Assembly (NCBI RefSeq): GCF_023701345.1
Contig: NZ_JAMPXE010000010.1
Span: 1 to 43,736 of the forward strand
Direction: 5' to 3'
DNA: 43,736 nt
DNA from: Rhodoferax sp.
GTDB lineage: Bacteria; Pseudomonadota; Gammaproteobacteria; Burkholderiales; Burkholderiaceae_C
Shown: positions 1 through 43,736 of the stretch, one piece after another
Layout of the letters: every line of letters starts with the position of its first letter
Position numbering within the stretch: the stretch's first letter is position 1
Program-made: the position numbers and the translations under genes
The notes under the pieces: generated by a model
The model's database searches: none
Seen by the model: the letters and a program-made list of their open reading frames with translations, nothing else
Told to the model about the DNA's origin: nothing

Positions 1-999
1 CTGCAGGCCCGCTTTGGCCATGAATGGGACACAGCCCTGGACAGCATGGAGCTCGCCACCGGGGCCTCCCCCAAGTTCGACCGCGAGGCCTTTCTGGCCG
101 GCAAACAAACCCCGGTGTTTTTTGGCTCCGGCGTGAACAACTTTGGTGTCATGGAAGTGCTCGACGCGCTGGTCGACCTGGCGCCGTCGCCGGGTCCGCG
201 CACCAGCTCGTTGGTGGTCAACAAGCAGCCGGTCATCAAACAAGTGCAGCCCGAGGACGACGCTTTTTCAGGCGTGGTCTTCAAGGTGCAGGCCAACATG
301 GACGCCAACCACCGCGACCGCATCGCCTTTGTACGTATTGCTTCTGGAAAATACTCGCCAGGCATGAAGCTCAAGGTGATGCGCACCGGCAAAGAGCTGC
401 GCCCGACCAGCGTGGTGACCTTCATGAGCCAGCGCCGCGAGGCGGTGGAAGAAGCCTATGCCGGCGATATCGTCGGCTTTACCACCCACGGCGGCGTGCA
501 ACTGGGCGACACCATCACCGACGGCTCGGTCAACCTGCTGTTCACCGGCCTGCCGTTTTTTGCCCCCGAGATGTTCATGACCGTGGTGCTGAAGAACCCG
601 CTGCGCACCAAGCAGTTGCAACAGGGTCTGGCCCAATTGGGCGAAGAAGGCGCGATCCAGGTGTTCAAGCCCGAAATGGGCGGCAACATGCTGCTCGGCG
701 CCATTGGCCAGCTGCAGTTTGAGGTGGTGCAGCACCGCCTCAAGGGCGAATACGACGCCGACGTGCGGCTGGAAAGCAGCCAGTACACCGGGGCGCGCTG
801 GATCACCGCCGACTCACCCGCCGAACTCAAGGAATTTGTCTACGCCTACCCGCAGCGCATGGCGCGCGACGCGGCCGACACCCTGGCCTACCTGTGCACC
901 AGCCCCTACGATGTGCGCCTGGCGCAGGAGCGCTTCCCCAAGATTCACTTCCACCCGCTGCGCGAGCATGCCGGACTGGCGCTGCAGTCAGCGGGCTAA
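1..999 (+). CDS. prfC: Peptide chain release factor 3 (3' part; 5' end lies outside window)
   Basis: This is the C-terminal 332 residues of RF3, the GTPase that recycles RF1/RF2 from the ribosome after peptide release. The reading frame is open from base 1, so the gene begins upstream and the G domain is mostly missing. What is visible is the stretch after the G domain (PVFFGSGVNNFGVMEVLDAL), the translation-factor domain II (RDRIAFVRIASGKYSPGMKL) and the RF3 C-terminal domain (GAIGQLQFEVVQHRLKGEYD). Full-length RF3 is about 530 residues, so roughly 60 percent is present. The in-frame ATG at base 46 is internal and not the true start. A HAD phosphatase gene follows after 27 bp on the same strand. 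Confidence 0.95.
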   Translation: MQARFGHEWDTALDSMELATGASPKFDREAFLAGKQTPVFFGSGVNNFGVMEVLDALVDLAPSPGPRTSSLVVNKQPVIKQVQPEDDAFSGVVFKVQANMDANHRDRIAFVRIASGKYSPGMKLKVMRTGKELRPTSVVTFMSQRREAVEEAYAGDIVGFTTHGGVQLGDTITDGSVNLLFTGLPFFAPEMFMTVVLKNPLRTKQLQQGLAQLGEEGAIQVFKPEMGGNMLLGAIGQLQFEVVQHRLKGEYDADVRLESSQYTGARWITADSPAELKEFVYAYPQRMARDAADTLAYLCTSPYDVRLAQERFPKIHFHPLREHAGLALQSAG

Positions 1000-1026
1000 G
1001 TTCGCAGAACCTTGTCATCGCAGGCC

Positions 1027-1842
1027 ATGAAGCCGCTCTCAGCCTGGCCGCTCGAGGCGCGCCGTCACTTGATCGGCGTTTTCACCGACATCGATGACAC
1101 GCTGACCACCGACGGGGCCATCACGCCCGATGCGCTGCACGCGCTGGCAGATCTGAAGGCGGCCGGGCTGCACGTGATTCCGGTCACCGGGCGACCGATC
1201 GGCTGGTGTGAACCCTTCGCCCGGGGTGACACCGTGGCCGGCATCGCGCCCTGGCCGGTGGATGCCATCGTGGCAGAAAACGGCGCGGTCGCTTTTGCCA
1301 GAAACCCGCCTCATCGACTGTCAAAAATATACCAGCAGCCTGAAGCCACGCGTGCCCTCAATTTCGCCAGGATGCAGCAGGTCGCAGCCCGGGTGCTGCA
1401 ACAGGTGCCCGGTTCAGCGCTGTCACAGGACGCGCCGGGCCGCGAGACCGACATCGCCATTGACCACAGCGAATTCACCCACCTGCCACCCGGCAAAATA
1501 GCCCAGGTCGTGCAACTCATGCAAAGCGCTGGCATGCGTGCTACCGTCAGCAGCATCCACATCAACGCCTGGTTTGGCAGTCATGACAAGCTGGAGGGGG
1601 CACGCTGGATCGTGCGCGCCTTGTTCGGACGCAATCTTGATGGCGAGATCAACCAATGGGCTTATGTGGGCGACTCTGCCAACGACCAGATCATGTTCCA
1701 ACATTTCAGCAATAGCGTGGGCGTGGCCAACATTCGCCGCTTTGCAGCCGACTTGACGCACCAGCCGCGCTTCATCACCCCGAGCGAACGCGGCGCTGGC
1801 TTTGCTGAAGTGGCAGGCGCGATACTCGGGGCAAGAACCTGA
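1027..1842 (+). CDS. HAD-superfamily (type IIB-like) phosphatase
   Basis: A 271-residue HAD hydrolase. Motif I is D21-I-D23-D-T25 (FTDIDDTLT), motif II is the Thr in PVTGRP (T54), a motif III lysine is likely in SHDKLEGA, and motif IV is GDSANDQIMF. The large insert after motif II fits the IIB cap type found in Cof-like, sucrose-phosphate and mannosyl-3-phosphoglycerate phosphatases. The substrate cannot be read from the sequence; a sugar phosphate is the usual family substrate. An in-frame TTG at 1012 would add five residues, but I chose ATG 1027; neither has a strong ribosome-binding site. It follows prfC by 27 bp and may be cotranscribed. Confidence 0.85.
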   Translation: MKPLSAWPLEARRHLIGVFTDIDDTLTTDGAITPDALHALADLKAAGLHVIPVTGRPIGWCEPFARGDTVAGIAPWPVDAIVAENGAVAFARNPPHRLSKIYQQPEATRALNFARMQQVAARVLQQVPGSALSQDAPGRETDIAIDHSEFTHLPPGKIAQVVQLMQSAGMRATVSSIHINAWFGSHDKLEGARWIVRALFGRNLDGEINQWAYVGDSANDQIMFQHFSNSVGVANIRRFAADLTHQPRFITPSERGAGFAEVAGAILGART

Positions 1843-1896
1843 GCCAGCTTGCCGAAAATTGCCCAGCCCAACCGACACAACCCTGAGTGATCTGTC

Positions 1897-3774
1897 ATGC
1901 CCGCCACGCCCAAGCTCCCGTCCCTGTTAAACAGCCACTTGTCCCGGCAGCGGGTTTTTGCCCAGCTCAGCAGCAAAAGCCGTGAGGCACTGGCGGGCCA
2001 ATTCACACTGGCCAGCGCCACAGCGGGCGCCACCTTGCTGGCGCAAGGCCAGTTGCCAGACCGGCTGGGCCTGATCCTGCATGGCTCGGTACGCCTGAGC
2101 GATCCGGATCTGAATTTGTCGGTGCAGCTCGAAGCAGGTGACCTGTTTGGTTTTGGTGTCACCCCAACGCCGCAATTGGCAACCTGGCAGGCCGTTGCAG
2201 CGGCTGATTGCGAGCTGGCCTGGCTGCCTGCACCGGTCTTGGCGCAGCTGTGTACCAAACATGCCCAACTGGCGTATTTTTTACCGTCCTTACAGCCGTT
2301 GCATCAACCGCCGGCAGAGCAGAACCAGCAGGTCAGCGAATCCAGCACGGCACTGAACCTGCTGGGCACCCCCATCCGCACACTGATCAAGCGCGCGCCC
2401 ATCACCCTTGCCCCCGACGCCTCGATCCAGGCCACCGCGGTGCTGATGCGCGACCTGCGGGTGTCCTCCGTGCTGCTGGTCGAGCAAGGCCTGCTGTTTG
2501 GCCTGGTCACCGACCGCGACCTGCGCAACCGCGTGGTCGCGCTCAACCTGGACATCAGCCGCCCCGTTTCCGACATTGCCACGCTGGCGCCCATGACCGT
2601 GAGCGCCAACAGTCCGGCATTTGAAGCCCTGCTGCTGATGGCGCGCCACAACATCCACCACATGCCGGTGATGGAAGGCGGCAACATCCTGGGCATGATC
2701 ACCGCCACCGACCTGACCGAGCAACACAGCACCTCGGCGGTGTATCTGGCCGGTGACATCTACAAACAAAGCACCCTTGATGGCCTGAAAAGCATCAGCA
2801 CACGGGTCAGGCAACTGCAGCAGAACCTGGCCGCGGCGGACGCCAGCGCCTACAGCACCGGCCACATCATCACCGCCATCACCGATGCCATCACCACCCG
2901 GCTGATCCATCTGGCCGAGGCACAACTGGGGCCCACCCCGGTGGACTACGTCTGGGTGGCGGCCGGCAGCCAGGCACGCAACGAACAAACCGCCAAATCG
3001 GACCAGGACAATTGCCTGATCCTGGACGATGCGTTTGACGAGGCTGCGCACGGCGGGTACTTCAAGGCGTTCAGCAAATTTGTCTGCGACGGCCTGGCCG
3101 AGTGCGGCTACATCCACTGCCCGGGCGACATGATGGCCATGACCGACACCTGGCGCCAGCCGCGCCGGGTCTGGGCCGAGTATTTCCGCAAATGGGTGGA
3201 CAACCCCAAGCCCAAGTCGCTGATGCTGACCTGCGTGTTTTTTGACCTGCGCGCCATCCACGGCCAAGCCGAGCTGCTCGACGGGCTGCGCCAGCAGGTG
3301 GTGCAACACACCAGGGGCAACAGCCTGTTTTTGGCGCACATGGTCAGCAACGCGCTCAAGCACCGGCCACCGCTTGGCATGTTTGGCCAGATCACCCTCA
3401 GCAAGGGCGGCGACAACCCGCGCACCATCGACCTCAAACACACCGGCATCGTGCCGATCGTCGATCTGGCGCGGGTTTATGCACTGGCCGCAGGCGTCAC
3501 GCTGGCCAACACCCATGACCGGCTCGAACTATCGGCGCAGGCCGGTGAGGTGACCGAGCAAAGCGCGCGCGACTTACGCGGCGCACTGGAGTTCCTGGGC
3601 AAGTTGCGTATAGCCCATCAAGCGCGGCAAATGGCGCAGGGCCAGGCGCCTGACAACTTTCTGGCTCTGGAAGAGCTCTCCAATTTTGAGCGCAGCCACC
3701 TCAAGGAGGCCTTCAGCGTGGTGCAAACCCTGCAAGACGTGCTGAGCCAGCGCTATTCGGGCGGACGCTTCTAG
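1897..3774 (+). CDS. cNMP-binding / CBS pair / DUF294 nucleotidyltransferase-like protein (copy 1)
   Basis: A 625-residue predicted cytoplasmic signalling protein. Domains in order: a cyclic-nucleotide-binding-like beta roll at about 15-130, a CBS pair at about 158-273 (RDLRVSSVLLVEQGLLFGLV, then HNIHHMPVMEGG), a GlnD-like nucleotidyltransferase domain (DUF294) with G357-S358 and D369-x-D371, and a DUF294 C-terminal domain to the end. The cNMP roll lacks a recognisable phosphate-binding-cassette arginine, so it may not bind cAMP. In other proteobacteria such proteins often sit beside acetate-uptake genes and are presumed to sense nucleotides or modify a partner; the target is unknown. A paralogue with the same architecture lies at 14301-16121, on the other side of the symporter genes. 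The gene is convergent with the exonuclease fusion, 11 bp away. Confidence 0.88.
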   Translation: MPATPKLPSLLNSHLSRQRVFAQLSSKSREALAGQFTLASATAGATLLAQGQLPDRLGLILHGSVRLSDPDLNLSVQLEAGDLFGFGVTPTPQLATWQAVAAADCELAWLPAPVLAQLCTKHAQLAYFLPSLQPLHQPPAEQNQQVSESSTALNLLGTPIRTLIKRAPITLAPDASIQATAVLMRDLRVSSVLLVEQGLLFGLVTDRDLRNRVVALNLDISRPVSDIATLAPMTVSANSPAFEALLLMARHNIHHMPVMEGGNILGMITATDLTEQHSTSAVYLAGDIYKQSTLDGLKSISTRVRQLQQNLAAADASAYSTGHIITAITDAITTRLIHLAEAQLGPTPVDYVWVAAGSQARNEQTAKSDQDNCLILDDAFDEAAHGGYFKAFSKFVCDGLAECGYIHCPGDMMAMTDTWRQPRRVWAEYFRKWVDNPKPKSLMLTCVFFDLRAIHGQAELLDGLRQQVVQHTRGNSLFLAHMVSNALKHRPPLGMFGQITLSKGGDNPRTIDLKHTGIVPIVDLARVYALAAGVTLANTHDRLELSAQAGEVTEQSARDLRGALEFLGKLRIAHQARQMAQGQAPDNFLALEELSNFERSHLKEAFSVVQTLQDVLSQRYSGGRF

Positions 3775-3785
3775 CCGTCAATCAG

Positions 3786-5960
3786 TCAGTATTTCAAGCG
3801 CGCGTAATAGGTCTTTTGCGCCGCCTCGCGCGCCTGGCGCAGCGTGGTGATGCCCATGGCCTTCAGCAGGGGCAGCAGGCGCAGCCAGACCTCGGCGGTG
3901 ACAATGGCATCGCCCAGCGCGGTGTGGCGCCCCAGCACGGTGATATTGAAGCGCTCGGCAATGGTTTCGAGCCGGTGCGATTCCTGGTTCGGGTGCACCA
4001 CCGCCGACAGCAACAGGGTATCGAGCACCGGATGGTTGAACACCAGGCCGGTGTGGCGCTCCTGAAGCTGCAAAAACTTCATGTCAAAGGCGGCGTTATG
4101 CGCCACCAGCACCGTATCCTGGGCAAAGGTATAAAACGCCGGCAACACCTCGACAATGGGCGGCTTGCCTTTGACCATGTCCTGCGTGATGCCGTGGATC
4201 GTAACCGTCGCAGCCGGGATCAGCCGTCCGGGGTTGACCAGTTGCTCAAAGCTCTCCTGCCGCAACAGCTTGCCATTGACAATGCGCGCCGCACCGATCT
4301 GGATGATCTGATCGCCCTCTGCCGGATTCAGCCCCGTGGTCTCGGTGTCAAAGACGGTGTATGAGAGTTCATTGAGCAGGCGATCATCAAGTTCACGGCT
4401 TTGATCCGTCACTTGAAACAGGTCAAAGTCGTAAAACTCGGGGCGGCTGTCGTTTTGCAGAATCTGCGTGGCTTCCAGTTGTTCCTGCATGCTGGCCATG
4501 GGCAGCAAAAACCGGAAAAACGCCTCGTGGCGCACACGTTCGCGCTCAAACCACATCTCGCCGCCGTGGCGCTCCACCACGTCGCGCACGGTGAGCGGCG
4601 TGCTCTCGTTGCCAAACCGCATGCTGTCCATTTCCCAGCTCATCACGGTCTCGGTGCTCATGGCCTGGCCGGTCCAGATCAAGTCGAGCTGCGCCCGGTT
4701 GCCATTGGACTGCAGTCGCAGCCGGAAAAATTTCACATCAAACTCGTCCGCCAGACGCATCGCCAGATAGTCCAGCGCCTGCGTCAGGCTGAAACTGTCC
4801 ACCTTGAGCCAGACGCTGGCATCCAGGTTTTCCAGCGTCACCGGGCGCTTGCTGCGCGCCTCAATGCGCCGCTGGCTGGCCAGCAGCACGTCGGCCCCCA
4901 TCATTTCTTCCAGCGGCCAACGGGCCTTGAGGCCCTGCGTGGCCTGTTGCGTCATGGTGTTGATACGCGTGCTCATGCTGGTCACCTCTTCACGCACCAC
5001 GGTCAGAAAGCGCTCGCGCATGGGCACCTCCAGATCCGGGTAGGCCAGCATCTCGACAGCGGCCTGAATGTTGGCCAGCGAGGAGCGGCTGCCCTCGGTC
5101 AGGCCATGCAGCAACTGGTCGCGCAAATGCTCTTCCTCAAAAGCCCGGGTCACGTTGTCGAGCATCAGGACAAAGCCACTGATCTCAGTCGCAGCGCCCA
5201 TGGCGTCGACATGGCGCACCGGTGCCATTTGCACCTTGAGCAACTGGCCGGCCTGGGTAGTGGTGACAAACTGGGCAGACGGGCTGCCCGCGCCCCGCTT
5301 GATGCGCTGCTGGATGCTCTCCAGCGCGTGCGCCACCAGTTGCCGGTCGAACACCGCGTAAATGGAGCGCCCGATGCCCATCAGTTCAGCACCACCGGCC
5401 AATGTGGGCGCCACCGACAGGGTTTTGAATTGCAGGCGGGCACGGTTGTTGTACAAGATGATGCGGCCATCCAGATTGCACACCACCACGCTCTGCGTCA
5501 ACTCCGACATCAGCGCCGCCAGACGATTTTTTTCCTGCTGCACGCTCAGACTGGCCTGGGCAATTTGTGTTGCCACATCCTGGCGCAAGCTATCGCGCTG
5601 GGTCGCCAATTGAAAAATCACCTCGGCCAGCGCCTGGGTCTCGGCGGTGCCGCGGTGGTTCATGGGGGCGGCCTGCGGTGCCGCCAGCAAGACCTTGGCT
5701 TGTTCCAGCAGCCGACCCGGCGCACTGGCATAACGCCGAAACAGCCAGCGCAGGGTGGCGCCAATCACCACCAGGCCAAACACCCAGGTCAGGCCGATCA
5801 GGACAAAACGGGGTGCCAGTTGATCCGCCAGCAATGCGCGTTGTTCGGGCGCCAGGGTGGAAGCAATCAAGCCCATCGTCAGCAGCAGCCAGACCACCGT
5901 GGCCAGGCCGATGACAGCAATCGCCAGCAGCAGGCGCCGGTCGATCCTGCGACGGTTCAT
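3786..5960 (-). CDS. Membrane-anchored degenerate histidine kinase fused to DnaQ-like 3'-5' exonuclease
   Basis: A 724-residue protein. Two N-terminal membrane segments (about 9-35 and 50-72) bracket a short loop. A coiled linker and a PAS-like domain (about 145-270) follow, then a histidine-kinase-like core (about 275-490), then a DEDDh exonuclease (about 532-705). The exonuclease looks intact: D538 and E540 in FDTETTGL, D626 in HNAAFD, H679 and D684 in RHTALGDA. The kinase core does not: aligned with the neighbouring kinase, the phospho-acceptor His becomes E289 (TEGSRSSL versus THELRTPL), the N-box asparagines are gone, and there is no DxGxG or GTGLGL box, although HGGEMWFE survives. ATG 5960 overlaps the receiver gene stop as ATGA, so the two are translationally coupled. 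A longer frame extends upstream but merely overlaps the receiver gene. The substrate and role are unknown; it is a predicted regulator of the symporter island, not a replication subunit. Confidence 0.85.
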   Translation of the reverse strand: MNRRRIDRRLLLAIAVIGLATVVWLLLTMGLIASTLAPEQRALLADQLAPRFVLIGLTWVFGLVVIGATLRWLFRRYASAPGRLLEQAKVLLAAPQAAPMNHRGTAETQALAEVIFQLATQRDSLRQDVATQIAQASLSVQQEKNRLAALMSELTQSVVVCNLDGRIILYNNRARLQFKTLSVAPTLAGGAELMGIGRSIYAVFDRQLVAHALESIQQRIKRGAGSPSAQFVTTTQAGQLLKVQMAPVRHVDAMGAATEISGFVLMLDNVTRAFEEEHLRDQLLHGLTEGSRSSLANIQAAVEMLAYPDLEVPMRERFLTVVREEVTSMSTRINTMTQQATQGLKARWPLEEMMGADVLLASQRRIEARSKRPVTLENLDASVWLKVDSFSLTQALDYLAMRLADEFDVKFFRLRLQSNGNRAQLDLIWTGQAMSTETVMSWEMDSMRFGNESTPLTVRDVVERHGGEMWFERERVRHEAFFRFLLPMASMQEQLEATQILQNDSRPEFYDFDLFQVTDQSRELDDRLLNELSYTVFDTETTGLNPAEGDQIIQIGAARIVNGKLLRQESFEQLVNPGRLIPAATVTIHGITQDMVKGKPPIVEVLPAFYTFAQDTVLVAHNAAFDMKFLQLQERHTGLVFNHPVLDTLLLSAVVHPNQESHRLETIAERFNITVLGRHTALGDAIVTAEVWLRLLPLLKAMGITTLRQAREAAQKTYYARLKY

Positions 5961-6331
5961 GCGGCTTTGCCCAGCATCTCTGCCACCTTCTGCACCAGCT
6001 CTCGGGTGGCAAATGGTTTGGTCATGTAGCCATCCGCGCCGAGCGCCAGGCCCTTGGCCACATCGGTGTCGCGGCCCTTGGCAGTCAGCATCAGGATTTT
6101 GGTGGCCTGCACCGCATCCAGGCTGCGCACTTCCTGGCACACCTCAAAACCGGATTTTTTGGGCATCATCACATCCAGCAGCACCAGGTCCGGGAGCTCA
6201 CGGATGATGGCATCCACCGCCTCCTGACCGTCACGCGCAATCACCACGTTGTAGCCTTCGCGCTTGAGCAGGTACTCGAGCGAAATCACAATGTTGGGCT
6301 CATCGTCAGCCACCAGTATTTTCGGACTCAT
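5957..6331 (-). CDS. Stand-alone response-regulator receiver (CheY-like)
   Basis: A 124-residue single receiver domain without any output domain. The acidic pocket is D9-D10, the phospho-acceptor is D53 (LLDVMMP), the switch threonine is T83 and the conserved lysine is K105 (MTKPF). ATG 6331 is preceded by GAGGAG at good spacing; the upstream in-frame ATG lies inside the kinase gene and is not needed. It begins 14 bp after the kinase stop and overlaps the pseudokinase-exonuclease gene by four bases. The likely donor is the histidine kinase encoded immediately upstream. With no DNA-binding domain, it must act through protein contacts or as a phosphate shuttle; the fused exonuclease encoded next is the obvious candidate partner (inference). 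Confidence 0.95.
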   Translation of the reverse strand: MSPKILVADDEPNIVISLEYLLKREGYNVVIARDGQEAVDAIIRELPDLVLLDVMMPKKSGFEVCQEVRSLDAVQATKILMLTAKGRDTDVAKGLALGADGYMTKPFATRELVQKVAEMLGKAA

Positions 6332-6345
6332 CTCGCTCTCCTCTT

Positions 6346-9066
6346 TTATGTTTTGAAGGGCAGATAAAAACAAAACGCCGCCCCCTGCCCATGCTCTGAC
6401 TCCAGCCACAGCCTGCCGCCAAAATGCTCCACGATCTGGCGGCTGATCGGCAGCCCCAGGCCCGTGCCCTGCGGCCGGTTGGCGGCATCGCCACCCTGGC
6501 GGAATTTCTGAAAAATAAGCGCCTGCTGCTCAGCCGATACCCCGGGACCGTTGTCACGCACCATCAGCGTCACGCCGGTATCGTCGCTGCTCAGGCTTAC
6601 ATCAACCCGACCACCAGGCAGCGGCACAAACTTGGCGGCGTTGGAGAGTAAATTCAGCATCACCTGGGTCAGTCGGTCGGGGTCGGCCAGCAACACCAGC
6701 GGATGCTCAGGCACATGGACCTGCACCAGCGTTTGCCGCTCCCGAAACAGCTCCGAGGTGGTCACCACCGCTTGCCGCACGAGCGCGCACAAGTCCACCT
6801 CGGCGTTGTGCCACTCGGCATGGCCCGACTCGATCTTGGCCATGTCGAGCACCTGGTTCACCAGCCTGGACAGGCGTTCGGTCTCGCTGACGATGATGGC
6901 GATGAACTGGCTGCGCCGGGCCTCTTCCATGGCGGGGTCGTCGCGCATCAGCTCGGCCAGCGCCCGAATCGAGGTGAGCGGCGTGCGCAGCTCATGGGTG
7001 ACCGACGACATGAAGTCGTCCTTGAGCCGGTCCAGGCTCTTGAGCTGCTCATTGGCCGTGCGCAACTCGCACGTGGCGCGCTCCAGCGAGGCCGACTTTT
7101 CTTCCAACTCCTGCGAGTGCGCGCGCAACTGCGAGGTTTCGTCCAGAATGCGCAAGACATCGTCTGGCGTCAGGGTTTCTTCTTCGACACTGCTGGCCAC
7201 CAGCACCCGGGCCGAGGCACTGCCGACCGCACCCGCCAACTGGGTTTCAACAAACTGAACCAGACGCGCATCAGGCGTGATGCCGCTCAGACTGCTCGCC
7301 CCCACCTGACGCGCATAGGCCGAAAACAGCGTTTGTGTCCGATCTGACCCCATGAAGCGCTCACACAAGCGCAACAAATCCGGCACCGTGGCGCGACCGC
7401 GCCAAAACACGGGCCGCGCCGTGGTGGTGCGCTCGAACACATCGACAAACAACAGCGCCTGGCTGGCCTCCTGGCCATTGGGCGCACGCCACAGTGACAA
7501 GCCCACATAAGCGCCAATATTGACCAGCAAACTCCAGAACAGCGAATGCGTCAGGTTGTCCAGCCCACGCAGGCCAAACAGCTGCTCGGGCAGCAGCCAA
7601 CTCAAACCCAGCAGGCCCTGGTTCAAAAATACATCAGGTAACCAGCCCGACTTGGCCAGCGACGGCAACATCAGCGTGTAGCACCACATCAGAAACCCTG
7701 CCAGCAAGCCCACCAGCGCACCCTGGCGCGTTGCCCCCTTCCAGTACAGGCCACCCAACACCGCGGGTGCAAACTGGGCCACGGCGGCAAAGCTGATGAG
7801 GCCAATGCTGACCAGGGCATAGGCTTCGCCGGCCAGGTGAAAGTACACATAGCCGAGCACCAGCACGCCCAGAATAGCGGCACGACGGATGACCAGCAGC
7901 ACACGCGTCAAGTCGTGCCCGGCCCCGGATTTGAAATGCCGGGTACGCAGCAACAGCGGCATCACCAGTTCATTGCAGACCATGGTGGAGACCGCAATCG
8001 TCTCCACGATCACCATGCCGGTGGCAGCAGACAAGCCGCCAATGAACGCAAACAAGGCCAGCGCCGGCTGCCCTGCCGCCAGAGGCAATGACAAGACAAA
8101 GTTGTCGGCATTCATCTGCCCCGACCCGAAATACAGCAAGCCGCCCAGGGCAATCGGCAGGACAAACAGATTGATGGCCAGCAGGTAGAGCGGGAACACC
8201 CAGACCGCGCGGCGCAAATGGCTCTCGCGCACATTTTCAACCACCATCACCTGGAACTGGCGCGGCAAAAAGATCACGGACAGCATCGACAGCAGCGTCA
8301 ACGCAAACCACTGTGTCCAGGCAAAGCTGCCGCCCTGTTCCAGCCGCAGCAGTTTGGCCAGGTCGGGCACCGCGTGGGCCCGCGCAAAAACGTCGGCGAG
8401 ACCATTGAACATGCCGTACACCACAAACAGACCCACCGCCAGAAAAGCAATGAGCTTGACCACCGACTCAAAGGCAATGGCCGCCACCAGGCCTTCGTGG
8501 CGCTCCGCCGAATCCAGATGCCGGGCGCCAAACACCATGGTGAACCCGGCCAGCGCCAGGGCCATGTAAAAAGTGCTGTCCTGCGTCCAGTGCGCCTGCG
8601 CGGGCAACTCGCCCAGGGTAGTCGCCGTGAGCAAGCCATAACCGGCAGAAATCGCCTTGAGCTGCAGCGCAATGTAAGGCACGATGCCCACCACGGCAAT
8701 CAGCGTCACCAGCCCGGCCAGCAGCGGGCTTTTGCCGTAGCGGCTGCCAATAAAGTCGGCAATCGAGGTGATGCGGTAAGTCTTGGCAATCCGGATCATC
8801 TTGCGCAGCACCAGCCAGCCCAGCGTCATGGCCAGCGTCGGCCCCAGGTAAATCGGCAAAAACCAGATACCACCCGACGCCGCACGCCCGACGCTGCCAA
8901 AGTAAGTCCAGGCGGTGCAATAGACAGCCAGCGACAGGGAATAGGTCCAGGGGTTGGCAATGATCGAGCGGCCCTGGGCGGCGCGCCAGTCGCCAAAACT
9001 GGCCACGGCAAAGAGCAGCAGCAGGTAAGCGAATGAAGCGCCGACGACCAGCATGGGTGACAGCAT
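6346..9066 (-). CDS. CbrA/CrbS-like sensor histidine kinase with sodium:solute symporter sensor domain
   Basis: A 906-residue membrane kinase. Residues 1 to about 525 form a sodium:solute-symporter-type domain of about 13 helices. A soluble linker with probable STAC-like region (about 555-640) and a coiled coil (645-685) lead to a HisKA domain with H691 in THELRTPL. The ATPase domain has N805/N809, the DNGPG box at 838-842 and GTGLGL at 867-872. Every catalytic box is intact. Related kinases are CbrA of Pseudomonas and CrbS of Vibrio, the latter controlling the acetate switch, so a role in sensing or responding to acetate or a similar carboxylate is likely. No periplasmic sensor domain is present. 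ATG 9066 lies two bases past the stop of the 70-residue membrane-protein gene; an alternative ATG is at 9054. Confidence 0.93.
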   Translation of the reverse strand: MLSPMLVVGASFAYLLLLFAVASFGDWRAAQGRSIIANPWTYSLSLAVYCTAWTYFGSVGRAASGGIWFLPIYLGPTLAMTLGWLVLRKMIRIAKTYRITSIADFIGSRYGKSPLLAGLVTLIAVVGIVPYIALQLKAISAGYGLLTATTLGELPAQAHWTQDSTFYMALALAGFTMVFGARHLDSAERHEGLVAAIAFESVVKLIAFLAVGLFVVYGMFNGLADVFARAHAVPDLAKLLRLEQGGSFAWTQWFALTLLSMLSVIFLPRQFQVMVVENVRESHLRRAVWVFPLYLLAINLFVLPIALGGLLYFGSGQMNADNFVLSLPLAAGQPALALFAFIGGLSAATGMVIVETIAVSTMVCNELVMPLLLRTRHFKSGAGHDLTRVLLVIRRAAILGVLVLGYVYFHLAGEAYALVSIGLISFAAVAQFAPAVLGGLYWKGATRQGALVGLLAGFLMWCYTLMLPSLAKSGWLPDVFLNQGLLGLSWLLPEQLFGLRGLDNLTHSLFWSLLVNIGAYVGLSLWRAPNGQEASQALLFVDVFERTTTARPVFWRGRATVPDLLRLCERFMGSDRTQTLFSAYARQVGASSLSGITPDARLVQFVETQLAGAVGSASARVLVASSVEEETLTPDDVLRILDETSQLRAHSQELEEKSASLERATCELRTANEQLKSLDRLKDDFMSSVTHELRTPLTSIRALAELMRDDPAMEEARRSQFIAIIVSETERLSRLVNQVLDMAKIESGHAEWHNAEVDLCALVRQAVVTTSELFRERQTLVQVHVPEHPLVLLADPDRLTQVMLNLLSNAAKFVPLPGGRVDVSLSSDDTGVTLMVRDNGPGVSAEQQALIFQKFRQGGDAANRPQGTGLGLPISRQIVEHFGGRLWLESEHGQGAAFCFYLPFKT

Positions 9067-9068
9067 GG

Positions 9069-9281
9069 CTAGTCGTCCTTCACCTCAGGCGTGTGCCGCT
9101 CCATCAACCAGGCCACGGCCAAAATCAACAAGGCCCACAAAGCCATCAAAGCCGCCGGAAACAGCGGCACACCCAGCACCGTGGTATCCACGTCCCACAG
9201 CCCCAACAGCGGAAAATTCAACAACACCCAGCCGCAGCAAAACAAAGCCACCAGCCGCTGGGTCGTCAAACTATTGGCCAT
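9069..9281 (-). CDS. Small two-helix membrane protein upstream of the sensor kinase
   Basis: A 70-residue protein with two predicted membrane helices (about 9-27 and 38-60) separated by a short loop, ending in a charged tail (MERHTPEVKDD). I do not recognise a named family with certainty; the size and layout resemble the DUF3311-type small proteins found beside sodium:solute symporters. Its stop lies two bases before the kinase ATG, so translational coupling is likely, much as small ORFs precede cbrA in pseudomonads. No clear ribosome-binding site is visible before ATG 9281. A role as a small accessory subunit of the symporter-like domain of the kinase is plausible but is inference. Confidence 0.75.
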   Translation of the reverse strand: MANSLTTQRLVALFCCGWVLLNFPLLGLWDVDTTVLGVPLFPAALMALWALLILAVAWLMERHTPEVKDD

Positions 9282-9312
9282 ACTGAAACGTCAAGAAAGG
9301 TTTTTTTGCACC

Positions 9313-9666
9313 TCAGGCCTTGCCTTTGAGCCAACTGGCATGGGCATGGCGACTGAGCGCAAAGCTCGCAATGAACTTGCACCAGATGGTGCTGCCGGCA
9401 ATGGCGCTCCAGGTGCTGTAGTCCCAGTAGCCCGCCAGCACGGCAACAATCACACACACGATCACGACCCCGGCGACCAGGTTGATCGCCATTTCATAGG
9501 GGGCAAATTTTTCGGGATTGGCGGGCGCCTCGCCGCGCTTGATGCCGACCTCGGAAAAATCACGGTTCACCACGATGCGCCAGGCCCGGCGCAGCCAGAC
9601 AAAGCTGATTGGAAACAGCGCCAAAAACAAAATCCACGTCATCGCGACGCTGATATCAAACACCAT
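9313..9666 (-). CDS. Unrecognised small membrane protein, first gene of signalling operon
   Basis: A 117-residue protein I cannot assign to a family. It has an N-terminal helix (about 4-22), a basic cytoplasmic-looking stretch, a second helix (about 65-85) and a weaker hydrophobic segment near 90-105. ATG 9666 is chosen because GGAG lies seven bases upstream; an in-frame TTG at 9684 lies further from any ribosome-binding site. It sits 31 bp upstream of the 70-residue membrane-protein gene on the same strand and only 24 bp downstream of the terminator-like hairpin that ends the symporter operon. Its position suggests a membrane partner of the kinase or of a symporter; nothing in the sequence shows a catalytic role. 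Confidence 0.7.
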   Translation of the reverse strand: MVFDISVAMTWILFLALFPISFVWLRRAWRIVVNRDFSEVGIKRGEAPANPEKFAPYEMAINLVAGVVIVCVIVAVLAGYWDYSTWSAIAGSTIWCKFIASFALSRHAHASWLKGKA

Positions 9667-9687
9667 TTTCCAACTCCAGTTCAATTA

Positions 9688-9720
9688 AAAAGCCCTGCCA
9701 GCATACCTGACAGGGCTTTT
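9688..9720 (-). terminator. Intrinsic terminator-like hairpin after the VC_2705-type symporter gene
   Basis: The arms AGCCCTG (9691-9697) and CAGGGCT (9711-9717) extend inwards by CAG/CTG across one mismatch, with a CATAC loop. Read on the minus strand, the stem is followed by TTTTT then AATT, a good U-tract; the plus strand also ends in TTTT, so it may work both ways. It lies about 60 bp after the symporter stop and 24 bp before the next ATG. Confidence 0.85.
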
Positions 9721-9778
9721 CTTGTCACCCCGGCCCGCACCCGCGGGCAAGGGAATGACTCAAGCGCTCAAATCAGCT

Positions 9779-11584
9779 TTAGTGGGCACCGTCCACCAGC
9801 TTGGAACCACGCGGCACACGCACCGATTCCACCATGTGCTGAATGTGCTCGGGTGGTTCGGGGGTGACTTTGTCCACAGCGAAAGCCACAGCAAAGTTCA
9901 CCAGCGCGCCAATGGCACCGAAAGCTTCAGGCGTGATGCCGAAGAAGGGGTTGGCGCCACCAATCAGGGGCAGGAAGTCCGTGCCCTTGATGAAGAAGAT
10001 GCCCTTGTGCGCAAACACATAGAACAAGGTCACGAACAGGCCCGCCAGCATACCGGCCATGGCGCCCTCCTTGTTCATTTTCTTGCTGAAAATACCCATC
10101 ATGATCGCAGGGAACAGCGAAGACGCGGCAATACCGAAGGCCAGCGCCACGGTACCGGCGGCAAACCCTGGCGGATTCAGACCCAACCAACCCGAAATCA
10201 CAATCGCCACCGCCATGGCAATCTTGCCTGCCAGCAGTTCGCCCTTCTCGGAAATATCAGGAACAAAAATGTTCTTGATCAGGTCGTGGGATACCGCAGC
10301 AGAAATAGCCATCAGCAAACCCGCCGCCGTGGACAGCGCAGCAGCCAGGCCACCGGCAGCCACCAGACCGATCACCCAGTTGGGCAACAACGCAATTTCA
10401 GGGTTGGCCAACACAATAATGTCAGCGTTCACTGTCAGCTCATTGCCCTTCCAGCCCGCAGCGGTCGCTTTGGCTTTGGCAGCTTCATTCTTGGTTGCGT
10501 CGTTGTAGTACTGGATGCGGCCGTCGCCATTCTTGTCTTCAAACTTCAGCAGACCGGTTTTTTCCCAGCGCTTCATCCAGTCAGGACGGGTTTCGGCCTG
10601 AATGCTGGCTTCTGGTGCGTACAAGTCACCCCCCTTGACCACAGCGGTATTCACGGTGGAATGCAGGTTCAACTTGGCCATGGCCGCCACAGCAGGTGCC
10701 GTGGTGTACAGAATGGCAATGAACACCAGGGCCCAACCGGCGCTGGAACGTGCGTCTTTCACGGTAGGCACCGTGAAGAATCGCATGATGACGTGAGGCA
10801 AGCCCGCGGTACCAATCATCAATGACATGGTGTAGACAAACATGTTCAGTGTGCTACCCGCCGTGGTGGTGGTGTATTTGCCAAAACCCAGGTCAGTCAC
10901 AACGCCGTCCAGCTTGGCCAGCAAAGACATGTCAGTGCCTGTCAGCGTACCACCCAGTCCCAACTGCGGCAGGAAATTGCCGGTGAGTTGCAGCGAGATG
11001 AAGATCGCCGGAATGGTGTACGCCAGAATCAGCACGATGTATTGCGCCACCTGGGTGTAGGTGATGCCCTTCATGCCGCCGAACACGGCGTACAAAAACA
11101 CGATGCCCATACCGACATAAATGCCGACATCGCTTGACACACCCAGGAAACGCGAGAACGCCACACCCACACCGGTCATCTGACCAATGATGTAAGTGAG
11201 AGAGGCGGTCAGCAGGCAGATCACGGCGATCATGCTGGCACCCTTGGAGTAGAAGCGGTCACCAATGAACTGCGGCACGGTGAATTTACCGAACTTGCGC
11301 AGGTACGGTGCCAGCAACATGGCCAGCAGCACATAGCCGCCGGTCCAGCCCATCAGGAACAGGCCGCCGCCATAACCCATGTTGGCGATCAGGCCGGCCA
11401 TGGAGATGAAGGACGCCGCACTCATCCAGTCGGCGCCTGTGGCCATGCCATTGAGCACCGGGTGCACCGAGCCGCCCGCAGAATAAAACTCACTGGTGGT
11501 ACCGGCACGTGCCCAGACGGCAATACCGATGTAGAGCGCAAAGCTCAAGCCCACCATGATGTAGATTGTGGTTTGAAGATCCAT
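9779..11584 (-). CDS. Sodium:solute symporter, VC_2705 subfamily, large subunit
   Basis: A 601-residue polytopic inner-membrane symporter of the SSS family, probably importing acetate or another monocarboxylate with a cation. The start (residues 1-60, with SEFYSAGGSVHPVLNGMATG and DWMSAASFISMAG) and the helix GTAGLPHVIMRFFTVP match the ActP/VC_2705 branch. A soluble insert at about 305-390 interrupts the helices and carries an EF-hand-like loop, D350-K-N352-G-D354-G-R-I, with N361 at the last ligand position. The family pairs with a small DUF4212 subunit, whose gene lies 10 bp upstream here. Transcription runs from the divergent control region at 11856-12168 and ends at the hairpin at 9688-9720. 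Confidence 0.92.
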   Translation of the reverse strand: MDLQTTIYIMVGLSFALYIGIAVWARAGTTSEFYSAGGSVHPVLNGMATGADWMSAASFISMAGLIANMGYGGGLFLMGWTGGYVLLAMLLAPYLRKFGKFTVPQFIGDRFYSKGASMIAVICLLTASLTYIIGQMTGVGVAFSRFLGVSSDVGIYVGMGIVFLYAVFGGMKGITYTQVAQYIVLILAYTIPAIFISLQLTGNFLPQLGLGGTLTGTDMSLLAKLDGVVTDLGFGKYTTTTAGSTLNMFVYTMSLMIGTAGLPHVIMRFFTVPTVKDARSSAGWALVFIAILYTTAPAVAAMAKLNLHSTVNTAVVKGGDLYAPEASIQAETRPDWMKRWEKTGLLKFEDKNGDGRIQYYNDATKNEAAKAKATAAGWKGNELTVNADIIVLANPEIALLPNWVIGLVAAGGLAAALSTAAGLLMAISAAVSHDLIKNIFVPDISEKGELLAGKIAMAVAIVISGWLGLNPPGFAAGTVALAFGIAASSLFPAIMMGIFSKKMNKEGAMAGMLAGLFVTLFYVFAHKGIFFIKGTDFLPLIGGANPFFGITPEAFGAIGALVNFAVAFAVDKVTPEPPEHIQHMVESVRVPRGSKLVDGAH

Positions 11585-11594
11585 GTCTTAGTCC

Positions 11595-11855
11595 TCAGTC
11601 TTCATGAACATCAAACTTGATGTCCAGGTTGTTCATGCGCCAGGCGTAATAGAAAATCTGTATTACGAAGAAGTAAATGGACCCCTGATGGGCAAACCAG
11701 AATCCAACCGGGTAACCACCGAAGTGGAACTGGTTGAAAAAATCAACGAACAAAATGCCCGCCCCGAAAGACACCAAAAACCAGAGGATCAACACATTCC
11801 TCAACAGCTTCAGGGTTTCCTTCCAGTAGGCATGACTACCTAAGTCTTCCTTCAT
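11595..11855 (-). CDS. DUF4212 sodium:solute symporter small subunit
   Basis: An 86-residue two-helix membrane protein of the family described as putative solute:sodium symporter small subunit. Helices span about 20-40 and 53-70; the segments FDFFNQFHFGGYPVGFWFAHQG-like loop and the C-terminal YAWRMNNLDIKFDV are typical. It is thought to form a complex with the VC_2705-type large subunit, encoded 10 bp downstream. ATG 11855 follows TAGGAG at good spacing. Its 5' leader contains the perfect hairpin at 11884-11900. Confidence 0.9.
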   Translation of the reverse strand: MKEDLGSHAYWKETLKLLRNVLILWFLVSFGAGILFVDFFNQFHFGGYPVGFWFAHQGSIYFFVIQIFYYAWRMNNLDIKFDVHED

Positions 11856-11883
11856 GAAATCTCCTAAGTTTTAATAAGACAAA

Positions 11884-11900
11884 GCAGCTCAATGAGCTGC
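11884..11900 (-). promoter_or_regulatory. Perfect 7-bp hairpin in the leader of the DUF4212 gene
   Basis: GCAGCTC and GAGCTGC flank a three-base AAT loop, about 29 bases before the minus-strand ATG. On the minus strand it is followed by TTTGTCTTATT, a poor U-tract, so it is a weak attenuator candidate, an mRNA-stabilising structure or a protein-binding dyad. Which of these applies cannot be told from the sequence. Confidence 0.55.
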
Positions 11901-12079
11901 GCCTTTACAGTGCGCGGTGTGGTCCCGCGCTGATGCAAGGCGGACTATTAAGGCGCTTGCTTACAGTTTTCTTATAAACCCGGCCTCGGCGCACGAAACA
12001 AGGGTAAACACTTAGCGAATAAGGCGGGCTTTTTTTGTTCGCTCCGCTCATAGGCAAATGTGGCTTTTCCCGGACCACC

Positions 12080-12123
12080 GGTAAGCGCGGGGTAAGCGCG
12101 GGGTAAGTGCTTGGTAAGTACCG
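12080..12123 (+). repeat. Four tandem 11-bp direct repeats (GGTAAG core) upstream of DUF485-actP
   Basis: GGTAAG occurs at 12080, 12091, 12102 and 12113, exactly 11 bp apart. The first two units are identical (GGTAAGCGCGG); the third is GGTAAGTGCTT and the fourth GGTAAGTACCG. The array ends 45 bp before the DUF485 start codon, where a promoter or activator site would be expected. The helical-turn spacing puts all four cores on one face of the DNA, as in arrays bound cooperatively by a regulator. No regulator is assigned. Confidence 0.75.
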
Positions 12124-12168
12124 TCCCTTAGCCTCGCCGCTGTCACAACTTATGAGGAGACATAGTTT

Positions 12169-12477
12169 ATGCAAGATGATTTGATACAAAGGGTTGTCAG
12201 CAACCCCCAATACCAGGAGCTCAAGCGCAAGCGAAGCAGCTTTGGCTGGACGCTGACCTGGGCCATGATGATCGTTTACTACGGCTTCATCATGCTGGTG
12301 GCGTTCAACAAGGAATTTCTGTCGCAAAAACTCGGTGCAGGCGTCATGACCATTGGCGTGCCCATTGGTTTTGGCGTGATTGTGTTCACCGTCATCATCA
12401 CCACCATTTACGTCCGTCGCGCCAACCGCGAATACGACGACCTGACTGCCGCCATCACCAAGGCGGTTTTGAAATGA
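12169..12477 (+). CDS. DUF485 membrane protein (YjcH-like)
   Basis: A 102-residue protein of the DUF485 family, with two helices (about 27-45 and 58-82), the typical N-terminal motif [16 protein letters not shown] and a charged C-terminus. The E. coli equivalent yjcH lies between acs and actP, and the family accompanies ActP almost invariably, presumably as a small subunit or assembly partner. ATG 12169 is preceded by GAGGAG. The stop overlaps the actP start as ATGA, so the two are translationally coupled. Confidence 0.93.
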
Positions 12478-14198
12478 CAACTACAAATACAAACAAGCGC
12501 CTGCTCGCGCTGATCTCGCTGCTCGCTGTTTCCGCTGGTGCATTGGCTGCCGGTGCCGATCTGGGTCAGGCTGTCCAACAACCGACCAACTGGACCGCCA
12601 TCGGCATGTTCGCCGCCTTTGTCGTCTTCACGCTGTTCATCACCAAATGGGCAGCCGCCAAGACCAAATCTGCGGCCGACTTCTACACCGCGGGTGGCGG
12701 CATCACCGGTTTCCAGAATGGTCTGGCAATTGCCGGCGACTACATGTCGGCCGCTTCCTTCCTGGGTATTTCCGCCGCCGTGATGGCCAGCGGCTTTGAC
12801 GGCCTGATCTACTCCATCGGCTTCCTGGTGGGCTGGCCTGTGATCACCTTCCTGATGGCCGAGCGCCTGCGTAACCTGGGCAAGTTCACTTTTGCCGACG
12901 TGGCAGCGTTCCGCTTCGAGCAAAAACCTGTGCGTATCTTTGCAGCCTCGGGCACGCTGGTGGTGGTGGCGTTCTATCTGATCGCCCAGATGGTCGGCGC
13001 CGGTCAGCTGATCAAACTGTTGTTTGGTCTTGAGTACTATATGGCGGTGATCATTGTGGGCGCGTTGATGATGGTGTACGTGCTGTTTGGCGGCATGACC
13101 GCCACCACCTGGGTGCAGATCATCAAGGCCTGCCTGCTACTGGGTGGCGCCACCTTCATGTCCTTGTCGGTGTTGTGGCACTTTGGTTTCAGCTTTGAAG
13201 CCATGTTCGCCGGCGCCGTCCAGATCAAGACCGATCTGGCATTGAAAGACGGCAAGATTGCCGAAGTCGCCGCGGCCGCTGGCCAGTCCATCATGGGCCC
13301 GGGCAACTTTGTCAAAGACCCGATCTCGGCGATCAGCTTCGGCATGGCGCTGATGTTCGGTACCGCTGGCTTGCCACACATCCTGATGCGCTTCTTCACG
13401 GTGCCTAGCGCCAAGGCTGCGCGCTCCTCTGTGATGTGGGCCACCGGCTGGATTGGTTACTTTTACCTGTTGACCTTCATCATCGGCTTTGGCGCGATCA
13501 CCTTTGTGCTGACCAACCCAGAGTTCCTGGATGCCAAGGGCGCTCTCAAAGGCGGCGGCAACATGGCGGCTATTCACCTGGCCAACGCCGTGGGCGGCAA
13601 CGTGTTCCTGGGCTTCATCTCGGCGGTGGCCTTTGCGACCATCCTGGCGGTAGTGGCTGGTTTGACGCTGTCTGGTGCATCGGCTGTGTCTCACGACATC
13701 TATGCCACCGTGATCAAAAAGGGCAAGGCCAACAGTGCCGACGAGCTGCGCATCTCGAAAATCACCACCATCTGTCTTGGCATTCTGGCTGTGACACTGG
13801 GCATCGTGTTTGAGAAGCAGAACATCGCGTTCATGGTCTCTCTGGCCTTCGCGATTGCCGCTTCGGCCAACTTCCCTGTGCTGTTCATGTCGGTGCTTTG
13901 GAAAGACTGCACCACCAAGGGCGCCGTGATTGGCGGCTTCCTGGGCCTGATCTCTTCCGTGGCATTGACGGTGGTGTCGCCGTCAGTTTGGGAAGCCACG
14001 CTGGGCAACCCCAAGGGCTCGGCGCTGTTCCCCTACACCTCGCCGGCCCTGTTCTCAATGGCGATTGGTTTCATCGGCATCTGGCTCTTCTCGATACTTG
14101 ATAACAGCGCCCGTGCCAGGCAGGACCGCGCGGGTTTCCTGGCGCAACAAGTGCGTTCGGAGACCGGCATTGGTGCTGACGGCGCGTCAGGACATTGA
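12474..14198 (+). CDS. actP: Cation/acetate symporter ActP
   Basis: A 574-residue sodium:solute symporter of the ActP branch, importing acetate and related short carboxylates with a cation. The N-terminus (to about residue 25, ending ALAAGA) resembles the cleavable signal peptide of E. coli ActP, followed by about 13 membrane helices. Diagnostic stretches are [49 protein letters not shown] and [21 protein letters not shown] loop at about 250-285 is typical for the family. It overlaps the DUF485 gene by four bases and ends in an intrinsic terminator. No acs gene is present in this window. Confidence 0.95.
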
Positions 14199-14250
14199 TG
14201 TAAACAGCGTGTATCGCTGCCCCTGCGGGTGGCGATGCGATAAGCTCAAG

Positions 14251-14283
14251 GGGCTGCAGGCAAGGTGTCTGCAGCCCTTTTTT
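14251..14283 (+). terminator. Intrinsic terminator after actP
   Basis: A perfect 9-bp stem, GGGCTGCAG (14251-14259) with CTGCAGCCC (14269-14277) around a 9-base loop, runs straight into six T residues. It ends 17 bp before the next start codon, so the following gene either has read-through expression or a promoter inside this short gap. Confidence 0.93.
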
Positions 14284-14300
14284 ATCTTCAGAAGGTGATC

Positions 14301-16121
14301 GTGTCCGACGACTTTGCATTCGATACAGCACCCTTTAACGAACTCACCTCGACCGAGCGAACGCTGTTGCAGGAACTTGCGCTAACGACCCGCCATCGAC
14401 CAGGTGCGGCAATTCTGTTGCCCCATACTGACCACCCGCAGTTCTTGTGGGTGATGCACAGCGGCCATGTGCAGCAGGAAGACATGGGGCAAGTCCATGT
14501 TTTGGGTGCTGGCGAATCATTCAATTGGCGCGGGTTGCTTACCGGACACAACCAGGCCACCGTGACGGCCCTTGATGAGGTGCAGTTATGGCAGCTGCCC
14601 AAAGAAACCCTGATGCACTTGCTGGCCGACAATGCCCGCTTCAGCGCCAAAGTGTTCAGTGAGGTCGCCGGCCATCTCGCAGACGACCAGGGGATGGACC
14701 AGCACCGTGAATTGCTGTCACTGATGCTGGTGCGCGTCAGGGATGCCTACCTGCAAAAGCCTTTTTATGTGGACGGCCGGCTTGATCTGGTGTCGGTTTG
14801 CCGCCTGCTGTCCGAGCACAAAACAGGCAATGCGCTGGTTCGCGATGAGAAGGATGGCGTTGAGCGCATCGGCATGTTCACCACCACCGACCTGCGCGAT
14901 GCCCTGCTGCAGCCGACGCCGCCGGCACAACTGGCGGTGCGCGAGGTGGCCCGCTTTGACCTGGTCACCGTCGCCCCGGAAGCCGAGCTCTTTGATGCGC
15001 TGCTGATCATGCTGCGGCACCGGGTGCACCGGGTGCTGGTGAAAGATGGCGACACCATCGTGGGTGTGCTGAGCCAGCTCGACCTGATGAGCTTCATGTC
15101 GAACCACTCGCACCTGATCACGCTGCAGGTGGAGCAGGCCCACAGCGTGGCCGAACTGCAAGTGGCGGCCCTGCAAGTGGACGACACCATCAAACTGCTG
15201 CAACGTGGCGGTATGCGCATCGAGATCATCTCCAGGCTGGTCAGTGAGCTCAACAGCCAGATATTCGCCCGCCTGTGGGCATTGCTGGCACCGCCCGAAC
15301 TGGTACAAAACAGTTGCCTGCTGGTGATGGGCAGCGAGGGTCGCAGCGAGCAAATTCTGAAAACCGACCAGGACAATGCGCTGCTGCTGCGCGACGGCTA
15401 CCAACACCCTGATTTGTCCGGGGTCACCCGACAGTTCAGTGCCGCGTTGCTGGACTTTGGTTACCCGCCCTGCCCCGGTAACATCATGGTGACCAATCCG
15501 ATGTGGTGTCAAAACCTTGGCGCCTTCAGGCAGACCATTGGCCAGTGGCTGTATGGTGCTGACCCCGAAGGCCAGATGCATCTGGCCATTTTCATGGATG
15601 CCCGCGCCGTCGCAGGTGATGCCGCGCTGTTGCTGAACGCGCGCGACTTCGCGCTCACCATGGCCATTGGCAGCGATACCTTTATCAGCCGTCTGGCCAG
15701 TGCCATTGACCAATTCCAGGAACCCGGCAACGCCTGGTGGAACCGTTTGCCCTTGCTGCAAAGCCGCGAGGCTGAAACTTTTGACCTGAAGAAAATCGGC
15801 AGCTTCCCGATCGTGCATGGCGCGCGCGCACTGGCGCTGGAATACCGCCTGGAAGCCCTAGGCACGGTGGATCGATTGCAGGTTTTGGCCAATCTCCAGA
15901 TCCTGCCCGCCACACTGGTGCGCGACCTGGTTGAGACGCTGCACATGCTGATGACGCTCAAGCTGCGCAACAATCTGCGCCAACGCGCACTGGGGCAAGC
16001 CATCAGCAACCAGGTTGAGCTGAACAGCCTGGGCACCCTGGAGCGGGACCAGCTCACCGATGCCCTGGGCATCATCCGTCAGTTCAAGCAATTTTTACGA
16101 CGCCACTATCACCTGGAGTAG
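14301..16121 (+). CDS. cNMP-binding / CBS pair / DUF294 nucleotidyltransferase-like protein (copy 2)
   Basis: A 606-residue paralogue of the protein encoded at 1897-3774. Order: cNMP-like roll (about 10-125), CBS pair (about 150-268), DUF294 nucleotidyltransferase with G344-S345 and D356-x-D358, and the DUF294 C-terminal domain (about 440-600). The start is GTG 14301, with GAAGG five bases upstream. A longer frame reaches back to 14265, but that would start inside the actP terminator. Such proteins are frequent neighbours of acetate permease genes and are presumed to regulate uptake or activation according to nucleotide signals; no target is proven here. It converges with selD, 15 bp away. 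Confidence 0.88.
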   Translation: MSDDFAFDTAPFNELTSTERTLLQELALTTRHRPGAAILLPHTDHPQFLWVMHSGHVQQEDMGQVHVLGAGESFNWRGLLTGHNQATVTALDEVQLWQLPKETLMHLLADNARFSAKVFSEVAGHLADDQGMDQHRELLSLMLVRVRDAYLQKPFYVDGRLDLVSVCRLLSEHKTGNALVRDEKDGVERIGMFTTTDLRDALLQPTPPAQLAVREVARFDLVTVAPEAELFDALLIMLRHRVHRVLVKDGDTIVGVLSQLDLMSFMSNHSHLITLQVEQAHSVAELQVAALQVDDTIKLLQRGGMRIEIISRLVSELNSQIFARLWALLAPPELVQNSCLLVMGSEGRSEQILKTDQDNALLLRDGYQHPDLSGVTRQFSAALLDFGYPPCPGNIMVTNPMWCQNLGAFRQTIGQWLYGADPEGQMHLAIFMDARAVAGDAALLLNARDFALTMAIGSDTFISRLASAIDQFQEPGNAWWNRLPLLQSREAETFDLKKIGSFPIVHGARALALEYRLEALGTVDRLQVLANLQILPATLVRDLVETLHMLMTLKLRNNLRQRALGQAISNQVELNSLGTLERDQLTDALGIIRQFKQFLRRHYHLE

Positions 16122-16136
16122 CGACCCCAGAACTGA

Positions 16137-17234
16137 CTAGCGCAGCGTCAAATAAGTCGCACCATTGAAAGCGGTCATCTCGCCAATATCGGCCGCATCG
16201 GCAAAACCCTGTTCCCTGAAAATCGCCAGCACCGCCGCCACCGTCTCTGGCGCGCAACTCACCAGCAGCCCGCCGCTGGTTTGCGGGTCGGTCAGCAAGG
16301 CTTGCTCGACCGCTGAAAAATCGGCGGGCAAACGCACCTCGTGGCCATAGGCCGCCCAGTTGCGGCCAGAGGCACCGGTGATGCAGCCCTGCTGCGCCAG
16401 TTCGCGCACGCCAGCCAAAAACGGCACCTTCTGCCAATCCAGTTGCAGCGTACAACCGGCGCCGCGCGCCATCTCCAGCGCATGACCGGCCAGCGCAAAG
16501 CCGGTGACATCGGTCAAGGCATGCACACCGTCAAGCGCAGCCAGCGCCGGGCCGGGTGTGTTGAGCTGGGTGGTGACACGCATCATCTCGGCGTAGCCGG
16601 CTGCATCGAGCTGGTCCTTTTTGAGTGCCGCCGACATCACGCCCACGCCCAGCGGTTTGCCCAGGATCAGGCGGTCGCCCACCCGGGCGCTGGCGTTGCG
16701 CTTGACCCGGCCCGGGTGCATCAGGCCCAGCGCCACCAAGCCATAAATCGGTTCCACCGAGTCGATGGTGTGGCCCCCGGCAATCGGGATGCCGGCGGCG
16801 CGACAGACACTGGCGCCGCCCTCCAGAATCTTGCCGATGGTTTCCACCGACAGCACGCTGATCGGCATGCCCACCAGCGCCAGCGCCATGATCGGCGTGC
16901 CGCCCATGGCATAGACGTCGCTGATGGCGTTGGTGGCGGCAATGCGGCCAAAGTCAAAGGGGTCGTCGACGATCGGCATGAAAAAGTCGGTGGTGGCAAT
17001 CAGCGCCTGCTCGTCGTTGAGCTGGTACACCGCCGCGTCGTCGGCGGTCTCGATGCCCACCAGCAACGCCTTGGGGATCGGCATGGCCGTGGTGCCCTTG
17101 AGGATGCTGGACAGCACGCCCGGGGCGATCTTGCAGCCGCAACCGCCGCCGTGCGACAGACTGGTCAGACGTGGCTCTGCGCGCACGGGAGTTGCCGCGG
17201 GGGCGGCAGAAGAGGTTTGGTTTTCAGCAGTCAT
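16137..17234 (-). CDS. selD: Selenide, water dikinase (selenophosphate synthase)
   Basis: A 365-residue enzyme making selenophosphate from selenide and ATP, the selenium donor for selenocysteine and for 2-selenouridine in tRNA. The N-terminal HGGGCGCK supplies the catalytic Cys32 and Lys35 (equivalent to C17 and K20 of E. coli); this copy uses cysteine, not selenocysteine. The glycine-rich AIRS/PurM-type signatures follow (DFFMPIVDDPFDFGRIAATN, then IAGGHTID). I chose ATG 17234; a TTG at 17270 would add 12 residues. No selA, selB or mnmH is seen in the window. A cysteine-rich CWC protein is encoded 75 bp upstream on the same strand. Confidence 0.95.
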   Translation of the reverse strand: MTAENQTSSAAPAATPVRAEPRLTSLSHGGGCGCKIAPGVLSSILKGTTAMPIPKALLVGIETADDAAVYQLNDEQALIATTDFFMPIVDDPFDFGRIAATNAISDVYAMGGTPIMALALVGMPISVLSVETIGKILEGGASVCRAAGIPIAGGHTIDSVEPIYGLVALGLMHPGRVKRNASARVGDRLILGKPLGVGVMSAALKKDQLDAAGYAEMMRVTTQLNTPGPALAALDGVHALTDVTGFALAGHALEMARGAGCTLQLDWQKVPFLAGVRELAQQGCITGASGRNWAAYGHEVRLPADFSAVEQALLTDPQTSGGLLVSCAPETVAAVLAIFREQGFADAADIGEMTAFNGATYLTLR

Positions 17235-17309
17235 GGGGCTCGCCAACGTTTGGGGTGATGGATCAATCAAAACGCCATTATCCGGCGCCAGCCCTGGCGC
17301 GCAAATCGC

Positions 17310-17525
17310 TCAGGAGTTTGCCCCTTTGGCGCAGGCGGCGCACACACACGCCTTGCCCTGCGCAGCCTCGGGAACCTGGTTGAGCAAATCCTGTGAGAAC
17401 TGCGCCTGTGTGCACCAGCAGGGTGGCTGCGGGATGCCGGTGGCGAGCTGAACTTCCATGGCGCATTGGTTGGGCTGGCCGCACAGCGGGCAGTTTTGCG
17501 GATTGAGGGCTGGGGTGGATGTCAT
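17310..17525 (-). CDS. Cysteine-rich CWC family protein
   Basis: A 71-residue soluble protein with eight cysteines, including CPLCGQPNQCAME near the N-terminus, a central CWC motif (PPCWCTQ) and CVCAAC near the end. The pattern suggests a small metal- or zinc-binding fold; the family has no established function. It lies upstream of selD on the same strand with a 75-bp gap, so cotranscription and a link with selenium or thiol chemistry are possible but not shown. ATG 17523-17525 has only a weak upstream ribosome-binding site. Confidence 0.8.
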   Translation of the reverse strand: MTSTPALNPQNCPLCGQPNQCAMEVQLATGIPQPPCWCTQAQFSQDLLNQVPEAAQGKACVCAACAKGANS

Positions 17526-17594
17526 GTTGAATACCGTTTAAATTTCAATCCATCATAAGAGCAAGCAGCTTAACGCAACCACGGCTCAAAGGCT

Positions 17595-17987
17595 TTAGTT
17601 TTTTGGCTTGGCCGTCAGCGCTATTGCCACGGCACCCAACAAGTAAAGCCCCTGGAGTTCCAACGCCCATCCGCCTGATTTTCCCAACGAGAATAATTCA
17701 CCCGAGTGAACCAGGAAGATGGCAACCACCATATTGAAGGCGATGACAAGGGCAGCCGGACCCACAAAGAACCCAGACAAGACAAACAAAGGCGCCAGCA
17801 CCTCGCCGATCAGAACGCCGTAGCCAAGAAATCCCGGCAGCCCCAAGGACGTGATCCTGCCCTGAATCCCGTCAATGCCATTTTGCAATTTTGCAATGCC
17901 GTGCAGCAGCATCAGCAGGGCGACGGACCAGCGAAGGATGTAGATGCCAGCGGTGGGGTGGTAAATTTTTTCAAGGATTTTGTTCAC
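17595..17987 (-). CDS. DoxX family membrane protein
   Basis: A 130-residue four-helix membrane protein. The DoxX signatures are RWSVALLMLLHGIAKLQNG in helix 1, LGYGVLIGEVLAPLFVLSGF, and a last helix ending IALTAKPKN. GTG 17987 is chosen because GGAA lies seven bases upstream and the length fits the family; a TTG at 18026 would add 13 residues. DoxX proteins are linked in some bacteria to thiosulfate:quinone oxidoreductase or to oxidative stress, but most are of unknown function. It is probably transcribed alone. Confidence 0.85.
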   Translation of the reverse strand: MNKILEKIYHPTAGIYILRWSVALLMLLHGIAKLQNGIDGIQGRITSLGLPGFLGYGVLIGEVLAPLFVLSGFFVGPAALVIAFNMVVAIFLVHSGELFSLGKSGGWALELQGLYLLGAVAIALTAKPKN

Positions 17988-18401
17988 GAAAGTTCCGTTG
18001 TTGAGGGGATTGAAATGCTGATGCAACGCGCTAACTGATCCTTGACCAGGATGTCAGCGTGTGCCTTTTGAACAGAATTTGCACGGTGTCGTCTTGACGG
18101 TCAGCGCGCTTGGCCTGGTTCAGCAAGTTCCGAGTCGCATGCACCAACAAAGTTCCGTGCCGCTGATGCTGACTTTTGTTGTTCGCCGGCGCTGTCGGTT
18201 ACGCATCTGCGCACCCAAGGCCGAACAATTGCAGCTTTATTTTCCGCGAGCATCCGACGGACGACAGCGAGAAGATTGAGTCTTGGCATTTTGGGTAAGG
18301 CAAATCAACTATCGTGAAATGATTGGCAGGGAGAGCGAGTTCAATTCTTGCCACAATCCGCCTGTTCACCGATGACTCCCATTTCGCCCGACCGGAGATC
18401 C
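17988..18401. other. Intergenic stretch between doxX and the racemase-like gene
   Basis: A 414-bp stretch between two divergently transcribed genes. Short frames on both strands (up to about 70 codons) lack recognisable protein motifs and ribosome-binding sites. I see no terminator, tRNA or obvious repeat. It probably contains the two promoters; part of it could be an eroded gene, but nothing identifies one. Confidence 0.5.
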
Positions 18402-19478
18402 ATGCCCATGAAAATCACCAACATCCGCACGACGCCTGTTCTTGCGCCCTTACCCCGGCCGGTGCGCACCGCTTCGGGCACCATTGACCAGTTTCCCCTG
18501 GTCTTGATTGACGTGAGCACCGACACAGGGGTGGTGGGCCGCGCCTACGCGCAGGTCTACCTGCCCGAGCTGCTGCCGGCGCTGGAGCGAACCGTGTCCA
18601 GTCTTGCGCAAATGGCCACGGGTTTGCCGCTGGCGCCCCGTGACGTTCACGCGCACCTGCTGCGCCGTTGCCGGCTGTTCGGCATGAAGGGACTGTTGGG
18701 CGTGGCGCTCGGTGGACTGGACATGGCGCTGTGGGATGCATGGGCCCGCGCACGCGGGGAGCCGCTGGCGCGCGCGCTGGGGGCCGAGCTGCGGCCACTG
18801 AGGGCCTACCACAGCGTCGGCCTGTACGACGCGAAGGAAGTCGTCGCAATCGCAGAGGAGACGCTGGCGGCGGGTTTTTCAGGTCTCAAGATCAAGGCCG
18901 GGTTTCCCACCTTCGCCGAAGACCTTGCCGCCGTCCGCGCGGCCAAGCGGGCGCTGGGCAACTCAACCGCGCTCATGATCGACTACAACCAGTCGCTCAG
19001 CCTGCCGGAGGCGATGGCGCGCTGCAAGGCCCTCGATGACGAGGGGCTGGAGTGGATCGAGGAGCCGGTGCTCGCCGACGATCTGGCGGGCTGCGCCCGC
19101 ATTGCCGAGGCACTCACCACACCGCTGCAGATCGGCGAAAACTTCCATGGGCCGTCTGAGATGCGCGCGGCAATCGCCGCGCGCGCCTCGGATCTGGTCA
19201 TGCCAGACGCGCAGTTCATCCACGGGGTGACGGGCTGGCTTGAGGCGTCGGCGCTGGCGCAGACGGCGGGGCTGCCCATGTCCTCCCACACTTTCGTTGA
19301 AGCCAGCGCGCAGTTGCTGTGCGCGACGCCCACCGCGCACTGGATCGAAGTCCTGGACGCCGCCGGCGGGCTGCGACAGGCATCCCTTCAGATCAAAGAC
19401 GGGATGTTGCTGCCCTGGGACACGCCGGGGATTGGGCTGGAGTGGCGCGAGGACATGGTCGCGCGGTACCGGCTGTGA
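18402..19478 (+). CDS. Enolase-superfamily protein with full mandelate racemase active site
   Basis: A 358-residue enzyme, essentially the length of Pseudomonas putida mandelate racemase (359). From memory of that protein, every catalytic residue is present with a constant offset of one: K163 and K165 (GLKIKAGF), metal ligands D194 (MIDYNQSL), E220 (WIEEP) and E246 (IGENF), D269 (MPDAQ), H296 (MSSHTF) and E316 (AHWIEVLD). It should therefore abstract the alpha proton of a 2-hydroxy acid via a Mg-bound enolate, either as a racemase or an acid-sugar dehydratase. ATG 18402 follows GGAG; an upstream in-frame ATG lacks such a site. No mandelate dehydrogenase or decarboxylase genes are nearby, so the physiological substrate is open. 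It converges with glcB across a shared terminator. Confidence 0.88.
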   Translation: MPMKITNIRTTPVLAPLPRPVRTASGTIDQFPLVLIDVSTDTGVVGRAYAQVYLPELLPALERTVSSLAQMATGLPLAPRDVHAHLLRRCRLFGMKGLLGVALGGLDMALWDAWARARGEPLARALGAELRPLRAYHSVGLYDAKEVVAIAEETLAAGFSGLKIKAGFPTFAEDLAAVRAAKRALGNSTALMIDYNQSLSLPEAMARCKALDDEGLEWIEEPVLADDLAGCARIAEALTTPLQIGENFHGPSEMRAAIAARASDLVMPDAQFIHGVTGWLEASALAQTAGLPMSSHTFVEASAQLLCATPTAHWIEVLDAAGGLRQASLQIKDGMLLPWDTPGIGLEWREDMVARYRL

Positions 19479-19549
19479 TTGCAAGTAGCCGACGTTTGAG
19501 CAGCGCTTCCCGGCGGCCAGCAACACCAGTCGGAAGTGGGCTCGCAGAC

Positions 19550-19578
19550 AAAAAAGGCACCCGAAGGTGCCGTTTTTT
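19550..19578. terminator. Bidirectional terminator between racemase-like gene and glcB
   Basis: A perfect stem GGCACC (19556-19561) and GGTGCC (19566-19571) with a CGAA tetraloop is preceded by six A and followed by G and six T. It works in either direction, and it lies between the convergent genes, 71 bp after one stop and 22 bp after the other. Confidence 0.93.
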
Positions 19579-19600
19579 CTGCTGTTGCTCTTGAAACAAC

Positions 19601-21841
19601 TCAAGCCGCAGCCAGCGCCTTCACCTTCAGCCGCCAGCCATGCAGCAGCGGCTCGGTGTAACCGCTGGGCTGCGCCAGGCCCTTGAACACCAGGTCACAG
19701 GCGGCCTGATACGCCATGCTGGTGCCAAAGTGGCCGGCCATCGGCTGGTAGAGCGGGTCACCGGCGTTCTGGGCGTCGACCACGGCGGCCATGCGCTCGA
19801 AGGTTTCCTTCACCTGCGCTTCGGTCACCACGCCATGGTGCAGCCAGTTGGCCATGTGCTGGCTGGAAATGCGCAGCGTGGCGCGGTCTTCCATCAGGGC
19901 GATGTTGTGAATGTCGGGCACCTTGGAGCAGCCCACGCCCTGGTCGACCCAGCGCACCACGTAGCCCAGAATACCCTGCGCGTTGTTGTCGAGCTCCTGC
20001 TGTTTCTCGGCAGCGCTCCAGTTCGGGCTGGCGGCAACGGGAATGGTCAACAGGCCGGTCAGCAGGGTCTCGCGCTGCTTGTCGGCGTTGATTTTTTCCA
20101 GCTCCTTTTGCACATCCTTCACCAGCACCTGGTGGTAGTGCAGCGCGTGCAGCGTGGCACCGGTCGGGCTCGGCACCCAGGCGGTGTTGGCGCCGGCTTT
20201 GGGGTGGCCAATTTTTTGCTCCAGCATGGCCTTCATGAGGTCGGGCATGGCCCACATGCCCTTGCCGATTTGCGCCTTGCCGCGCAGGCCGCAGCCCAGG
20301 CCCACCAGCACATTGTTGCGCTCGTAGGCGGCAATCCAGGCGCTGCTCTTCATGTCGCCCTTGCGGATCATCGGGCCGGCCTGCATGGCGCTGTGCATCT
20401 CGTCGCCGGTGCGGTCCAGGAAGCCGGTGTTGATGAACGCCACACGGCTGGCGGCGGCGGCAATGCAGGCTTTCAGGTTGACGCTGGTGCGGCGCTCTTC
20501 GTCCATGATGCCGAGTTTGACGGTGCTGTCCGGCAGGCCCAGCATGCCTTCGACGCGGCCAAACAGCTCGCTGGCAAAAGCCACTTCTGCCGGGCCGTGC
20601 ATCTTGGGTTTGACGATGTAGACCGAGCCCTTGCGCGAGTTGCGGATGGCGTCCTTTTTGGTCTTGGCGAGGTCGTGCATGGCGATTGCTGTGGTGACCA
20701 CGGCATCCAGAATGCCCTCGGGGATTTCGCGCGTGACGCCCTGCTTGTCGGTGTACAGGATGGCCGGGTTCGTCATCAGGTGGCCGACATTGCGCACAAA
20801 CATCAGCGAGCGGCCATGCAGGCGCACCGACTTTTTGCCATCCGGCGCGGTGTAGACGCGGTCGGCATTGAGGCCGCGGGTGAAGGTCTTGTCGCCCTTG
20901 GCGACTTCTTCGGTCAGCGTGCCCTGCAAAATACCAAGCCAGTTGCTGTAGGCCAGCACCTTGTCGTCGGCGTCCACGGCGGCTACCGAGTCTTCAAGGT
21001 CAAGGATAGTGGACAGGGCCGCTTCCAGTACCAGGTCGGACACGCCGGCCGGGTCTTTGGCACCGATGGGCGTGGCGCGGTTGATGATCAGGTCCAGGTG
21101 CAAGCCGTTGTGCTCAAACAGAACGCTTGAGGGCGCCTTGGCGTCGCCCTGGTAACCCACCAGCCGGTCGGCATCCGCCAGGCTGGTGTTGCTGCCGTCA
21201 GCCAGTTGGACGGCCAGTTTGCCGCCCTTGATGCGGTAGCCCACCGAGTCCACATGCGAGCCCTTGCGCAGCGGCGCGCAACGGTCGAGCACATGGCGCG
21301 CATAGGCAATCACCTTGGCGCCACGCTTGGGGTTGTAGCCGCGGCCGACTTTTTCGCAACCCTTGGCCTCGTCAATCACATCGGTGCCGTAAAGCGCGTC
21401 GTACAAGGAGCCCCAGCGCGAGTTGGCGGCGTTGAGCGCGTAACGCGCGTTCAGGATCGGCACCACCAGCTGCGGGCCGGCCTGCCTGGCCAGCTCGGCG
21501 TCCACGTTCGAGGTGGTGATGCGGGCCTTTTTGGGCTGCTCGACCAGGTAGCCAATGCGCTCCAGGAAGGCACGGTAGTTCGTCATGTCCGAGGGCTTGG
21601 AAGGATCACCTGCGGTGATGGGGCCGGGGTTGGCCTTGTGCCAGCCATCAAGCTCGGTCTGCAGGCGGTCGCGCTCGGCCAGCAGGGCGATGTTTTTCGG
21701 CGCCAGGTCGGCCACGATGGCGCCAAAACCTTTCCAGAATTTGGCGGGTGCCACGCCGGTGCCGGGCAGCACCCGGGTTTCAATGAATTGGCACAGGTTG
21801 GCCGCGATTTGCAGGCCGTTTTTGGTGATGCGTTCAGTCAT
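19601..21841 (-). CDS. glcB: Malate synthase G
   Basis: A 746-residue single-chain malate synthase of the G type, condensing glyoxylate with acetyl-CoA to malate in the cytoplasm. Diagnostic segments include [16 protein letters not shown] (arginine that binds glyoxylate), [18 protein letters not shown] (acidic Mg site), and [18 protein letters not shown] carrying the catalytic aspartate near the C-terminus. E. coli GlcB is 723 residues. ATG 21841 lies 36 bp downstream of the haloacid dehalogenase-like stop on the same strand, so the two probably form an operon; no strong ribosome-binding site is visible. The enzyme links naturally to the acetate-uptake island in the first 16 kb. Confidence 0.96.
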
Positions 21842-21877
21842 GATGGAGAGGCTCAGAGTTAAAAATCAGAAAAATGA

Positions 21878-22642
21878 TCACGAGAAAAAGTCCGGCACGG
21901 CGCGCAGGTCGCTTCCGGTGCGGGTAGGCTGGATGCCCAGCTCTTCAAAAGGCAGACGGTAGCGATTGACCCACAGCGTGGTGTAGCCATACCAGGTGGC
22001 CCCCAGCGCGTCCCAGGCATTGCAACTGACGAACAGGATGTCACGCGCCTCCAGGCCGGTGGCCTGCTCGCCCAGCGCATAGGCCTCGGGGTGGGTTTTG
22101 AATTTGCGAACCGGGTCCACACTGATGATGTGGTCGAGCAAGCCGTCAAAACCTGCCGAGTGCACGGCGGCCTGCAGCATGGCGGCGTCGCCATTGCTCA
22201 AAATGCCGAGCGGAATGCCTTGCGCCTTGAGCTGTTGCAGCACAGCCAGGTTTTCCGGGAAGGCCTGCAGGTGCTGGTATTGGGCCAGCAGCATCTTGAT
22301 GGCGGGCCCGTATGCCAGCAGGAAATCGTCCTGGGTCAGCGTTTCGCCGCTGCCTGCCACTATTTTTTTGATGGCAAAGACCAGCGCCGCCCGGGTCAGC
22401 ACGCTGAAAGGCTGGTAGTGCGCACCGTGGTTGCTGGTGGCGACCAGCCGGGTGTATTCAATCTGTTTGTCGCGCCACAACACGCTCAAGGCCTGACCGT
22501 GGCCAGGAAACAATTGCTCGGCCAGTTGCGCCACGCTGTACACGTCGAACAGCGTGCCATAGGCATCAAACAGCACGGCACGCGGCGGGTTGCGGCGGGG
22601 CCCGGTGGCTTGAGCCAGCAAGGTTTGGGTTGAACTTGGCAT
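21878..22642 (-). CDS. L-2-haloacid dehalogenase-like HAD hydrolase (type II)
   Basis: A 254-residue HAD protein with the full active-site set known from L-2-haloacid dehalogenases: D26 nucleophile and T30 (FDAYGTLFD), R57 (LWRDKQIEYT), S149-N150 (ILSNGD), K182 and Y188, then S206, N208 and D211 (FVSCNAWD). The family converts L-2-haloacids to D-2-hydroxyacids, for example haloacetate to glycolate, without phosphatase activity. Family members are sometimes inactive on haloacids, so the true substrate is uncertain. It is cotranscribed, by position, with glcB 36 bp downstream, which would take up glyoxylate derived from glycolate. Confidence 0.88.
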   Translation of the reverse strand: MPSSTQTLLAQATGPRRNPPRAVLFDAYGTLFDVYSVAQLAEQLFPGHGQALSVLWRDKQIEYTRLVATSNHGAHYQPFSVLTRAALVFAIKKIVAGSGETLTQDDFLLAYGPAIKMLLAQYQHLQAFPENLAVLQQLKAQGIPLGILSNGDAAMLQAAVHSAGFDGLLDHIISVDPVRKFKTHPEAYALGEQATGLEARDILFVSCNAWDALGATWYGYTTLWVNRYRLPFEELGIQPTRTGSDLRAVPDFFS

Positions 22643-22719
22643 GCTCCGATTTTATGAATGGATGCTGTTCACAGGCCCTGAACCAGCGCGCAAGAGCTTT
22701 AACCAAAATGCAGGTAATG

Positions 22720-22754
22720 AAAAAATCCCTGGCCACGCGCAACGCATGTGGCCA
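22720..22754 (-). terminator. Probable terminator after the HExxH protein gene
   Basis: TGGCCAC (22730-22736) and GTGGCCA (22748-22754) form a 7-bp stem around an 11-base loop. On the minus strand it is followed by GGGA and then six T, a slightly displaced U-tract. It starts six bases after the stop codon of the minus-strand gene. Confidence 0.65.
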
Positions 22755-22759
22755 AGCCC

Positions 22760-23524
22760 TTATTCAACCATGACTTTTCCAGCCAGGATGGCATGCAAGT
22801 AACGACGCCCATTGTCCGGTTTAAGAAAATGCCGGTACGCCTGCACGCCGAATCGCATCGGATCAGCCATGTAGATGAGGGTACTCATCTGCCAATCGCC
22901 TTCGTAGCCGTGCCCGGGGGATTTCCTCAGAATGCGCGCCCGTACTGCCGGAGCCATGGTGGCAAACATCGTCACGTAGGCCATGTACTCTTTTGCCTGA
23001 ATGGTCGGCCTGGCAAACTTGAAGTTGCAGTCGCTGATGGCATGCGCGACTTCGTGCGCGGCGAGGCTGCGGTACAGCGCGTCCTCAATTGGAATGTGAA
23101 ACCAGTTTTTGAATTTTTTGAATTCCGAATAGGACAATAGATGCACCGCCTGGGCCCTGTCACCATGGCAGCCGTCGGGCGAATCCAGATAGAGACCGCC
23201 TGCGGTGGCCGTGCCAGCCGCGGGCAGTTGATGTGCGACCACGATCAAGACCCGATTGGCTGTATTGAAGCCCTGCGCGTTGAGAAAGTAAATGGCGTCG
23301 TTTGCCCCCTCGCATGCGAGTTTGACATCCGCCGGTTCACATGAATGAACAGGCTGGTCTTTTGTGGCGCATGTGACTTCAATCCGTGCCATCGCAGGGG
23401 TGGCGCACGAAGCAATGGTTGCTGCCCGGACGGATGATGCACTACTTGACCATAGACCGCCCCCCATGGCCACGGCCGACACGGCCCAAGCAACAGCGTC
23501 GGCCGATTGAAACCAGTGTTTCAT
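22760..23524 (-). CDS. Probable secreted HExxH protein (putative zinc metalloprotease)
   Basis: A 254-residue protein with an N-terminal hydrophobic segment (about 10-35) that looks like a signal peptide, with possible cleavage near VRAAT. The mature part has several cysteines (C40, C52, C62, C71, C119), which suits an extracytoplasmic protein. The motif HEVAH at 157-161 is followed 18 residues after the second His by E179 (AKEYMAYV), the spacing of a gluzincin zinc site with a glutamate third ligand. I do not recognise a characterised family; it may be one of the conserved DUF proteins. ATG 23524 follows AAGGGGG. It stands alone, divergent from the CoA-transferase gene. Confidence 0.75.
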   Translation of the reverse strand: MKHWFQSADAVAWAVSAVAMGGGLWSSSASSVRAATIASCATPAMARIEVTCATKDQPVHSCEPADVKLACEGANDAIYFLNAQGFNTANRVLIVVAHQLPAAGTATAGGLYLDSPDGCHGDRAQAVHLLSYSEFKKFKNWFHIPIEDALYRSLAAHEVAHAISDCNFKFARPTIQAKEYMAYVTMFATMAPAVRARILRKSPGHGYEGDWQMSTLIYMADPMRFGVQAYRHFLKPDNGRRYLHAILAGKVMVE

Positions 23525-23691
23525 ATCAAGCCCCCTTTACCCTGTTCAATCAGCGTGGTTTCACTGTGGACTTGCAGCAGAATGAGTGGTTGATAATTGT
23601 CAAGGCACTGCCCGGATTGGTCTAGTGATTTGCTTTTGTTCAGTCAGCGCAGTTTGCGAAATAATCGGCGCAATCCAGAAAGCGCACCGCC

Positions 23692-24903
23692 ATGAACCCA
23701 AGCCCAGACAACACACCCCATGCCCTGCCACTGGCCGGCCTGCGCGTGGTCGAATTCACCCACATGGTGATGGGCCCCACCTGCGGCATGGTGCTGGCCG
23801 ACATGGGCGCCGAGGTGATCAAGGTCGAACCGATCGAGGGCGACCGCACCCGGCATTTGCTCGGCGCCGGGGCCGGCTTTTTCCCGATGTTCAACCGCAA
23901 CAAGAAGAGCATCGCCATCGACCTGCACAAGCCCGAGGGCGCGGCCCTTGCGCGCCAGCTGGCGGCCAGCGCCGACGTGGTGCTGGAAAACTTCAAGCCC
24001 GACACCATGGCCAAGTACGGGCTCGACTATGCCGCGCTGTCCCGGGTCAACCCCAGGCTGATTTACGTCAGCCACAAGGGCTTTTTGCCCGGCCCTTACG
24101 AGCACCGCACCGCGCTCGACGAAGTGGTGCAGATGATGGGCGGCCTGGCCTACATGACCGGCAGGCCGGGCGACCCGCTGCGCGCCGGCACCAGCGTCAA
24201 CGACATCATGGGCGGCATGTTTGGCGCCATTGGCACCCTGGGCGCCCTGATCCAGCGCGGCATCACCGGCAAAGGCCAGGAGGTGCAAAGCGCGCTGTTC
24301 GAAAACAACGTGTTTCTGGTGGGCCAGCACATGCTGCAATACGCCATCACGGGCCAGCCCGCCGCGCCGATGCCGGCGCGCATCTCGCCCTGGGCGGTGT
24401 ACGACGTGTTCACGGTGAAAGACGGCGAGCAGATCTTTATCTCGGCGGTGAGCGACGCGCAATGGACCACCTTTTGTGACGTGTTCGGTTTTGCTGACCT
24501 GAAATCAGACCCGCGTTATGCCAGCAACAACGACCGCGTGCGCGAGCGCCCCACACTCTTGCCCGTGCTGCGCGAGCGCCTGGGCCGCCACAGCGCCACG
24601 GAGCTGGCCAATCTGATGGAGGCCAACAAGCTGCCTTATGCGCCGATCCGCAAGCCCGAGGAGCTGTTTGACGACGAACACCTGCTGGCCACCGGCGGCC
24701 TGGCCGACATCACCCTGCCCGACGGCGAGCGCGCCGGCCAGACCACCCAAGCCGCACTGTTCCCCTTCACCCTGGACGGCCAGCGCCTGGGCGTGCGCCT
24801 GAGCCCGCCGGTGCTGGGCGCGCATACCGATGAACTGTTGAGCGCATTGGGATATGGCGCAGCTAACGTCAAGGCCCTGCGCGAGGCAGGCGCGGTGGCT
24901 TGA
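23692..24903 (+). CDS. Class III (CaiB/BaiF) CoA-transferase
   Basis: A 403-residue family III CoA-transferase, which moves CoA between carboxylic acids through an acyl-aspartyl intermediate. The N-terminus LRVVEFTHMVMGPTCGMVLA and GAEVIKVEPIEGD are diagnostic; the likely nucleophile is D143 in RTALDEVVQMMGGLAYMTG. It resembles formyl-CoA, crotonobetaine and succinyl-CoA:acid transferases, and the acceptor cannot be read from the sequence. No acyl-CoA dehydrogenase or decarboxylase gene is adjacent. It converges with the amidohydrolase gene, leaving four bases between the stops. Confidence 0.9.
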   Translation: MNPSPDNTPHALPLAGLRVVEFTHMVMGPTCGMVLADMGAEVIKVEPIEGDRTRHLLGAGAGFFPMFNRNKKSIAIDLHKPEGAALARQLAASADVVLENFKPDTMAKYGLDYAALSRVNPRLIYVSHKGFLPGPYEHRTALDEVVQMMGGLAYMTGRPGDPLRAGTSVNDIMGGMFGAIGTLGALIQRGITGKGQEVQSALFENNVFLVGQHMLQYAITGQPAAPMPARISPWAVYDVFTVKDGEQIFISAVSDAQWTTFCDVFGFADLKSDPRYASNNDRVRERPTLLPVLRERLGRHSATELANLMEANKLPYAPIRKPEELFDDEHLLATGGLADITLPDGERAGQTTQAALFPFTLDGQRLGVRLSPPVLGAHTDELLSALGYGAANVKALREAGAVA

Positions 24904-24907
24904 GTTG

Positions 24908-26119
24908 TCAGGCCGACAAAGGCATCGCCTGCTCCGCCAGGCTGGCGTGCAGGGCGGCACCGAGCGGCAGCACCTCGTCGTTGAAGTCGTAGCGGTTGTT
25001 GTGCAGGTGGCAGCCGCCCATGCCGTTCTCGGTGCCCTGGCCGAGCCGCAGATAGGCGCCGGGCTTGACGCGCAGCATGAAGGAAAAATCTTCGGCGCCC
25101 ATGCTCGGCTCCAGGTCGCGCACCACGTTGGCGGCGCCCACCAGGCTTTCCGCCACGTCGCCGGCAAAGCGGGCTTCAGGCGCGGTGTTGACGGTGGCCG
25201 GGTACATGCGCTGGTAAGTCACTGTCGCGCTGGCGCCAAACGCCTGCGCCACCGCACTGCACAACTCAATGAGGCGGCGCTCGATCAGCGCCTGCACCTC
25301 GGTCTTGAAGGTGCGCACCGTGCCGACCAGGGTGGCGCTGCCCGCCACCACGCTCATGGCGCCCAGGTCGCCCGCCTGCATGGCGCACAGACTGATGACG
25401 GCGCTGTCCACCGGCTTGACGTTGCGCGACACAATGCTTTGCACCGCGGTGATGATGTGCCCCGCCACCAGCACCGGGTCCACCGTCTGGTAGGGGTGCG
25501 CGCCATGGCCGCCCTTGCCGGTGATCTCGATGCTGATGCGGTCCGCCGCGGCCATCATCGGGCCGGTGTTCAGGCCGATGGTGCCGGGTCGCATGGCCGG
25601 CCAGTTGTGCATGCCAAACACCGACTGCACCGGAAAGCGCTCGAACAGGCCGTCGTCGATCATGGCCTGGGCACCGGCGTAGCCTTCTTCACCGGGCTGG
25701 AAAATCAGCACGGCGGTACCGTCAAAGTTGCGCGTCTCGGCCAGGTAGCGCGCCGCGCCCACCAGCATCGCGGTATGACCGTCGTGGCCACAGCCGTGCA
25801 TCAGGCCGGGCTGGGCCGATTTCCAGGCAAAGTCGTTGTGCTCGGTCATGGGCAGCGCGTCCATGTCGGCGCGCAGGCCGATCATCCTGCCGCTGCTGTG
25901 GCGCTTGCCCTGGATCACAGCCACGACGCCGGTCTTGCCGATGCCGGTATGGATGGCATCGACACCACAGACTTTAAGCGCCTGCTGCACGCGATGGGCG
26001 GTATAGACCTCCTCAAAGCCCAGTTCCGGGTGCGCGTGCAGGTCGCGCCGCAAGGCGGTCAGTTCGGGGTGGAAAGCGGCGATGTGGGCAAAGGCACGGC
26101 TGTTGCTGGTGTATTTCAA
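24908..26119 (-). CDS. M20-family amidohydrolase (hippurate hydrolase / N-acyl-amino-acid deacylase type)
   Basis: A 403-residue dinuclear metallohydrolase of the M20D branch. Metal ligands are in MHGCGHDGHTAML (Cys and His pair), the general base in PGEEGYAGA, a further His in FGMHNWP, and the C-terminal ligand in MGAEDFSFML. Relatives release an acid from N-acyl amino acids or indole-acetyl amino acids. There is no ATG near the start; TTG 26119 is used, with AGGA nine bases upstream. It is 34 bp downstream of ruvB's end on the opposite side (ruvB lies upstream on the same strand), so read-through is possible without a functional link. Confidence 0.9.
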   Translation of the reverse strand: MKYTSNSRAFAHIAAFHPELTALRRDLHAHPELGFEEVYTAHRVQQALKVCGVDAIHTGIGKTGVVAVIQGKRHSSGRMIGLRADMDALPMTEHNDFAWKSAQPGLMHGCGHDGHTAMLVGAARYLAETRNFDGTAVLIFQPGEEGYAGAQAMIDDGLFERFPVQSVFGMHNWPAMRPGTIGLNTGPMMAAADRISIEITGKGGHGAHPYQTVDPVLVAGHIITAVQSIVSRNVKPVDSAVISLCAMQAGDLGAMSVVAGSATLVGTVRTFKTEVQALIERRLIELCSAVAQAFGASATVTYQRMYPATVNTAPEARFAGDVAESLVGAANVVRDLEPSMGAEDFSFMLRVKPGAYLRLGQGTENGMGGCHLHNNRYDFNDEVLPLGAALHASLAEQAMPLSA

Positions 26120-26153
26120 GAGACTGTCCTTTCAGGTCAGTGAAGCAAAACCA

Positions 26154-27218
26154 TCACACGCCGAACAGTTCCCCGCCGGCCTGGTCCGCCGGCGGCGTCA
26201 CGCCCAGGTGGCGGTAGGCGGCCAGTGTGGCAATGCGGCCGCGCGGCGTGCGCTGCAGGTAGCCCTGCTGGATCAGGTAGGGCTCGATCACGTCCTCGAT
26301 GGTTTCGCGCTCCTCGCCAATGCTGGCGGCAATGTTGTCCAGGCCAACCGGGCCGCCGTCAAAGCGGTGGATTACGGCTTCGAGCAGTTTGCGGTCCATC
26401 AGGTCGAAGCCCTGCGGGTCGACATCGAGCATGGCCAGCGCGCGGTTGGCGATGTCAAGCGTGATCTCGCCCACACCCTTCACATCGGCGTAGTCGCGCA
26501 CCCGGCGCAACAGCCGGTTGGCAATGCGCGGCGTGCCGCGTGAACGGCGCGCAATCTCGAAACCGCCTTTTTCATCGGTGCTCACCTTGAGCAGCCCGGC
26601 ACTGCGCTTGACGATGCGCGCCAATTCCTCGGGGGTGTAAAACTCCAGCCGCGCCACAATGCCAAAGCGGTCGCGCAGCGGGTTGGTCAGCATGCCGGCG
26701 CGGGTGGTGGCGCCGACCAGCGTGAAAGGCTGCAGGTCAAGCTTGATGGAGCGCGCCGCCGGGCCTTCGCCGATCATGATGTCAATCTTGTAGTCTTCCA
26801 GCGCCGGGTACAGGATTTCCTCGACCACCGGGCTCAGGCGGTGGATTTCGTCGATGAACAGCACATCGTTCTTTTCCAGGTTGGTCAGCAGCGCCGCCAG
26901 GTCCTTGGGTTTTTCCAGCACCGGTCCGCTGGTCTGGCGCAGGTTGACGCCCAGCTCGTGCGCAATGATGTGGGAAAGCGTGGTCTTGCCCAGGCCCGGC
27001 GGGCCAAACAGCAGCACATGGTCAAGCGCTTCGTCGCGCATCTTGGCGGCGCTGATGAAAATCTCGAGCTGTTCGCGCGCCTTGGTCTGGCCCACGTACT
27101 CCTGCATCAGCTTGGGCCGCAGCGCGCGCTCGATCGCCTCCTCGTTGGGCGAGGCGGGCGTGTTGGACACCACCCGCTTGGGCGGCGCCGGGGCAAAGTC
27201 ATCGGTTTGGATACTCAA
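26154..27218 (-). CDS. ruvB: Holliday junction branch migration ATPase RuvB
   Basis: A 354-residue AAA+ helicase that drives branch migration with RuvA. Walker A is GPPGLGKTT, Walker B is DEIHR, sensor 1 is GATTRAG, and the C-terminal winged helix contains [18 protein letters not shown]. The start codon appears to be TTG 27218; the resulting N-terminus ([10 protein letters not shown]) is that of related Comamonadaceae proteins as far as I recall. ruvA is encoded separately, nearly 6 kb away on the same strand, and ruvC is not in the window. A palindromic dispersed repeat lies 29 bp upstream of the start. Confidence 0.97.
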
Positions 27219-27247
27219 GGCAGGCTCAGGTTAAGGCGATAAAACGT

Positions 27248-27320
27248 CGTCATTGCGAGCAAAGCGAAGCAATCCATGACTTCCGGCTGCATGGACTGCC
27301 ACGCTACGCTCGCAGTGACG
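27248..27320. repeat. Palindromic dispersed repeat, copy 1
   Basis: CGTCATTGCGAGC (27248-27260) and GCTCGCAGTGACG (27308-27320) are inverted with one mismatch, and the interior has GCGAAGCAATCCATG and CTGCCACGCTACG. This is the widely dispersed BRE/REP-like non-coding element of many proteobacteria. A second copy is at 31634-31704. It lies between the alpha/beta hydrolase and ruvB genes. Confidence 0.85.
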
Positions 27321-27339
27321 GGGTCAGGGTTCATGTGCA

Positions 27340-28203
27340 CTATAGCGCCAGCCGGGTCGCCAGCCATTGGCTCAAGGAACTGGCGGGGTCTTCAAAGCCA
27401 TGGATGCCAAGGTAATGATCACAACCGGGCAGCGCGCTGAGTTCGCCGGCGTTGCCCGCACCGTGCCAGGCGGCGTGGAAACTGCTGGCCTGGCGCGCAA
27501 ATTCCGGGCTTTCTTCGCTGCCCCAGTTCACCCAGATCGGCGTTTGGCAAGGCCGCACGCCAAACATCGGCGAGTTGCGCCGGATGAGGCCCTCATCGAG
27601 CTGGATCATGGGCTGCAAATAGCTGTAGCGCAGCGGCGCAATGTCATAGACACCACTCACCAGCACCGCGGCAGCGATCGGATCGGTGGGCAGACCGTAG
27701 TCCTCGGCCCAGCGCGTTTGCAGGCACATGGCGGTCAGGTGTGCGCCGGCCGAATGCCCGCCCAAGGCGATCCGCGTCGGATCACCGCCGTACTCGGCAA
27801 TATGGCGCTGCGCCCAGGCCACGGCAGCGCGCACCTGGCGCGTGATTTCATCCAGCGTCACCGCCGGGCACAGGGCGTAATTGACCACCACGGTGGTGAT
27901 GCCCAGCGGCTGCAGGCCGAGTGCCACGCAGCCGAATTCCTTGCTGGAAAACGCCCGCCAGTAACCGCCATGGATGAACACGAACACCGGCGCATTGGGC
28001 GCATCGGCCGGAAAGATGTCGAGCGTTTCGGCCAGCGTGGGACCATAAGGCACATCGAGCACGCAGCGCAAACCGGCGCGGGCCTGGCTTGAGCGCGCGA
28101 GGTAGTGTTTGGCCGGTGCCGTCGCGTCGGCCAGCTTGATGGCGGGGTTGTACTGCGCGTCAAGCTGGGCCTGCGTTTCAAAGTCTCGATAAAGCGTTGT
28201 CAT
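27340..28203 (-). CDS. Alpha/beta hydrolase (kynurenine-formamidase/carboxylesterase-like)
   Basis: A 287-residue serine hydrolase. The oxyanion-hole motif is HGGYW at 78-82, the nucleophile S151 is in GGHSAGAH, and the catalytic His is probably H263 (CDHYLGI). The acid is less clear; E231 in GSEESPEF stands where many relatives have aspartate. The HGG motif and small cap fit the BD-FAE/kynurenine formamidase group, which cleaves small amides or esters. It begins 15 bp after livF and is probably the last gene of the importer operon, so its substrate may be what the importer brings in. It is not accompanied by kynureninase or tryptophan dioxygenase genes. Confidence 0.82.
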   Translation of the reverse strand: MTTLYRDFETQAQLDAQYNPAIKLADATAPAKHYLARSSQARAGLRCVLDVPYGPTLAETLDIFPADAPNAPVFVFIHGGYWRAFSSKEFGCVALGLQPLGITTVVVNYALCPAVTLDEITRQVRAAVAWAQRHIAEYGGDPTRIALGGHSAGAHLTAMCLQTRWAEDYGLPTDPIAAAVLVSGVYDIAPLRYSYLQPMIQLDEGLIRRNSPMFGVRPCQTPIWVNWGSEESPEFARQASSFHAAWHGAGNAGELSALPGCDHYLGIHGFEDPASSLSQWLATRLAL

Positions 28204-28218
28204 GATCCCAGCTTTCTA

Positions 28219-28925
28219 TCACACCCCGACATAGCGCTGCCACAGGGCTGGCTCCGCCGCCAATTGCGCCGAGTTGCCCTGCCATACCACCTGGCCGCGT
28301 TCCAGAATGCTGTGATGATGCGCCAGTCTGATCAAGCGCTCGACATATTTATCAATCACCAGAATGGTCTGGCCACGGCTGCTCAACTGATGCAGGCACT
28401 GCCAGATGTCCTCGCGCACCAGTGGTGCCAGGCCCTCGGTGGCCTCGTCCAGAATCAGCAGGTGGGGGTTGGTCATGAGGGCGCGGCCAATCGCCAGCAT
28501 TTGCTGCTCGCCGCCCGAAAGTTCGTTGCCCATGTGGCGCACGCGCTCGGCCAGTCGCGGGAACAGATCAAAGACTGACTCCAGCGTCCACGGGTCTGAG
28601 GAAGCATTGCGGTTGGCGGCAAAGGCCAGCAGGTTTTCCCGGACCGACAGATTCGGAAAAATCTGCCGGCCTTCGGGCACCAGCGCCAGCCCCATGCGGG
28701 CAATGCGGTCGGGCGTGTAGCGGTCGATGCGCTCGCCGCGAAAGCGCACGCTGCCGCTGAACGCCGGCGTCAGGCCCAGAATGGCGCGCACCGTGGTGGT
28801 TTTTCCCATGCCGTTGCGCCCGAGCAGCGTGGCCACCTCGCCGGGCTGCACGGCGAAACTCACGCCAAACAGGACCTGGCTGGCGCCGTAGGCGGCCTGC
28901 AGACCGTCCACATCAAGCAGCGCGC

Positions 28926-28929
<4 letters not shown>
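28219..28929 (-). CDS. livF: ABC importer ATPase, LivF type
   Basis: A 236-residue ATP-binding subunit of a branched-chain-amino-acid-type (HAAT) importer. Walker A is GRNGMGKTT, the ABC signature is LSGGEQQML, and Walker B is LLILDEATEGLAP. ATG 28929 overlaps the livG stop as ATGA. It pairs with LivG at the cytoplasmic face of LivH/LivM. The substrate may be a branched-chain amino acid, an amide or an aromatic acid; family members vary. Confidence 0.93.
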
Positions 28930-29686
<757 letters not shown>

Positions 29687-29690
<4 letters not shown>

Positions 29691-30703
29691 GGCGCCGGCC
29701 TTTTGCGCCACAGGCTCAGCAGCCCGTTCGGCGCCAGCAGCACCACGGCCAGCAACACCGCGCCCAGGCCAAACTGCCAGTGGATGGTGTAGCTGCTCAG
29801 CAGCTCTTCGAGCAGCAGAAACACCACGGCACCGACCAGGCCACCGTACAAATGGCCGACGCCGCCCAGAATCACCATCACCATCAACATGCCCGACTCG
29901 CTCCACTGCATCATCGACGGGCTGACAAAGCCGCCCTGATGCGCCAGCAAGGCACCGGCCAGGCCAGCCAGCGCCCCCGCCAGCACGAAGGCCATCAACT
30001 TGAAGCGGTACACCGGAAAACCGATGGCCGCCATGCGCGTCTCGTTTTCGCGAATCGCCTGCAAGGCGTGGCCAAAGCGGGAATTCAGCAAGCGATGCAC
30101 CGCCAGAAACACCAGCGTGGTAATGGCCAGCACCAGGTAATAAAAAGTGGCGTCCTGGCTCAGGTCCAGGCCAAGGCCCAGCTTGAAGCGCCCCGCCAGC
30201 GACAGGCCGTCGTCGCCGCCATAGGTTTTGAGCGACACCATCAGGTAGTACAACATCTGTGCAAAGGCCAGCGTGATCATGATGAAGTACACGCCCCGGG
30301 TGCGCAGGCTGATGGCCCCGATGAGCAAGGCCAGCGCAGCCGCCGCCACAAAGGCCAGCAGCAGTGCCAGCCAGGCGGAATGGAAGCCGTTCTGCATCAG
30401 GATGCCCGCCGCATAAGCCCCCACGCCGATAAAAGCCGCATGGCCAAAACTGACCATGCCGCCAAACCCCAGGATCAGGTTGAGGCTGGTGGCCGCCAGC
30501 GCAAAAATCAGCATGCGGCTGGCCACGCCCACGTAAAAGTCCAGCCCCCAGGCGTGCGCCAACTCGGGCAGCAGCACCAGGGCGATCAGCAAAACCAGGC
30601 CGGTGCGCCAGTACAAGGGGTGGTCCAGCAAGCCGGGCAACAGGCGCAGCGGGGCCGTGGCCACCGCAACCGGCTTGGCGGGGTGTGAATCCAGCTCAGC
30701 CAT
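29687..30703 (-). CDS. livM: ABC importer permease, LivM type
   Basis: A 338-residue permease with about nine or ten membrane helices. LNLILGFGGMVSFGHAAFIG is the diagnostic LivM segment, and an EAA-like cytoplasmic loop is near RFGHALQAIRENETRMAAIG. The N-terminal 15 residues are charged and cytoplasmic. Its start lies within livH, with an 8-base overlap, and its stop overlaps livG by four bases, so H, M, G and F are tightly coupled. Confidence 0.94.
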
Positions 30704-31616
30704 GGGCAGGAAACAGCCCTTGCGGCTTGAAAAACAGCACCGCCGCCATCAGCACATAAATCAGCACGGCAGCGACGGCCGGGCCCGCGCTGGCGGCCAG
30801 CGCCGGCCCCATGACGCGTTCAAAGACAAAAGGAATCAGGGTGCGCCCGGCGGTGTCCACCAGCCCCACCAGCAGCGCCCCCAGCAGCGCGCCGCGGATC
30901 GAGCCGATGCCGCCGATCACGATCACCACAAAGGCCAGTATCAAAATGCTCTCGCCCATGCCGACCTGCACCGCAAGCAGCGGCCCGAGCATGCCGCCGG
31001 CCAGCGCGCACAAGCCCGCGCCAATGGCAAACACCAGGGTAAACAGACGCCGCACATCGACGCCCATGGCCAGCGCCATCTCGCGGTTCGAGGCGCCGGC
31101 GCGCACCTGCATGCCGAGCCGGGTGCGCGTCACCAGCAGGTACAGCAGGCCCGCTGCCGCCAGCCCCACGGCAATGATGAACAGGCGGTAGGCAGGGTAG
31201 CTGAAGCCCGGCAACAGCTCCACCGGGCCGGCCAGCGCGGCAGGCGGGTTGAGTTCAAGCGGCTGCGAGCCCCAGACCATGCGCACCGCCTCGTTGCTCA
31301 TCAGCAAAATGGCAAAGGTGCCCAGCACCTGCGACAGGTGATCGCGCTGGTACAGGCGGCGCAGCACGGCAAGCTCCAGCAGCGCGCCTAGCAGCGCCGT
31401 GGCGACCACACCAAGCGCCAGACCGGTCCAGAACGAGCCACTGGCCAGTGCGATGCTGGCAATCAGGTAGGCCCCGACCATGTAGATCGAGCCGTGCGCC
31501 AGGTTGATCATGTCCATGATGCCAAACACCAGCGTCAAGCCGGCAGCCAGCAAGAACAGCATTAGGCCAAACTGCAGGCCGTTGAGCGACTGCTCCAGAA
31601 GCAGAATGCCGGTCAT
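30696..31616 (-). CDS. livH: ABC importer permease, LivH type
   Basis: A 306-residue permease with about eight helices. The N-terminal segment LFLLAAGLTLVFGIMDMINL is diagnostic of LivH. ATG 31616 follows AAGGAG at good spacing; the longer frame upstream runs through the dispersed repeat and is not used. It forms the membrane channel with LivM. The binding-protein gene lies 98 bp upstream on the same strand. Confidence 0.94.
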   Translation of the reverse strand: MTGILLLEQSLNGLQFGLMLFLLAAGLTLVFGIMDMINLAHGSIYMVGAYLIASIALASGSFWTGLALGVVATALLGALLELAVLRRLYQRDHLSQVLGTFAILLMSNEAVRMVWGSQPLELNPPAALAGPVELLPGFSYPAYRLFIIAVGLAAAGLLYLLVTRTRLGMQVRAGASNREMALAMGVDVRRLFTLVFAIGAGLCALAGGMLGPLLAVQVGMGESILILAFVVIVIGGIGSIRGALLGALLVGLVDTAGRTLIPFVFERVMGPALAASAGPAVAAVLIYVLMAAVLFFKPQGLFPAHG

Positions 31617-31633
31617 GACCGTTCTCCTTGAAC

Positions 31634-31704
31634 CGTCATCGCGAGGAGCGCAGCGACGTGGCGATCCATGCACACCTGGATTGCCGCACTTCGTTCGCAA
31701 TGAC
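31634..31704. repeat. Palindromic dispersed repeat, copy 2, inside the importer operon
   Basis: CGTCATCGCGAGGAGCGCAG starts at 31634, and TCGCAATGAC closes the palindrome at 31695-31704; the interior has GTGGCGATCCATG and GGATTGCCGC. It is the same family as the copy at 27248-27320. It sits between the substrate-binding-protein gene and livH. Confidence 0.85.
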
Positions 31705-31714
31705 AGCCATATCG

Positions 31715-32911
31715 TCAGAGCACGGGCATCTTGCACTCGCCGACATAGGCATCGGCGTGGTTTTTGAACACCGTGCCCAACGTTCGGTTGGTGATGCGGC
31801 CCTGGGCGTCCTTGGTGATCACGCGCAAGTAGTAGTCCTGGATCGGATAACCGTTGGTGTTGAACTTGAAGGCCCCGCGCACCGAGTCAAATCTGGCGGC
31901 GGCGATGGCCTTGCGCAGCGCAGCTTTGTCACTCAAATTACCCTTGACATCGCGCACGGCGGCGTCCATCAACCGGGCAGCGTCGTAACCTTGTGACGCA
32001 TACAAGGTGGGCAGGCGGCCGTAGTCTTTTTGAAAGTCGGCGACAAAGCGCTTGTTGACCGGGTTTTGCATGTCGTGCGCCCACTGCGAGGTGTTGAACA
32101 TGCCCAGCATCGGCTCCCCCACAGCGCGGATCACGTCTTCATCACCCGAGAAACCGGGGCCAAACAGCGTCATGTCCTTGGACAAGCCGGCACCGACAAA
32201 CTGCTTGATGAAATTGATACCCAGGCCGCCTGGCAAAAAGATGTAGACCGCATCAGCACCCGAGGCGCGCATTTTGGACAACTCGGCGCCATAGTCCAGC
32301 TGGCTTAGGGGCGTGTAGGTTTCCAGGGCAATTTGTCCCTTGAAATAACGCTTGAATCCGGCCAGCGCGTCCTTGCCCGCCGGGTAGTCGGGCGCCAGCA
32401 AGGCCACTTTCTTGAAGCCTTTGTCCTGCACCGTTTTGCCCACCGCTTCGTGCTGGTTGTCGTTCTGGTAAGAGGCGCTGAAAAAATACGGGTTGCACTG
32501 GGCGCCGGCGTACTGCGACGGACCGGCATTGGCGCTGATGTAGAAGGTTTTGGAATCAAAAATCGGCTTGCCCACCGCCAGCATGACGTTGGAAAACACC
32601 ACGCCGGTCATGAAATCCACCTGGTCGCGCTTGACCAGCCGGTCTGCGGTTTGCTTGGCGGCGTCGGGCTTGCCCTGGTCGTCGGCCACGATCACCTCGA
32701 CCGGCAGCCCGCCGAACTTGCCATTGGCATGCTTGAGCGCCAGGTTGAAACCGTCGCGAATGTCAATGCCCAGGCCCGCGCCGGGGCCGGACAAGGTGCT
32801 CAGCAGGCCGACCTTGACCTTGTCGGCGGCAAAGGCCGAACCCGCCAGACCGAGCAGGGCGGCGGCCGCGGTCAGTGTGAGGCTCAGGGATTTAAGACCA
32901 ATCGTTTTCAT
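31715..32911 (-). CDS. ABC importer substrate-binding protein, HAAT family
   Basis: A 398-residue periplasmic binding protein of the Leu/Ile/Val-binding type. The signal peptide is residues 1 to about 29, with likely cleavage at AFA-ADK. The mature protein begins KVKVGLLSTLSGPGAGLGID, typical of this fold. ATG 32911 is preferred over the TTG just before it; AGGA lies nine bases upstream. It is the first gene of the importer operon and is separated from livH by 98 bp containing a palindromic repeat. The ligand is not evident; several family members bind aromatic acids or amides rather than leucine. Confidence 0.9.
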   Translation of the reverse strand: MKTIGLKSLSLTLTAAAALLGLAGSAFAADKVKVGLLSTLSGPGAGLGIDIRDGFNLALKHANGKFGGLPVEVIVADDQGKPDAAKQTADRLVKRDQVDFMTGVVFSNVMLAVGKPIFDSKTFYISANAGPSQYAGAQCNPYFFSASYQNDNQHEAVGKTVQDKGFKKVALLAPDYPAGKDALAGFKRYFKGQIALETYTPLSQLDYGAELSKMRASGADAVYIFLPGGLGINFIKQFVGAGLSKDMTLFGPGFSGDEDVIRAVGEPMLGMFNTSQWAHDMQNPVNKRFVADFQKDYGRLPTLYASQGYDAARLMDAAVRDVKGNLSDKAALRKAIAAARFDSVRGAFKFNTNGYPIQDYYLRVITKDAQGRITNRTLGTVFKNHADAYVGECKMPVL

Positions 32912-33024
32912 CAAAATATCCTGTCAGGGGTTGAAAGGGAAGTGGGCTATTGCTACGGCCCGTTGAAGTATGAACCGAATCTATCACGGGCAATTCAGGC
33001 GGCCATTGTCGCGGAGCATTCAGG

Positions 33025-33597
33025 CTACTTCGCCAGCGCCTTGAGCGCCAGCTTGATGCCATCGCTGACACCAATGTCTTTCGGCAGTGCTTTCAGCGCG
33101 GCGGCGGCCTCCTTGTCGCTGTAGCCCAGCGCCAGCAGCGCCTGCAAAATGTCGCCCTGCGCGTCGCTGGCGAGGCTGCTGGGCAGACCAATGTCGGGGC
33201 CGAGCTTGCCCTTGAGCTCCAGCAGCAGGCGTTCGGCGGTTTTCTTGCCGATGCCGGGCACCTTGATGAGCCGGCCGCCCTCCTGCAGGGTGACGGCCTG
33301 CGACAACTCGGTCACGCTCATGCCCGACAGCACGGACAAGGCAGTGCGCGGCCCGACGCCCGAAATCTTGATGAGTTCGCGAAACGCCGCACGCTCGGCC
33401 GTAGAAGCAAAGCCATACAGAATCTGCGCGTCCTCACGCACCACAAAGTGCGTCAGCAGCGTCACCCTGGCGCCCAGCTCGGGCAGGTTGTAAAACGTGC
33501 TCATGGGCACGAATACCTCGTAGCCCACGCCGTGGCAGTCCACAATGACCTGCGGTGGATTCTTGTCGTCGAGGGTGCCAGTGAGTTTGCCGATCAT
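33025..33597 (-). CDS. ruvA: Holliday junction branch migration protein RuvA
   Basis: A 190-residue protein that binds four-way junctions as a tetramer and recruits RuvB. The N-terminal OB fold starts [11 protein letters not shown], two helix-hairpin-helix motifs follow ([16 protein letters not shown] and [17 protein letters not shown]), and the C-terminal domain III ([16 protein letters not shown]) contacts RuvB. ATG 33597 fits the family start; an upstream ATG at 33654 overlaps the phoH promoter region. It is divergent from phoH by about 59 bp. Confidence 0.97.
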
Positions 33598-33656
33598 TTT
33601 GTGCCTATCATTAAGTATGTTTTTCGCGTGAGTCCAATTTTTGGGAATTATCAACT

Positions 33657-34661
33657 TTGATCCTCCGACATATTTTTTCGCCGCCCAACAACGCCCGACT
33701 GGCGCACCTGTGCGGCCCCATGGACGAGCACCTGCGCACCATCGAGGCCGCGCTGCAAGTCAAGATTGCGCACCGCCACGAGCAGTTCAAGGTGGACGGG
33801 CTCAAGGCCGCTGCCCGCCGCGGCATGGAAATGCTGCAGGCGCTGTACGAGATGGCGGCGCGCCCGATCGAGCCGCGCACCGTGCAGCTGATGCTGGCCG
33901 GCGACGGCGATGTCAACGGCGCGGAAGGCCCGTCGCTCAAGACCAAACGCGCCGACCTCAAGCCGCGCTCGCTGAATCAGGCGCATTACCTCGACAGCAT
34001 CGTCAGCCACGACATCACCTTCGGCATCGGACCGGCCGGCACCGGCAAGACCTACCTGGCGGTGGCCATGGCGGTGGACGCGCTGCAGCGCAGCACGGTG
34101 CAGCGCATTGTGCTGACGCGCCCGGCGGTGGAAGCCGGTGAACGGCTGGGCTACCTGCCCGGCGACCTGGCGCAAAAGATCGACCCCTACCTGCGCCCGC
34201 TGTACGACGCGCTGTACGACCTGATGGGCTTTGAGGCGGTGCAAAAAGCCTTTGAGCGCCAGACCATCGAGATCGCGCCGCTGGCCTTCATGCGCGGGCG
34301 CACGCTCAACACCGCTTTTGTGATTCTGGACGAGGCGCAAAACACCACCCCCGAGCAGATGAAAATGTTCCTGACACGCATCGGCTTTGGCTCCAAGGCC
34401 GTGGTCACCGGCGATGTCAGCCAGATCGACCTGCCCAGCACCCAGCTCAGCGGCCTGATCGACGCCGAGCGCGTGCTCAAAAGCGTCGAAGGCATCGCCA
34501 TCTGCCGCCTGACCAGCGCGGACGTGGTTCGCCACCCGCTGGTGGCGCGCATTGTGGACGCCTATGACGCCCCCGGGCGCATCGGCATCCTGCGCCGTGA
34601 TGACGCCGAGCCGCTGGCAACCAAACGCCCCTCCCGCAGCCTCAAGCGTTCCGACCTATGA
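33657..34661 (+). CDS. PhoH-like ATPase
   Basis: A 334-residue PhoH-family P-loop ATPase. Walker A is [12 protein letters not shown] and Walker B is [14 protein letters not shown], followed by [14 protein letters not shown]. Family members next to ybeY are thought to act in RNA metabolism. The start appears to be TTG 33657, giving [12 protein letters not shown], with GGGAA upstream. The stop overlaps ybeY as ATGA, so the two are coupled; that order is widespread. Confidence 0.92.
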
Positions 34662-35101
34662 ACCAGCTCACCCTCTCCCTGCAATTTGGCAAATTTGAAG
34701 ACGTGGCCCAGCACCGCGCCGCGCTGCCTCGCCACAAGGTCGCGCGCTGGCTGCGCGCCGCACTGCAAAGCGATGCCGAACTCACCGTGCGCATCGTCGA
34801 TGCCGAAGAAGGCCAGGCCTTGAACCGCGACTACCGCAAAAAGGACTACGCCACCAACGTGCTGACCTTCGACTACACCCAGGAACCGGTGGTGACCGCC
34901 GACCTGGTGCTGTGCGCGCCGGTGGTGGCGGCCGAGGCGAAAGAACAGGGCAAAACCCTGGAAGAGCACTACGCGCATTTGCTGGTGCACGGCGCCCTGC
35001 ACGCGCAAGGCTGGGACCACGATGAAGACGAAGACGCCCAGGTGATGGAGCTGCGCGAAAGCGAGATCATGGCGCGGCTGGGTTTTGACAATCCGTATTG
35101 A
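34658..35101 (+). CDS. ybeY: Endoribonuclease YbeY
   Basis: A 147-residue metal-dependent endoribonuclease required for 16S rRNA 3'-end maturation and 70S quality control. The zinc site is [19 protein letters not shown], with the three histidines conserved. [19 protein letters not shown] is also diagnostic. It overlaps the PhoH-like gene by four bases. Confidence 0.96.
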
Positions 35102-35127
35102 GTCCACTTCCTTTTTGAAAATTTGCC

Positions 35128-35871
35128 ATGCCCACCAAAAAAACAGCTGACGCCGGCCCGCCCAACCCCAAGCTCAACCAGATCCTGGCCATGCTGCCAG
35201 CGTCAGAGTACGAGCGCCTGCTGCCCGATTTGCACCTGGTCGCCATGCCGCGCAAATGGACCCTGTCGGAATCTGGCGATCACGTCAATTTTTTGCACTT
35301 CCCGACCTCCGGCATCGTCTCGCTGATTTACGACCTGGAAGATGGCTCTTCCAGCGAAGTCGCCCTGGTCGGCAATGAGGGCTTGATCGGCATCTCGATC
35401 TACATGGGCGGCGACAGCCTGCCCACCAGCACCGAGGTGCAAAGCGCCGGCAGCGCCTACCGGCTCAGCCGCAAGATCATGAAGCGTGAATTTGCACTGG
35501 GCGGCCAGCTGCAACACCTGGCGCTGCTGTACACCCAGGCGCTGATTTGCCAAACGTCGCAAACCGCCGTTTGTAACCAGCACCACTCGGTAGAACAGCG
35601 ATTTTGCCGCTGGCTATTGATGAGCCTGGACCGCGTGCACAGCGACCAAATGGCCATCACCCAAGAGCAAATTTCACATCTGCTGGGCATTCGACGGGAA
35701 AGCGTCACACAAACGGCGGGCAAACTGCAAAAAGACGGCTTGATTGCCGTGGCGCGCGGCAGCATCACCGTGGTGGATCGCGCCAAGCTCGAAGCACGCG
35801 TCTGCGAGTGTTACGCCGCCGTCACCGAAGAGTGTGAACGCTTGCTGCCGACACCCAAAACACCAAAGTAA
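35128..35871 (+). CDS. Crp/Fnr-family transcriptional regulator
   Basis: A 247-residue regulator with an N-terminal cNMP-like beta roll (about 30-125), a long dimer helix (about 130-165) and a winged helix-turn-helix (ITQEQISHLLGIRRESVTQT at about 175-194). The roll lacks the usual arginine-containing cAMP cassette, and no FNR-type cysteine cluster is visible, so its signal is unknown. It starts 26 bp after ybeY and may be read with it, but its targets are not indicated. It converges with the amylosucrase gene, with 61 bp between. Confidence 0.88.
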   Translation: MPTKKTADAGPPNPKLNQILAMLPASEYERLLPDLHLVAMPRKWTLSESGDHVNFLHFPTSGIVSLIYDLEDGSSSEVALVGNEGLIGISIYMGGDSLPTSTEVQSAGSAYRLSRKIMKREFALGGQLQHLALLYTQALICQTSQTAVCNQHHSVEQRFCRWLLMSLDRVHSDQMAITQEQISHLLGIRRESVTQTAGKLQKDGLIAVARGSITVVDRAKLEARVCECYAAVTEECERLLPTPKTPK

Positions 35872-35932
35872 GCCCTCGGCGCCCGGCCCGGCACGGCCGG
35901 TGATTGCCTACCCGGGGTTTTTGCGGGCGGTC

Positions 35933-37885
35933 TCAGTCAACCAGCCAGCAACAGGACAGCGGCGGCACCGTGACCGCATCGTTTTCCACCATGATGCGCT
36001 CGCCGGTACAAAGCTCGCGCATGGCCTCCTGATGAAACAAGCCGACGGGGCGCAACGCGCCCAGCGGCAACCGTTGGACCTCGGTGTTGAAGTTGCTGAC
36101 CACCAGCACCCTGTTGCGCGCGTTGTGCAGGTCGGTGCGCAAAAAAACAAGCAGGTTGGGGTTGTCCACGTGCAGCAATTGGCGATTGTCGAAATCGGCA
36201 AAAGCGCTCAACTCCTTGCGCATGGCGATCATTTTTTTCAGCGTACTGAAAATGCGCTGCTCCAGCGTGCCACTTTGATGCCGCAACGCCGCCTTGTCCC
36301 AGTCGAAATTCGAGCGATTCAGCCACCGGTTGTCGTTCGCCCGGAAAGGATCGGCAAGGTATTCCAGACTGTTGAGCGTGCCGATGGCGTCACCGTAGTA
36401 AAACAGCGGAATGCCGCCAAAGGACAGGATCACGCCGTGCAGCAGCACAATGGTTTTGATGGCGGCATCGATGGCTGCCGGGTCCTGGTCCTCCAACGCC
36501 GTTTCAAGCCCGGCCAGCGAGGCCAGCGAACCCGAGATGCGCGCATCGCCGGTCTTGGGATTCGCGCCAAACGGCACGCCCCGGGCGACCGACCCGGGGT
36601 ATCTGCCGGTGAAGTAATCGATCAGAAAACTCCGGTGTTGCACCGGGTCATAGCCTGACAGCCGGACATCGTTGTCATCAAAGCCCAAACCGATGTCGTC
36701 GTGGCAGCGCACATAGTTGAGCCAGGTGGCCCGCTCCAGCTTGTTGGGCAGGTGCTTGATGCCCAGGTTCAGCAGCATGGCATTTTTGGTGGCGACCCCG
36801 TCCCACAGCAGGGACATCAGCGTGGCGTTGTAGGCAATCTCGCATTCCTTGGCGTTGATGGCGTCTTCGCCGAAATACTTGGCCACCTCGCTGGGCGCCA
36901 CGATGGCCTCGGCGATGAACAGCACGCCCGGCGCGGTGACCTGGCAGCAGTCCTTCATCAACTGCAACAGCAAGTGCGCCTCGCGCTCATTCTGGCAGGT
37001 GCTGCCGATTTTTTTCCACAGGAACGCCACCGCGTCCAGGCGCAAAACATCTGCGCCCTTGTTGGCCCAGAACAGGATGATGTCGATCATCTCGATCAGC
37101 ACGGCCGGGTTGCGGTAGTTCAGGTCCCACTGGTAGTTGTTGAACACCGTCATGACCCACTTGCCCATGGCCTCGTCCCAGGTGAAATTGCCAGGTGCGG
37201 TGGCCGGAAAGACCTCGGGCATGGTTTCCTCGAAGGTGTCGGGCATCTCGCGGTCATCGAACACGTAGTAGTAGTCCTGAAACTTCTTCTCGCCCCGGCG
37301 CGCCCTTTGCGCCCATTCGTGCTCGTCTGAGGTGTGATTGACGACCACGTCGAGCACCAGCAGCATGTCGCGCTTCTTTAGCGTGGCCGCCAGCGCCTCA
37401 AGCTCTTCCGTGCTGCCGTAGCGTGCATCCACCTTGAAGAAATCACTGACGGCGTAGCCACCGTCGGCATGCGCCGGCGGGCAATCCAGGATCGGCATGA
37501 TGTGCACCATGTTGATGCCCAGGTCCTGCAGGTAGGGCAGCCTGCTGCGCAGGCCTTTCAGGTCATCGGCAAAACGGTCGCAATACAGCGCCATGCCGAC
37601 CCACTTCTGGCTCAGGAACCAGTTGTAGTCGCGCTCCCGGGCCAGGTCCGACTTGCGCAACGGGGGGCTGCGCTCCATGTAGCGCACGGCCAGCGTCTCC
37701 ACCAGACTGACCATTTGTGCCTTGAAGTCGGGCCGCTCGCCGTAGAGCAGGTGGAACAGGGAATGAATGGCATAAAAATTGGCCCCGAGGCGGGTGTAGA
37801 AATGACGCAGCCGGTAATTGCCGATCTCGGGTTTGAGCTCCATCAGGATTTCGTTCAACATCGCGTGGGACGCTTGTTCGTACAT
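35933..37885 (-). CDS. Amylosucrase (GH13 sucrose-cleaving glucosyltransferase)
   Basis: A 650-residue GH13 enzyme that cleaves sucrose and uses the glucosyl unit to build glucan or simply hydrolyses it. An amylosucrase-type N-terminal helical domain (about 1-90) precedes the barrel. Residues equivalent to those of Neisseria amylosucrase are H184 (VVNHTSDEHEWA), R282 and D284 (LRLDAVAFLWKKIGSTCQN), E326 (IAEAIV) and H395-D396 (CHDDIG). Whether it makes polymer or only hydrolyses sucrose cannot be told. ATG 37885 follows TGGAGAG. It is the last gene of the sucrose operon, 18 bp after the phosphatase gene. Confidence 0.9.
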   Translation of the reverse strand: MYEQASHAMLNEILMELKPEIGNYRLRHFYTRLGANFYAIHSLFHLLYGERPDFKAQMVSLVETLAVRYMERSPPLRKSDLARERDYNWFLSQKWVGMALYCDRFADDLKGLRSRLPYLQDLGINMVHIMPILDCPPAHADGGYAVSDFFKVDARYGSTEELEALAATLKKRDMLLVLDVVVNHTSDEHEWAQRARRGEKKFQDYYYVFDDREMPDTFEETMPEVFPATAPGNFTWDEAMGKWVMTVFNNYQWDLNYRNPAVLIEMIDIILFWANKGADVLRLDAVAFLWKKIGSTCQNEREAHLLLQLMKDCCQVTAPGVLFIAEAIVAPSEVAKYFGEDAINAKECEIAYNATLMSLLWDGVATKNAMLLNLGIKHLPNKLERATWLNYVRCHDDIGLGFDDNDVRLSGYDPVQHRSFLIDYFTGRYPGSVARGVPFGANPKTGDARISGSLASLAGLETALEDQDPAAIDAAIKTIVLLHGVILSFGGIPLFYYGDAIGTLNSLEYLADPFRANDNRWLNRSNFDWDKAALRHQSGTLEQRIFSTLKKMIAMRKELSAFADFDNRQLLHVDNPNLLVFLRTDLHNARNRVLVVSNFNTEVQRLPLGALRPVGLFHQEAMRELCTGERIMVENDAVTVPPLSCCWLVD

Positions 37886-37903
37886 CAGTGCTCTCCAGAA
37901 GAT

Positions 37904-38734
37904 TCAGTTTTGCGCGCGCAACCAGGCGTCAAACGCCGGGTGGTAATGGGCAACGCCCTCCAGAATACCTGCGCTGTAATTGCCGTTCATGCCCAGGTAG
38001 CCGCCCTTTGCCAGATACAAGGTGGCCGGGTTGGCGGCTGCCACCAGGCTTTTGACTTGCGGGTCGGCATTGGCCACCAGCACGGCCGGAATGCCGCTGA
38101 GCAGCACATCCAGATCGTTGCCGCTGTCGCCCGCAAACAGGGTGTCCTCGTCCTGAAAGCCTTGCTGCCGCATCAGGCAACGGATGGCGTGCAGCTTGCT
38201 GGCGCTGGCGGGCAAGACATCGAGCAGGCCCAGACCGGCCGGTTCATCCACGCTCCAGATCAGGCTGGCCTTGATGTGCGCCTGTGTCAGACGGGCATCG
38301 ACGGCGCGGACCAGGCTTGGTGCATCTTCTGACTGCGCCACAAAGTAACTGAGCTTGTGCCGGTTCTGCTTTTCAGGCGGCTGCAGTTGCAACGCCGGCA
38401 AATCAGCCAGCAGGCGACGCAGGTCGTCGTGCGCCAGGCCATGCCAGTCCGGGTCGATCTGCGCACACCAGGCCTCGTTTTGCTGCCAGCCGGATGGCGC
38501 GACCTGGTAGATCGTGGTCCCCACATCGGCAATCACAAAAGCGGGTGCCGGCAGGTCGAAATCAAGCATCGCCTGCGCAATGAGCGCCCGGTGCCTGCCG
38601 CTCACGTAGACCAGTGTCACGTCGTCGCGGCGCACCAGTTGCCTGAACAGCGCCAGCGCCCCCTTTGAGTCGGGCTGGGCGCCGTTGGCAATCAGGGTGC
38701 GGTCCAGGTCGGTGCAAAGCAACAAGCGCCTCAT
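37904..38734 (-). CDS. spp: Sucrose-phosphate phosphatase (HAD)
   Basis: A 276-residue HAD phosphatase that removes phosphate from sucrose 6-phosphate. Motif I is D9-L-D11-R-T13, motif II is S45 in YVSGR, motif III lysine is K180 (PASASK), and motif IV is GDSGNDLDV (D203, D207). All catalytic residues are present, in contrast to the C-terminal domain of the synthase. ATG 38734 overlaps the synthase stop as ATGA; the long upstream frame is inside the synthase gene. Confidence 0.9.
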   Translation of the reverse strand: MRRLLLCTDLDRTLIANGAQPDSKGALALFRQLVRRDDVTLVYVSGRHRALIAQAMLDFDLPAPAFVIADVGTTIYQVAPSGWQQNEAWCAQIDPDWHGLAHDDLRRLLADLPALQLQPPEKQNRHKLSYFVAQSEDAPSLVRAVDARLTQAHIKASLIWSVDEPAGLGLLDVLPASASKLHAIRCLMRQQGFQDEDTLFAGDSGNDLDVLLSGIPAVLVANADPQVKSLVAAANPATLYLAKGGYLGMNGNYSAGILEGVAHYHPAFDAWLRAQN

Positions 38735-40893
38735 GCTGCGGCTCCGGCCTCGTCGTCGGCAAAAAAGCGGTAATGCGTCATGGCCTCCAGAATGCCCGCC
38801 GCGTGCGGCAGTTTTGAAAAATAAATCTTCTCGATATTCGCCAGATCGGCCAGCTCGCCCAGGTGGCGGTTGTCCACCACCACGCCCAGCGTGTTGCCGC
38901 GCAACATGTCGGCGTCGGCACCCGTGACCCCGGCGACCAGCGTCTGCTCCAGCGGAAAACCAAATTTCTCGGCGCACCAGCGCAAGGCGAGGCCCTTGGA
39001 GGCGCGCACCGGGAGCACGTCAAGAAACTGTCCGAACGAAAAAATCACGTTCACGGCTTGCTCATTGCGCAGCAACAGCCGTCGAATGTTGTTGACATCC
39101 GTCGCCGCGGGATCCATGAAGTAACTCAGCTTGAACGCGCTTTGGTTGCTCTTGGGCTGCATTGTCAGTCCCGGCACGTCCTTGAGAATGTCGCGCACCG
39201 CCTGCCGGTTCCACTGGTGGTCGATGTGGCGCGCCCAAACCGCGTCCTCGGTCAGGTTGGGGGCGTAATGGATCTGCGTGCCCTGCCCGGTGATCAGCAC
39301 ATCCGGCTGGGGAATGTTGTGCCGCTTCAAGATGGTCAGCGCATCGTCCAGGCTGCGGCCCGTGGCAATGCCAAAGATGATCGACTTGCGGTGTTCCTGC
39401 ATGGTGTGCAAAAAAGGCACCAATGACACCGTGTCGCCGATCAGGTTCTGGTCCAGGCTGGTAAAAATGGCCTGTTGACGGAACGTGCCCGAGCGGCGCC
39501 GCACAGGCATGTGAGTCCGGGGTTCTGCTGTTTCCACCAGCGGCCGGATCACCGACAAATAGCTTTCCACATGCGCCGGCCACGAGTAAAAACGGCGCAC
39601 GCCAGCGATTCCATTCCTGGAAAAGCGCCGCCACGCCAGCCGGTCTGACAGGGCCAGCAGCAGCGTGTCCGCCAGCGCCGCCCGGTCGAGCGGGTTGATC
39701 AGGTGGCCGTTGCGGCAATTGCGAATGATGTCGCTCGGACCGCCGTCCTCGGTGGCCACAATCGGCAGACCGCAGGCCGCCGCCTCGATCAGCGTCAAGC
39801 CAAAGGGTTCGGTCAGCGCGGGGTTGACGAACACGCCATGCGAGGCTGCCGCCAGGCGGTACAACACCGCCACCTCTTCCGGTTTGTGGTGTTTGGGGTA
39901 GGCCACCTTGCCATACAGGTCGTATTTGTCAATGGCCAGCAAAATATCGGTGAGCACCGCTTTTGAAACGTTCTCCATCTCCTGAATGTCGTCACGGTTG
40001 CCCGCCACAACCACCAGGTTGGCGGCTTGTTGCAGCGCGGGTGAGCCGCCGTAGGCCTCGATCAGGGCCACCAGGTTCTTTTTCGGGTCAGGGCGCGACA
40101 GCGCCAGAATCATCGGCTTGTTCGGCTGATCCAGATAACGCTTGAGCGCCAAGGCCATCGGGCTGGTTTTTTCATCGCCTTGTGGCGGAAAAAATTGCGT
40201 CAGGTCCGTCCCCGGCGGAATGACCCGCATCCGCTCGGGCTGGTAAAAATCGTACAGACCGTACTGCTGCTCAATCTCCTGCTGGGTGCTGGTGATGACG
40301 CACGCCGCGCTGCCCAGCGTGGTTTCTTCGGCCTCGATGCGCCGTGAGATGTGGTAGGTGGATTCGATCTCGTTGCGCTTGATGCCGCTGGCCAGCAACT
40401 GCAGGCGTTTGTTGCGCCCCAGGGAATGGCCGGTATGCACCAGGGGAATGCCCAATTGGTGTGACAGGCGCGAGCCCACGTAGCCGGCATCGGCGTAATG
40501 GCTATGAAAAACGTCCGGCATGCGGGGCTGGCGCTTGAGGTAAAGCAACACGTTGTCTGAGAAATTGTCCAGCGCGTCCCACAGCATTTCCTTGCGCAGG
40601 TATTTGTCTTCGCCGCAGGCAATGCGCACGATGCTGGCCTTGTCTGACAGCGGCTCGAACACTTCGGCATAGTCGGCGCTGACCTGGCTGTCAACCACAC
40701 GACGCGTCAGCAGCACCACCTGTTCAACATCCGCGCGCTCGCCCAAGGCACGGGCAAGCTCCACCACATACTTGGTCTGGCCGCCGGTGTCGGCGTCGCG
40801 TCCCAGCTCCAAGTCATGCCCACGGATCAAGCCATGCACACTGATCAAGACGATAGACAACGGTCTTTTTACCGCCAATGTTTGCTTTTTCAT
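38731..40893 (-). CDS. sps: Sucrose-phosphate synthase with degenerate C-terminal phosphatase domain
   Basis: A 720-residue GT4 glycosyltransferase (about 1-455) fused to a HAD domain (about 470-717). The synthase part has SVHGLIRGHDLELGRDADTG, HTGHSLGRNK, and the E-x7-E motif in LTEPFGLTLIEAA. It joins UDP- (or ADP-) glucose to fructose 6-phosphate. The HAD domain has lost the nucleophile: where DLDxT is expected it reads TSLDQN, so it is probably non-catalytic, as reported for plant synthases. ATG 40893 is taken; the ATG at 40902 sits right on the AGGA. It begins the operon and is divergent from the RNB gene. Confidence 0.9.
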   Translation of the reverse strand: MKKQTLAVKRPLSIVLISVHGLIRGHDLELGRDADTGGQTKYVVELARALGERADVEQVVLLTRRVVDSQVSADYAEVFEPLSDKASIVRIACGEDKYLRKEMLWDALDNFSDNVLLYLKRQPRMPDVFHSHYADAGYVGSRLSHQLGIPLVHTGHSLGRNKRLQLLASGIKRNEIESTYHISRRIEAEETTLGSAACVITSTQQEIEQQYGLYDFYQPERMRVIPPGTDLTQFFPPQGDEKTSPMALALKRYLDQPNKPMILALSRPDPKKNLVALIEAYGGSPALQQAANLVVVAGNRDDIQEMENVSKAVLTDILLAIDKYDLYGKVAYPKHHKPEEVAVLYRLAAASHGVFVNPALTEPFGLTLIEAAACGLPIVATEDGGPSDIIRNCRNGHLINPLDRAALADTLLLALSDRLAWRRFSRNGIAGVRRFYSWPAHVESYLSVIRPLVETAEPRTHMPVRRRSGTFRQQAIFTSLDQNLIGDTVSLVPFLHTMQEHRKSIIFGIATGRSLDDALTILKRHNIPQPDVLITGQGTQIHYAPNLTEDAVWARHIDHQWNRQAVRDILKDVPGLTMQPKSNQSAFKLSYFMDPAATDVNNIRRLLLRNEQAVNVIFSFGQFLDVLPVRASKGLALRWCAEKFGFPLEQTLVAGVTGADADMLRGNTLGVVVDNRHLGELADLANIEKIYFSKLPHAAGILEAMTHYRFFADDEAGAAA

Positions 40894-41052
40894 AGCCCCC
40901 ATTCCTGTGTGAAGCGCTGGTAAACATCCAACCCATCGGATAAGACACCGCAGATTTGCAGATAGATGGTAGCAAATACATTGCCGGCACCCACCGTCAT
41001 GGGTTGTGCCCGCCTTGCAGGCAACAGCGGCAAGCCATGGGACAATTCGCCC

Positions 41053-43116
41053 ATGTACTTATTATTTGAAGAAACCGGCAAATTCCTGGCCGGACGCATG
41101 CTCTCCGAGGCAGACACGTCGGCGCAGGTGGAGCTGGACTCAGGCAAGCGCGTCAAGGTCAAGGCGGCCAACATGCTGCTCAAGTTCGACAAGCCTGCGC
41201 CGGCTGAGCTGATGGCGGGCGCGCAGGCTGTGGCCGCCGGCATCGAGCTCGACATGGCCTGGGAATTCGCGCCCGAGGGCGATTTTGGTTTTGCCGAGCT
41301 GGCGCGCGACTATTTCTCGGAACACGCCACGCTGGAGCAACAGGCCGGCACGCTGATGGCGCTGTATGAGGCACCGCACTACTTTCGCCGCGCCGGCAAG
41401 GGCCGCTTTAAAAAGGCCTCAGCCGACATCCTGGCGCAGGCGCTGGCCGCCATCGAGAAAAAGAAGCAGGTTCTGCAGCAAATCGAGACCTGGGTCAAAG
41501 AGCTGAGCGAAGGCAGCTGCCCGCAAGCCATCCGCGACCAGTTGTACAAAATCCTGTTCAAGCCCGACAAAAACGCGCCTGAGTACAAGGCCGTGGTCGA
41601 GGCCTCGCGCGCCACCCATCTGGGCCCGCTCGACCTGCTGATCAGGGCCGGCGCGATTGACTCGCCCTACCAGTTTCACTGGAAGCGTTTTCTGCTGGAA
41701 AACTTTCCCAAAGGCACGGGTTTTCCGAAGTTCGATGCGCCCCCCATCAAGGACGACCTGCCGCTGTCCCCCGCGCGCGCCTTCTCGATTGACGATTCGG
41801 CCACCACCGAGATCGACGATGCGCTGTCGGTGCAGGGCCTGGGCACCGGCACCGTGGTGCTGGGCATTCACATCGCCGCGCCCGGCCTGGCGATCCAGCC
41901 CGGCAGTGCCGCCGACCATTTGGGCCGCGCGCGCCTGTCCACGGTCTACATGCCCGGCTACAAACTCACCATGCTGCCCGACGACGTGGTGCAAAGCTAC
42001 ACCTTGTCAGAAGGCTGCGACTGCCCGGCGGTGTCGCTTTATGTGACGCTGGATGAGGCCACGCTGGAGATCAAGGCGACCGAGACCAAGCTGGAGCGCG
42101 TGCACATTGGCGCCAATTTGCGCCACGACCAGCTTGATGCGGTAGTCACGCTGGAGTGGCTGCAAGACCCGGCCTTCATGCACGACACCGATCCACCGCC
42201 GCTGCAGCACAAACGCCCGCAGCTCTCGTTTTTGCACCGCCTGGCGCAAGACCTGAAGGCCAAGCGCGAGGTGGTGCGCGGCAAGCCCGAAAACTTCAAC
42301 CGCCCTGACTACAACTTCAAGCTGGTCGGCAATGACGGCGCCGAGCCGCAGGGCACCGAGCAGGTGCAGATCAGCGTGCGCCAGCGCGGCGCGCCGCTGG
42401 ATTTGATCGTGTCGGAAGCCATGATCCTGGCCAACAGCACATGGGGCAGCTGGATGGCCGAGCTTGGCGTGCCCGGCATTTACCGCAGCCAGGCGTCGAT
42501 GTTGCCCGGCGTCAAGGTGCGCATGGGCACGCGCGCCCTGCCGCACGCCGGCATCGGCGTCAAAAGCTACGCCTGGAGCAGTTCGCCGCTGCGCCGTTAT
42601 GTCGATCTGGTCAACCAGTGGCAGATCATTGCCTGCGCCCGCCATGGCAAGACCGCCGCGCTGGTGGCGCCCTTCAAGCCCAAGGATGCCGAGCTGTTCT
42701 CGATCATCTCCAGCTTTGACGCCGCCTACTTCGCCTACAACGGCTACCAGAACGCCATCGAGCGTTTCTGGACGCTCAAATACGTGCAGCAGCAGGCCAT
42801 CACCGAGATCGAGGCGACCCTGTTCAAGGACAACCTGGTGCGCGCCGACCACCTGCCGCTGGTGCTGCCGGTGATGGGCGCGCAAGGCTTGCCGCGCGGC
42901 GCGCGGGTGCTGGTGAAGCTGGGCGACATCGACCTGGTGTCGCTCGACATCCACGGCACCGTGCTGGAGCGGCTCGATACCGAACCCGAGGTCTTTGATG
43001 CCGACGAAGAGCAGGACGAGGACAGCGTGGCCGGCCCGATCGCGATTGCCGTGGACCTCGACGACGCAGACGCCGGCCCGAAATCCGGCGCAGCAGAGGC
43101 CCCTGATACGCCGTGA
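41053..43116 (+). CDS. RNB-domain ribonuclease (RNase II/R family)
   Basis: A 687-residue RNB-family 3'-5' exoribonuclease. The catalytic cluster is in AFSIDDSATTEIDDALS; relative to E. coli RNase II as I recall it, D247, D255 and D256 match D201, D209 and D210, while the fourth aspartate (D207) is E253. The RNA-end arginine motif is SSSPLRRYVDL. The N-terminal region is a small beta domain plus an atypical helical part, not the two cold-shock domains of RNase R. A tail rich in acidic residues (about 650-687) follows. ATG 41053 lies 159 bp from the divergent sucrose operon, and the stop overlaps the next gene as GTGA. Confidence 0.88.
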   Translation: MYLLFEETGKFLAGRMLSEADTSAQVELDSGKRVKVKAANMLLKFDKPAPAELMAGAQAVAAGIELDMAWEFAPEGDFGFAELARDYFSEHATLEQQAGTLMALYEAPHYFRRAGKGRFKKASADILAQALAAIEKKKQVLQQIETWVKELSEGSCPQAIRDQLYKILFKPDKNAPEYKAVVEASRATHLGPLDLLIRAGAIDSPYQFHWKRFLLENFPKGTGFPKFDAPPIKDDLPLSPARAFSIDDSATTEIDDALSVQGLGTGTVVLGIHIAAPGLAIQPGSAADHLGRARLSTVYMPGYKLTMLPDDVVQSYTLSEGCDCPAVSLYVTLDEATLEIKATETKLERVHIGANLRHDQLDAVVTLEWLQDPAFMHDTDPPPLQHKRPQLSFLHRLAQDLKAKREVVRGKPENFNRPDYNFKLVGNDGAEPQGTEQVQISVRQRGAPLDLIVSEAMILANSTWGSWMAELGVPGIYRSQASMLPGVKVRMGTRALPHAGIGVKSYAWSSSPLRRYVDLVNQWQIIACARHGKTAALVAPFKPKDAELFSIISSFDAAYFAYNGYQNAIERFWTLKYVQQQAITEIEATLFKDNLVRADHLPLVLPVMGAQGLPRGARVLVKLGDIDLVSLDIHGTVLERLDTEPEVFDADEEQDEDSVAGPIAIAVDLDDADAGPKSGAAEAPDTP

Positions 43117-43736
43117 AGCTGTCGTCGTTCAGCACCCTCCAGCTGGCCCTGGGCGCGTCCATTGCGGTACATGCCTCGCTGCTGACCGTGCGCCTGGTCA
43201 ACCCCGAGGCCTTCAAGCAGGTCATGCAGGACAGCGCGCTGGAGGTGATCCTGGTCAATGCCAACCCGCAGGAGCGGCCGGACAAGGCGCAGGCCATCGC
43301 CCAGGTCGCCATGGCGGGGGGTGGTGAGGCTGCCAGCGGCCGGGCCAAAAGCCCGCTGCCGCCGGCCTTGCTGAATCTGGACGGCGAAGACAAGGCGCAG
43401 GAGCAGGAGCGCCAACTGCGCGAAATGCAGGAACAGCAAAACCTGCTGCTCAATGTCAAGCGCTTGCTGAGCAGCCTGCCGCCCAGTGAACCGCAACAGC
43501 AAGCCCTGACGCCCGAGCAGGCGCAGCGCGAGCAAAAGCAGAAACAGCTGGTCAAGCTGCTGGCCGAAATCGAGCGCCGCATCAACCTGGAAAACGCCCG
43601 CCCCAAAAAGCGCTACATCAGCCCGGCCACACGCGAGGCGGTGTACGCGGTCTATTACGACCACTTGCGCCGCACCATCGAAGACCGGGGCACGCTGAAT
43701 TTCCCGCAGGCCAACGGCCAAAAGCTGTATGGCGAA
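43113..43736 (+). CDS. TonB-like energy-transducer protein (5' part, cut by window end)
   Basis: The frame is open from GTG 43113 to the last base, giving 208 codons. A single N-terminal hydrophobic segment (LQLALGASIAVHASLLTV, about 8-25) anchors it. It is followed by an Ala/Pro/Gln-rich, partly coiled-coil periplasmic stretch (KAQEQERQLREMQEQQNLLL), and then the start of a TonB C-terminal-like domain (KKRYISPATREAVYAVYYD). The annotation as TonB family rests on that layout. It overlaps the RNB gene stop by four bases, so the pair is coupled. The 3' end is outside the window. Confidence 0.8.
   Translation, partial: MKLSSFSTLQLALGASIAVHASLLTVRLVNPEAFKQVMQDSALEVILVNANPQERPDKAQAIAQVAMAGGGEAASGRAKSPLPPALLNLDGEDKAQEQERQLREMQEQQNLLLNVKRLLSSLPPSEPQQQALTPEQAQREQKQKQLVKLLAEIERRINLENARPKKRYISPATREAVYAVYYDHLRRTIEDRGTLNFPQANGQKLYGE

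Follow-up and report, generated by a model that had tools for sequence, protein, structure and literature searches.

The stretch of DNA analyzed here (the window) comprises 43,736 nucleotides and is one contig of a 3.42-Mb draft genome of a Rhodoferax species. At 3786..5960, on the minus strand, it carries a single open frame for a protein of 724 residues, in which membrane helices, a PAS domain, a histidine-kinase fold without catalytic boxes and an intact DEDDh exonuclease follow one another in this order. The start codon of this gene sits within the stop codon of the preceding one (ATGA overlap), which encodes a stand-alone receiver (5957..6331, minus strand; Response_reg, 100.5 bits) with intact phospho-acceptor D53 and lysine K105. 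Further upstream on the same strand come a symporter-type histidine kinase of 906 residues (6346..9066), a small ORF (9313..9684) and a sodium/solute symporter of the VC_2705 family (9779..11584; TIGR03648, 811 bits with a cut-off of 320.75). On the other side, convergent with the fusion gene, lies a gene on the plus strand (1897..3774) for a protein with cNMP-binding, CBS and DUF294 nucleotidyltransferase domains, as assigned by Pfam.

The symporter-type kinase matches both HisKA and HATPase_c, in line with an earlier note on this DNA that had described the neighboring kinase as intact. Its membrane part matches the PDB entry 10ed_A, a 'histidine kinase', with 338 bits; SSF was matched in 9 of 18 relatives and not in the window member itself. 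A symporter-like membrane domain is thus joined to HisKA/HATPase_c, as in the SLC5/STAC kinases, and Pfam detects no receiver domain in the window protein. The small ORF, which adjoins the symporter in many relatives, has no match in Pfam or NCBIfam; it is a putative DUF4212 protein. The region 12474-16121 (plus strand) encodes another symporter (SSF, 392 bits) together with a separate cNMP-binding/CBS/DUF294 protein (14265-16121); no exonuclease or kinase adjoins them. Malate synthase G, an enzyme of the glyoxylate shunt, is encoded at 19601-21841 on the minus strand, which fits an acetate-related region. Gene context and the literature on related systems together suggest that the locus is linked to carboxylates.

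Architecture of the fusion protein

The first membrane helix of the fusion is predicted by AF2 at residues 8-35 (5856..5939; this and the following domains are all on the minus strand), and a second long helix spans residues 38-93 in the same model. The PAS-like domain (residues about 154-270; 5151..5501) is indicated by a sub-threshold PAS_4 match, by WalK PAS chains in a PDB profile search and by AF2. It is followed by a helical hairpin corresponding to the DHp domain of histidine kinases (residues 271-339; 4944..5150), delineated by AF2 and alignments, and by a HATPase-like domain corresponding to CA (residues 350-490; 4491..4913), so that the overall fold of a HisKA/HATPase_c core is retained. 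The earlier note had proposed that a pseudokinase is fused to an intact exonuclease, and this is borne out in one continuous frame, which rules out a frameshift or two separate proteins at 3786-5960. Broken copies do occur elsewhere: one locus (L044) splits into two frames, and in another (L206, one species) the receiver and the pseudokinase are kept while the exonuclease part is broken.

The exonuclease domain (residues 531-701; 3858..4370) has an RNase H-like fold with all five catalytic residues, D538, E540, D626, H679 and D684, in place, and these are intact in 219 of 222 loci. The protein scores 115.8 bits with TIGR01406 (dnaQ_proteo), the equivalog for the replicative Pol III epsilon subunit, below the cut-off of 222.7, and it differs from the PolC and DnaQ-type DEDDh exonucleases in being membrane-anchored and in carrying a PAS domain and a pseudokinase. 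We consider it a putative membrane-anchored 3'-5' exonuclease of the DEDDh type. A role in defense was considered and rejected, as PADLOC matches the fusion only with generic DEDDh models and the neighborhood is metabolic.

In the hairpin, alignment to VicK and DivL places E289 (5094-5096) at the position of the phospho-histidine. Histidine was found here in none of the 167 full-length loci with usable flanks, which, being best or hand-picked matches, could miss a rare case; hence, the homologue with an intact kinase that the earlier note had regarded as contrary evidence did not come to light. The 167 loci have Glu in 119 and Asp in 22 cases; among the 141 of them that are linked to a receiver, Glu occurs in 111, Asp in 18 and P, T, A, Q, I or M in the remaining 12. 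The N-box Asn, the G1 Asp and the GxGxG motif of the G2 box are absent from the window protein, where, by the alignment on which the assignment of boxes in CA is based, R402 and W429 are found instead. Asn is present at position 402 in 5 of 167 full-length loci, and Trp takes the place of the adenine-binding Asp at position 429 in 165 of 167. Judged by these residues, the core is not an active histidine kinase of the HisKA/HATPase_c type. The suggestion of the earlier note that Glu could mimic phospho-histidine is not supported as a general rule: the residue at position 289 varies, and it is R292 (5085-5087) that follows the receiver.

Distribution and gene neighborhood

Among the matches listed (the best 80 of 579 confirmed stretches), the closest relatives, at 94%, are from Rhodoferax, and others come from Beta-, Gamma- and Alphaproteobacteria, Desulfuromonadales, SAR324 and one Nitrospirae record. 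Of 398 genomes drawn from the phylum, 39, the genome of origin included, have a match that covers 634 or more of the 710 positions. The pseudokinase-exonuclease is a conserved family.

The loci compared are best or hand-picked matches, and the presence of a receiver was scored at the adjacent gene, by domain coordinates and stop-to-stop frames. Of 222 loci, 209 were usable for the comparison of architectures, 13 with a short upstream region and no receiver seen being left out, as were 7 such rows in an earlier comparison of 130 loci. The full architecture is accompanied by an adjacent receiver in 141 loci and not in 26. Where the DHp hairpin is deleted, a receiver adjoins the gene in one locus and not in 5; among proteins that consist of the membrane region, PAS and exonuclease without the kinase part, it does so in one (L207, cut by a contig end) and not in 27; and in fusions of the exonuclease to DUF294 it does so in 0 of 5. 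Three partial proteins (class F), none with an adjacent receiver, were excluded from the comparison. Since the 27 kinase-less proteins keep the membrane region, PAS and exonuclease, the kinase core appears to be dispensable to the basic enzyme. The kinase-less proteins L123-L126 and L209-L228 belong mostly to one alphaproteobacteria-like family group (f55) and lie beside DUF294 genes.

Neighbor counts, made on loci whose flanks each extend for 2 kb or more, reveal two patterns. A gene for a symporter-type kinase lies no more than 3.5 kb away in 51/56 full-length loci that have a receiver, in 0/19 full-length loci that lack one and in 0/24 kinase-less loci; the corresponding figures for the DUF294 protein are 33/56, 14/19 and 24/24. 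The survey of homologous neighborhoods that the earlier note had called for thus links receiver and symporter-kinase to the full-length form, and it brings out a recurrent partner, the DUF294 protein, that this note had missed. The association goes as far as gene fusion: in five loci (L117, L118, L119, L120 and L122) RNase_T, CBS and both DUF294 domains are found in a single frame, and in a locus of the kinase-less class (L121) the exonuclease ORF overlaps the DUF294 ORF. On the evidence of neighborhood and gene fusion, the DUF294 nucleotidyltransferase is likely to be a recurrent partner of the exonuclease. Both the receiver and the DUF294 protein look active, as judged from the conservation of D53 (141/142) and K105 (142/142) in the aligned receivers and of the motif residues G357 and S358 (130/130), D369 (131/131), D371 (130/131) and D450 (140/140) in the nucleotidyltransferase.

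Residues that follow the receiver

When full-length loci with and without an adjacent receiver are compared, three residues of the kinase-like core stand out. R292 is present in 139/141 loci with a receiver vs 15/26 without (Fisher p 1e-8), W470 in 141/141 vs 5/26 (p 2.6e-22) and E325 in 136/141 vs 14/26. R292 had been spotted by eye, and W470 was chosen by a scan of all columns. In the full-length loci fetched later (L137 and above), R292 occurs in 53/54 vs 3/5 and W470 in 54/54 vs 2/5, the receiver-less loci being as few as five. Of the two tryptophans of the HATPase-like domain, W470 follows the receiver and W429 does not.

A regional control was made at 70% non-redundancy with 49 receiver-linked and 16 receiver-less rows, conservation being averaged over the columns that are conserved in the receiver-linked proteins. 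From the receiver-linked to the receiver-less set, the mean changes from 0.93 to 0.91 in the exonuclease, from 0.92 to 0.91 in PAS and from 0.93 to 0.89 in the linker, whereas it falls from 0.90 to 0.41 in helix 1 of DHp (5 columns), from 0.90 to 0.31 in helix 2 (2 columns) and from 0.93 to 0.71 in CA; the coil before PAS also falls, from 0.93 to 0.75 (3 columns). As conservation of the exonuclease and PAS holds while that of DHp and CA declines, the receiver-less proteins are not simply fast-evolving.

Shared ancestry was taken into account with a tree built by a quick method from the PAS and exonuclease columns of 153 rows, 20 near-identical ones of 173 having been removed. The tree contains 13 changes of receiver state and yields 8 independent supported pairs. 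W470 changes with the receiver in 7.1 pairs and never in the opposite sense (median p 0.016); the two figures are 4.9 and 0 for R292 (median p 0.0625, not significant alone), 3.5 and 0 for E325 (median p 0.25), and 4.2 and 0.2 for the presence of Glu or Asp at position 289, which tracks the receiver loosely (median p 0.125). For the control residue W429 the figures are 1.0 and 0.4 (median p 1). From a smaller tree 5 pairs could be drawn, which is not enough for testing. The receiver, the symporter-kinase and the putative docking residues are inherited together.

A possible reader of the receiver, and known systems

The best-supported reading of these data, to which we assign a probability of roughly 0.6, is that the histidine-kinase core of the fusion has been converted from a transmitter into a reader that would work in the manner of DivL. 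The symporter-kinase would sense or transport a small carboxylate and, as gene order and intact boxes suggest, phosphorylate the stand-alone receiver at D53. The phosphorylated receiver would bind the hairpin around R292, as DivK~P does on DivL, and the change may be relayed via the Trp-rich HATPase-like domain to the putative exonuclease, switching the nuclease, which would work together with the DUF294 nucleotidyltransferase. This reading is favored by the tracking of the receiver by R292, W470 and E325, by the linked inheritance of the genes, by the alignment of R292 with R553 of DivL and by the receiver being mostly absent where the kinase or DHp part is lost. Against it stand the 26 full-length loci in which the kinase-like module persists although no receiver adjoins it, 15 of them still with R292, and the occurrence of DUF294 within 3.5 kb in just 33 of the 56 full receiver-linked loci. 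The notion of a membrane-tethered nuclease whose kinase-like scaffold works with the receiver, put forward in the earlier note, accordingly gains comparative support from the receiver dependence of R292 and W470 and from the distribution of the symporter-kinase.

The kinase-like region could, instead, be a mere dimerization and spacing scaffold, with PAS and the membrane part controlling the nuclease and the receiver acting on some other target. The 27 kinase-less proteins, with the membrane region and PAS still attached to the exonuclease, speak for such an arrangement, as does the equal conservation of PAS with and without a receiver; a pure scaffold, however, would not require R292 and W470 only where a receiver gene exists, and we regard this explanation as unlikely. 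What has been lost together with the receiver is also the symporter-kinase, so that decay of DHp could follow the loss of the kinase and not that of the receiver. The hairpin might then contact the symporter-kinase in a hetero-oligomer, the receiver being a bystander inherited with the kinase. This joint retention and loss notwithstanding, the top tracking positions include R292, which belongs to the receiver-docking face in DivL, and the overlap of start and stop codons ties the receiver gene to the fusion itself; a hetero-oligomer of this kind appears quite improbable.

The loss of every kinase box is also what one would expect of a decaying former kinase that had been fused to a housekeeping repair exonuclease and had no signaling role, yet the DEDDh residues and W429 are almost invariably kept and the neighborhood is conserved across classes, which makes mere decay very hard to believe. 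Residual catalysis via another phospho-acceptor or nucleotide site, with which the retained fold would be compatible, is scarcely credible for a core without an N-box, G1 Asp or G2 box, in which Trp replaces the adenine-binding Asp almost throughout.

Returning to the DivL-like reader, the partnership with a nucleotidyltransferase suggests that the exonuclease removes a tail or a mark, and the two enzymes may act on a shared substrate. A more far-reaching and on balance doubtful extension is that the dead kinase reads the phosphosignal and the exonuclease strips nucleotides that the DUF294 protein adds to the 3' end of an RNA or to a protein, so that a reversible nucleotidyl mark at the membrane would tune carboxylate uptake and metabolism post-transcriptionally. 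In the available text of the respective papers, DUF294_C is grouped with the C-terminal domains of GlnD and GlnE (PMC3710099), and the CBS/nucleotidyltransferase protein Pflu5625 of P. fluorescens is reported to have no mutant phenotype (PMC5715377).

Receiver-reading pseudo-histidine kinases have so far been based mainly on DivL. If the proposed reading is correct, the fusion would be a second, widespread one, in which the reader is joined to an enzyme and the output could be measured with purified proteins; it would represent a two-component system with cleavage of nucleic acids or nucleotides as its output, and it would explain the presence of an exonuclease gene in acetate and pyruvate loci and tie it to the uncharacterized DUF294 nucleotidyltransferases. 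No description of a pseudokinase-exonuclease fusion or of such a pseudokinase switch was found in the open-licence papers searched. Novelty, which the earlier note had considered possible, would therefore concern the switch and not the exonuclease as such, since a putative exonuclease under an acetate system has already been published. This is PP_0353 of P. putida, which matches RNase_T and forms an operon with the CBS-domain gene PP_0354; the operon is among the targets of MxtR/ErdR, an acetate system, ErdR being reported to bind the promoter region of PP_0354. PP_0353 is reported as necessary for growth on pyruvate, with its deletion affecting growth on this substrate and not on acetate, and the authors speculate on mRNA degradation (PMC9927547, as far as the text consulted goes). 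Compared by description only, PP_0353 resembles the fusion as a putative exonuclease of the RNase_T family with a CBS partner, controlled by a symporter-type kinase system and linked to carboxylates; it differs in that the control described in that text is transcriptional and no pseudokinase is described there. The genes PA3232-PA3235 are reported to rise on propionate (PMC9765439). The SLC5/STAC kinases CrbS, CbrA and RpuS, of acetate or pyruvate systems, share a symporter-like domain joined to a histidine kinase (PMC9100948, PMC5436829, by the portions available); CrbS is described as a hybrid kinase that itself includes a receiver domain, whereas the kinase in the window has a stand-alone receiver next door.

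The closest parallel is Caulobacter DivL, for which the accessible part of PMC4211667 reports a lack of kinase and phosphatase activity, disruption of DivK binding by R553A and not by Y550H, and the frequent absence of DHp-CA from DivL in alphaproteobacteria without DivK. In the HMMER alignment (DivL numbering per that paper), E289 corresponds to Tyr550 and R292 to Arg553. Both proteins thus combine a histidine-kinase core that has no His at the acceptor position with an arginine kept three residues on and with inheritance linked to a single-domain receiver, and in both the kinase core is often gone where the receiver partner is absent. They part company in that DivL, by the same account, has Tyr at the acceptor position, keeps the N, G1, F and G2 boxes and signals to CckA; the fusion, which is not a DivL proper, has Glu there, has lost all boxes and would deliver its output through the exonuclease to which it is fused.
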